Part shown: positions 1-64,000 of the stretch, in pieces
How the letters are laid out: every line of letters begins with the position of its first letter
Numbering within the stretch: the stretch's first letter is position 1
DNA from: Nymphaea colorata
Taxonomy: Eukaryota; Streptophyta; Magnoliopsida; Nymphaeales; Nymphaeaceae
Assembly (NCBI RefSeq): GCF_008831285.2
Contig: NC_045150.1
Coordinates: 3,610,001-3,674,000, forward strand
Reading direction: 5' to 3'
DNA length: 64,000 bases
Program-made: the position numbers and the translations under genes
The notes under the pieces: model-generated
Database searches by the model: none
Seen by the model: the letters and a program-made list of their open reading frames with translations, nothing else
Told to the model about the DNA's origin: nothing

Positions 1-590
1 GTATTTAACATTTAAACCTATTAAACGGCAACCTCCTCCTAGATCTTGGAGAGGATCGGCATTGGTTCTACTTGCATTGGAGGTCCGGTCCTACCAAGTA
101 CCTACCACCTGTTATTGGCTTCCCTTTCATGGGCGGCGTCGTCGAATATCCTAGTAGCTCCACTACTATGTGCCTCTGGTGTGGGCCTCAGCCCACGCCA
201 ACCCTTGAAATCTTTTATTGTGATTTAGTTGAACTCGAGTTCAGGCACATGTCATAATCTAGGTCGATGTTCCACAAGCACTCATTCTAGTAAGCTAGAC
301 ACATATAAGCACCCCTTAACCAAAATTTTCTGACTCTGCTTTTGCTTCATCCCTTCTGTCAGTCAACAGATCTAAGGGAGCCATTTCTTGAGGTGGCCAT
401 GATCTCTCCCTTGTCCAAATCTAGAGCCATCTACGGCCGAATCATATGTTACACCTGTAACTCCTTGAAAGGGACTTATTAGGAAAAATGGGTCGATTTA
501 AAAAAAAAAAGGATCTCGGATTTTTTACACCGTACAACCTCCTATCCTCCTCATTCGGGTAAACAGAGGGAGTTAGAGAGAACGAGAAAG
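1..590. other. Spacer, no gene seen
   Basis: Mixed-composition DNA with only short open stretches on either strand. I see no protein motif, RNA gene or clear repeat boundary. The interval precedes the GA microsatellite that borders the 3' side of the minus-strand LINE. Confidence 0.5.
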
Positions 591-603
591 GGTTGGAGAA
601 CAA

Positions 604-609
<6 letters not shown>

Positions 610-654
<45 letters not shown>
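610..654. repeat. (GA)n microsatellite
   Basis: A nearly pure GA dinucleotide run with one AAA interruption. On the minus strand it is a CT tract just beyond the LINE 3' untranslated region, so it may mark the 3' end of the LINE. No poly(A) tail (a T run on the plus strand) is visible there. Confidence 0.9.
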
Positions 655-1075
655 CTGATAAAATGAAAACTCATAGCAAAATTTGGGCACAAGAAGTCCC
701 CTAAGTACAATAACAAACCACAAAAACAAAATAAAAGATGAATATACAAGACAATCGCACAGTAAACGAAAATAAGAAAAGGTGGAGAGAGAGTGGATGG
801 ATGGCGCAGCACAGTCACCCAGCTGCAGATGGAGGACAGTGCCGTAACCGAAAAGCAAAATGGACATCCCCCTGCACTAGACGAGGCACAACATCCGGTG
901 AAGAGAAGGTGCCCCTGAAGACCCTGTTGTTGCGCTCCTCCCAAATGTGCCACCAAGAGGAAATGAGCCACAACCTTCAGACTCACCCCCAAGAAGCAAA
1001 CAGGTGGGGCGAAGGAGAAAAGAGGAAAAGAAGGCGAATGGAGGGTGGGTCTGGAAGGTTGCTAATAATGGAAGG

Positions 1076-2393
1076 CTAAGCAAAGGTAAGAACACTCAAG
1101 AAGAAAGGACAAGTAGTAAAAAGGTGTACTCGAGACTCAGCTGCAGTGAGACAGAGGGGACACTGGTTAGCTAAATTGATGCTAAGGGGCTGTAAGTGGT
1201 CAAAAATATTAATGTGGCCTGCAAGAAGAAGCCAGACAAAAGCAATGACATGAGGAGAAGGGCCTGGGGACCAAACAGACCAAGGAGGGAGCGACGCAAT
1301 AGAAGAACCAAAAGAGGCCAGGTAGCAAGAAGAAAAAGTGAAACCCTGGGAAGGTGAAAGAGGCCAAGATGGGGGTGCAAAAGAAGGGAGGTAAGTAAGC
1401 CAGAGGAAAAGAGGAAAGGCAAAAAGCAGGTCGCACCAAAAGTGCGAGGGAGAAGTGTGAGAGATGGAGCTATCCCAAACACTAGGGGAAAGCATGTCAA
1501 ATTTGGAAAAAAAAAATAGGGTGATAGGAGAATACTCAATTGTCAGACACCACCACCAAAAACACAGGAAGGACTCACATGCCCGACTAAGGTTGGTAAA
1601 CATAGCACCCCCAAGCAAACGCTGAAGGGCCACCATATCCCAACGCGCAAGACAATCTGAAGGTCGATCACCATCCCAGATAAATTTATGAATAATCCTA
1701 TCAAACCTTCTCAGAATAGTCACAGGAGATCGAAAAACCACCAGGGCATGGAGGGGGACCGACGAAAGACAATGCTTGGCAAGAGTAATACGACCAGGGA
1801 GAGAAAGCAGTTTTCCCTGCCAACACTGAAGGCAATTCACAAGCTTCTGCTCCACTCCATTCCAAAAGGAGGGAGCAGGAGGTGCAAGCGTAATATGAAG
1901 ACCTAAATAGTCCATGGGTAGACCAGTAGCCTTACACCCAAAGCAAGCTTCCGTAAGAAGCTCCGTGGCTCGGTCCACGTGGATGAGAGAAAGTTGGCAT
2001 TTAGAGGAATTAATAGAAAGACCCGAGATGAGCTCAAAGACCCGAAGGATTAGGCAAGTCCTCACAATCTGTTGGCGGGAAGCATTGCCAAACAGGATGA
2101 AGTCATCAACATACTGAAGGACAGAAAAAGCCTGTAAATGGGGGAGTGAATGTGGCGTGAGGAAGCCAACTACCGCGGCGTGATGAAACAACGCAGAAAA
2201 GCACTCGGCAACCTTGACAAAGGCCGTGACCGAGACAGAAGAAATCGCCACACATCCCATTGAAGGAGACCGCAAGCTGGTCCCCAGTGACAAGTGAAAG
2301 GATCCACTGCCGAAACGATGGACCAAAAGCAAAGCGGATGAGCAGGATAGAAAGGAACTCCCAACTAACTGAATCAAAAGCCTTAGAGATGTT
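1076..2393 (-). pseudogene. LINE ORF2, C-terminal part (RT catalytic core to zf-RVT)
   Basis: Minus-strand coding sequence resumes at 2393 with the SKAFDSVSWEFL segment of the LINE reverse transcriptase. It runs through the catalytic motif QYVDDFILFG (about 2095-2125), the thumb/connection region with PMDYLGLHI and LAKHCLSSVPLHA, and a C-terminal CPLCLTAAESRVHLF segment like the zf-RVT domain of plant LINEs. A frameshift between the SKAFDSV block and the YVDD block (about 2120-2220) splits the frame. The last open stretch ends at 1076. It is the 3' half of the ORF2 whose 5' half lies at 16430-18170. The product would have been the target-primed reverse transcriptase. Confidence 0.85.
2389..2393. 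repeat. Target-site duplication, left (ATGTT)
   Basis: Five bases directly before the 5' LTR. They match ATGTC at 16430-16434, directly after the 3' LTR, with one transition. Both copies lie in LINE reverse-transcriptase coding sequence, so they mark the insertion point of the Tat element. Confidence 0.75.
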
Positions 2394-4783
2394 TGTAATC
2401 ACCCCAAATTTTTCTAAAAGATTATGATGTTTTATCCAAGCATGAAACTCAAATTTAGGCAAAAGATTCAAATCTAAAATACAACTTTTAGATCCAAATT
2501 ATATCGAAAATCCAAGTTCAGATCCAAATCGATCATTTAAGACCCATTTGTCCATCATTTTGACAAAAAAACCTCTTTTTAGATGGTAATTTTAGTCTTT
2601 TTGAATGTACAAGACCCATTTGCCCTTCCTTTTGACCAAAAAATTTCCTTTTAGAGGGTGATTTTAGTCTTTTTGGGTGGATAAGACCAATTTACCCTTT
2701 TGACAAAAATTCTCCTTTTAGAGAGAGATTTTAGTCTTTTTGGGTGGACAAGACCAATTTGTCCTTCCTTTGACAAAAAAAATCTTTTTAGAAGGTGATT
2801 TTAGTCTTTTTGGATGGACAAGACCCATTTGCCTTTCATTTTGACCAAAAAATCTCCTTGAGCTCTCTCTCTCTCCCTCTTCCTCTTTCCATTTCTCTCC
2901 AACTTAGAGCAAGCTACAACCCTTTTGGAGGCATTATCTTGGAGCTTCACTCAAGGGGATCTTCAAGTGAAGGTGTTCATCTTCCTTAAGTCATTTTCTA
3001 ATTTAGACATCCAAGATGTTATACTCAAGTGCACCGAGAGCATGAGAAGATGAGATGATCTTTCATTTTCATGCTTGAGTTATGTTATCTCATTTCTTGA
3101 ATACATTCTTGTTGTTCTTTTGCTTCCTTTATTTTCCTTTTTTTTTCATTTCCCCATGACCATAAGAGATAGCTTTCAACTCTATTTTAGAGCCAAGAGG
3201 CTATGCTCAAGTACACCAGAAACATGAGAAGATGAGATTCCATTCCATAGTTGAATCATGTTCTCTTTCTTTTCTCAAATATTGTTTTGATATTATCCAT
3301 GCATGATATTATAATCTTTCTATTTACATACCAATGAACGGTGAGAATGAGGGTATGGCTTAGGGTTTTTTATTTTCATATTAATTTTTTAGGTTGGGGC
3401 TTGTCCAACCCGGGGAAACCATCACGAAAATGTACATGTTAAAATACATTTGCATGTCATTTTATGCTAGTTTCTTTCCTAATCACCCCATTAGTTACCT
3501 TAAAGAGTGCCTCAATGTGTTGCTAGTTTTTCTTTCATACCCAACAGTGGAGGAAACATATTCCCTTCTAATCAAACCATAAATATTATTTGTTTTTATA
3601 TAAATCATATTTTCCAAATTTTTTTCATAAGAAATCTCTCTAATGCGGCTTTTGAGACTTAGCTTAGGCTCTTGCATGAGTCCAAGCTCCCTTCCGGCCT
3701 ATATCAAAATTTGAAGTCGGCTATTTTCAAATCATTCCTTGATTTTCATATTCATGAAAACGTATGCATATATACATGTTATATACGTGTGCATGCATGT
3801 ATATATAAATATATATATGTACGTGTATTCTATTTTAAAATCTCTTTTTTCTCTTTCTAAAATGATCTTCTCTTCTCTACTTGATATAAACATCATTTTC
3901 GTAAGCTTTCATATATGTATACAAATACATATCTTTCTTTTTCAAAACATGTGATTTTATGATTTTCAAGATCTTTTTCTTTCTCTATATCCCTCTTGGG
4001 ATGTAGTCCTTCGTCTTTTCCACTCTTTCAATATCTTTCCATTTAAGATTTTAATTTTTTATTTACCGACTTCATCAAGACCACAAACCAAGTAATGACC
4101 CAATATTGGATTCATACTTGATGGTCTACAACCCCAATCCATTTTAAAAAACTTTTCCTTCATATATATGATATTTACGAAAACAAAAATCTTAGATGTA
4201 TGTTATGGTAGGAATGCATATAGATGAATGTTATGGTAGGAATGAATGATTTCCCCTTTTAATAACATAGAATCAATGCATCCATTCATTTTCACTCATT
4301 TAATATCACGTATGATCACAAGTACCTCTCCAAAAGAACTTAAGCAAGATGAGATGAAACTTTAACTAGGTAGTAACCGAATTAGAGCAAAATCTCAAAC
4401 CTACTTAATGTCTTAAGAGAATACTAAAATGATTTCAAAATGACTTTTCAAACTTTTTAATGATATTCACAAGGATTCCCAATTCTAGTTTTTCCCAAAA
4501 TGTCTCACATTCTCAAATGATTCTTCAATAATCTTTTCAAAAGTTTGAAACATCAAACTTTCAATATTTTTTCACATCGCATATAGAATAAAAAAAATGT
4601 TTAAATTAAAACGAAATGCATCAATAATAAACATAGCCTTTGGGTTGATTAACCCCGGTAAAGGCGCCGGGAATGGTCGACCCTCGTACCGACGGGCGAG
4701 TCCCTTTCTTTCCTATTTCAAAACGAAAACCTCATTTTTCTGCAGCAGTCCAAAACCAAACTAAAAATTTTGGGATGTAAACA
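2394..4783 (+). repeat. 5' LTR of Tat element (promoter deleted)
   Basis: Bounded by TG and CA. Positions 2560-2850 hold an array of about 70-bp units built on a TTTTAGTCTTTTTGG core. Two diverged units with the core 'aagaggctatgctcaagtgcacc' type follow near 3000-3230. Compared with the 3' LTR, about 150 bp are missing at position ~2860, at a TCTC microhomology. The lost piece includes the TATAAATA box and the start of the transcript region. A GC-rich conserved block with the CTCGTACCGACGGG motif lies at about 4655-4700, near the LTR end. Confidence 0.92.
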
Positions 4784-4785
4784 AA

Positions 4786-4803
4786 TGGCGACCGTGATTG
4801 GAC
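4786..4803 (+). other. Primer binding site, Tat type
   Basis: TGGCGACCGTGATTGGAC starts two bases after the 5' LTR end. A PBS beginning TGGCGAC is, from memory, usual for Ogre-like elements (tRNA-Arg). Matching it to a tRNA 3' end from the same genome would confirm it. Confidence 0.6.
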
Positions 4804-5724
4804 CCATCATCGTTTGGCTATGATTATAATCGATGCAAATTCATAAACTTGAACATCTCACATATTACCAACGATAAAGCATGTCCCCTATTTTGGCCTT
4901 GACCCCATTGGCATTTCATTGTATTGCTTGGTGATTGTGTTTGCTTTCTTGCACATAGGACTAATTGAGGATGTTCAATCATGTTCAGTTATATCTATGA
5001 TCATATACCACCCTTCTCAATTTAGGAGTTGTTTGAAAACAATGTTTGCTCTTCTATTTTAATCATCAACTTAGCTAACATTGCATTAGAGATAACTCAT
5101 TTTACACGATTTCTCATATTTCAAAATTCTTCATACCTATTTGTTCCAGTCATCATGTTGCCGGGCTTGGTCTTCGGCGGTAGCACAAAACTAAGTCTTA
5201 CAACTAGACCACACCTTGGGCGGGAAAGCCTCCTCGTTAGTACCATGAGTGGTAATTTATGGTATATCAACGAGTGATCAAGAAGAAGTTGATGAACCCT
5301 ACCCTTAGTTGCCTAAGGAAGAATCTATGCTCGTACTAAGCCATTTGGCCTAGGTATACAAGCATAACTTGACATTGGATTATCGTGACACAAAATTATC
5401 TAAACTAGGTTCCTATACCCAATTTTCTAAAAAAAGATGTTGATGTGCGTGAAACCTTATGTGATGATTTACAATCTCATTCAATACCTCTATTTCATAT
5501 TGTCTTTGTCAACCTAGTCTATGTTTTCCACTAATTCAATCTTTGTCTTTTAGAGTCATCATTCAAGATGTATTCTTTTCAATGTGGTGTCACATTCCCT
5601 TATGATCACATCTTCTTTGGGGAAGGTCTCGAACGGTCCACCTACTTTTCTCTTGAGTTTAAACCTTTAGCTCCCGAATGGTATTGGACTTGACATCTCA
5701 CCTTTTCTTGAATGTTTCCTTCTT
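4804..5724 (+). other. Untranslated leader of Tat element
   Basis: AT-rich sequence between the PBS and the first recognisable coding sequence. It has only short ORFs with no recognised motif. Its place suggests leader or packaging functions, but nothing specific is visible. Confidence 0.5.
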
Positions 5725-6776
5725 ACTTTGAAGAATGTGGGCTAGAGACAGTGGCAGCCGGAGGAATGCAAACAGTGGATGGAAATTTGATGCATGCAAT
5801 TGCCGAGCATTGGAATCTAAGGAGCTCCTCTTTTTGGTTTCTATGGGGAGAAAGAAATGACAGTGTTATTAGATAAATTCGCTGAAATACTAGACTTTCC
5901 CACCCCAACCTGTAACCCAAATGAACCATTAGAGAGACAATTCCTCATGAACCCAACTAAGGTTAATTCAAATGACTTTATAGGCCATTTTACTGGATGA
6001 AAAACTTGGCCTTTAGCAGAAAACCATGAAAATCAAAGCATCAACCTGAAAAATTTGTATGAAGAGTTTGGAACCTACGTTGAACCTTCTACCCTACCTC
6101 AAAAAGCCATAGGGAGAATTAAACATTGTATGATGCTCTGCACAGTAGGAGTGACCCTTTTTATCGATGGAGTGACCTTTTAAATGTCTGTATTGCCCAA
6201 CTTTTTTGGGTATGGCGGCATAGAGGGACCCGACACTTGTCAGTAGCAATAACAGCCTTAGCCTTCCTTTATCGAGGACTCACCTGCTTTACCATTGGAG
6301 ATACCGACTTCATAGAAGGATGCACATATGCTTTACAATTGTGGTTCCTCAAGCATGTGGGATCCCAAGCCAGTCTATTTAGAAACACTGACAGATCATT
6401 GACAACATTGGAGCAATACCATCGTTTGATCGAGCAATTGAATGAAGGAGAGATGATTTGGGAGTATTGTGTACCCCGATACACTCACCATCATCATGAG
6501 CGTACTACACTCTTGTGCCCTTACTTCATAGTTGATTATTGTGTTGATAGATGTATGAGACAATTCTCTCAAAGGCAGAAGATGGTCTCTGTGGATGCAC
6601 CAATTGGAGGTATTCCCAAATTTGACCTTAGTTCTCCTCAATGGATGACATTGTTTGCAGTAGCAAGACAAGAATGGAAGACACAGATATCATACACTTG
6701 GTTCACAGGCCCAGTGGTGAAGAAGGAATATGCTGAGTGGTGGGATGCCAACCGACCACCATCCATCCTTCCCTAA
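5725..6776 (+). pseudogene. Tat/Ogre upstream ORF (plant-mobile-domain-like), broken
   Basis: Coding traces begin near 5785 with AIAEHWNLRSSSFWF and shift frame to the MTVLLDKFAEIL segment (ATG at 5857). They hit TGA at 5998-6000, continue as KTWPLAENHENQSINLKNLYEEFG, and shift again near 6150 into a 216-residue open stretch (6126-6776) ending with DANRPPSILP. The beginning resembles the 'xWDPxxxxFRFxxxEMTxxLEEY' start of the plant mobile domain (PMD) found in ORF1 of Ogre elements. ORF1's role in retrotransposition is unknown. At least two frameshifts and one stop make this copy non-functional. The assignment rests on position plus weak motif similarity. Confidence 0.65.
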
Positions 6777-6931
6777 AAGTTTTATGTTGTCAACTTTGTA
6801 TTCTTTCTGTCGTTGTCATCTTTATTAGTATCTTTGGATGCAACTTTTGAAACTTATAATGCAATATGAACCTTCATTTTATCATCATTTTCGTCCAACA
6901 ACTCTATTTTCTTGTGTCATAAGGTGAATAC

Positions 6932-9723
6932 TTGAAAGCCAACGAGATGGTTGAAACTAGATCGCAAGCTAAGCAAACTCCTCAGAACGAGGCTTCATCC
7001 TCTGAACTCCGGCCAGAAACACTTGGCCTCCCAGCAATCGAGCCAGAAGCTTACCATATGTTCCGTTTGTTCATGGAGCGATTCATGAAAGAGCAAGAAG
7101 AGCAAAAGGCCTTGATGGTTACTCCAGAGCCGGATAATGAAAAGACTGCCAAGCAAAAAAGGAAGAAGAAAAACAATAAGTCTTCTCCTAAAGATCAGGA
7201 TGACGACTATTTGGGTTCAGATTCAACAACTAGTAAGGAAGAAAAACCTGAACTGTTTTCTCTCAAAAAGAAAAAGACAACAAAAAGAAGCAAAAAGGAA
7301 AAAAAATTATGGCAAAAAGCAGCTCACCTAGCCCTATCACCACTGGAAGTTCAGAAGAGAAACCTAAAAGGAAGAGAAAGCCTACAAATAAAGTCAAAAA
7401 GACAAAGAAGTACATCCCTAGCAATAGCTCAGATAGTGAGAGTTATGAAGAAAAAGTAAAGGAGATCAAGGGCAAGAAGAAAAAGACCAAGCCAGAATTG
7501 GTCGAATCAAATGATGATGAAAGTCCGACTAAGCGCATATTCTATGGAATGGAGAAAAGAATGAACAATCTTGAGCTTAGGGGGAAGGGAAAACGTTCAT
7601 ACTCATGTGAGGACTACTACCTTGGCATTGAAGGGGACGAAGACGTGAAAGGCTTGCCCAGAGAGTTCGCCAGATATGATGGAACCACTTGCCCGCATGT
7701 TCATCGTTCAACCTTTTTCAATGATTGCTACAAAATTCAGGCAAATAACAGAGCTTTGTTTCGCTATTTCCCAAGAAGTCTTGAAGGCAATGCTGCACAG
7801 TGGTACAAAGAAAATGTCAACCCAGTCGAACTCAAGGAATTTGACAAGTTGATTAACATGTTTGTGGAAAGATTCGAGCAAAATGCTCCCATGGCTCTGA
7901 CCCTCAGTAATATTTGTAGTCTCCGTCAGAAACAAGGAGAAAAGGCTCGAGAATTCATCAAAAAATGAAGAATCCAATGCAACAAGATGAAGGAGCCCAT
8001 TTCTGGGACACAAGCCTTGTCACTCATTATGAAAAATTTTGCCCAGCCCTTGAAAAGTCTCATCCGCAACGCCCCAATCAAGACTTTTGCTGAGTTGATT
8101 GAACAAGCAAACTCGATAGAAGAAGGAATTGAGGAAGGAGATTTTGATGGAATTATTGCTCCCAAGTACAAAGAAGATGAAAAGAAAGAAGGAATGACAT
8201 AGTTGCCTGCACACTTCATAGCCAATGCTGGCAGTAGAAAGGATCATGGCAACAACTACAAGCATGACAAGGAAGTCAGTTTCAAGAAGAACACACAACT
8301 TCCTAAAGGCAATGACGAAAGAAAAAACAAACACCCAGGCTGGAGTTATGACCGGAAATTCACTCCTCTCAGTCAATCTCGTGAGAAGATCCTGGAATAT
8401 CTCATTGCCAAGGAAACCATAGTCTTGCCAAGAGTATCTAAGCCTCCGAGAATGATGGGAGGAAATAAAGAAAAACTGTGTAAGTTTCATCGTGCCCCTG
8501 GTCATGACACTGAGGATTGTTTTGTCCTCAAAAATATTATCCAGGACTTCATCAATAAAGATCTCCAGATTGGTGATGATAGCATCCCTGAGGTGTTGAG
8601 GAATCCATTTCCTGACCATGGGAAGGCAGCAGTGGCCATTATCACCACAGGCACTCCACTCCCATATCATCTGCAAGAGCACATCCGACCTTGTGGTGGA
8701 AGTAGTTCACATAAAGTCAAGGTGACAGATCAAGGTGAGAAATCTTTGGATTTTATTGCTCTGATGAACGAAAAGATAGAAGGTTCATCCGAAAAACTTC
8801 CAATAATCCCAAAGACTTTTATCTTACAAAGCGGTGATGATGAATCATCAAATGACTCTCTGAATGAAGATTCATGCTACTGGGGTAAGGTCCTCCCCTT
8901 GGAAGAACGTATAGTTGAAGGAGATTGGATTCGACCCTCTAAGGACCAATCAATTACCTTTTCAAAGAAGGACCTCTCAAAATGGGGATATTTTCATGAA
9001 GATGCTCTTTACATCGTCGTCCAAGTCAATGGAATGACTGTGCCACATGTATTGATTGACGGAGGAAGTGGCTTAAATATTTACCCCGATCTCACGGCCA
9101 AAGCTTTGGGATTTCGTGAAGACAAATATCGTTTCGATAATACCAAGATCTACAGATACGATGGCCGAAGCATGAACAACAAAGGTACCCTCGACATGAA
9201 TGTGATCATTGAAAATACTGGCCATTGCATTGTATTTCACGTGGTAGATGTACCACCATCATACAACTTGCTTTTGGGACGACCTTGGATCCATCAAGTA
9301 CGAGGGATCTCATCCACTCTTCATCAATGCCTGAAATGGAATTTTGGTCAATCAGCTATCACTATCTGTGCTGAGGATTCGGTCGAGAGGTTGATGCAAC
9401 TCATGCTCCCTAGGCGAATTGATCTGGTGGATGTACCGAGTAGAAGAACAACAAAGGACAGACCTTTGGAAGAATGGATGCAGAACATGGAGATAGGGGA
9501 ACCATCTGGGAATGCTTATACTATTTCAAGCAATCATGCAAGTTACCAAGAACACCCATTGTATGTTCATTTCATGAAAATCCCTAAGGGTTTTCAGTTG
9601 CTTCTGAAAGGTGGCTACCGTCCATTCACTGGCCTCGGGAAAAATGAAGATGGTATCTTGCAACCTATTAGCATTTCTTTTCAGATGAACATGAGAGGAC
9701 TGGGATATCATGAGAGAATTTGA
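6932..9723 (+). pseudogene. Tat gag-protease, broken by stops and one frameshift
   Basis: The N-terminus (METRSQAK... type, with Lys-rich stretches) is in one frame to about 7310, then shifts into the frame used by the rest of the polyprotein. The capsid-like Retrotrans_gag part lies at about 7660-7990 (FARYDGTTCPHVH, YFPRSLEGNAAQWY). TGA at 7966-7968 replaces a normally conserved Trp codon, and TAG lies at 8200-8202. A zinc-knuckle variant CKFHRAPGHDTEDC is at about 8480-8522. The aspartic protease active site is LIDGGSGLNIYP at about 9052-9087. Downstream, GYRPFTGLGKNEDG (about 9615-9655) matches the G-patch-like segment that ends PRO in this lineage. The product would form virus-like particles and process the polyprotein. 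Confidence 0.88.
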
Positions 9724-9923
9724 AGAAGATCTTGGGGGCTAATAGTATTCACTTTTGTTTCAAAATCCTCCCATGAATTTTGTAATTTTGAACATCTTTT
9801 TTTTGGTCTCATGAGAGGATCCATTCTATGAACTAAGAACCTTTTTTTTATATATGCAAATGCAAGTAATTTCTTGTTCTCAATTTTAATTTTGTCCAAA
9901 TCTTTCCTTTATCCTCTTTACAG
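9724..9923 (+). other. Intron-like gap between PRO and RT
   Basis: About 200 bp of T-rich, non-coding sequence between the stop ending the G-patch segment (9721-9723) and the RT reading frame. It ends in a pyrimidine-rich stretch and TTTACAG (AG at 9922-9923). An ATG-led frame for RT starts at 9925. Ogre elements are known to carry a spliced intron at exactly this place. I see no convincing GT donor upstream of the stop; a possible one is at 9745. The acceptor is therefore better supported than the donor. Confidence 0.55.
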
Positions 9924-9924
9924 G

Positions 9925-12900
9925 ATGTCGGAACTCAATATGTCTCAGTTTATTCTTTTTCCTTGGAACTCCCCCTAGAAAGCATTTATCGAACAAGCAG
10001 TCAGTGAAATGGAACCTATGGCAATACCCGAGTCAGAATTACCAGAATTTACTCAGATTCAAAAACATGAACATCCTTCATCCTTGGTTAATAATCCAAT
10101 TGAAGAAATTAATATTGGAACCAGTGAAGATCCTAAAATTCTTCAAATTGGCACCAGTTTGTCAGTAGATGAGAAGAAAAGATTGGTGGACTTTCTTATA
10201 AGTAACCAAGAAGCTTTTGCTTGGACTTACGAAGATATGCCAGGCTTAGACCCCCAGTTGGTCGAACATCGTTTACCCTTAAATCCTAACTGTAAGCCGA
10301 TTAAGCAAAAATTGCGCAAGCTTGACCCTCGACTAGAAGGCCCTGTAAAAGAAGGACTAGAGGACTTGCTAAAGGCAAAATTCATTCGTGTCATTGATTA
10401 CCCTGAATGGTTGGCGAACATCGTGGTGGTCCCTAAGAAAAATGGCAAAGTCAGGTTGTACATTGACTTTCGAGACTTGAACAAAGCCATACCGAAGGAT
10501 GATTATCCTCTTTCAAACATTGATATGTTAGTAGACAGTATTGTAGGCCATGCAATGTTTTCTTTCATGGATGGATATTCGGGATATAACCAGATTAAAT
10601 TAGCAGTCAAAAATCAACCTAAGACCGCTTTTACTACACCTTGGGGCACTTTTTGTTACACGGTAATGCCATTTGGGTTGAAGAATGCTGGAGCAACCTA
10701 TCAAAGAGTCATGACTGCCATCTTCCATGACTAGATGCATAAAATCATGGATGCATATATCGATGACATATTGATCAAATCCAAGACGAGAGAAGATCAC
10801 ATTGAAACTCTTGCCCAAGTATTCAAGAGGCTTTTACAGTACAAGCTTTGTCTAAATCCTAAAAAATGTGTATTTGGGGTTGAGTTAGGCAAGCTCTTGG
10901 GTTTCATAGTCAGTAAGAAGGGGATTAAAATGGATCTTACCAAAGCTAAGGCAATAATCGATATGCCACCACCTACCAATATCAAGGAGTTGTGAAGCTT
11001 GCAAGGACGAATCCATTCCATCAGACGATTCATTTCCAATCTGGCCATGAGATGCGAGCCATTCAACCAGTTGCTAACGAAAGGTGTCAAGTTTGAATGG
11101 GGTTTTGAATGCCAACAGTCATTCGAAATTATCAAGAAATAACTTCTAAATCCACCAATTCTAAAACCACCAATGTTTGGTAGACAATTGCTACTTTACA
11201 TCACAGTGAATGAGTCAGCATGTGGCGGTTTTTTGGCACAATATGATGAAGGAAGTCGCATCGAACATGCAATCTATTACATTAGCAAGACTTTTGTTCA
11301 GTACGAAAAGAAGTACTCTCTAATAGAGAAAACTTGTCTGGTAGGTTTGGATGTGTCAGAAGTTGAGATATTATTTATTAGCTTGTGAGGTCAAGATACT
11401 CTCCATGCTAAATCCTCTCAAGTACATCTTGAAACAACCATTCATTAATGGGCGTATCGCCAAATGGCAAGTTTTGTTGATGCAATATGATCTTGGATAT
11501 GTGTCTCAGAAGTCAATCAAAGGACAAGCAATTGCAGATCAGTTAGTAGACTTCCCTCAGTATGAAGAAATCATAACAAATGATGAGTTTTCAAATGAAC
11601 ATGTACTAAGATTGGAAACAATTCCGACATGGAGGATGTACTTTGATGGGTCCAGAAATGTGATGGGAGCAGGCATAGGCATCTTACTCATCACTCTAGA
11701 AAACGAAATGATCTTGTACTCTTTGAAACTTGATTTTTCATGTACCCATAACATGGCTGAATGTGAAGCCATCATACAAGGACTTCGTTCTTTATTGAGT
11801 TTTCAAGTGAAAAGAGTGCATGTCATCGGCGACCCTCAGCTTATTATAAACCAAGTGAATAGAGAATGGCAAGTTAAAGGCGAAAAGTTGGTGCCATATC
11901 AAGAAATCGATACCTCCTTAATCTGTCAATTTGAAGAAGTACAATTGGCTCACGTAAAGAGAGAAGGTAACCCTATTGCGGATGGCCTCGCGAGCTTAGG
12001 ATCCACCATTACTTTTCGAACCAATAAAGCAATCCGTTCTTTTGAGATTGGAAGATTAGAAAACCCTGCTTTTGAAACGATGACGCATGTTCATCATATC
12101 CAATGGGGGAATACTTCTTGGTGCCATGACATCAAAAGGTACATTGAAAGCGGAGAATTTCCCAATAAAATGCCCAAAAATGAACAAAAAGCAATACAAC
12201 ATATGTCAGCGAGGTACTTTATTCTTGCAGGGGTATTATACAGGCGTGGATTTAGTACTGAATACTCTCGGTGCCTTGATGAAAATGAATCAAAGGAAGT
12301 AATCGAAGAATCACATCTAGTAGATTGTGGGGGCCATGTTGGTTACCAAACTCTCACCAAACAAATAATTCGAGCAGGGTATTATTGGCCTTCCATGCAA
12401 AAAGATTGTCACCAATTTGTCAAAAGATGCAAAGAATGCCAACTGCATGCTCCAGTGATTCATGCCTCAGCCTCTCACTTGCATTCCGTGACATCTCCTT
12501 GGCCATTTTCAATGTGGGCCTTTGACATAGTCGGACCGATATCCCCTAGAGCTTCTAACGGTCATAAGTATTTTCTTCTGCAACGGATTATTTTACCAAG
12601 TGAGTAGAAATCGTCACACTTAGAACAGTGGAAGGACGTCATGTAGTGTCCTTCATTCACAAAAATCTTCTTTGCAGATTTGGAGTCTCTTATGATATAG
12701 TATCTGACAACGGAACTCATTTCAAGAATGAAAAGATGAGGCAATTGTGCAGCAAGTACCATATCACGCACCATTTTTCAGCTCCTTATTACCCTCAAGG
12801 CAATGGACAAGCAGAGGCTACCAACAAGATCCCGATCCACATCTTGAAACGGACAGTAGAAACTGGAAGAGATTGGCATGAAAATATGCATAACGCTCTA

Positions 12901-13344
12901 TGGGCATATCGCACTACTATGTGAACTCCAACAAATGCTACTCCAGTAGAGCTAGTCTATGGAACAGAAGTGGTTCTACCATTACATGTGTTGAAACCAG
13001 CTTTGAAGTTCGCTTCTCTCACAAAGCAGAAAAGGCTAATGCAACTCGATTTGCTAGATGAAAAGAGGCTAAAAGCGGCTAAACATGCTGAAGCTTATCG
13101 CCAAAGGGTAGCCAGACAATTTGCCAAGTCAGTTATCAAGAGAAAGTTCAAAGTAAATGATTCGGTCCTACGATCTGCGGTGTACCTTAGAGGACGACCA
13201 CGAGGCAAGTGGGCACCAAATTGGGAAGGTTCGTATGTCATTAAGGAAGCTTTGCTCCACAATTCATACCGACTAATTGATGCTGATGGGGTGGAACTTG
13301 CCGATCCTGTTAATGCCCTTCACCTCAAGAAATTTTATGCCTAG
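9925..13344 (+). pseudogene. Tat pol: RT, RNase H, second RNase H, integrase; multiply broken
   Basis: RT spans about 10350-10830 with FMDGYSGYNQI and catalytic YIDD (about 10750-10765). RNase H 1 is at 11173-11390 (TVNESACGGFLAQ). A frameshift near 11350 leads to the archaeal-type RNase H (about 11625-12010), which keeps acidic residues in YFDGS, MAECEA, VIGDPQLI and NPIADGLA. Integrase follows: an HHCC finger (GGHVGYQTL to CKECQLHAP), then DIVGP, a frameshift near 12570, SDNGTHF and GQAEATNK. In-frame stops lie at 9976, 10732, 10993, 11140, 12601 and 12922. Those at 10993, 12601 and 12922 look like CGA or TGG codons turned to TGA. The C-terminal segment runs to 13344. Confidence 0.9.
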
Positions 13345-13444
13345 TTCTCTTGTATTCATTTTCCAATCAATGTCAAACATTTGTGTTTCCATATCGATTA
13401 TTTAATCTAGATTCTTCCCAGTCATAAAACATGACAATTACACT

Positions 13445-13770
13445 GGGGTATTTTTTATTATTATTATTATCGCTCAGGGCTTGAGAGCAACCCGTGCAGA
13501 TAAATGGTTAAACCTGTAATATGAGTGTAACCCACGCAGGCAAGGGGTTAAACCTACAATGTTAGCCAAAGCAACCCAAGCAGTTAAAGGGTTCAACGTG
13601 ATGCAAGTCAAGACAACTCATTTCAGGGGGGGTTAAACTTGAATTCAACATTGGCAAACCCGTGCAGGCAAGGGGTTAAACATGTAATATAAGCTCCAAC
13701 AACCCATTCAGGTAAGGGGTAAAGCCTGAACATCTATATGAAATGTTTTGTTTGAAAAAATTGTGGCATT
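13445..13770 (+). repeat. Short tandem-like repeats between pol and 3' LTR
   Basis: About five imperfect units of roughly 45-60 bp share the core 'acccgtgcaggcaaggggttaaac' in varied form (near 13485, 13535, 13585, 13655 and 13705). They sit in the untranslated 3' region of the Tat element. Function unknown. Confidence 0.7.
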
Positions 13771-13810
13771 TATCTTTGTCACTAAGCACGGCTAACGCCG
13801 GCTTATTAAC

Positions 13811-13823
13811 AAAGAGGGGCATC
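13811..13823 (+). other. Polypurine tract
   Basis: AAAGAGGGGCATC lies immediately before the TG of the 3' LTR. Position and purine content fit the plus-strand primer of an LTR retrotransposon. Confidence 0.75.
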
Positions 13824-16429
13824 TGTAATCACCTCAAATTTTTCTAAAAGATTATGATGTTTTATCCAAGCGTTAAACTCAAATTTAGGCACAAGATTCA
13901 AATCCCAAATACAACTTTTAGATCCAAATTAAATCCAAAATACAACTTTTAGATCCAAATTAAATCCAAAATACAACTTTCATATCCAAATTAGATCCAA
14001 AATACAAGTTCAGATCCAAATCGATCATTTAAGACCCATTTGCCCCTCCTTTTGACAAAAAAACCTCCTTTTAGAGGGAATTTTAGTCTTTTTGGGTGGA
14101 CAAGACCAATTTTCCCTTTCTTTTGACAAAAAATCTTCTTTTGGATGGTGATTTAAGTCTTTTTGGGTGGACAAGACCAATTTGTCCTTCCTTTTAACAA
14201 AAAATCTGCTTTTAAAGGGTAATTTTAGTATTTTTCGTGGACAAGAACCATTTGCCATTCCTTTTAACCAAAAAATCTCTTTTTAGAGGGTGATTTTAGT
14301 CTTTTTAGATCAAAAAAATTCAAATTTAGGGTTTGACTCCAAAATCTTCTATAAATACCCCTCATTTTCCCCCCTCTTGGGTAAGAGTGGCCCTTGGGAG
14401 AAACCCTAGAGTATTCTCACATGAAGACTTAGGGTTTCTCTTGAGCTCCCTCTTTCTCCTTCTTCCTCTTTCCATTTCTCTCCAACTTGGAGCAAGCTAC
14501 AACCCTTTTGGAGGCATTATCTTGGAGCTTCACTCAAGGGGATCTTCAAGTGAAGGTGTTTATCTTCCTTAAGTCCTTTTCTAATTTAGAGATCCAAGAG
14601 GTTATGCTCAAGTGCACCGAGAGCATGAGAAGATGAGATGATCTTTCATTTTCATGCTTGAGTTATGTTATCTCATTTCTTGAATACATTCTTGTTGTTC
14701 TTTTACTTCCTTTATTTTCCTCTCTTTTTCATTTTCCTATAGCCATAAGAGATAGCTCTCAACTCTATTTTAGAGCCAAGAGGCTATGCTCAAGTGCACC
14801 GGAAACATGAGAAGATGAGATTCCATTCCATAGTTGAATCATGCTCTCTTTCTTTTCTCAAATATTGTTTTGACATTATCCATGCATGATATTATAATCT
14901 TTCTATTTACATACCAATGAACGGTGAGAATGAGGGCATGGCTTGGGGCTTTTTATTTTCATATTAATTTTTGAGGTTGGGGCTTGTCCAACCCGAGAAA
15001 ACCATCACGAAAATGTACATGTTAAAATGCATTTGCATGTCATTTTACGCTAGTTTCTTTCCTAATCACCCCATTAAGAACTTAAAGAGTGCCTCGATGT
15101 GTTGATAGATTTTCTTTCATACCCAACGGTAGAAGAAACATATTCCCTTCTAACCAAACCATAAATATTCTATGTTTTTATGTAAATCATATTTTCCAAA
15201 ACTTTTTCATAAAAAATCTCTTTAATGCAGCCTTGGAGACTTAGCTTAGGCTCTTGAATGAGTCCAAGCTCCCTTCCGGCCTATATCAAAATTTGAAGTT
15301 GGCTATTTTCAAATCATTCCTTGATTTTCATATTCATGAAAATGTATGCGTATATACATGTTATATACGTGTGCATGCACATGACTATCTTTATTTGTTG
15401 TTTCTCTTTCTATGATTTAACATATTTTATAAACTCTCATATACATATATATAAATATATATATATGTATGTGAATTCCATTTTAAAATCTTTTTTCTTT
15501 TTGTAAAATGATATTCTCTTCTCTACTTGATATAAGCATCATTTTCGTATGCTTCCATATATGTACACAAATACATATCTTTCTTTTTCAAAACATGTGA
15601 TTTTATGATTTTCAAGATATTTTTCTTTCTCTATATCCCTCTTGGGATGTAGTCCTTCGTCTTTTCCACTCTTTTAATATCTTACCATTTAAGATTTTAA
15701 TTTTTCATTTGCCGACTTCATCAAGACCACAAACCAAGTAATGACCCAATTTTGGATTCATGCTTGATGGTCTACAACCCCAATCCATTTTAAAAAACTT
15801 TTCCTTCATATATATGATATTTACAAAAACAAAAATCTTAGATGTATATTATGGTAGGAATGCATCTAGATGAATGTTATGGTAGGAATGAATGATTTTC
15901 CCTTTTAATCATACAGAATCAATGCATTCATTCATTTTCACTCACTTAATATCACGTATGATCACAGGTACCTCTCCAAAAGAACTTAAGCAAGATGAGA
16001 TGAAGCTCTAACTAAGTGGTAACCGAATTAGAGCAAAATCTCAAACCTACTTAATGTCTTAAGAGAACACTAAAATGATTTCAAAATGACTTTTCAAACT
16101 TTTCAATGATATTCACAAGGATTCCCAATTCTAGTTTTTCCCAAAATGTCTCACATTCTCGAATGATTCTTCAAGAATCTTTTCAAAAGTTTGAAACATC
16201 AAACTTTCAATATTTTTCCACATCACATAGAGAATCAAAAAAATGTTTAAATTAAAACGAAATGCATCAATGATAAACATAGCCCTTGGGTTGATTAACC
16301 CCGGTAAAGGCGCCGGGAACGGTCGACCCTCGTACCGACGGGTGAGTCCATTTCTTTCCTATTTCAAAACAAAAACCTCATTTTTTTGGAGCACTCCAAA
16401 ACCAAACTAAAAATTTTGGGATGCAAACA
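13824..16429 (+). repeat. 3' LTR of Tat element
   Basis: Same family as the 5' LTR and clearly alignable over its length. It keeps the promoter region missing from the 5' copy. It starts with a short internal amplification of 'aaatccaaaatacaactttt' (13900-14000) and then has four units of the ~70-bp array (14040-14310). It ends CAAACA, followed by target-duplication copy ATGTC (16430-16434). Confidence 0.93.
14350..14357 (+). promoter_or_regulatory. TATA box in 3' LTR
   Basis: TATAAATA precedes CCCCTCATTTTCC and about 90 bp of sequence that looks like a transcript leader. It is the only strong core-promoter motif in the LTR and is absent from the 5' LTR because of the internal deletion. The solo LTR at 54.5-58 kb has a mutated version (TTTAAATA on the minus strand, near 57380). 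Confidence 0.6.
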
Positions 16430-18170
16430 ATGTCCAACTTAAGAATGAAGGAAGGAAGACGCAGACAGTATAAAGAGTGAACAACCTCATTCGCCAGGAT
16501 AACCGCGTCCTGCAAACGCCGACCCTTGATGAATGCAACTTGGAAGGTGTTAATGATAGAAGACATAACAGGCGCAAGCCGCAAGGAAAGCAACTTACCA
16601 ATAATCTTGTAAGGTGTGCCTAAGATGGAGATCGGGCGAAAGTGGCTGACGTCCGTAGGGTTAGGACGCTTAGGCACCAAGACACAGGTGGCTCGATTAA
16701 ATTCCTTAAGGAAGACTGAGTTCGAGGCAAATTCATCACAAAAGACAAACACATCAGCGCTACAAACCTCCCAAAAGGTGCGAAAAAATTTAGTAGGGAA
16801 ACCATCAATGCCAGGCGCCTTGCCAGAACTGAGGGTCTAGACAGCATTCTTGATCGCTTGGTGCAGGAAGGGCCGCTCAAGAGAGATCGCACATGAGACA
16901 AAGCGGGATGAGAGGGGAAAATCTGACAGTGGGGCATGAAAGCGAATAGACTTAGAATATAAATCACGAAAATGGACAGTCAAAGCCGGGAGAATGTCAT
17001 CACCAAGAAAAACTCTGTGGCCAATAACCATGGATTGGAACAACGTTTGATGGCATCTCTGAGATGCGACCAAGTGGAAGAATTTAAAATTCTGGTCTCC
17101 ATACGAAAGCCAACACAGCCTAGAATGCTGCTGCCAGTGGATGGACTCCCTAATCTGCCACTCCTGAGCCAAACACTGGAGACAAAGGAGGCGAGAAGAC
17201 TGATCCGCAGAAATAGTGTCAGAAGACTGGAGGGACAGGATCTCATCATCCCAATCGGTCACCTCATAAAACTTTCCGCTCCAGAAAATATGCTTCCAGG
17301 CAAAAATCTCCCTCCTGATGGAGTACAACTTCCACGAGAGCCTAAAAGTAGCCCACCTACCATTGATGACGTGCGCCCACCATTTAGGGACGACAGCCAC
17401 AAAGGACTCATCTCGGAGACACCAAAGCTCAAAACAGAACCTGGCACTCCCGGAACCAGCCCTACCCCGAAGAAGGGAAAGGAGCAGAGGAGCATGATCG
17501 CACAAGTGCCGCGGCCCAAGAATTAAGGAGGACGAAGGAAAAGCAGAGAACAGTTCGGGCGAGAGGAAGACCCAGTCCAACCTACGGAGAATGGGAGGAT
17601 TCCTATTGTTGGACCAAGTAAACTTGTCATTGCTCAGAGGCACATCAAAAAGACTGAACTCATCAATGAACGAACGAAAAGCCGACATAGGCGGACCAGA
17701 AGAGACAGGAGATGAAGAGTCACCAGGGTTAAGCAAACAATTGAAGTCCCCTGCCAAAAGCCAAGGTGAGGAAACAAGTTGTCGAGCACGATGCAGCTCA
17801 TCCCACAATTGGTCACGCAAGGCCCCAACGCAAGGGCCATAGACTGCAGTAACTAAGGTCAGACCATTGGGCGAGAGACCATTGAGAATGACCGAGATAG
17901 AGTAATAACCAACATGCACCACATCCCCCATAAGAAGAGGAGACCATGCCAGCAGGATGCCCCCAACGGCACCATTAGCCGGGAGAAACCCAAAGGACGG
18001 TTGACGCAACAAAATATGAACACAGGCATGAGAAATCACAGACAATTTGGTCTCAACCACGATAAGCAAGGAAGGTTCATGCTGACGCACCCAAGAACAG
18101 AGATATCTACGCTTATAACGGACTCGCAAGCCCCGTACGTTCCAACAGGCAACCCTTATGGAGAAACCAT
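16430..18170 (-). pseudogene. LINE ORF2, N-terminal part (endonuclease and start of RT)
   Basis: Read on the minus strand: WNVRGL near 18150, VETKLS, LLAGDFNCLLNP, DWVFLSPEL and the CDHAPLLL segment form an AP-type endonuclease/exonuclease/phosphatase domain (about 17480-18160) that would nick target DNA. The RT begins with GKAPGIDGFPTKFF (about 16800) and VPKRPNPTDVSHFRPIS (about 16640-16690). It is cut at 16430 just before the SKAFDSV motif by the Tat insertion. One in-frame stop (16837-16839) lies between endonuclease and RT; otherwise the frame is long and clean. No clear ATG is seen just upstream of WNVRGL, so the start is unresolved. Confidence 0.88.
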
Positions 18171-20400
18171 GGGAAGAGGTGTATGCCTGGCCACTCTAGC
18201 AGTACCGGGAGGGAGGATGGAGGCCGCAGAAGCCCCAATCCTACGCAATTCCCCCCGCAACCTAGTAAGGTTGGAGAGGGAGGCCGGTGCAACAGCGGCA
18301 ACAAATGAAGAACGTAGGAAATCAAGTTGTTCCTGAGGAAGCGTGACCTTAAGAGAGGCAAGCGCATCCGGAAGGGAGATGCCTAGCTCAACGTCTAAGA
18401 AGGGAGAAATGGGTGGCAACCTATCGGGCAAGAGAGGACAAATAGAAGGTCCAGTGGTGGGACCAAGAAACCGAGCAAGAGACAGAGGGGAGGACGAGGG
18501 GGTAGCGGTGGCTGCAGGATCAGAACACAAGGTGGGGGAGAAAGTGTCAACACAAGGGAGGAGGGGGAGGGCAGGGCTAACCGGGGGAAGGTGCAAGCCA
18601 GTGGGGTTGTGAGCACAGCCGTGGCTGAGTGCGGGGAACAATAAACACAAGGAAGGCAACTTGGCGACAAAGCAACTGTCAATGGAAACAAAAGAGAACC
18701 AGAGCAAGTGGGCAAAGGAGGCGGTCCTGGATGGTAGGGGGGCAAAGGGGGACTGATAACAAGGGTAAAAAGTAAGGAACATGCAACAAATGGAGATGGG
18801 CTGGCTGTGGGAGACGAATCGACAAAGGTCAAACCAACAGAGGCCGCAGTCAAGAAAGAGCAAGCAACAACAGTTACTTCAAGGGGGCGACCCCCTGCAG
18901 ACGGGCGGGCAGCCGACTGAGATGGTGCAAAGGACCTGATGACGCCACCATCCGGCGGGGCGGCAAGTAGCACCTCAGGGGAGCACAACGAAGAGCAGGC
19001 AGGGCACCGCTGAGTAGGCTAGGCCGCCTCCAGCGGTGAGGGAAGCAAAGGCGGGAGCTCGGCGGGCGAAGAAAGCTGGTGCGGCAAACCACCTGGGCTG
19101 AAGACCTGCAGGACCTCTACCGAGAAAGGCAGACCCCGTGCACCAGGAAAAGTAGGCCCAGGCCAAGGAAGTCTAAAAGAACCAAAGAAGATAGAGCTAT
19201 CATCCGAAGCAGGCAACTGAGAAGCAGCTGGTAGAGGAACTTGGACCCAGAGGGAGGATGCGACCGCTGCAAATCCATGCCGCCGACCGAAAAGTCATCG
19301 ATCATTCTGACTAGCAGGAAAATGGCATCGAGAACACATGGCTGCCTGACGGCCGTTCAATGTAGTACCATCTGACGCCACCAATGGCCCCATCTGATGC
19401 GGATAGAAGCGACGGACCGAAGGAGGTGACGAAGACTGGAAGCACGACGGGAAGATGGGATACACCAAGGTGAGGAAGCTGGCCTACCCACGGAGACCAC
19501 TTTGGGGAGCCTCGGTCGCAAGGAACAGTCACCCATCTGCAAAAGGAGAAACAAACATCACGCGGGTGGTAGAAACACCTGGAGGATGCCATGAGCGTCT
19601 TGCAGCTGAAGCGAGCCGGCGAAAACACAATTGAAGATGGTAGACTGCCAACTGAACGACAATGCCATAGCCTGACGAACCCCCTCAGGAGAGCAAAGAA
19701 AGCTGATTGCTACGGGACAAAACAAACGATTAATGGGGAGGGGGTTAACCAGTCTGATCCCACAAAGATTGGGACCACCAACCCAAACTCCCTGAGGTGA
19801 TCACAAAAGTGGAGGAGGAGGGAGGGTGGCCATAACACTAACCCCGGGCAAGAACAAAAACGCCAACAAGAGAAACAATGAAGCCAAGCACACGTGTGTG
19901 TCCACCCACTGCCAAAGGCAGCTGCATCCGGACCTGCAGGCTGGTGAGACACCACTTAGCGCAACGTGAGAGCAAGGCCCCGAAAGAGGACAGATCAGCT
20001 AAGAAAACACTTCAAAAGAAGAAGTGGAGCTGTAACAAGTATTTCAACAAACAGTTGCTGGGCAAGGAGAGGGCATAAAGAAGCAGGAAAGCAGCGCTAC
20101 AAGCAGAGGTGGTTGAGGAACGGGAGGGAGGAGGAGAGAAGCACCAAGGAGCTGACAGTGAAGCATGTGGATTGGATACGGGAGAAGAAGCGGCTGGAGG
20201 AGCACGCGATTGCCCTGGCCAGCAGCCGCAGGCAACGCTGAAGGGGAGGAGATGAGGGAGTGCAAATCAAAGAGGAAGAGGAACCAATGTGCGTTGTGAG
20301 TGGTTGGGGACGAGGTGCCGGCGCTCGGTGCTCCTGAGCTCTAACCGGACGAGCGCCATAGAAGGGAGGGAGCCTGGTGCAAGCCTCCACGAGCGAGAGG
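18171..20400 (-). pseudogene. LINE ORF1 region, strongly degraded
   Basis: GC-rich minus-strand sequence upstream of ORF2 with many broken Ser/Pro/Leu-rich frames. The stretch around 19560-19700 resembles the single-stranded nucleic-acid-binding (DUF4283-like) region of plant LINE ORF1. The stretch at 18160-18430 ends with LDFLRSSFVAAVAPASLSNL. No zinc knuckle is readable. The call rests mainly on position between the 5' CT-rich region and ORF2. Confidence 0.45.
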
Positions 20401-20419
20401 GAGAGTCACCGAGCAGAGC

Positions 20420-20422
<3 letters not shown>

Positions 20423-20470
<48 letters not shown>

Positions 20471-20532
20471 AGAGAGGGAGGGGTAGTGTGAGAGAGAGAG
20501 AGAGAGAGCACCAGAGAGCAAGAGAGAGAGAG
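20423..20532. repeat. (GA)n microsatellite near LINE 5' end
   Basis: Long GA runs, imperfect after about 20485. On the minus strand these are CT tracts at the presumed start of the LINE transcript. The 3' end of the LINE is also bordered by a GA/CT run. Confidence 0.85.
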
Positions 20533-20559
20533 ACACGAAGAAGATTAGGGCAGCAGGGA

Positions 20560-21890
20560 TGTAAAACTGATTACATATTTTTAATTTTTCTCCATTCAAT
20601 CTTCAGTTAACTTTTTGGATCAGTATAACTTAGGTAGTTATCTTGTTGATCTATGGAAGGGGATTTCGTTTTTTTACTAGAGTAGCATGATTTTATTTTT
20701 AATAGGACATTTCTTAGTCCTAATAAGGGATTAGATGATATGTTTGCCTGGGGAAGTGACAGGTTTTTCTTAATTTGGGGGAAAATTATTTTAAAAGAGG
20801 GAAATGAATGAGTCCAACTGTGGGAGTTAACTTTAGTTTGTTTTCCATTGAGAAACTCATTTTCTCATGCCCTTCATAGGCTGCAGCATACGGTCCATAT
20901 TTCTTCTACCCTTTATGCATATTTGTTTCTATAACCACCACCTTAGCGGTCGAGTTATGTAGTTGGTTATGCAACTATGTTGGAGTTGTGCCGCTTGAAC
21001 ACTAAAAGGTTCAGGCTAATAGGGGCATTTTTGAGAAAGCAGTTAGTTCTGATTTAATGCACTACAGGAGGATGGGGAAACAGCGACGGTTGCACCAGCC
21101 GTGGTCACATTCACATGAGGCAACGACAATGGAGGTCGTAGATAGAAGATGGTCGTTTTAAGAATTTTTTTGAAATTCTTGAACTGGACTGAAATTTTCT
21201 ACAAAGAATAAAAATGTAATATACTTTCACCCATCGCTTTTCCTCACAGAGCTGTGAGCCCTGCGAGGGAGGTGTGTTTTACTGGGTTCTCTCCTCCTCT
21301 CCCTCTCTCGTAACTGGCCGGCTGGAATCCTTACTTTGGCCCCTGGTGACCAGTCAATTGATGCTTTTTCCATTGGATTGCATCTTTCCACGTAGCATCA
21401 TCTTCTTCTTCATGTTTTTTTTTCAACAAGAGGTGTGGCCCTGGACCTCCTCCATGATTTACTTCCGCCGGAGTAATGCTCATCGTTGCAAAATATACTC
21501 AAAAGTCCCTAGGGGCAAAAAAGGTTGGATATGCATTAGATCCAATATCTATGGGACTCACACAATGAATGACCAGGGATCATCCTTCATTTTTCATATA
21601 TGATCAAACTCACATATTACAACAAAGTTGTCTAAGATTTATTGACAATCTCAACATACAAAAACCGTCATGTTTACCAGTAGTAAGTGTCCTTAGGACT
21701 TGTTCATCTCATCTCAACTCATCTTTTACATAACACCTAAGGTGATCAGTTTGTATGAGGAAACAATCTCAACCTGGTTACACAATCTAACAAAGATATG
21801 TAACATGCTCAAAAGGATATTATCACACAAAAGTGCAACTTTTAGATTCTATTAAGTCCCATTGATATTGCATGCTTTTTAACTATGTTA
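20560..21890. other. Spacer, no gene seen
   Basis: AT-rich sequence with short ORFs only. The one at 21274-21603 (109 codons) has no recognisable motif. There is no clear repeat boundary apart from the end of the LINE region. Confidence 0.4.
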
Positions 21891-21899
21891 GTACTAGTT

Positions 21900-24800
21900 G
21901 GTTTAGTTAATGAATCAACCAACATGTCACTACTGCGAATAAAATTTAACAACAGTTTTCCTTTTTAGACAACATCTCATAGGTACTTATATTTGGTATC
22001 AATGTGTTGACTCTACTATGAAAATTTGGTTTCTTTATATATGCAATCGCTGTTTGGTTGTCATAATAGACAATTATTGGGATATTTGCCTTTGAGACAA
22101 TCCCAAGATGCTTAAATAATCTCATCAACTAAACACTTTTTTGCATTGCTATAGGTCCAGCTATAAATTCTACTTCCATGGTTGACAGAGCTACACATGT
22201 ATGTTTCTTACTGCATTAAGATATTGCACCATAGTGAAGTAGGAACACATACGCTGATGTGGATTTTTATTCAACAGGGTCTCATCTCCAATTTGCATCA
22301 GTATGGCCATCTATACACAAATGTCCACTATGATAGGAGTCAAATTTTCTTAACTTTTTTCCAATGAGCATGCCCATGATTTGACTAGTATCGATTGACC
22401 ATACTAACTGCATAACATATGTCTAATTATGTGCACATAGTTGGGTACATTAGATGGCCAACCATTGGAATATGGTGCACATAGTATCACAAACTTTTGC
22501 TTTTGTCGTTTCATATAAATACAGTGATCTTCATCAATCATATCAAAATCATTCAAAATCACAAACTATCTGGATGATTACTCAAGCCCATAAATGGACA
22601 ATTTGAGTTTGTAAACTTTGCACTCATATCCTTTGGCAACATATACATAAGGTTATTCTATGTAAATTTCTTCATCTAAACTTCCATTATGAACTGTGGT
22701 TTCCACATCCATCTGATGTAATTCTAGATTCATATATAAGATAAAAGCTAGTATGAGGCGAACAAAAGTTGTGACTACTAGAGAAAAAGCTTCATTATTG
22801 CTTTCAACCTCTTTCTATGAGTATCATTTTGCAAATAGGCAAGCTTTAAATCTCTCAATAGACCATTGAAATTTATTTCTTTATATTTAGAACCCATTTG
22901 TTCCAAATAACCCTTCTCCATGGAGGAAGATACACAAATTCTCAGACTTGCTTGGTGCTCATAGATCTTATCTTCTTTTTCATTACATTTTTTCAATTTC
23001 CTTTTTCTGGGCTAGAGTGAGCTTCTCATACAAAATTTCAGATATTAATGTCATCTGGAGCTACCATCATAGCTTCTCTTTTTACAGTAAATTTGCCTCG
23101 CATCTTCATTGTACTTTAGCGGTGCACTGTTACTGTGCTGACATCTTGTTTTATATGAGGTTCACTCTCACTATCTATGAGTGACCGATACATCTCATAT
23201 TGTATCTCAGTTTCTTGAACAATATTATTTACTTGTTCAAGATTGCCTAAATCATATAATTGAATATTTCTTTCTACATCACACTTTTTAGAAAATCCAA
23301 TCTCCAAGAACATAGCATCACGAGAATCTATTTCAGTAATACTTCCATCCTTTTTTATCAAAGGAATACATCCCTTGAAGTGCCCACACTATCCAATAAA
23401 AATACAATTTTCTCATCTCCCATGTGGATGAGAAGGATCGTGAACATATGTTGCTGATCCCTAAGGTCTTAATTGGCTAAGGTCAGGTTGTCTAACTACC
23501 TATAGTGCATAAGGAGATAAGCAATTGTGTCCGCACAATCATAAATATGACATTGCCATTAAGTTTCTATTTCTTATTTCTACAAATTTATGTTGTTGTG
23601 GAGTACAATGAGTGGCTAATTGTTTATCTATTTATTTTTTGTCACACAATTTCTTGAACTCTCAGACAAATATTCTCTACTTTTGTTTGTTCTAAGAGCT
23701 TTGATTCTATGATCAAGTTGGTTCTCAATTAAATTCATAAAATGTCTGAAACAATTTAGCACTTTAGATTTATGAAAAATAAGACATACATATCCATCCT
23801 GAGAATAGACATCAATAAATGTAATAAAATATGCACACCATGTCTAGTAGCCACACTCATAGGATTATATATGTTTGAATGAATTAATTGTAATGGAGTA
23901 TTGATTCTAATTGCCTTATGAAATTGTATCCCAAAGCAATGTTAACAGACAAACAAAACGAATTTCATAGAGGACCTTAGTAATCCCTCACATGTGTGTC
24001 TATCTATCTTTTTTTGTCCAATATGCTCCAGTTAAACATGACAAGTTAACACATCTACATTTATATGCATATTAAAACATTTACCATTCACACAACAAGA
24101 ATTAAAACAAAGATCCAACCTAAAGAAGCCATTCAATAAAATACCAAAACAGATCACAAAGTTTTTGAACAATATTACAATAGAATTGTCTTCAAAAACA
24201 AGTCCATAACCAAAAGTCAATTAATCAAAAACTAAAACAATATTCCATCGAGTGTCAGAAACACGTAGTACATCATGCTGCAGAAGACTTCATCTATTAT
24301 ATAGATATAGCTTATGAGTTCATGTTCTAACCTCTACATGATTATTGTTTTTTAGGAACAATTATCTTCTTCTAGTTGAGACTTTTTGATATTCGACAAA
24401 TGCAGTACGATCGTGTGTCGTGGTTCATAGTTTCTGAATCTACAATCCATAAAGGATGAGATTCAACAATTAGAGTGCAATTAGAAACAAATGAATAAGC
24501 ATACTGGGTCATTGATATGCAAACCTTCTCTGGTGCTTGCACCTTTTTAAGTTCGTTGCATTCTCTCACAAAATAACAAAGCGAACCACAACTAAAATGT
24601 TTTACTTTTCCCTTGTCTTTTTTCTTTTCTGTTTTCCATGGCATCTTAGTTTTTCTTTAATACTTCTTCTTGCCTTATGCTCTATTACAATTGCCTTGAA
24701 CATCGTTGGACCAAATCCTCTTTTTCGCTAGTGACTGAGAACATTCATAAAATTCTTGACTACATAGGCCTGATTGTTGGACTTAGCAACTTCAACGCGT

Positions 24801-25130
24801 TCATATTCCAGCTCAAGGTAACAAGCAATACCATTAAAGGTCTTTATGCTTTCATTATGAGACATATTAATTTTCATGAATTCCTAGTTGTTTGGCAGTG
24901 ACCTTATCACTATCTGAACATGATGTTCATTTATGAGAACATACCCAGCAAAATTGAGTGCTCTAATTATGCTGGCCATCTCTTTGAGATGTTAACTCAT
25001 TGTAAGTTGATTCTGCTTTATATATGACTCATATTCAATTGCGAGATTTCTAAACTTAGTGGATGAATTGCCTCCGAACTTATCTCTGAGAGCTATAACT
25101 TGTATTTATAAACTTATTATGATTTATCAC
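21900..25130 (-). mobile_element. Copia retrotransposon remnant
   Basis: Minus-strand traces come in Copia order. Gag is at about 24770-25130 (KFRNLAIEYESYIKQNQ-like). A CCHC-type knuckle and protease start are at 24372-24644 (FSCGSLCYFVRECNELKK, then LWIVDSETMNH in place of the usual DSGATNH). A linker before RT lies at 23116-23361. RT/RNase H traces span about 22150-22700, and RNase H is at 21946-22128 (IPIIVYYDNQTAIAYIKKP). Protease Gly-Ala is replaced by Glu-Thr, and stops and frameshifts abound. I could not find LTR ends. Confidence 0.8.
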
Positions 25131-25139
25131 TTGAAACTG

Positions 25140-26740
25140 ATTATCTAATATGTAAAGATCATTCACCCAAAATTTTGAGAAGATTGGATGTCATTTGCCT
25201 TTTTAGGACCAATCAAATTAGCTACAGAAAATAAATAGGAGTTTTTTTCCCTACCTAGAGATTTTCCATCTAATTTTTTATTTTTAACTTAAACATTTTT
25301 ACTCTCTTTGTAGTAAAATCCCAAATTGACATGGTTAATCATGTGAATAATCATTTTAGGGTTTTAGGATGTATTTATTTGATTAATTGTTTTTATGCAT
25401 AGTAAAATGTGCATTTCAAAAAACTTGCATTTGGACTTCAGTATATAAATTTAGGGTTTGAATGAGCTTGCAACAATGCACCATTCTCATTAAGCTTGAT
25501 TTAGCAAGTGAAAGCCCAATTTTCAATTTGAATTCTATAATTGTCTTAAAATATCATATAATTCATGTATATATATCTATTTTTCTTAGTTTTATTTTCA
25601 GTAATGTGGTTAATTATGTGGATCCATGTAGCTTGCTCTCATAATGCATTCACTGATTTTAAAAATATACATAGATTAAGGCTTCATATTAATCAAGTTA
25701 AGGTCATCTGCTATACATATGCAGCAAATCCCATATGTATACTTGACTTAAGTTGATTATATGAAAATACAGATTTCAGAATCATAGTTTTCAAATGCAC
25801 ATTTTCAAACGAGCCTATTTTAAACATGCTTTCATAAAACCTGGATTCATTCATAATTGAGATCTAATCCTTAGTATTAAACCAACCTAAAACCATAGTC
25901 TTCACTCAATATTTCAAGCATGACTTGATATTGAGTTCCCAATTGTGTACAGAAGTTTGAACCCTAGTAAGGATGAATCTATACTCTAATTAGGCTAAAG
26001 TGAAACCTTAGGTTAGATTCAAACCTAGCCAAGTTTAATCCAAACTCTAATAAAGCTAGACTTCTGGATCTTGGAGGAATCGGATCCTGATTTCAATGAA
26101 TTGGATTTAAATATCGAATTTGAGACCAAGTATTAGATCTTATTTGGATACAACTTGGATAAACAGAATCAGATTATTGGACTCAAAATTATATTCTAGA
26201 GTTGGATTCCATATCAACCTTTTGGAATTGGATCTCATGACAATTTGGATCAAGTTCCGAAACCTTTATTCTAGGCTTTAGAATCCAATCCCTGAAATTG
26301 GAGCATTATTACCTCATTTTGGATTAAAGAATCATTTTTTATTTGGATCAACTCTCAATTAGGATTTGAATCTAAAACCCTATTAGAATGACCTTAAATC
26401 TAAAACCCTTGTTCCTAGATCAAATACTAAATGTTTGGAATATTCAGATTTGAATTTTAAATCAAGCTATTCCAAGGTCTACATCCCAAACTTAGAAACC
26501 ATATTTCAATTGGTGTATTGAACCTAGTTTTGCATGTATCCATTTTAGATCTAGGAATTAACCTATTGCATGGTTATGCGATGACACAAACCATGAACTG
26601 TGTTACTTGACTTATAGTTCATACTCTCCAATATCTTGTGATCCACTTAGTTTTCAAAAACTTTTTATTTTCAAATTCAGGACTCCATTTTACATTTAGC
26701 TTTGATGACAATCTTATTTTGGGACCTCAAATACTTAATA
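25140..26740. other. AT-rich spacer, possibly a diverged Tat-type LTR
   Basis: No gene. The sequence has many GGATT/GAATCC-type words in loose repetition (26050-26500). Because a Tat-like LTR terminal block follows at 26745-26830, part of this may be an old diverged LTR, but I could not align it by eye. Confidence 0.3.
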
Positions 26741-26744
26741 TAGT

Positions 26745-26830
26745 CCTTGATCTGATTAGCCTTGTTAAATGCGATATGAATGGTCAGATCTCGTACTGAC
26801 GAGCCAAGTCCTATCTCTCATGGATTCCCG
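26745..26830 (+). repeat. Diverged Tat-family LTR terminal block
   Basis: TTGATTAGCC...GAATGGTC..TCTCGTACTGACGAG..AAGTCC parallels the block TTGATTAACC...GAATGGTC..CCTCGTACCGACGGG..GAGTCC near the ends of both LTRs of the Tat element (4655-4700, 16295-16345) and of the solo LTR (about 54600-54650 on the opposite strand). Similarity outside this block is weak. Confidence 0.5.
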
Positions 26831-27388
26831 CAATGAGAATATGGAGGTGAGTAAATATTTGATCATTTTCTATTCATCCTATATGAATGGTCATGACGTG
26901 CAAGATTGTGAAATTTTGTATGGTCAACAATGTGTGTGTGTGTGTTTTTCAAATTATAAATTTGGTTTAATATGCATCATGACATAGTATACAATGTGTC
27001 TTCTTGCCACATCATGTCCCCTAAGCACACCCCAACTTGGGATTTTCTTTGAGGGTCAAATAAACATGAAAGGAAAATATAAATCTAAATAATTATACAT
27101 AATAAGTTGTTCTTAAGAATGAAACCATGACTACCAACCCAACAAAACCCAATTTGGACTTTGACATGGCTGGATGGGATTTTTTGGAGGAAAGAGTTGC
27201 ATAGGGCTTTCTTTGAAGCAAAAGCTGATCTGGTTACCATCATATTTAAATTTAATTTCCATATAATCAGATTTAGATTCAAAGAACTCATTTGGATTCA
27301 GATCTGAAAAACTTTATGATAATCATATAGCTAATAATTAGTCGGTGACCAACTGATGCCTAGGCAGTTGAGCCGTGGTTCTGCTGCA

Positions 27389-27431
27389 CAGACACACACA
27401 CACACACAAACATATATATATATATATATAC
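27389..27431. repeat. (CA)n(TA)n microsatellite
   Basis: A CA run (27389-27408) followed by a TA run (27412-27431). Simple-sequence repeat in spacer. Confidence 0.9.
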
Positions 27432-28071
27432 AGAAATTAATAGGTATATGGCTCTTAAGTGCATGACCCGTAAGAAATCATCTTGACCATTGAACTTTGT
27501 AAGATGGAAGACTAAGAGAAGGAGACCCCATGTCAGATATGGCGGCACCCGGGTCATCTGCATTCCTGCAGGCATCATCAGACCCTACAGGTAAAGTTAG
27601 GCATAATCTTCATTTTAATGGCGGATTTCTTCATTCTTTGCTTTCTCCAATATGTTCTTCCGGTTAATATAGAGATTCTTTCTACTTTTTGCTTTTAGAA
27701 ATTAGCAGCTTTGATTTAATCATCTCATGACTTCAATCAAGCAGCTTCTACGTTCTAATTTTTTTTCTTTGTACGTCTTTGTTAGAATAATAATGAACAA
27801 ATCATTATTCAATTTGGCGTGACACTCTGCTATGATTTCTTGGTTTGTGAGTTTGTGACTTCATTTTGTGCGTATTCTTATCTGCTGACCATATTGCACA
27901 TGATTCGCACGATTGTTTCTCTTCTTTAGGGCTACGATCATAATGCATACATTTACTGAAAATTAGATAATCAAGTCAGAAGTTCTAAAACATCAAGGTC
28001 ATGTGCAGCAGTGTGGGGACCTAAGCGGTTTAGTTGTTTGAGTATCGACTGATCTGCATTTCATCCACAGG

Positions 28072-28135
28072 TTGGGAAAGGTCTATCAACGGATGAGAAG
28101 GCTCAAAAATTGGCTTTGCAGCCATGGCTTGAAGC
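28072..28135 (+). pseudogene. Exon fragment of an IQM-type calmodulin-binding protein gene
   Basis: After a plausible acceptor (TCCACAG at 28066-28071) the plus strand encodes VGKGLSTDEKAQKLALQPWLEA, very close to the conserved segment of plant IQM proteins, which bind calmodulin through an IQ motif. In family members this continues with an IDPRHRYGHNLH block. Here the similarity stops abruptly at about 28135 and reads into unrelated sequence. No IQ motif or other IQM exon is seen within several kb. It is best read as a relic or captured exon. Gln-Pro-Trp replaces the usual Gln-His-Trp. Confidence 0.75.
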
Positions 28136-28139
28136 AATA

Positions 28140-28686
28140 ACTACATCTGCCTGTCTCATTTCTATCATTGGCTTGAAAGTACTCTGGATAAAAAGTCTTC
28201 TGTTGTGTTTTTCCTTTCCTATTGTAATTGAGTTTAACAAAAAGATTAGCATTTTTTATTTAAAGTAGCAGTATTAATATGTGAATCTGTCATGTTTAGA
28301 TTGACCCCTGACACCGTCATGGCCAATCCTTTATTTCTATTATGACCTGTTGTTTTGAAAGTGAGAGCAGTCAGCCCTTCATTTGTCAGTCAGTATTTGA
28401 CCCTTCCTTCATGTTTTCCCTTTTTTTTTCAGGATTATCACGGGAATCAGGATAAATATCTTTTCAACAAAAATTGGCCAGATTTTTTTTACTCATTTTT
28501 CTTTTAGGTTTTTAATAATCGCATCCTTACGCTATATACAAGCATATTAGATCTTCTAGTTTCTTGCGTTCCTTGTTTTTCTCAAATTCCTCTCGCTTTC
28601 TCTCATTAGCTAATCCAAACTCGCCCCACAAGTTAATTGAAATCTCATAATTTTACGATCAACTTTTCCTTTTCATATTATCCTTC

Positions 28687-28731
<45 letters not shown>

Positions 28732-30070
28732 GTTGCTTTTTTTTCTGTGATTCTCTCTCTCCTCATAAAATTAATAAAAAGGGGAAGTCATGTTAGTATT
28801 AATTTTCATCTTAATGCCATTTGATCCTTTAAATTGAAAAAAAGACAGTTGGAAATTTGAATAGGCCATTGGTTTGAAGGCTGAGTCTCAAACCTTAATT
28901 CAATTTGAACTTGAATCTCAATGGGAAATAATTTTGTTTTCAAAATATATTATCAAATGGAATAGGCCTTTCGAAAAAAAAAAAGGCAGAGCCTATGAAA
29001 TCTCTCTCTCATAAACTCTATAACTGGAGCACAACATGAAAAATTAGAAAATGCATCCTTATCTTTGTGACTGATCACATTCCCTAGTGTGGCAAAGGGC
29101 AGAAAAAACGTATAGAGAATGGAAAGCTGGGATCTAGGAGGCATGCAAAAGTTTCATCTTTGGTTCTGAAGTAGTAATAAAGACCACCTGCTATATTAAA
29201 ATTTGAATGGTATTTCAATCAGTAAGTATTCTATAATGAATTCTGAAGGGTTTCAAGATCACTGCCAGTTTGAAATTTTGTGGATCCCCTTCCCTTCTTT
29301 GTCCCTTTATCATCGTGTTCATCTTGGTGATGGCCAAAAGCAACATGCTTTGTCTCTTTTCAATGACTTCTCAAGTGTTATTTGTTCCCTTGAGAATCTG
29401 TTAATTGAATATCTATTCAGCTATCAGTTGGTGGTTTTATATTATAATAGAGATGAAGGAATTTTAGCCGCTAAACAACATGCTTCCTCTATCTCTGGCA
29501 TTGACATTTCCACTCAGCTAGATGTTTGGCATGCATGAAAATGTTGTATCTGAATTCGTTAATTCTCCATTTGTTTTCAAGTTGAAATCATGGCCGCCTT
29601 CTAATGAAACTTTATCATGAGCAGTTCTAGTGGAAGCCTTTTACCACTAGCATTTTCAGGAATAATTTCATGCTAAAGAGAAGATGAACGATACATTGGG
29701 CATCTATTGGCTTTCATTAATATTGGGACCATTATTCCTCATTGACCTGTGAATTTGATTTCAATGCAAGCATATTAAACTTCATTCTACATTCTTCCTC
29801 CCTTGCAATTTGAATTGACTCCAATTGATTTTTTTTGTTTGGTTGCATGAGATACTTGTTGTTAAAAGCTTCGTTTGGTGCCTAAAGGCTACAGGAATGT
29901 GGCATCTACATCTATAAGACGATTCAACTTCATCTTTGTGATGCTACAGCCATACTCCAGAGATGCAACATCTACCTCAAGCGACCCATGGACCAGCAGT
30001 TCAACGGCATAACTACCCAAGGATGGGTGAATGATATTTCTCATTGTTTTAGTTCTTTTTTTCAACAATA
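28140..30070. other. Spacer; one unassigned ORF
   Basis: AT-rich DNA. A 111-codon open stretch at 29203-29538 (plus) has no motif I recognise and could be chance. A (TA)n run is at 28689-28727. No tRNA or repeat boundary is seen. Confidence 0.35.
28689..28727. repeat. (TA)n microsatellite
   Basis: Uninterrupted TA dinucleotide run of about 39 bases. Confidence 0.95.
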
Positions 30071-30149
30071 AAAGGGGCCTCTTCCCTGGAGATTGTATCT
30101 AAAAATCGGTGGAAACCGATTTGGTGAGCTGCTTGCTAAGAGAAAATAA

Positions 30150-30290
30150 GAAAAAATAGTAACGTAGTTTCCGCGTACAGATTCACTAGTAAGTGCTTCC
30201 CTACATGCTAATTAGTAACACAGCTTTTGCGTGAGGGATAACCCAAATATTTTGTTACTAATTACGAAAAGCTGTGATGAAATTTCAAGA
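30150..30290. repeat. Cluster of TAGTAAC(G/A)(T/C)AG(T/C)TTT(C)GCG motifs
   Basis: The motif occurs twice in direct orientation (about 30160 and 30215) and once inverted (about 30260-30285, GTTACTAATTACGAAAAGCTGTG). Such subterminal motif clusters suggest the end of a DNA transposon, but no terminal inverted repeat or target duplication could be found. Confidence 0.35.
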
Positions 30291-30533
30291 ACAAGCACAA
30301 ACAAGCTAACCTCTAATCCAACCTAGAAACTAAAATATGAAGAACAGCCCTAAAACTGTTTTACATTAGTTAGTCCTTAAATTGAAAAGAATTAAGCATG
30401 GTAACAAATATTATTCTCTGGGAATTGGAAAATAAATTAAATGCTACATAAAATCGAACCAAATCTAACTAAAACAACCAGCACATTAACAAGTAGATCT
30501 CGTCTAATGTATGCAACAATCAAATATATAAAA

Positions 30534-30536
<3 letters not shown>

Positions 30537-30569
<33 letters not shown>
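30537..30569. repeat. (TA)n microsatellite
   Basis: Pure TA run, followed by a short GA-rich stretch. Confidence 0.95.
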
Positions 30570-30571
<2 letters not shown>

Positions 30572-30589
30572 AGAGATAGCTCGAGAGAG

Positions 30590-30735
30590 AGATTAGCCAC
30601 CTGGACTTGCCACACATGACAGCTTTGATGGGGGTGTTGGGTCGTCATCTTGAATGTCTCACAATTCTTCATTAATCTGATGTCAGGTTTCACAACATTT
30701 ACTGCTGCCATTTCACCTCTCAAGCTGGCTCTGTA
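30590..30735 (-). pseudogene. Possible terminal exon or exon relic, unassigned
   Basis: On the minus strand a CTGTTACAG acceptor-like site (about 30734) is followed by an open frame that includes GEMAAVNVVKPDIRLMKN and ends in the GA/TA microsatellite. The codon pattern looks protein-like, but I recognise no family and see no companion exon. It could be a captured fragment or chance. Confidence 0.2.
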
Positions 30736-30749
30736 ACAGCAGAAACCGG

Positions 30750-31468
30750 AAGAGTAAGTTTAGCTGTAGAAAATCATGCACTTCTCCTATGAATTTCAAT
30801 GCACCATGGTGGCCACATAAACAATGTCAACGTAATCAGAGAAATCCTTGTTGTATTTTCAGAACTCAATCCTTCAGGCTTCAACATAAATCACCATGAG
30901 AGCTAGGGTTTTGAAGATGATTAGCTCAAATCCTAAAGCAGTTGATCAGCAAATACCAGACCACTTCCCTCGATCCTTCTTATCATATGATCATTGTATT
31001 TAAACTAATATATATATATATTTTGTAAACATTGACAATCAAAGAATTCCAACCCTGCATTCTTAAGAAATCAACACCCTAGAAACATTAAAGGAGCACA
31101 TATTTAGATGAATGAAATCCTGAGACCTTGAGAAATTGATGATTTTGAGGACGATACCCTGACATTGCTTCCTTGTGGGACAAGAACAAGTGTTTGACAA
31201 AGAGGAACCTCATGGGAGAAATTAAACATATAAATGGGAGAAAACACATAACGACGGGTGGGTACGTCAGGCGACCTAAAGACCGAGTCAGTTTGGGGAT
31301 GATTAACAAATGCATTGGCTGTAGTTCAAACCATGGGGGAGGACCATAGCTGATGAAATAAATTTTTTGTTGTGTCTACTTTCTTCTCCTTGTTTAAGAA
31401 CCTAGTGTTGAGGGATTTAGTTCTGTTGATTCAAGATAGGTCAGTTACAATAATTAATTTTTGAATTT
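30750..31468. other. Spacer left of Copia element
   Basis: No gene or repeat boundary recognised. A short TA run is near 31008-31021. The DNA is continuous with that to the right of the Copia element (from 37584) if the element and one target duplication are removed. Confidence 0.4.
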
Positions 31469-31474
31469 CCTTCA

Positions 31475-31711
31475 TAAAAGAATAACTCAGAAAATATTTT
31501 ATTCTTCTTAAGAAGTTATATTTCACGATGGTTTACAACTCTACATAAAGTTTACAAATGAGATAACTATGGTAATAACGTTAAAGGATATCAATACGAG
31601 ATTGCAGAAGATTTTCTGTTTCTGTATATCTGATCACAACCGAAGACTCATAACCATTTGCTATATTTTAGTCATTATCTCTTTTTCTTGACTTCAGGGA
31701 TTTCCTTAACA
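31475..31711 (-). repeat. 3' LTR of Copia element
   Basis: Aligns throughout with 37346-37578, sharing a block near TTTGATCACAACCGAAGACTC. It is preceded on the element strand by a decayed polypurine tract (CAGCTTGAGGCAGCG, expected GAGGGGGAG type). Confidence 0.9.
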
Positions 31712-34700
31712 CGCTGCCTCAAGCTGAATGGGGGCTCCACAACATTTGACTTGGTTCTGAAATTTCTGAAAAGATTAGAGTAGATTGCCTTTGTGAAGCC
31801 ATCGGCTAGTTGTCCATTCGTCCAAATGAATTTTATTTGAATGTGACTCTTGCTAACATGATCCCATACAAAATGGAAGTAGTCTTCAATGTGTTTGGTG
31901 TGTGCATGAAATACAGGGTTACTTGCAAGGTATAATGCTCCAAGATTATCACACCATAGTATAGGTGGCTGAATCACCTTTTCTCTTAGTTCCTGAAGGA
32001 GAGATTTTAGCCATCACACTTCTACAGCAGCACACGCGAGGGACTTGTAATTCAACCTTCGTGCTGGAACAAGCAACAATGCATTGTTTTCTAGAAGCCC
32101 AAGACACAACATTATTACCTAAAAATGTAACAAATCCCCCATTTGATTCTCGATCCTCTAAACTTTCAGCTCAATCAACATAGCGAAGATGCTAAGCTGC
32201 AATGATGGAGACACAACCAGTTTATGAGAATAGTGACCGGTTCCATTTAGACAGTGGATTCGCTTCACCATAGTCCAATGACCAGCCAAAGGTATATGCA
32301 TGAATTGGCACACTCTATTGACAACAAATGCAATGTTGGGTCGTGTACGAGTAGCATATTACAGGGGCCCAACTATGCTGCGATAGAGAGATGAATCATG
32401 AAATAATTGATCATCCTGTTTTTCAGTGTTAGTTGGGCTCATTGGAGAAAGAGATGCTTTGGATGTACTCATGTTTGCTTGGGGGATAATATTTTTGATA
32501 TATTGTTGTTGACATAGATATAAAACATTTGCCTTTTGAGTGACTTCAATTCTAAGAAAATAGGATAATTGTCCTAAATCCTTGACAAAAATTCTTGCCC
32601 AAGCTGCTGAATTATTTTGGAAATACAAGTGAAAGAGGACCCAGTAGTGATGAGATCATCAACATAGATTAACAAAAATAATTTTACTTCTCCTTTAGTG
32701 TAGATGAAGAGAGAAGGGTCGAATCAAGAAATATGGAATCCCAGATTTTGTAAATAACAAGTGAGTCGAGAATACCATGCTCTTGGTGCCTATTTGAGGC
32801 TATAGAGTGATTTGTCAAGTTTGCAAACATAGGTGGGATGTTGAGGATCAACGAAACCATTAGGCTAGGCCATGTAGACGTTCTCATCAAGATAGCCATT
32901 TAAAAATACATTGTCAAAGTCTAGTTGATGTAGATCCCATCCAAATTGCATAGCCATGGTAAGAAGGACCCTGATTGTCGTGGGTTTAACTGTGGGACTA
33001 AAAGTTTCTTGATAATTGATGCCAGCTTCTTGTAAGAATCCTCGAGCAACCAGTCATGTTTTATATCGAGCGATGGACCCATTGCCATTGCGTTTGAGTT
33101 TATAAACCCATTTAGAGCTGATGACATTGTATTCTGGTAGGGGTGGAACTAAGTGCCACGTTTGATTTTGTTGAAGCACAGTGAATTCCTTCAGCATTGC
33201 TTGTTTCCATAGTTTGTTGGTGGAAGCTTCTTTCCAAGTCATGGGTATCTTGAATTCGACTGCTCCAATAAGCGCCTTGGGAGTTAATGACCCAGTCATT
33301 GACCGAGTTTTCATTGGGTGAGTATGGTAAGATGGTCTAGAGATAGGTAGATCAATCTCTTTGTTACAGTTTGTCTCATGTATAGATGCTTGTGATAACG
33401 ATGGTTCATGATCGTCAATAATGGAATCTGCAAGATCTTGACCAATTGGAGATATTGCTCCCGCATCGAAAGATAGTAAAGTTGGTTGAGGGGCTGGAGT
33501 AATGATGTTGAGATCTTGATCCTGCAGAACTGGAGAAGTAATGTTGACATTAGGTAGAACGATACCTTGAGGAGGCAGGTTGTCAATATGATCATCGTCA
33601 ATACATTTTGCTACTTGATACCAGAATTGAATTTTCTTTTCTATATCATCTTTGGATAGCGAGACCTCATGAGAAGAAGGATATTCAAAGGGTGTCTCAT
33701 CAAATGTTACATGACGAGTCACAATAATTCTTTGTTCAAACTTTCATCAAAGCACAAATAACCTTTTTGTCTACTCACATATCCAAGAAAGATGCATTTA
33801 ACAGTCTTGGGTTGAAATTTTGAGAAATTGGTGGGGGTAAGAAGGGGATAACATTTTGATCCAAAAAATAGAAGATGATCATAGTCTGGTGGCTGTCCAA
33901 ACAATTTTTGAAAATGAGATTGACGATCTAACTTAATAGTCAGAAGCCGATTAATAATGTATATGCTTGTTCTACAAGCATCAACCCAAAAAGAATATTT
34001 TAATCTTGCATCATGCATCATACTGAGAGCAGTTTGTACAACATGTTTGTTCTTGCGCTCGACTATTGCATTCTACTCAGGGATATATGGACATGGAAAA
34101 CGATGTAAAATGCCATTCACCTCACAAAACTGTTGCAGCTCATTATTACAAAACTCTCCTCCATTATCTGATTGGATAGTAGATATGTAATATCCTAGTT
34201 GCTTCTTCACAAGTAATCTGAATTTTTTGAAGCATTCAGCAACCTCAGATTTGGCCTTTAATGGAAAAATTCAGGAGTAACGAGAAAGTTATCCACAATG
34301 AGCATAAAATATCTAAATTCGTCTCTACCCTCCACAGGAGCTAGTCCCCAAACATCTATATGCAAGATTTGTAATGGATGAATAGCATGAAATTTAAAAG
34401 TAGGGAAAGGCTGTTTGTGAGATTTTCCAATGAGGCATGATTCACACAATCTAGAACCTTTAGAACATTTTATTGAAACAATGTTATGCGAATTGAGAAA
34501 GTTAACAATGGTTTTACTTTTATGGCCTAATCGCGTAGGCCACAAAGAAAAATTCACAGAATTAGAACTTAATGGAAACCAACTACTGAACGTTGTTGCT
34601 CCTCTACTTGTGTCTTCTCTTGATGCAAAGATCAGATATAGTCCATTAGGCTGCTTGCCCCCGAAGTAGTACCTTCATCGTCTGCAGATCCTTTATAATA

Positions 34701-35880
34701 AATTCATGGGATAAGAACTCAAAAATGCAACTATTATCAGATGTAAACTTTCCCACAAATAATAAATTATGAGTGATTTTAGGAACATGTAATGAGTTCT
34801 TGAGCATAAAAGATTTCCTTCCATATTAATAGATAAGTCTCCTTTATGACAAATAGACAGATAAGAGCCATTACCGATCATAATGCCACTCGATCCAGCA
34901 TGTGTTCTTTTATTTTTCATCATGTTATCATTGGCATTGTATATTCTTCTGCAGTTTTTTTAGTGTTCATAGCAGAGAACACCTGAGGAATAACATAGCA
35001 TGATCTAGCAGAATGTCCCTTTTTGCCACAATAATGACATATAATAGGATTTTTTTGATAGCCTTTTGTAGAATCATAGTTGCATTGGGACTGATTGTTG
35101 GTGTTACATTGACCTTGATTTTGAGCTTGTTGTTCTTGTCTGTGTCCTTATAACCGACCTTCAATACAGCTGCCACCATAACAGTGATAAAATCCACACC
35201 CTCTTCCTCGGTTGTGGAAGGCATTGAATGCAGTGTGGTTCACCAACTGTGTTATATTTTGAGATATCTCTTTCAAGCAAAGGAGACTTGAGTAAATCAA
35301 GTCTTTTTTCTTGATTAAGAAGATCAACCAGCTCTACGAAGGTGATTGTTGAGTGGTGGGTTTCACCAGTAAGAAGAGTTATGAAGCTTTCATGTTTTCC
35401 TGGAAGGTTGTTCATAGTGATTTCTACAAGATCACTATCGGTTGTTTGTTGATCTACAACAGATAACGTGTCTGCCAACAATCTGATTTTCTCTAGATAT
35501 GTCCTCATACTCATAGACCCCTTTCTTATAAAATGCAGTTCCTTTTTGAGAAGCATGACTCGCAGTGGAGACTAGGAGCCATACGCTTTTTCCAAAGTAG
35601 TCCAATATTCTCTTGCTGATGACGCTCGAACAATTTGACCATGAGCAAAGTCATTCACTGTAGCTTTTATCCAGCTGAGAGAAAGACGATCAGATTTGCG
35701 TCGTTGCTTATACTCGGGATTGTGATTAGTTTTTCCATTGGTGGAGATAGTTTCTAATGGAGCCAAGATAGTTCCATTCACATATTCAAGAAGACCTTGA
35801 GATTCCATCACTGGTTCCATCTGACTTCTCCAATGAAGATAGTTATTTCCATTGAAATTAACAGATACTAAAGTGCTGAT
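31680..35880 (-). pseudogene. Copia gag-pol, broken
   Basis: Minus-strand order, right to left. Gag is at 34967-35875 (NGNNYLHWRSQ, then NNLPGKHESFITLLTG), with a CCHC-type knuckle region near 35000-35050. Integrase has a zinc finger at 34258-34557 (LGHKSKTIVNF, CESCLIGKSHKQPF, HIDVWG) and its core at 33719-34021. The RT start is at 33054-33722 (VISSKWVYKLKRNGNGSIARYK), with YVDD near 32655-32670 and LGQLSYFLRIEV at about 32530-32600. RNase H is at 31675-31977 (ILWCDNLGALYLASNP). Frameshifts and stops separate these blocks. Gag would build particles; Pol would copy and integrate the element. Confidence 0.9.
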
Positions 35881-36060
35881 GGCATTCCATTTAGGCCTGG
35901 GCGTCGGGCCGGGCCGCCGCCGGGCCGGCCCAGCCCAGCCTGGTATGGGCCGGGTCCGGGTCGCACTTTTTTTCTATCCGGCTCAACTTTAGTGAGCCTG
36001 GCCCGGCCCAATATCTTAACAAGCCGGGCCTGGTTATCACTTTCTAAGCCAGGCCGGCCC

Positions 36061-36172
36061 GTTAGGTAGGTCGACGTCAACGAGCAAGCAGAGGGAGGAG
36101 AAGGAGAGAAGGCCCCCGTTAGGTAGGTCGACGTCAACGAGCAAGCAGAGGGAGGAGAAGGAGAGAAGGCCG
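36061..36172. repeat. 57-bp tandem duplication inside the Pack element
   Basis: Two near-identical copies of a unit starting GTTAGGTAGGTCGACGTC, at 36061 and 36118. They lie between the subterminal GC-rich region and the captured gene fragment. Confidence 0.9.
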
Positions 36173-36373
36173 GAGGCGGCGATGGGGACGAGGAGCAAGA
36201 GGAGAGTGCATCGTTTCCTTCCAATCATTGCTGCCATCGAGGATCTCCGACTCAAGACCTCCATCATCGTGGCCAACAGCCCAACACCGCCGTCGCCGTC
36301 GTCATCCAGCAGATATCAAACGTCTGTGGAAAAGCAACATCAATCTTAAAAGAAAACAAGAAAATATAAGCAC

Positions 36374-36960
36374 CTGCATTCCACCCTTCTCCAATTTCGT
36401 TGCATTGGCCGACCTGGGAGCCATTCCAGGTACATAGGTCAGGTCATCGTAGAATTGCATCTTCAATGCCTTCAAACCTACAGCAAGCGAATGCATCTGT
36501 TCCAATCTTCTCTCTGGTTCCACACTCGAAACAAATGGCAGCAATCTCCTCTTCTTCTTTGAAGTCACCAATTGCCCTGATCGCCTCCTCCGTTTCCGAG
36601 CATCTACTGAGACCACAATTTCAATTCAATGCCAGTAAATAACACATGCAGAAGAGTACCGTCCTTTAGATTTATTCACGGGATAAGAGATAGGAGGAAC
36701 GAAGACAGAAGGCATACCGATTGAAAATTTCTCGACTTGGTTATCTGGTTTCTGTATGCGGAAGAAATTGATTCTTTTCGTTTGACTAAGCCGTAAGACT
36801 ACGCGACATCAACAGGGAAGCCAGATCAGAATACCATCTATTAGGAAATAGCAGAAAAGAAGCCTTAAATCATCTGCAAAGAGGGTTTCGCAATTACCTC
36901 GTGAAGTTTTCTGGCTAGAGCAGCTAGGGCAGAACCAAGGACCAGTCGGAACCCTAATCA
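36374..36960 (-). pseudogene. Captured fragment of an ATXR5/6-type histone H3K27 monomethyltransferase gene
   Basis: Three minus-strand exon pieces with introns kept. Exon A (36898-36960) encodes VPTGPWFCPSCSSQKTSR, the last zinc-binding Cys residues of a PHD finger, and ends at a GT donor (GAG|GTAATT). Exon B (36718-36798) encodes QTKRINFFRIQKP, matching the conserved QTKIIDFFRIQ segment (PCNA-interaction type motif), with GTATGC as donor. Exon C (36374-36603) includes KKKRRLLPFVSSVEPERRLEQ and DDLTYVPGMAPRSAN, with donor CAG|GTGCTT. In plants this order is specific to ATXR5/ATXR6, which place H3K27me1 to keep heterochromatin silent. The catalytic SET domain is absent. Intron retention shows capture from genomic DNA, not from mRNA. 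Confidence 0.88.
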
Positions 36961-37331
36961 TGGGGTCGGTACTGGACCCTCGTTGCGGCCCCTCCGTTGT
37001 TGCTTCTCGCGAGCGACCCCATGATTCCGGTGTACACGCCGTAATTGTTACCCGAGATCCCAGACGAGGACTCGAACCCTCTCAACATAGGCATGATCAA
37101 AACCGAGAGGGGAGACAGAGACAGAAAAAGGAGAGAAACAAAAGCAGAAAGCAGAAAAGAAAGATCAACAGAGACAGGACGAACGAAGAAGTGGAGATTT
37201 GCCGCCAGTTAACGGGCCGGGCTACTCGGGCCGGATCTTATCAGGTCGGGCCGGCCCGATGCCCAAGTCTAATTCCATTGAGTAACAAGGACAGAGGAGA
37301 AAGACGATGCTATTAGTCCTCTAAAAGAAGA

Positions 37332-37345
37332 GGGATCTGATACCA
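37332..37345 (-). other. Primer binding site of Copia element (tRNA-iMet type)
   Basis: On the element strand TGGTATCAGATCCC directly follows the 5' LTR. It matches the usual TGGTATCAGAGC primer site of plant Copia elements except at one position. Confidence 0.85.
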
Positions 37346-37578
37346 TAAAAGAATAACTCAGGTCAGAAGATATATTTCTCAATGGTTTATAGCTCTATAT
37401 ATATAGTTTACAAATGAGATAATTATGGTAACAACATTAAAGGATATCCTAATATCCATACTAGATTGCAAAAGATTTTCTGTGTTTGTGTATATTTGAT
37501 CACAACCGAAGACTCATAACCATTTGCTATATTTTAGCCATTATCTCTTCTCTTTGACTTCAAGGATTTCCTTTAACA
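37346..37578 (-). repeat. 5' LTR of Copia element
   Basis: Pairs with 31475-31711. It contains a TATATATA stretch near 37395. It is flanked on the outside by target duplication CTTCA. Confidence 0.9.
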
Positions 37579-37583
37579 CTTCA

Positions 37584-38360
37584 GCCTTATTTAAAGGGTT
37601 TTCTTTCACAATAATTTCTGCATGGATTCAATGCCACAACCTTGTTCCTGATTTGTAGTTGCGTGGCAGCGTGTGGTGTCAATCCATTTCTTGATCATGC
37701 GTTACCTTCTTTCCATAATTCATATATGGGGAGTTGTGATCAGTCGTTGGCTTCTATCCGAGCTTAGCTTATCATGCTATATTTTCTTTCCAACCTTCAT
37801 TTATGGTAAGCTGCTATGATTGTGGGCAGGTGTTATCTTCTTTGGGAAGTTGACACAAGATGAGCTGCATGGTGAGTTGTTGTCCCAGTGACCCAACAAC
37901 AAACAGAAATAAAACCTCTCAGCAGCAGTGGCACAACAACAAGTAACAGCAGGACCCTCAACATTGATGACCCACAACAGAACCCCTCAATATTCCATTA
38001 GCAGAACCTCGCAGCAGCACAGTACAGAGATCCATCAACAGAGGCCATTAACTGAAACCATACAACAATTAGGGCGACCGGCAAAACCCCCTGACAACAA
38101 TGGCCCAATAACATGAGCCAACATGGCTGAACCCTGGGATTGGCAACAACCACAACGGAGGAACCCAAACCCATCGAGAAACCCCATTAAAGAGCCCAAC
38201 AAGAAACTGGGACACAGTCCAAACGAAAAACTCCAACAAGAAACCTAAAAGGAACACCTGAAGGGCATATATAGAGGACATAATGGATGCCCACAAAAAC
38301 ACACACACGGAGAGTGAGAAAGTGCTGCCACTGATTTCTCACAATCTCTTTTTCTTTTGT
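37584..38360. other. Spacer with CAA/CAG-rich stretch
   Basis: No gene. Positions 37880-38110 are rich in CAACA and CAGCAG words on the plus strand. This gives long but motif-free open frames on both strands. Confidence 0.4.
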
Positions 38361-38365
38361 GCTTG

Positions 38366-38367
<2 letters not shown>

Positions 38368-38450
<83 letters not shown>
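38368..38450. repeat. (CT)n(TA)n(GA)n compound palindromic microsatellite
   Basis: A CT run (38368-38396), a TA run (38396-38431) and a GA run (38431-38450) in succession. CT and GA arms are reverse complements around the self-complementary TA core, so the whole tract could fold into one hairpin. Confidence 0.95.
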
Positions 38451-38459
38451 CGCAATGGA

Positions 38460-39660
38460 TCTCCAATACAGGTGATTGGCAATCAGATATTTACAATGGA
38501 TCTCAATACAAGTCATTAACAAACATTTATAGTCGATGTTATAACAATAAAATAAACCAGAATAGAGATCAACAACCATTCCTGCTTTGCCAAATCTTAG
38601 ACAGACGCTTGCCATGTATGTGATTTTGATGCTATCAGCCCTTCCGTGTCTGAAGAGACATTTTCATACCCATTATTTGAAGGAGCACAAATAACGAAAG
38701 AGAGATGGTGTCCGTAATTCATATGTTAATTATAATATGGGAGACAGACAACCTTTTTCCTTCCATCCTCCAATATTTAATGGCTTATTTATAGGGTTTG
38801 CTAGCTGTTTATATTTACTTTGTTATTTGGCTGTGTGACAGTACCCTCCATGGTTATCCAAAGGCTATCATCACCTTTTTTTAATATGAAAATGCCATCA
38901 CAATCGTCACCATATACGTCAGAATATTGGTTTGAGGTGCTTTAGCAAGTGAATGGGAAAACAGGAATGAGTTGGCGTTTCCTATTATATAGTTTAATTT
39001 ATTGTTGTAATTAATGCTAACTTGTCGTCAAATAAACTACTGGGTGTAATGCTGATCCATTGTAGGCATCTCATGTGCGCTTTCTATATTTTTTCAATTG
39101 AAAAAGGAAAAACAACGTGTTTCCCTCCCTCCTCCAGAATTCATGGTTTCCTTTCCTTTTAAACCAATCAGCCCTTTTGAGATGTATCAGGGCCAACCGT
39201 TAAGCAGGGTCATGGTTGCCGAAGGGACCAATTGGCACGGTTCGAATTAAAAAAGTTCTTTTAATTCTTTTCTTTTTTTTTAACTTCTCCTTTTATCTTG
39301 ACAAAAAGTTTCTTTTTCTTATTTAAATGGAATATTTTCATCATTAATCATATTAATGCATGAAATTTTGTGCACCAGCACAACGTGCATAACTAGATTC
39401 GGTCAAACTAGCCATGAGTATGCAGGGATGACTCAAAAATTATATAAAAATGTTCATACCAAAGGTGGGTACATGCCTCGAGTGTCTTTCAGCCAAGAAA
39501 AATCCCGGCTCTGCCGTTGCATGCATAGCTCTCGCTCTGGCTGCTAAAAGGCAGATGGCTTTTCTCGGCAGATCAATTCAAAAACCCTTTAAACCTGCTT
39601 CTCTCGTTGCAACTAATTAGGAGAGATGCAATAATGTGGTGCAGTCTTATGAATCCTAAA
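38460..39660. other. Spacer, decayed
   Basis: AT-rich, with only short ORFs (for example 39356-39547) that carry no motif. Sequence at about 39060-39150 loosely resembles 42330-42420 upstream of the host gene. Confidence 0.35.
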
Positions 39661-39664
39661 CTAT

Positions 39665-39850
39665 CTTTTCACAAGGAAATCTCTAGCTAGAGCTTGGTTT
39701 GAGTTATTTAATTGTTTTTTCGAACCAATGACCCATGCATTAATCAAACAGGTGACTTTGCTGCTATAGCACGAATTACCCCACCCAAGCGTCAGGATTC
39801 TGGAGTTCCAATCATTTTATGTGTCATGGGAACATCACCATTGAGTGTGC
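39665..39850. repeat. Dispersed repeat or duplicated segment, copy 1
   Basis: The stretch beginning AGCTTGGTTTGAGTTATTTA and continuing through AAACAGGTGA, TATAGCACGAA and TTTTATGTGTCATGGGAACAT aligns with 61630-61800, which has the same order of words and scattered substitutions. Class unknown. Confidence 0.6.
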
Positions 39851-40339
39851 CTTTTTCGAACTAATTAGAGGCGAGCGTAATGTATCTTTCTAGGCTATCT
39901 TTATGATCAAGCAGCGTTATGAACTTCAAAATGACAAGAATTTAATCAAAGGGGATATACAATTTTATGAATCTAAATGGCCTCCTTTAGATTAGTGAGA
40001 CCCTAGGCACTCTCAACGTCAATCTACCCTTACTGATCATCCATGATCAACACATGAATGAATTTCATAACAGTTTGCAACCCTAAAATTGCCTGATTGG
40101 ATCCTCCTCTTCCAATTCACATCCATCAAAACCAACTCCTATCTTGGAACCCGACCACCCCATTCTTGTCATAGTCAGTAACATCCTAGTTGACTCAAGG
40201 ACCATGAATAACGCTTTATGATGTTGTGTGCTTTCAAGTCCCAGGCACTGTTTGATAGTGTTATACCATGTGGCATCCTATATTAAAGGCAGTTTTTCCT
40301 TGATCCATTAGACTTTTCCTGCTAATATATTTTAAAATC

Positions 40340-40985
40340 ATGAACAACTCAATTCCACCAGTCTATGGAAGCTGTAGCTGGGCAAAATGCTATAGAAGCC
40401 GAAGTTTGGGTACTTGAAGGAAAACAACTTACAGATCCTCACTAAACTATCACTTAGAAAATAACCAATTAGTTGTAATGTGTGCCTAAAACCAAGTTTA
40501 ATGACATGAGTCCATATATAGAAAATTATGAAGTACGGTTGATTGCTAATGGATATACCCAAACAAAAGGAGTGGATTGAAATGTTACCTTCAAAATGAA
40601 TGGCACCCTTTTTTCAAGTAATTGTAACAGTGCCTCCATGGCGATCCTCAAAGACTAGTAATCTTGTTTCTCTCAAGAAGGGTAAGATGTACTGTGCGGC
40701 CCAAATTAATAAGTCAATTTGTGACCTGAAGCAATAGCCAATCTATTAAATTTCTAAACTTCCTTAGCTTATAGAAAAATTGATGTTCACGCAATCCAAA
40801 GTTTATTTTCTCTTTTCAAAATTAATGACATTGGAAAGTTTTTTTGTAATTGTCTAGGTAAATGACATGATTGGGTGATGATTATGAGAGAATAGCATCT
40901 TTGAAGCAACTTATCAATGGATGTTTTGGCAAATAAAAGACTCCGAAAGTTGAACTACTTCTTAGGCATTTGGTTAACAAGATCC
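40340..40985 (+). pseudogene. Copia reverse-transcriptase remnant
   Basis: Plus-strand fragments in several frames read EAEVWVLEGK, then VRLIANGYTQTKGVD (about 40530-40580), and near the end VND followed by SLKQLINGCFG and LNYFLGIW (about 40850-40975). These are the start, fingers and palm/thumb parts of a Copia RT. The catalytic YVDD has become stop-VND, and many stops are present. No gag, integrase or LTR is seen alongside. Confidence 0.7.
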
Positions 40986-41284
40986 AAGCCATGGCCCACC
41001 CTCAATTTTTGGAAAAAACAAAAATTTTAAAAGTTATAATTTTAAAAAGTTTTCGTTTGGCCCCCATAAGATTTCAAATAATGCACTTTGACCCATGTAA
41101 TCAAAGTTTTGAGAAATATAAATCGTCTCCTCGTCATCTCCCTACAATATATTTTCTAACTCCACCTTTGACTACACTATTGGCCGTCCAGCAGAGTTCC
41201 CTATGAAACCATTTATGAAGCTTGATAACTAGAGTTATGAGGCTCTTAAGTCTTAAAGATCCCACATGCACACTATTGTCAAAT

Positions 41285-41490
41285 TATTGGTAAACTCCAG
41301 GGATGGAGACAGATGGCGGCAGGGGCCTTGGCCCATCTTCAAAATTTCAGAAAAAAAAAATTGCATACCTTTTTTAAAAAATTTCTATTATCCCAATGTA
41401 AAAAATTTGAAAAATTATATTTTGACCTCTGTTAAAATTTTGAAACTATAGTTTCAAAAAAATTTCTGATTTTGCCCCTGCCAAATGCAT
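41285..41490. repeat. Degenerate repeat with GGGGC-type ends
   Basis: GGATGGAGACAGATGGCGGCAGGGGCC on the left, AAATTTCTGATTTTGCCCCTGCC on the right, AT-rich between. This layout is common in decayed plant transposon relics. Exact ends and class are not determinable. Confidence 0.35.
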
Positions 41491-41796
41491 GGCTATTACG
41501 AACCAAATATCATCTACGCTCTGGACGACATTCTTCACCAATTTATGTGCCCATATGAGACGGCATTCTGATACTGTTCGGTGGTAAGCTACAGCTCCTT
41601 TTCTACATGGAACACAATGCAACAGTCTAACATGCATTTTAAAGTCTTCAACATCCTGAATTTGTACTGTGATAATCGAATGGTTGTCCTTATTACTCAT
41701 GTCAAAATCAAATCAGTTTTTCATTATAAGCGAACTACACAAGTTGAAATTAGCCATTACATTTTAAAAAACTGAAGTGACTTCAAATATGATGTA

Positions 41797-42024
41797 CACA
41801 GAGCGGCAGAGCCATGTGGGCAATAGGCCACACCAGCCCATAGAATTTACTTCTTCGATTTCTCATTTTTCACATCGTAGTGCTCCTTAAAGTTTAAACT
41901 TTTTTTTAACATCTTAGTGCTCCTTAAAGTTTAAGCTTTTTTTTAACATCTAAGTACCCCTTAAAGTTTAAAATTTAATTTAAGGTACCAGCGTCTTTTA
42001 CTTAAATTTCTGGCTTCGCTTTGA
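41797..42024. repeat. Degenerate repeat with internal 46-bp tandem units
   Basis: It begins GCGGCAGAGCCATGTGGGC and ends AAATTTCTGGCTTCGCTTTG. Inside, three imperfect units built on 'ctccttaaagtttaaac' lie at 41880-41975. The GGCAGAGCCA word recurs in the intron-1 insertion of the host gene. Confidence 0.45.
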
Positions 42025-42029
42025 TCTTT

Positions 42030-42750
42030 TTCACAATTAGTAGCAAGTCCGCAAATTTAGCTCCTGGATTACAAGATTTGAACCGACATTGATCCACCGA
42101 CCTAATCACCGGGGTTCCCTAGCCGCCTTCCATCACTTCACTTGCCTACGATAACATCCTGAAAAAGGATGTCATATTCATTCTTTTCACTTCATCTTCA
42201 TCACGTGAACAGGAAAATATATATGAACGTGGTGGCCATTCCTTCTGGGGCCTATGTTATTTTTGTTATCGCCTTTCAGGGAGTAACTGTATTGGTTATT
42301 AGAAGTGTGCGGATTCGCTGTAAATATCTCATGTGCATTCTTTCTAGATTCTTTAATCAGTAGCAGAAGGAAAAAAACATCTCGCTTCCTTCTATCTTCC
42401 AATTTTCATCGTTTCCATTCTCTCGAAACCATTGTCACAACTGTCGAGAACAAGCAAGAAGAAGCCGACATGAAATTCTTTTCCTATTGCCCAATTAATT
42501 TAAGCTTTTTTTGGGTAAAAGGACAATAGAAAACTAGCGAGAATCGATTGGCTGCATGGTTTTGTGCGAATACTGTAAATTACTTTATATTGGTAGCGTC
42601 AGACCAGTTAATCTGATCAGGATTGCTTGTGCCCAACGCGATAATGGCGGCAAACGCCCTGATTCCCTCCCTTTAAAACGGAACGGGGGGCCTCCCCTAG
42701 TAACTGAAGTTACTGATCTGTGAGTGAGAGAGAGAAAGAGGGGAAGAACA
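42030..42750 (+). promoter_or_regulatory. Upstream region and 5' UTR of the 3beta-HSD/decarboxylase gene
   Basis: A CCAAT-like ATTGGCT is at 42548 and a TATA-like TTTAAAA at 42672-42678, about 75 bp before the ATG. A GA-rich leader (42721-42740) follows. The transcription start, probably near 42700, is inferred from spacing only. Confidence 0.35.
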
Positions 42751-45700
42751 ATGGCGGTGGATGATGGGTCGGAGATGAGGAGGGTGTGCGTGGTGACGGG
42801 GGGGAGAGGCTTCGTCGCTCGGCACGTCGTATCAATGCTTCTGAAGCAACAGACCCCGGAGTGGGTCGTACGGATCGCCGACCTCCGCCCGACCATCGTG
42901 CTCGAACCCGACGAGGAGTCCGGCGTCCTCGGCGACGCCCTTCGGTCCGGCCGCGCTCTCTACCTCCCCATCGACATTCTTGACAGGGCCCAGGTCGTCC
43001 GTGGTAAGAACTCTTCTCTCTCTTACTTGGTCTATGCCTTTATCGTCCAACTAGAGTGAGACACACAAAAAGAAATGACATGACGCACTAGGTTGTCATT
43101 TGAAACTTCAAAAATGATATTATCTATAGAAATGAAGAGGTCTCAGTGAAACGCATCCCTTCCTCCATTTTGTATGATGTTTGGTTAATTTTCCGTAACC
43201 TATGAAGAAATAATGGTAAACTCAACCTCATACAAGTATTAAGAGCTGATTTGTAGATGTAATCTTTTTCAAGTTCAACTTTTTGTTGGGCTTACGTTAA
43301 ATGTTATTTTCCTTTTTCTCTCTCTCTTTTCCCCTGTGTATGCTGGAGTGTACATAGCTTTGCTAGCATGCAAATTAAGAGGATGTCCCAAGTCAGAAAC
43401 AGAGTTTGGATTGGACCAGACCACATACTTGAACTTATAAACTTGAATCCAGATCCGTCAAATAAGATACCATAGCTCTTAGCAGGCCAAGTCGGCACTG
43501 GTTCTTAGATCCGTAGTTTTTCAATGTAAAATGTACTTGAAAACAGCATATTTGAAGTTCCAACAGTGGATCTCTCCCAACACAGATCTCAATCAACCTC
43601 AGATCTTAAATCTGTATCAAGCATGGCTTAAAGAAATGCTTACAAAGAGGGAGCCTAAGTAGTGGCAGAGCTATGTCACCATGGTACATCCATATGACCC
43701 GCGTACCGGTATCGGTACACCAGTATGCCAAAACGGGTACGTGGTGGTATCTTTGGATTTGATTTCAGGTCAGAATCAGATCCAAACTATATTAAAATGT
43801 TAAAATGTAACCCACAATGCTTTTCTCCCTCTCGATCTTCTGGTGTCTTCCGCAGTTGCTTGGGCAGTTGGCAATGGACCTCCGGCGAGAGCTTGGGCAG
43901 CCATTGGCGATGGACGGCAGCTGGCGACGAGAGGTGCTGGAGCAGAGGAAGATAGAGAGAGGCGCAAGAGCAAAGCGAGAAAGTTGTAAGAGTAGAGCGA
44001 GAGAGAGAGTTTGAGAACGGGTAGAGAGAAAAACTGACAGAGAGAGGGAGAGAAAGAGTGTGATAGATTGGAAAGCAGAGAGGGATATTGTAGTTTGTAC
44101 TGGAAAAAATGGCAGTCACCGGAATACTCAACCCAAAAAAGGGGAAGAACGGGTACATTAGAAAACAAAAAGGAAAAAAAAAAAAAAAGAACAGAATGTA
44201 CTCGAGAAGTCAATTTTTTGGTTGAAGCTGGTGTAGTTGCCAGAGACACTACTCTTGCCGGAATAGACGACGAAATCATAGAGCGTTTAACCCTCGTCCG
44301 TCTTCGTTAAATGGTTTTTTTTTTTTTCTTTTTGGTTTGAGAACATAAAAACCCATTCTCGAGGGAGGAGGGTTTCCTTTTCTAACACACCATAAAAGAA
44401 AAAGTTAACATAACTCGTCTGAGTTTTCTTTGACTCATGACTTGTTTTGTAAAGTTTACCATATGTTTTTATTTATTTTATTAAATTATTTTTTTAATAT
44501 TTTAATGTGTTGTCAACATATTATGGTTAACAAATGATGAATGATGAATATTGATTATATGAGTGATGATTTTTTTTACATGGAACACATTGTTCTTGTT
44601 TTTTTATATTTTTAAATTAAAAATATATAATTATCACGGTATTGCATACCAAAATTGATGAAAACGCCGTACCCAAACCCGCTTTCCCGTACCGGTACCC
44701 CTACCTATGTGGCATAGTGGTAGAGCCATAAATTTGTAGCTAATGAGTATTATTTTAAAAGCTATCATTATTTAAAGGGTCGTTTTTTAGTAAGAACACT
44801 CTACGAGTGTCCAACTAATCTGCCTCCAAATATTGGAGCGGACACTAATCTGCCTCAAATATACATAAAACTACACTAATATTTGGGGCATATTCATTGG
44901 ACATTCATTCATAGTGCTTGCAGACAGACAACTGTAAGCCAAGCATGTAAATATAAATAAAATATTTATGGCTCTGCTACTGGGCTTAGGGGGGCTGGAA
45001 GGAAGGAAATTAATCTGTGAAGACTTTCAATTTTTTTAAGGTTTCAATTTGTTTATAACGGTATCTTTCCTTTTCTGTTTATGTGAAGCTTTCAAGGGAG
45101 CGAATACCGTTTTTCACATGGCTGCTTCAAGTTCAAGTATTAATAACTATAAGCTTCACTCTTCTGTGAATGTTCAAGGTAAAATTGAAATTGAGTAGAC
45201 TTTTTCCTCATTATGCTGAAAGTTCAATGTACATATTAAGCAAGTAATATTGTCTTGTAGGAACCAAAAATGTTATAGATGCTTGTGTTGCGTGTGAGGT
45301 GAAGAAACTTATTTACACCAGCTCCTCAACTGTTGTGCTTGATGGTACCCATGGGATTATTGATGGCGACGAGTCATTAACATACCCAAAAAAGGTAAAG
45401 TTCTACCAAAAAACGAAAACTTCAACACATATTATATAATATTAATTGTGCCTCAAAAGGCAAACAAAAGATCAAACACGCTAACATGTCTATGATTACT
45501 GATTTAGTGCAAAACATATTTCAGCTCAAGCTATTTTTGTGAAATGTCTTAATTTCTCTCCTCCTGAAGTTTTAGTATTAATTTTAGGAGGCATTCACTC
45601 TTTGTGATTAAAGTAACATGTTTGGAACTCAAAATTAATTGACTTAGCATGTATACGTTGCATACCAAATAAAACTTTTAAGATTAGATTGCATAAAAGT

Positions 45701-48700
45701 ATGTCTAGTGTTGATCTATTTGTGTAAGGAGTCTCCTTTTTATCCTTAACCTAAGTAGTCTGCGCTATAGACCTTCACACACCCACATAATTGAATTAGT
45801 CAAACTAAAACCCAAGTTAACCTCTACTGGTAGCAATGATACACTATTCTATACACCATATTCAAAGGATGGTCAGTTTCAGTTTTGCAACTGCCATGGC
45901 TGACTTGCAGATAACATTACTGGATTTTGTTAACCGCGCTTCATGATTCTTTATGAATTCCTATTTTTTTTCCCTTTGTTAAATAATGTCAATGTGTTTT
46001 TTTTTTTGTAGTACATTGACCCTTATGCAGCAACCAAAGCTCAGGCAGAATCATTGGTTTTACAAGCGAATGGAAGAGGGGGGCTTTTAACATGTTCCAT
46101 ACGTCCAAGTTGCATCTTTGGCCCCGGTGATAAACTTTTCTTGCCTGTAACTGCTGCTGTTGCGAGGGCTACCAATGCTAAGGCATGCACATTATATATA
46201 TTATACAATTAGTTTCTTCTAATTTGAATGCACTTTCTGTCTTCATTTCCTTTCTTTTTTGTAAATGACATGTTCATGTCTATGCATAATGTTTACACGA
46301 GTTGGATACGTGACAAGAATTTGAAAAGCTCTAGAAAAAACACACGTACGAGTATATTTGTTTGTGCACAAATACACATGAAATGAGATGGTGTTAAAAT
46401 AATTATTCTCTTTTATTCCAAGCTTCAAATATCGCCAGAAACTAGACTGGTTATTCAAATTAAATCTAAATCGGCCAATTTATGGCTGAAATGTGCTTAT
46501 GAGAATGATGACAGACCCATTAAATTTACATAATCTGTTTAAATAATTAGATTGAGCAAAGTCATGGCCAAAAATGCTTCACATTTATATATTCTGCATA
46601 TATTGATGTTTAGTTAAAATTGAATCTGCAAACCTTCCAGGACAATCACTTGACAATAATTTTATGAAACCTTTCAGTAATTTAAAATCATGCTATGTAC
46701 CTTCAGCGGCAATCAATTGGAGAACTGGTTTTTAAAATTTTGTGGGTGCGGCCGGTGTGCTATTAGGCAAGATGGCAGCATTTTAATTCCTTGTATACCA
46801 TTGCTTCAATCCACACAATTTTCTATTTTTCTTACCAAGCCTCCCTTCTCTTTGTTTGATTCTGGTCTGGACTATTAATGGCATTCCAATATGCTTATTG
46901 GAAACAAGTGTTTTACATGGTCATATAATTCTCATTAGTGCTAACTCAAGAAATTGAACTGAAATGGTAAAATAAATCTTTGGATCACGAACTTTTAGTA
47001 GAATTTCATGTTTCTAAATTAAGTGTTCTAATATTAAGATAAGAAAATGTAATATGTGATTTTTCTCTTTGTATTGGTTAATTTTTTTTTAAAAAAAGTA
47101 GTCTTTCGTTAAAGTTTCTATGGTATAGAAAATGCTAAAAAATTAGAACATATCATTCCAAAGTTGATGAATCTTACTAACACCAAGAAAATTGAAAACT
47201 ATAACTGTTTCAATCTATATGAAGTTTATAAATTTTATGTTCTCCTGTTGAATCACAATGGCTGACTTCCATCTTTTCTTCATCTCTTGGTAGTATTCAT
47301 ATAAACATATGTTATCTCCACCCTGAAACATAACCTAAAATGCTAAAACGGTGTCTTTGTTCTTTATGCTGACCTTGAATGTGCCAATGAGAGCTAATCC
47401 AAATGATTAGATAATTAGTGATTAATCATTTTTAGTTCTTATTTTACTATGTCATACGCTTTCTTGTTGCCCTAGTTTGCTTAGTAAGGTTATAGTTTAA
47501 TTTCTATTCATTTTGCAGTTCATAATTGGAGATGGAAAGAACATATTTGATTTTGTTTATGTTGAAAATGTGGCACATGCTCATATATGTGCTGAGAAGG
47601 CATTGGGGTTGGGTACAACTATTGAAAAACAAGCTGCAGGAAAGGTGCTCCTCTAGCTCTTATATTTTTCCCATTTGTTGAGCAATAGATGCAATGAAGG
47701 AGACGTTTTGCTAACTTTTAGAGTACTTTCTCCTTCCTTATGCATCTAATCATTTGCTTTTCTTTTTCTAGGCATTTTTCGTGACGAACATGGAACCAAT
47801 GGTGTTTTGGGAGTTTATCTCACTAATTTTTGAAGCATTGGGTTATAAAAGGTGCTCAACTCTTTGACTGCCAAAATATGTTTGTATCATGGCTACTATG
47901 CATTGTCATTGACTTGTGAATAGTGTTTGTCATCCTATTATGTTGTTTACAAGAGAGAAAAAAAAAAGATAAAGATAGGGCTGCAAACATATAGGATTTG
48001 GATAGCAACATGTTTCATAGCGTTAAAGTTGACATAACCTCAAACCAACCAGGTCACTGGACTATAAATTATAATATTGGAGTACATGTAGCTAGTCCTA
48101 AGCTTCTAAGTGGTTCCAATCTACCATGTTTACTTGACTATAAAATAACATAGACAACTTCAATGTTTTGCCATATTTTGAAGGACCTTTACTTGGTAAC
48201 AATTTTTATAGTTTTGCAAGGTCTTACTTCATTCAAATTTTTAGACTACAGAAAGCAATTATAAGTATTGGTTCTTAAATCGATCCCAATACAAGCCAAA
48301 CACACTTGCCTCTTGCCCTCAAGGTTTATGATAGTGCAGGGCTTTCTTTGGGAGTTGATGCACGTGTCAATCAAATGAGGAACTAAATTTTTGTTAATCG
48401 TTAGTCTAATCATCCTTTCGGGTCCAAAAATGGTTTATATGTTATGATAAAAATATGATAAAGACTAAATTTTCTAGTAATTGTACATATCTAAACATGA
48501 AGATTATCAATATATAATTAATTATCGAATGTATCCTCCATTTTCTCAGGACTTTTATGAACTTATAATAATCTCATCATGTTTTTTCCATGACTTGCAG
48601 GCCTAAATATCGTATTTTCACATCTTTTATAATGCCAATTGCACATATTGTGGAATGGACATATAAATTACTAGCTCCATGTGGACTGGACGTACCTCCA

Positions 48701-48987
48701 TTTACATGTGCGCGAATCAAGCATATCATCTTTGACGAAACTTTCAACTGCACAAGAGCCAAGAAGTTGCTCGGTTATTCACCAATTGTTTCGCTCAAGG
48801 TCTCAATATATTTCGTAATTAACTATCAAGGTCTTTAAAGAGAAATTGCTAATGGTTATATGTTGGTGTTACAATGTGGCAGGATGGTCTAGAAAAGACA
48901 ATTGAGTCATTCTCCCACTTGAGAGTTCAGAATGACAATAAGAAGAAAGATGAACTGAAGGCCTTTTGTGGATGTTGGAAGCGTTAA
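42751..48987 (+). CDS. 3BETAHSD/D: 3beta-hydroxysteroid dehydrogenase / sterol-4alpha-carboxylate C4-decarboxylase
   Basis: Eight exons: 42751-43003, 45089-45178, 45261-45394, 46012-46182, 47519-47644, 47772-47851, 48601-48799 and 48883-48987. They join in frame to about 385 aa. In sterol synthesis this NAD(P)-dependent enzyme oxidises the 3-hydroxyl while removing the C4 carboxyl. Exon 1 gives the Rossmann nucleotide loop VVTGGRGFVARH. Exons 2-3 give VFHMAASSS and KKLIYTSSSTVVLDG. Exon 4 holds the catalytic YAATK (YxxxK), and exon 5 has FVYVENVAHAHICAEKAL. It ends FCGCWKR with no reticulon domain, so it is like the shorter plant isoforms. The ATG at 42751 is chosen because the Rossmann fold starts 11 codons later. 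Intron 4 starts GC, not GT. Intron 1 (2.1 kb) holds transposon insertions. No stop or frameshift interrupts it. Confidence 0.93.
43655..44998. mobile_element. Transposon insertion(s) in intron 1
   Basis: AGCCTAAGTAGTGGCAGAGC (43652-43671) and, inverted, the sequence around 44965-44998 (GCAGAGCC, CCTAAG and AGCC words in reverse complement) may be the outer terminal repeats of one element. Inside are GTACCGGTA palindromes (43704, 44688) and an A run (44171-44188) with many GA words. No transposase is seen. The structure is probably nested, and its borders are tentative. Confidence 0.45.
44715..44981. mobile_element. MITE in intron 1
   Basis: Terminal inverted repeats of about 21 bp: TAGTGGTAGAGCCATAAATTT at the left and CAGTAGCAGAGCCATAAATAT at the right (reverse complement), roughly 18 of 21 positions alike. 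The body is AT-rich with a short internal direct repeat of 'ctaatctgcctc' (44817, 44849). Length is 267 bp and it is non-coding. I could not fix a target duplication. Confidence 0.6.
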
Positions 48988-51180
48988 AGGTGTATTGGAG
49001 TTCATGACATGCATCACTCTCAAGATCTGTTTTCTACAACATTTATGTGATCCCAATGTCTTTTGTCCTTAATAGGCAAGCTCAGACTCCTCTAGAAGGG
49101 CAAGCACATTCAAAATGCCATGGTGCTGCCAGTTCCTATTGTTTCCCTTTTGTGTTTAAAGGTTGCCTTGATATATATTACCATTACTTCTTGTTTCATA
49201 GTTTCTCCCTTCCTTGATCAATCTTTTCATGTTTGTCAAGCTCCATGCTATAATCTATACTTTAATTTTTTTCATAAACAGTAAAATTTTCTCCCATCAG
49301 ATTTTGTAGATGTGGTTTATTTTTTTACTAGACAAATAAATTTTAAATCCTATAAATATGATGTAAAGTTTGGCATGTCAAGATCACAAAAGTTCATGAG
49401 CACAATATGATTTTCCAATTTTAAATATTGAAAAATTATTTCATCATTTCAAATGATACCATTTAGAACTTACATGCAGCTTCCCTACCCACACCTTATC
49501 CAAAGTGGCTAAGCTAGCTCGGGTAGGCATCAAAGGTTCATAAATTCATGGTACCTCTGCTGCTTCATAACCAAACATTATCTCAACCACCTTTTTGATT
49601 TGGCTACACGAATTTGAAAGCAAATGTGAACTCCTAGCATTGTTTATCAATCCTGAAACCATCATGAATATTTGTTTTCTTGAATAAAACTAAAGCATAT
49701 TGAACTAAATGCTTTGAGAACCCTTATGAAGATAGATGTCAGAAGAAGACTCTTCAACATCCCTCCTAGTTGGAAGTAGTGTGCATCATGTGGCTTTGAT
49801 GAATTGAATAGGGGAAAGGATGACCCTAGCGCATATTAATTTTTCAATCTAAGAAGTTATAGTTGTCCAGATCCCATAAATCTCATTACTTGGAGAAGGT
49901 AGGCCCATGACATCAAGTCAAAGGCTCTTCAAAAATCAATTTTCAACGTGAAAAAGAAAATAAACAATGCCAGAAGTGGTAATGAAATTAGAGAATCTTC
50001 ATCATAGGAGAAAAAATGAGTGGATCACTTGAAGCCCTAGAGGACAAGACTTTTATCAATACGTGCCTAAGTACCTTCATTATAGAGATAGGTTCATAAT
50101 CAAAATGGTTTTTATTTACAAAATATCTTTTAATGTATTTTCACTACAATGTACTAACACCTAAAAATTAAGTAGATAAAGTGTTGTCCACTTTTGTACC
50201 AACTTTAATTGTTCAATTCCAATGTTAAAAAGTTGTAGGCTATTAAAAGAAGTATATTTGTTTTGACATTAAGTAAAATTATTCAAGCAGCCAAACATCA
50301 CCTGAAAACAATCACCAACAAAATTTATTGCTCATTAAAGGGAACTGAAGAGAGATCAGGTCTAAGCTATCGGCAAACAAAAAAAATAAAAATACTAATG
50401 TTGCCACCAAAAGACATTTTGAAAATAGGCAGCCAATGTAATCAAGGTTCATTAAAACGTTTTGACTTGTTTTCTCACTAAACCGTGGTCAATTTAATTT
50501 CTTGTTGAACATGTTGGGACAAACCTTTCCTTTTATTCAATAAAAAAATGAATTAAATAATCAAAGCTAGACAATCATACAAAGACTTCAATATAAAATA
50601 GTTAAAAGAAACAAAAAAAACTACATGAAAAGCCCATGTCCTTCAATGACTGTCTTGATGGGTTATCATTACATCTAACCATTTTATTGGTCAAACTTAT
50701 ACACCAAGGGATAGAATACTAATCAAATAAATCTGAAGCTATCTCTTCCATTAATTGTTATTTGACCTGACTTAATTGCTTAAGTTGAGTTAAAGATTTT
50801 CTCAAACATAACCCTCAACTAAAAATTCCCGAGATGCCAAATTAGAAAACCACCAGCCACCATGTACTCTTGAGAAGGAGCATGAAAACAAGGTATGGTG
50901 CTGGTCTTTAGTTGTGGTCTTCCATGAGAAGAATCTAAAGAAATGGCCTTTACAATAAAAAAAAAGTGTTGGGAGAAGTCATTCACAGCATTCCCCCAAT
51001 GATGGGGTTGCTTGTGTTGGGGACACAAGGACCGACACATGGAAAAGCCGGGACAAAAAAATACATTTGGCTGACTTTTAATAAATGCCAGCCAAAGTCT
51101 TCCAATCCTACAATCCTTCCCTTATATATGTATATAAGGTGTCGATTTAACTTGACACAAAATCAACCCAATGGATCCCT
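48988..51180. other. 3' flank of the host gene and spacer
   Basis: The 3' UTR begins at 48988; no strong AATAAA signal is evident in the first 250 bp. The rest is AT-rich spacer with motif-free short ORFs (50263-50481 and 50966-51190 are examples). Confidence 0.45.
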
Positions 51181-51279
51181 TTATCCTTGACCGTCCGATT
51201 GTGCTCGTTTAGATGGCTCAGATCAGGCGATAATTTCATTTACAGGTGCATAGGGAGAAAACCTCCCAATGTCCGTCAT

Positions 51280-51527
51280 TTAACTTCCCCTACACTCTCT
51301 CACCTCTCCCTCTCCTCCCTCCCCTCCTTCATGCTCAACCTACACAAAATCCCCTTTCCCCTCTTCCCCTACCCGCTCTTCCCTTGTTCTCCCTCCCCTC
51401 CTCCACCAGCACTCGACCCTCCCCCTTTCCCCTTCCCTCTCTTCCCTCCTCTCCATCCCCTCCTCCACCCTCACCAGATCCCCCTTCACTCTCTTCCCCT
51501 CCCCTCCCTTGCCTTTGGAAGTAGATG
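51280..51527. repeat. Polypyrimidine (CCT-rich) tract
   Basis: About 245 bp made almost only of C and T on the plus strand, with CCCTCCTCCACC-type words. It creates long Pro/Leu-rich frames in several registers, which I regard as low-complexity artefacts. Confidence 0.8.
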
Positions 51528-51639
51528 AATCTTAGAAATGACCTACCATCCACTGCCGAGATTGGCTACATACATTGCAATTTATCTTTCAATTTTCCTT
51601 AGCAACACATTTTAGATGCACAATTCATTCTCTTATAAT

Positions 51640-51870
51640 TGAGGCCGCTCAGTCACAATTATAGTCTTTATCCAAACAAAACATTCTCTTTTATCTTGTG
51701 AATTGCCCCTCAAGTCTGCCACAAATATTTCACCACATTGCCACCAAATCCCTATTACCTCCTTCTTCATACTGAAAATTCCTTCACCAAATAACATTTT
51801 GTTCCTTACCTTCCATATACCAAATCTCTTGTGTTCAATGACTTCAACTTGACCACCTTCCCATGGAAAC
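51640..51870 (-). pseudogene. Possible LINE ORF2 C-terminal relic
   Basis: The minus strand reads FGIWKVRNKMLFGEG followed by a basic helix. This loosely resembles the 'WxIWKxRNxxxFxxK' segment after zf-RVT in plant LINEs. There is no RT core nearby. A chance match is possible. Confidence 0.25.
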
Positions 51871-52262
51871 AAAAAATTCTAAGTAGTCATTTATTAAGAA
51901 GGTTAGCTATTTAATATAAGATAACTCACACAGTAGCATCCATCCACAAATTAATTAATGCTCTCAGCATTACAAAGATATGCACACATATTGAAGTACA
52001 ACGGTGAGTTGCGCTATAAAGAAACACATGAAAACATCTAGGCACTAGAGCAAAGATATATTATTAACTGCTCTAATAGTGTGAATGTGTGTGTGTACTG
52101 TTATTTGAAATAATATTAAGTAGACATAATGTTTTAATTTCTGCTATAACAACAAAACAATTGATCACTATACATGCCAAGTCAAAATTGGAAACTATCA
52201 ATAAATCAACTATTCACATGTTGTTTGAAATGTCAATGCATGTGTGTGTGTGAGAGAGAGAG
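51826..52262. repeat. Duplicated segment, copy A (uninterrupted)
   Basis: Runs from CTCTTGTGTTCAATGACTT to the GT/GA microsatellite at 52240-52262. It aligns in order with copy B, whose two halves are 52667-52842 and 60301-60560. At the point where copy B is split, copy A reads straight through (GAAGTACAACGGTGAG at about 51992-52007), so it is the empty-site paralogue. Confidence 0.88.
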
Positions 52263-52666
52263 GGAGGTTAAAGCATAGAACAAACAAAGAAGATGTGAGC
52301 AAAATTGGGATTTTGCAAAGAAAGAGTTCATTACTTTTAGGCATAAAGTCAGAGTATAATTAATTTGAACTTGAGAAGGTTGAACATCTTTCCTGATTAC
52401 CTGGCCAATAGGGTCGATTTTATCACATTGCTTAGACCATTTGAAACACATAAATATTATCATTAACAAGCAAATGGCACAGACAATTCTAACAAAATTA
52501 TTTCATGGATTTACTTTCTTATGGATTGTCTAATGCTCTCTAATTTTCCTAAGAAAATTTTCCACCTGTCAAGATTATGTGTATTCCAATTCACCTAGGA
52601 AATGACCATGAGATCCACATCAACATAAACAAACCTTAGCTAAACAACCACATGGTGTGGATCTAA
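52263..52666. other. Spacer between duplicated segments
   Basis: About 400 bp of AT-rich DNA not shared by the two copies. No gene or motif recognised. Confidence 0.5.
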
Positions 52667-52842
52667 TCTCTTGTGTTCAATGACTTTTGACCACCTTCCC
52701 GTGGAAACAAAAACTTCTAAGTAGTCCTTTTATTATAGAAGGTTATTTATTTATATAAGATAACTCAATGCAGTAGCATCCATCCATAAATTAATTAATG
52801 CTCTCAGCATTACAAAGATATGCACACATATTGTAGTACGAC
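52667..52842. repeat. Duplicated segment, copy B, left half
   Basis: Matches copy A from CTCTTGTGTTCAATGACTT to TTGTAGTACGAC, then breaks into the TGTCATGACCC start of a long LTR. The alignment resumes at 60301. Confidence 0.88.
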
Positions 52843-54099
52843 TGTCATGACCCAAGTTTTTGACACCAATTTTTTTTTATAGATAATAACTGAAGCAACA
52901 TTGAGTCTTACTCCAAACAAACTTGAGCAATGACCAAAATGGAAAACAAATTAAATGCCAATTAAACATCTAATACTGTTTTAGATACACCCTTTTTTAC
53001 TCCACACAAAACAATTAGACTCAAACAACTAAAGTAACCACAACGCCTAGACTCGATGTAGTGTCCAGATTGCCAATGTCGGTCCATCACAAAGACTGAG
53101 GATGTCAATCCTATAGCCACGACCTTTCAAGAACTACCTGTAGAGATAGAAAGAAGGATTAGATTTTCTATGAGTATGGAAATATCCAGTCATGAGTGAA
53201 ACATGACCTAACAAAGTAAGTATGGAATTATGTCAAACAAATCCATAAGACGACTCTATGGCCGACATCCATAAGTCATCAATTCATATCATGAACGAGG
53301 TGTACATAACTTCTAAATATTTGTAGAATTACCACGGTGGTCCCCTATAACAATGGTCATGGTCATCGTGCCGAGCAAACAATAGAAAATTCTATGGGCA
53401 CAACTCACAGGTAGCGTAGAACATATCTTCACTAGGCTATCCAAACTGATCGAGCGTAACCTGAAATGAAGTCTCTTGAGATATCCCAGATCACCACTGC
53501 AGCAGCAGGGTCCAACCACCGTTGTTATCCGAAGTGGTAAACTGGCCCCTCTAGGCACCCAGGTTGAGGAACCAAGAGACGTCTCGCTCTCCAACTAAAA
53601 ACATAACAAAATCCCGGGCCCCTGTGCCGCCCAATACCCTGTGGCCCATCTAGTGCACACGAAGGAGTGTGCGAGTACAGTAAGCTCATGGGCATCACTA
53701 TCTCTCGGGATAGAACCAACCCCTGGACTAAAGCTCGTACTTGCACTCGCATATACCATTGCATAAAGCATATTCCACGTTTCATCTATGAAGCCCACCT
53801 TAAGCCTGATTCATCACACAATACCAATCAGCCATTTTCAATCCCCAATAAGTGAGGATAATCACTATAACATACGTATCAGGTATATACGGTCTTTTAC
53901 TGTCTTTTATCAATTCATGTATATGTGCATCCTCTGGTATTGAATATGTCATACATATGTGAATATGTATATATATATTTATACAATATACATTTAATAA
54001 TCTCCACCATTGTTGTGTTTGCCATCAACTACCGTAGCGTTAATTTAGGATTCTTAGTGTAAGATAGTGACTATTGTAAAATTCACCGAAACTTCACCC

Positions 54100-54511
54100 A
54101 CTACTCCAAAGGCTCCAAAATTTGTTCTGAGGGACCCCAAGGGACTTAGAATCAAATCCCAAACTTGCCCACCAGCTGAATTTGACGAGGATAGGCATAG
54201 GAGACAATTGTTCTGCCGCTGGTTCTTCAGCCGTCGCAGAATGCACGCCAACGACAGGTGGTCATTCAAAAATCCATATCTTTTCATCGGCTGCTCCAAA
54301 AATTATGAAATTTTACGAGAATGAACTTCAGAAGTAGATGAATCCAACGAGCCCTTACTCGACATTTTCCAACACTGGAGCTGACAACTCCGGTCGCCGG
54401 AATCCGGCATAGTTTTCAGATTTTTCATCGCAGAAAGCACTCCAGCGAGGGACAGACAGCCATTCAAAAATCATGATCTCTTCATCAGCTGCTCCAAAAA
54501 TTATGAAATTT
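54100..54511. repeat. ~195-bp tandem repeat inside the long LTR
   Basis: The core GCTCCAAAAATTATGAAATT recurs at 54293 and 54491, with a weaker related unit near 54105. The last unit is split by the solo LTR and resumes at 58069 (GAATGATCG...AATCCAATGAGC, matching 54322-54345). Confidence 0.8.
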
Positions 54512-56186
54512 TACAGTGTTTGCATCCCAAAATTTTCATTGGTTTTGGAGTGCTCCAGAATAATGAGGTTTTTGTTTTGAAAGAGGAAAGAAAGGGACTC
54601 GCCCGTCGGTACGAGGATCAACCGTTCCCGGCACCTTTACCGGGGGTAATCAACCCAAGGGCTATGTTTATCATTGATGCATTTCGTTTTAACTTAAACA
54701 TTTTTTTGATTCTATATGCGGTGTAGAAAATATTGAAAGTTTGAAGTTTCAAACTTTTGAAAAGGTTCTTAAAGAGTTGCTTGAAAATGTGAAATGTTTT
54801 GAGGAAAAAGTGAAACTAGTAAATATCATTTGAAAAGCTTGTGAAATCATTTTGAAATCACTTTAGTGTTCTCTTAAGACTTTAAGTAGGTTTGAAATTT
54901 TACTCTAATTCGGTTACCACCTAGGTAGAGCTTCATCCCTTCTTACTTAAGTTCTTTTGGAGAGATGCTTGTGATCATAAGTGAAATAAAGTGGGTGAGA
55001 ATGCATGGATGCATTTATCCTATATGATTGAAAGAATGTAAAACATTCCTACCACAACATTCATCTAAAGTCATTCCTACCACAACATACATCTAAGATT
55101 TCGTTGTTATAATTATTGTATATAAGAAAGAAAAGTTTTTGAAAAGGGATAGGGATTGTAAACCATCAAACATGATTCCAATATTGGGTCATTACTTGGT
55201 TTGTGGTCTTAATGAAGTTGGTAAATAGAAAGTTCGTGAGAGGAGAATGTTAAAAAGAATACAAGAGATAAAACACTCTTATGAAAAGAAAGAAAGATAG
55301 AGAAAGACATGCATATATGCATACATACCATCACATATACACATATATGAAAGCTTAAAGAGAAAAAGGTGTATTGATTTGAAGAGAAAGAGAGATTTTA
55401 AAGGAAAATAAAAATATCATACGTATATATGGGTATGAGAAATTTTATAAGAGAAGATATTTGTCTTGAAAAGATGAATAAATATTTGAAAGAGAGAAAA
55501 TGGAGCACATGTACATACGTATTCATGCACATATGAAAATTTATAAAATGGAAAGTGAAAGCATAGAGAGAGAAAGATGGGGGGTCATCTTGTTGGCATA
55601 GATGTATATAACATGTGTATACATTCATACCTTCACAAGATTAGAAATCAAGGAACAACTTAAAATTACCAACTTCAAGTTTTATGTGGGTCGGAGGGGA
55701 GCTTGGACTCATGTAAGAGTCTAAGCTAAGTCCCTAAGGCCATGTTAGAAGGTTCATTTTGAAAATGTTTTTGAAAATAAGCATAAAATATTATTATTTA
55801 GTTTGTTGTAAGGGATATATTTCTTCCACCGTTGGATATGGAAGAAAACAAGCAACATAACGAGACACTCATTAGGATTCCTAATGGGAAGATTAAGAAG
55901 GAAACTAGCGCAAAATGACATGCAAATGCATATTAACATGTACACTTTCGTGAGGGTTTATCTCGGGTTGGACAAGTCCCAACCTCAAAAATTAATATGA
56001 AAATAAAGAGTCCCCAAACCACATTCTCATTCCCACCATACATTCACATATAAGTAGAAAACCAAGCAACTATGTATGGAAAATATATAGACAACATTCA
56101 AGGAAGGAAAAAGAGAAAGAGGATGACGGAAAGTACAAGGTTCAATTAGGAGGGAGGACATGATGTAACTATGAAATGATATGTCA

Positions 56187-57110
56187 CCTCATCTTCTCAT
56201 ATTCCCGGTGCACTTGAGTATAACCTCTTGACTCTAAAATAGAGATTGAGAGTTATCTCCTTTGGTCATGGGAAAATAGGGAATAGAGGAAAATAAGAAG
56301 AAGCAAAAGAACAACAAGAATGTATTAATGAAAATAAAGAATATGATTAAAATGAAAGATCATCTCATTTTTCCATGTTCTCAGTGCACTTGAGCATAGC
56401 CTCTTGTATCTAAAAAGAGATTGAGTGCTACCTCCTTTAGCCATAGGGAGATGAAGATGAGGAGAAAATGTAGAAAGAAAAACAATGCCATATTTAATAA
56501 AAGAGAAAGCATGATTCAATCACGAAATGAAAGATCATCTCATCCTTCTATGCTCCCAATGCACTTAAGCATAGCCTCTTGCCTCTAAAAAGAGATTGAG
56601 TGCTATCTCCTTTGGCTATGGGGAGAGGAGGAAGAGAGAAAAGAAAATAACAAGAGCAAGGCTATATTGAAGAAAAGAAATAATAATAACAACAAGAATA
56701 TATTGATGAAGGGAAAGAACAACAACAACAAGATACTTGAAATAACATGATTTAATCATAAAATAAAATATCATCTCATCTTCTCATGCTCCTGGTGTAC
56801 TTGAGCATAGTCTCTTGTCTCTAAAAGAGGTTGAGTGCTATCTCCTTTGGCCATGGGGAGATGAAGATGAGAAGAGAAAATGAAAACAATCAACAAGACT
56901 ATGTTCAAGAAAAAGGAATAGCATAATAATAAGAAAATATTAATGAAAAATAACAACAACAACAACAAGAATACTTGAAAGAACATGATTTAATCATAAA
57001 ATAAAATATCATCTCATCTTCTCATACTCCCGGTGCACTTGAGCATAGCCTCTTGTCTCTAAAAAGAGGTTGAGTGCTATCTCCTTTGGCCATGGAGAGA
57101 TAAAGATGAG
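56187..57110 (-). repeat. Expanded 175-240-bp array in solo LTR
   Basis: Five units sharing the core GTGCACTTGAGCATAGCCTC, at about 56205, 56380, 56557, 56795 and 57035. The two LTRs of the full-length element have only two such units. The last two units are the most alike, suggesting recent amplification. Confidence 0.88.
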
Positions 57111-57429
57111 AGAAAAAAAAAAAAAGAGGGATGATGATTACATACCTCTAATGAGAAATGACCTAACGAAGTTAAACACCTTCACTTGAAAATCCCCTTT
57201 GAGTGAAGCTCCAAGATGATGCCTCCAAGAGGGTTGTAGCTTGCTCCAAGTTGGAGAGGGAAATGGAGAAAGGAAGAGGGGGAGAGAGAGAGCTCAAGAG
57301 AAACTCTAAGTTTTCAAGTGAGAATACACTAGAGTTTCTCCTAAGGGCCAATCTTACCCAAGAGGGGGGAAAACGAGGGGTATTTAAAAAAGATTTTGGA
57401 GCCAAAACCCTAAATTTGAATTTTTTGAC

Positions 57430-57930
57430 CTAAAAAGACTAAAATCACCCTCTAAAAGGAGATTTTTTGGTCAAAAGGAAGGGCAAATGGGTCTTGTCCA
57501 CCCAAAAAGACTAAAATTACCCTCTAAAATGAGGTTTTTTTGTCAAAAGAAATGACAAATGGGTCTTGTCCACCCAAAAAGACTAAAATCACCCTGTAAA
57601 AGGAGATTTTTTTTGTCAAAAGGAATGGTAAATTAGTCTTGTCCACCCAAAAAGACTAAAATCACCTTCTAAAAGTAGATTTTTTGGTCAAAAGGAGGGG
57701 CAAATTGGTCTTGTCCACCCAAAACGACTAAAATCATCTTCTAAAAGGAGACTTTTTTTGTCAAAAGGAAGGGTAAATTGGTCTTGTACACCCAAAAAAA
57801 CTAAAATCACCCTCTAAAAGGAGATTTTTTGGTCAAAAGGAGATAAAAATTGGTCTTGTCCACCAAAAAATGCTAAAATCACCCTCTAAAAGGAGATTTT
57901 TTTGTCAAAAGGAGGGGTAAATGGATCTTA
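57430..57930 (-). repeat. ~72-bp array in solo LTR
   Basis: Seven units built on GACTAAAATCACCCTCTAAAA and a TTGTCCACCC linker, with a period of about 72 bp. The same array has about four units in the full-length element's LTRs. Confidence 0.9.
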
Positions 57931-60300
57931 AATGATTGATTTGGATCTGAACTTATCTAATTTGGATATGGAAATTGTATTTTGGATTTAATTTGGATCT
58001 AAATTTGAGTTTCGTGCTTGGATAAAACATCATAATCTTTTAGAAAAATTTGGGGTGATTACATACAGGAATGATCGTCGGAATCAAATGAATCCAATGA
58101 GCTCTTACTAGACATTTTCTGATTTTGGAGCTGACAGCACCGGTCGCAGGAATCCAACGTAGTTTTCAGATTTCACAGGCATTCTAAAAACGCAGGAACA
58201 GAACACCCGACCCCTTCCATCTTCGATGCCTTCTTCATTTCAAGTCCAAATCGCATCAAACTTGATAAGAATCCTTCTGAGACTCCGGCGATCTTACTGT
58301 GACCCTGACGGTCCGGCAACAAGGACTATTGTGAGTGTATTTTTTTTTCGGTTATCAGACTCATGACTGGTATGAAGCAGCACTATTAAACTGGTCTATC
58401 CCCCTAGATATATCACTATAGGATGGAGGCACCAAGTGCTGGTCATCAACATGAACAACAATAGAGACAACTACCAAATACCCAATTTCACAACCAAGGC
58501 TAGGTCCTCATGCTTTTGCCATTCTACTGGACATTAATCGAAGCAAACTAGGAGGCAGGAGCTACACATCAAAATGTGTTAGTTATGCTCGTCGCATGAA
58601 TTTTTGTATTAAGTAACATTATAATTCCATTGATAACATTCATAAGCTAATCTTATTCAGAAGGGCTATTTGGCTCTTGGGATTTGTTTCACCTATTTTT
58701 TTTTCTGGTTAATTCGTAGATAACATGGAAATCATTCTATCCTTTAATCAGATCTGCAGGTTCACTAAATGATGTTATTTTCCAACCTTTCTATTTCTGT
58801 GAAGATACTCACTGTTGCCTAGCATGTTAGCAGCAGACAAATGGGTATCTCAGAAACCTATTACCCAGATCAGATTGAGTTCCGTTATGTACTATCATAT
58901 AAACATATCAAAACATAAGAACTGCATGCTTTTATCATGGTCAAGTATCCCCCAACATGTCTAGTATTAATAACTACAAACTGAGTGACACTCATAGAAT
59001 ACTAGCAGCCCTGTATTATGCAGACCTGGCTTCAACAGTACTCTGATTTACATAGGTCTAGAGTAAAGTAAAAACAAGACTGTCTCCTTTTTCCGTTTTC
59101 TGTTATGAATGATATATTAACAGAATGCATGGAATCTTTACAAAGATAGGGCAGAGACATGATAACCAAGAGTTAGTCCTCCTCTACCCTTCATATACTA
59201 ATTCACTCAACTAGTAGTTCTGCGGCTCTTACTATGACCAGGCCCATTCATGAAGGAACCTGCCACCGTTGTGATTCATGTCTTTCCAATGTGCAAGAAT
59301 GTTCTTACTCCGTCCAGCTACCAAAACACACATCCCACTATTTAAATACACAGCTGCATATTCTTATATATATATATATATATGTATATGCTATATATCT
59401 ATGCATACACATGCATACTAATATATAGATGCATGTATGTATATACACATACCTTCATAAGAACAGAAGTTTTCTTTGCTAAATTTACAGTTAAGTGCTA
59501 CATGATACAGAAATATCAGTTTATATACTTCTGGAATTTAGATCTCATCACGTCACATTACCCATTCATTCACCCTCTGTCATAGGGCTGATCATGAACC
59601 ATGCTTCCTTAGAAATTCTACTTATATTCTAAATTCCAGGAGCAATTGCATAACCATTTTCAACCATTCATTTTACTGTAATGCATACTAACAAATTCAG
59701 TCCGACAGCCTATTTTCTACTCTAGGCCTGCTCATATACACATTACATATTTACGGTTATACATCTATAGTCCATAAGCATAACATACATGAACTACATG
59801 CTGCATACACGTCTGAATGTTCCCATACCTGTCAAATCTTAAACGAGTTTCCATCAGCAGCCTTCTCCGCTTCGTGTTTCTCTCAAGCAGCCACTAACTG
59901 CGATCTCCACCAGGAAAAGAGCAGAAATAAGAACCTATCTCTCTTTCTCTCTCAAATTCTCCATTGCCGGACCTTCAACCCTATGACTGCAGCAAAAGGG
60001 ATGTTCATTTGCTGTAAAGCAGGGTTAAATTGACCCTTTTCAAGGCCTCCAAAACTGCCATACGAGTTTTTCAGCCTCACTCAAGGAAAGAAATAATTTT
60101 TGATTTTCAGTTATGACTTCCAGCCAGGCATATGTTTAGTAACTCATTTCTCTCTTTCCATAACTGCCCCCTTTATGATATAGCTGATAGTTTCAGCCAG
60201 TTTTAACAGTTATTGAATCTATCAATTATAGCCTATACCCTTATTAATTTTTTTGTAATAATTGAGAAAAAGAAAAATAGAAAACATGGGCATTGCATAA

Positions 60301-60560
60301 CGGTGAGTTGTGCTATAAAAAAACACATGGAAACATCTAGGCACTAGAGCTGAGATAATATTATTAACTGCTATAATAGTGTGAATGTGTGTGTAATGTT
60401 ATTTGAAATAATATTAAGTGGAATGTTTTAATTTCTGCTATAACAGTAGAACGATCGATTACTATACATATCAAGTCAAAATTGGAAAGTATCCATAAAT
60501 CAACTATTCACATGTTTGAAATGTCAATGCATGTGTATGAGAGAGAGAGGGAGAGTGAGA
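60301..60560. repeat. Duplicated segment, copy B, right half
   Basis: Resumes with AACGGTGAGTTGTGCTATAAA, matching copy A from about 52001 to the terminal GA microsatellite. It confirms that 52843-60300 was inserted into copy B. Confidence 0.88.
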
Positions 60561-60662
60561 GAGAGGAGGGGTTATTTATTCAAAATAGTAGTATACATAA
60601 TTCTCATAGAAAAAAAAAAGATCATCATAAATCGTCACTGAGCAAAAAAACACAGAAAGAAC

Positions 60663-61359
60663 TAGGCCTGGGCATTGGGCCGGGCCGCCGCCGGGTACCC
60701 GGCCCGGTCGGGCCCGGGCTGGGCCTGGCCAGGCCCAATTTGGCCCGTTAAGGATTAATAATTTTTTTAACTTTTTTTGTCTTAATAAATCAAAAAACAA
60801 GCTGCGGCCCGGGCTGACGTCGACGGCCGCTTGTTGTGAAGGACATGCGTGACGGCTGCGACAGAGGGGTTGTTCATAACGAGCCTGCCGTCGACGGCGA
60901 CGCATGCCGTCCGGCCATCGACGGACTCAAGCCGCACCGGGCCCAGCGATCCCGGTGTCGTGGCGGTCGCCCGACATACCCGCCACATCCCTCGTGAACG
61001 CCTCCCTCAGAAACCGATCAAACCGGCAGCCAGATCTCCCCCTCCGGAAGAACCCTTCCGGCAGAAAACCTCCCCCAGCCCATCCGCCAGCATCCTCACC
61101 GCCTCCTCGGCCACAAATGGTGCACATGAGCGTTGGCCAGTCGGGCCGCTGCCCTAGCTGCAGGAAGGGGAACGGCGGTGGGCGTCGGGCGTGAAGAGAA
61201 AGGGAGAGGAAAAGGAAAGGCGGTGGGCGTCAGGCCGAGCCGAGTCGGGCCCGGGCCGAGACCCAGGATATCAGGCCGGGGCTGGGCCTGGGCTTTGGGC
61301 CCGACAGGCTGACCCGGGCCAGGTCTTACCGGGCTGGCCCGGCCCAATGCCCACCCCTA
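60663..61359. mobile_element. Pack-hAT-like element carrying a patatin-like gene fragment
   Basis: A perfect 8-bp target duplication GAAAGAAC (60655-60662, 61360-61367) flanks a 697-bp unit. Its ends are TAGGCCTGGGCATTGGGCCG on the left and TAGGGGTGGGCATTGGGCCG on the right (reverse complement). The ends and the GGGCC-rich subterminal regions match the element at 35892-37271, so both belong to one hAT-type family. The interior is GC-rich, unlike its surroundings, and carries host coding sequence but no transposase. Confidence 0.9.
60795..61135 (-). pseudogene. Captured fragment of a patatin-like phospholipase (pPLAIII-type) gene
   Basis: The minus strand reads VRLESVDGRTACVAVDGRL followed by VMNNPSVAAVTHVLHNKR (about 60820-60925), preceded by CRATATTPG. 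This is the C-terminal catalytic part of plant patatin-like proteins, which hydrolyse acyl lipids with a Ser-Asp dyad. The motif holding the catalytic Asp is normally DGG and here reads DGR. Upstream (61000-61135), in another frame, AEEAVRMLADGLGEVF-like sequence fits the middle of the same family. An internal stretch is missing and a small indel shifts frame near 60985. The GxSxG serine motif is absent. High GC fits an intronless pPLAIII donor gene. Confidence 0.82.
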
Positions 61360-61369
61360 GAAAGAACTA

Positions 61370-61625
61370 CTGTAGGCACAATGAACACTAAAATATACTG
61401 CCACAAAATCAATCCATTAAAAAAAGTCAAGTCACTGAAGCGTATCTTCATTTTTTGGAGCAGTCGCAGCAAATTTTGCCCAATTTTCCTATCAAATTTG
61501 ATAGTTTCTTATTCAAAAAACTTCTCAATTTATCACTCAGATGTGCTGGACCAAAAGCCCTAATTTAGATGCATCAGAAAGTCTGAGTTATATCCTTGAA
61601 AATTATGATCTATTTCAGAATTTAA
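61370..61625. other. Spacer right of Pack element
   Basis: No gene or repeat recognised; AT-rich. Confidence 0.4.
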
Positions 61626-61629
61626 ATGC

Positions 61630-61800
61630 AACTGCAGCTTGGTTTGAGTTATCTAATTGCTTTACTAGAACTAATGGATTGTGCATTGACTAAACAGGTG
61701 AGTTCAGTTCTATAGCACCGAACCCCACAAATGCTCAGGGATCATAGGCGGAGCTCATATCTTTTCATGTTATAAGGAACATTACCTATTATTTTGGATG
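61630..61800. repeat. Dispersed repeat or duplicated segment, copy 2
   Basis: GCTTGGTTTGAGTTATCTAATTG, then AAACAGGTGA, TATAGCACCGAA and ATCTTTTCATGTTATAAGGAACAT, in the same order as at 39665-39850. Confidence 0.6.
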
Positions 61801-63480
61801 TACTCAACAGAGTTCACGAGCCACCACTTCGTTTTTGTCGTACTCAACAATTTCCTAATTGATTTGTTCGAGGACTATGGATGAGGGATCCTGTTGATGG
61901 GTTTCAAGGGTTGAATAGTGGTGTTTGTAAGGTGAAGGAATGATGTTGCACCATGACCACTTGATGGGCCGGGAGGATCCTATCAATAAGGATGGAATGC
62001 GATTGCCTTTGGGGGATGCTAGCTTTTATGAAGGTAATTAGTTGCAATGTAAAGATGAGAAAAAAACTCAAAGAAATAGAGTATGCACACAAGACCAGTA
62101 TATGTGGTTCAGCATAGTGTGGCTAGGTCCACAAGAAAGAGGAAACAGCTCTATTATTTCTGTGTTACATTACTCGCATCATTTAACTTTTTTTTTTGTT
62201 TAACTACACGAAATGGTAACCTGGACAACAAAAATAAGCCATTTCATCAATTGATTTAATGGCAGCAGAACAAAGTCGAGTAAACATGCTACAATACATA
62301 GTATCTCACGTTCAGAAATTCAAAGAATCATATTGTAATCATTAATTAAAAACAAGGGATCTTCGAACCCTTTTTCTGAAATTATAAACAAAACAAAGGC
62401 ATTAAAAAGCAAATACAACATAATATTTCGCTTTCTCACTGAAATTGCAAACAATTTAATAAAAATCCTCTTTGGAAATTTTAAGGACTTAAAGGGTACC
62501 CATTCGTAATTTCATAAGAATTCATCGGCTCTGATGCAAATAACTTTTGCGGACCCCTTTTTGAAGATGTTTTTTGCAATAAAAATCCCCCCGGCATGCA
62601 TTTATAAAAATTATAACAGCTCTTTCCAAAATTTGCTAATAAGATGGACCCGCTTTGAAATTTTTGAAATGAATATAAATTCGTTCAAGCCCAACCCTTT
62701 TCTCATTTTCTCGCTGGTTTTCTCTCTCCTCACGAGAACTGCTCCTTCCTCTCGTTCGACCGATGGTGGCTTCCACCACTCTTCCACACCCCAAACCAGA
62801 AAGCTTTCTGTCTCACGCGACAACTCCGTTTTTCTTCTTCCTGTTCATTCGGCGGTGGAGCCTCCATCCATCTTCATTTTTCCTAGTGCACAACAGAGAG
62901 AGGTGAAGGGATTTTGGTAGATCCTTTCTGTTCCAGTCGATGGGGAGAAGGGAGTGCCATCAGCCGTTCCTCTATCCAGCAGCAGCGGCAACCGCCACCA
63001 ACCCGACCAAGAAAGAAGAAGGCGGTGAATCCTTGAGACTCATCTTGCTCTCTGTCAACGTAAGGATAGTTGCCGGTAGGTTCCACAAGAATCAATGGTG
63101 GACTGGTTGAGGGCAACCGGTTTCTCACGGTATTCCCCTCTCTCGAAGTCCTCTGGTGATAGCTACAGTGAAGAAAAACCAGAGAACATCCCTTCTGTCG
63201 GCATCCATGGCAAAGGAACAAAAAATAGTGGGTTTCGTTGTTCACGAAGGTGGACGACCAAACAGGGTTTTCGACTAACATTGGAGATTTGGAAATGTAG
63301 CCAAATCTCACAGGTATAAATCATACCCCCTTCATGTTTTTTTTTCCTTTTGATGATGTAGTAGGTTATAGTGTTGTCAGTGGTCTTGGTTTCTCATGGA
63401 TGGAACAAAAGCACACAACATGATACAAGAAATCCAAGTATTACAAAACATAAGTAGAACAGACAGGCCATATGTTATAT
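61801..63480. other. Spacer; short Copia-LTR-like motif
   Basis: No confident gene. ATATGTGGTTCAGCATAGTG..GGCTAGGTCCACAAG at 62100-62140 resembles the 'ACGTGGTTCGG..CCTACGTCCACG' word common in plant Copia LTRs. The region 62690-63320 has longer open frames on both strands (for example 128 codons at 62534-62920 plus and 142 codons at 62883-63311 minus) without any motif I recognise. Confidence 0.35.
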
Positions 63481-63589
63481 GTCTAAATCTAGCATGCTTT
63501 ATCTCTAGAATCTCATGCTGGGATTCATTTCTAGGCATATGCATACATAGATTTACATGTTGTATACGAGATTGAAATTACAAGGCTTC

Positions 63590-64000
63590 ATGCTACAATC
63601 ATGGCTGAAAATCCCCATACCGGTTAACCGAGATGAATTTCTAGCACCAACCCCTTTTTGCTTCTCGTTCCTTTCCAGCACTCACCAGCACAAATGAGGA
63701 TCTCTTCCTCACTTTCTCCCTCTTTCTCTCAAATTCTTTATCGTTGAACCTTCTCTTCTATGAATGCAGTAAAGAAATGATCATTTTCTGAAACATGGTT
63801 TTAAATAAACTCACTACAAGGTCCCCCTTATCGCAATATGAGTTCTTTCAGTTTCTCACAAGAAAAAGGAATGGTCTTTCAGTTTCCATTCTCATTTCTT
63901 TTAAATCTTTGCAATTAGTAAATTATTCGTGTCTTTCCATAACTATTCTCTTTATGACTAAATTGACAGTTTCCATTATATTTAACAATCAATTAGATCT
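63590..64000. repeat. Second copy of long-LTR 3' part, cut by window end
   Basis: Aligns in order with 59830-60240: GCTTCTCGTTCCTTTC, CTCTTTCTCTCAAATTCT, ATGAATGCAGTAAA, TTTCCATAACT and the TTTATGA..GACAGTTTC stretch. Substitutions are frequent. The left border is unclear; similarity may begin near 63480. Confidence 0.7.

Follow-up and report, generated by a model that had tools for sequence, protein, structure and literature searches.

Plant transposons are already known to capture pieces of host genes, and several described systems resemble the locus reported here. The maize Ds elements Ds2-22 and Ds-l4-354 are nonautonomous hATs with exons and introns copied as DNA from a donor on another chromosome, and the same report calls gene capture rare in hATs (PMC3260210). 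Pack-TYPE elements, hATs included, combine terminal inverted repeats (TIRs), an 8-bp target-site duplication (TSD), and captured coding DNA; Pack-TYPE hATs occur in rice and maize and are reported to acquire further DNA, for which tandem insertion and re-mobilization is the proposed route (Gisby and Catoni, PMC8903248). In grapevine, class II elements that transduplicate intronic and exonic fragments are reported for all superfamilies studied, with gene examples in Mutator and CACTA elements (PMC2528002).

Here we describe a Pack-TYPE hAT in Nymphaea colorata, located in a window of 64,000 nucleotides (the whole stretch of DNA analyzed). It lacks a transposase and carries copies of two host genes whose donors are both still in the genome, in line with the Pack-TYPE-like carriage of duplicated gene pieces proposed in an initial annotation. 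It is like the maize Ds elements in being nonautonomous and in the DNA-level copying of exons and introns from a donor on another chromosome, but differs in having two donors in one element, in a capture order that can be read from sibling elements, and in that one donor encodes a chromatin-silencing enzyme. TIRs, an 8-bp TSD, and captured coding DNA are shared with the Pack-TYPE hATs of rice and maize, whereas an internal replacement with a short overlap and filler would point to break repair instead of the route proposed for those elements. Like the grapevine elements, it carries introns as well as exons, though of other genes. Among the titles and abstract openings searched, in which subscription journals are thinly covered, we found no transposon capture of ATXR5/6. 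The locus is a well-traced hAT capture: a single genome holds the two donors, relatives that bear a transposase, the empty site, and the likely order of two captures. It bears on how cut-and-paste elements gain gene pieces.

A Nonautonomous Member of a Large hAT Family

The element, on C13 of the genome, spans 1,380 bp (window positions 35892-37271), and a perfect 8-bp duplication, ATTCCATT, lies flush against both boundaries (35884-35891 on the left and 37272-37279 on the right). The left hAT end (35892-36067, plus strand), common to transposase-bearing elements, has the terminal sequence TAGGCCTGGGCGTCGGGCC; the right end (37207-37271, minus strand) has TAGACTTGGGCATCGGGCC. The two terminal sequences form imperfect inverted repeats with 26-nt arms that are 85% complementary, each arm taking in one base of the TSD. 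Both the exact duplication and the inverted ends of the initial annotation are therefore present, the latter as an imperfect repeat. Allowing up to three mismatches, the end pattern has five matches in the window versus none in 100 shuffles; two are the element's own ends, two are the termini of an interval at 60663-61359, and one is inside that interval. The interval is a second member of the same family, 697 bp long and flanked by a perfect 8-bp duplication (GAAAGAAC); viewing its frames by eye, we recognized no gene piece.

We searched the host genome (407.8 Mb) with a 23-base end pattern allowing up to two mismatches. Further copies with the same ends, anticipated in the initial annotation, are abundant: the pattern has 1,061 matches (543 + 518), and the reversed control none. 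Among 30 end loci that were fetched, 16 have a paired end whose flanking 8 bases agree fully (11 loci) or with one mismatch, although taking the best pair per locus makes this count somewhat selected and the perfect match at locus L033 lies in GC-rich repeat sequence; the other 14 have no paired end.

The family includes copies that carry a transposase. We read two search outputs for family ends near the hAT dimerization domain (PF05699). Of 30 fetched loci with a match to this domain, 16 are followed 1.1-1.4 kb downstream by a correctly oriented family end, two have such an end in another position only, and 12 have none, so some hATs of this genome are outside this family. In that domain search, 150 of 1,113 candidates were scored. 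Another genome search, with 40 of 148 candidates scored, gave 45 matches, among which we counted by eye at least 10 left ends with a PF05699 match ∼3.4-4.2 kb onward on the same strand. Transposase-bearing copies have perfect 8-bp duplications at both flanks at C2:20855887-20862705 (ACTAAGCG) and at C14:8474806-8480390 (CTAAAGAA; the first TIR base is altered), and one on C1 has a duplication matching at seven of eight bases. The transposase piece of a copy on C5 matches PF05699 and PF14372 in Pfam; a left TIR was not found for this copy. The element thus belongs to a large hAT family with transposase-bearing copies that share its ends, so its assignment to hATs, first made from short TIRs and an 8-bp duplication, rests on more than the duplication alone.

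Captured Pieces of Two Host Genes

ATXR5/6 proteins are methyltransferases that deposit H3K27me1. On the minus strand of the element, a block of 646 bp (36312-36957) aligns without gaps to C1:14891555-14892200, with 27 differences (95.8% identity). A genome search with this block alone finds two places, the element and the C1 donor. In gene order, the block holds the final 60 bases of exon 1 (36898-36957; the end of the PHD finger, with WFCPSC), intron 1, exon 2 (36718-36798; the PIP-box region, QTKRINFFRIQ in the element and QTKIIDFFGIQ in the donor), intron 2, exon 3 (36374-36603; before the SET domain), and 62 bases of intron 3. Because introns are present, with GT..AG retained at both complete ones, the block was copied from DNA and not from spliced RNA.

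Protein-level evidence for the separate pieces varies. Exon 3 matches ATXR6/ATXR5 crystal chains in the PDB (4o30_A, E 3.3e-24), which we take to be those of Ricinus. The PHD-end piece gives a weak match to the ATXR5 PHD chain 5vab_A (E 0.03) and scores better against AF-10 (E 3e-4), and the exon-2 frame alone has no PDB match up to E 10. Five frames of the element searched against Pfam gave no match to PHD or SET, the sole match being to a vitelline-envelope entry below the cut-off. What decides the identity of the pieces is the ungapped 646-base match to an ATXR5/6 gene of the same genome. In our gene model, the C1 donor reads as six exons encoding 390 residues. Pfam finds PHD and SET domains in it. 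Its residues 160-390 match the SET chains of ATXR6/ATXR5 with E 1.5e-113, and the match of residues 75-126 to the ATXR5 PHD chain has E 4.7e-20. As predicted, then, the donor is an ATXR5/6 gene that reads as intact.

Most of what the initial annotation had read from the element alone is borne out by the donor: the similarity to ATXR5/6 is real, the three minus-strand segments are collinear with the C1 gene, and an intact donor exists whose introns align without gaps. Its count of three ATXR exons is supported, with exon 1 being partial. The element shares these three pieces with ATXR5/6 genes but, unlike them, has no SET domain, no complete PHD domain (both are complete in the donor), and an altered PIP region; it is not a gene of the family.

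The ATXR piece was also an incomplete account of the content, because GRAS pieces on either side of the block had been overlooked. Both flanks match the same gene on C9, a single open frame with a GRAS domain (Pfam, E 2e-95) that is presumably SCARECROW-LIKE-8-like. An internal coding piece of this gene (36129-36313; donor L010:3373-3556, ∼86% identical, gapped) is on one side of the block, and the start codon, first codons, and 5′ leader (36961-37206; donor L010:3797-4056, 90% identical, gapped) are on the other. Both GRAS pieces and the ATXR block read in the same direction within the element (minus strand). The 240 donor bases between the two GRAS pieces are missing. One GRAS/ATXR junction has a 2-base overlap (36312-36313), and the other has a 3-base filler (36958-36960) that together with the next base creates an ATG in the ATXR frame. 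The element is a chimera of two donors. We considered whether an ATXR-carrying transposon had landed within the GRAS piece and rejected this: the GRAS sequence is not split but has 240 bp replaced, and the junctions have no duplication. A 57-bp unit in two tandem copies that are 100% identical (36058-36171) spans the junction of the hAT end and the GRAS piece; the sibling on C7 described below aligns with a single copy of it.

Order of Capture and Site of Insertion

In the genome, the left GRAS piece is located in the donor gene, in the element, and at three other places (on C7, on C6, and at C1:40894600), each of which adjoins a left end of the family. The genome search with the ATXR block found no ATXR sequence in these three siblings. 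Those on C7 and C6 retain GRAS bases within donor positions 3752-3796 that are missing in the element and are therefore unlikely to be descendants of a copy that bore ATXR sequence. The C1:40894600 copy has GRAS positions 3377-3441 only and is uninformative on order. The best reading of these comparisons is that GRAS capture is the older event and that ATXR was a later addition on the way to the present element. The left GRAS break points are nearly equal (3555 for the C7 sibling and 3556 for the element), which allows for an older, shared gap at that position. In the C7 and C6 siblings (L011 and L012), two short GRAS pieces enclose a further block that both siblings share and that is present in part in locus L021.

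The element is inserted in an older retroelement (31511-37579, minus strand) that we take to be of copia type, with LTR matches at 31511-31712 and 37365-37579 that are 84.7% identical. It sits between the 5′ LTR and a presumed gag, and there is a putative primer-binding site near 37339; the ATXR block reads in the same direction as the copia element. In a related copia copy at locus L014, the same site has no insert and the target is present once, as ATTCCACT, with seven of eight bases the same; the left flank is 87% identical, and the right flank, compared over 59 bases, 85%. This clean empty site shows that a past insertion occurred here, and the alternative that the exons are at this place without the TIRs and duplication does not describe the related copy. 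Another member of the family, of 845 bp with TSD ATCCCAAT, is at L014:1139-1983, near the empty-site copia copy (300-650) and apparently inside it.

The locus is very probably a nonautonomous Pack-TYPE hAT that captured GRAS sequence, was patched with ATXR sequence, inserted into an old copia element, and is now decaying. We propose that an ancestor with the ends of the transposase-bearing family acquired the GRAS piece, which is common to four elements. A break inside this piece would then have been repaired by copying in 646 bp of ATXR5/6 where 240 bp of GRAS had been; the replacement, 2-bp overlap, and 3-nt filler are observed features, whereas the order of events and template switching during break repair are our proposal. 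Transposase, presumably supplied in trans, would have moved the chimera into the copia element, a move recorded by the 8-bp duplication and the empty relative. The present element would be methylated and decaying and have no protein function, as the CpG-biased changes described below suggest, and at most it might give rise to small RNAs that match ATXR5/6.

Divergence, Coding State, and Rival Readings

Relative to the donor, exons of the block (15 differences in 371 bases) have diverged like introns (12 in 275; p 0.84), and 10 of the 27 differences are at CpG bases of the donor (p 7e-5). The ratio of nonsynonymous to synonymous changes is 9:6 where 11.6:3.4 would be expected (p 0.10). This hints weakly at constraint and counts against decay, although some of the changes are on the donor side. 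At P182S, for example, the element matches the solved ATXR6 chain and the donor differs, which suggests that the donor has probably changed too. In the PIP region, QTKIIDFF of the donor corresponds to QTKRINFF in the element, with R in place of I and N in place of D. The consensus of the PCNA-interacting (PIP) motif is Qxx[ILM]xx[FY][FY]; scored against this consensus, the element has no PIP motif. Given the similar divergence of exons and introns, the CpG-biased changes, and the absence of SET, the ATXR piece is most likely a silent, decaying fragment without protein function. The CpG bias also makes it most likely that the element is methylated.

Three other readings were weighed. That the locus is an ordinary segmental duplication or a retrocopy of ATXR5/6 near GC-rich sequence, with no transposon capture, is scarcely conceivable. 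A plain duplication would fit a gene fragment that bears introns, but the match ends within GRAS pieces, these in turn end within TSD-flanked hAT ends, and the related copia copy has a clean empty site; a retrocopy is rejected because of the introns. A truncated ATXR-like protein that interferes with ATXR5/6 is highly improbable. The junction-made ATG opens a frame of 148 codons (PHD end, PIP region, and pre-SET stretch), both introns have intact splice pairs, and an LTR is upstream in the same direction. Against this, SET is absent, only the tail of PHD remains, the PIP motif is altered, exons diverge as fast as introns, and a GRAS frame of 46 codons precedes the ATXR frame and overlaps its start. 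This GRAS frame ends at the junction, and an in-frame GRAS-ATXR fusion protein was rejected on that account.

The initial annotation had raised the possibility that RNAs from the element act on the host gene, and one of the donors, being a gene for transposon silencing, makes the locus a natural test case for the idea of epigenetic conflict. Silencing by ATXR5/6 is reported to be dose sensitive in Arabidopsis, where derepression of transposons in atxr5/6 hypomorphs correlates inversely with ATXR6 transcript (PMC8784105). Crosstalk of siRNAs from captured pieces is discussed for B. napus (PMC11986588), and a review reports it for maize (PMC13317346). Block and donor are identical in 213 of 623 24-mers and 247 of 626 21-mers, and feedback of small RNAs on ATXR5/6 is possible on this similarity. 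Nevertheless, a single element carries the ATXR block, in sense orientation with copia, so that read-through from the LTR would be expected to give sense, not antisense, ATXR RNA. It is very unlikely that 24-nt or 21-22-nt RNAs against the element also target the intact ATXR5/6 gene, reduce its expression, and loosen repression of transposons. We likewise regard it as very unlikely that small RNAs against this copy down-regulate the dose-sensitive gene and thereby weaken H3K27me1 at transposons generally. Compared with these readings, that of a silent fragment in a Pack-TYPE hAT is preferred, and the presence of a silencing gene among many captured genes may be chance.

Other Captures and Neighboring Elements

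We viewed the frames of ten family members and searched those of five against Pfam. Loci L040 and L045 have a similar piece resembling short-chain dehydrogenases (E 2e-4 and 8e-3, below the Pfam cut-off), perhaps from one capture. Frames of L023, L024, and L015 had no Pfam match; that of L023, the sole member searched against the PDB, has a piece resembling alpha/beta-hydrolases (5hk8_A, E 2.7e-5). Judging from these similarities, gene capture seems to have been repeated in this hAT family. Elsewhere in the window, frames at 1076-2398, 16378-18195, and 6123-12607 resemble, by motifs that we take to be diagnostic, proteins of LINE and gypsy-type retroelements.
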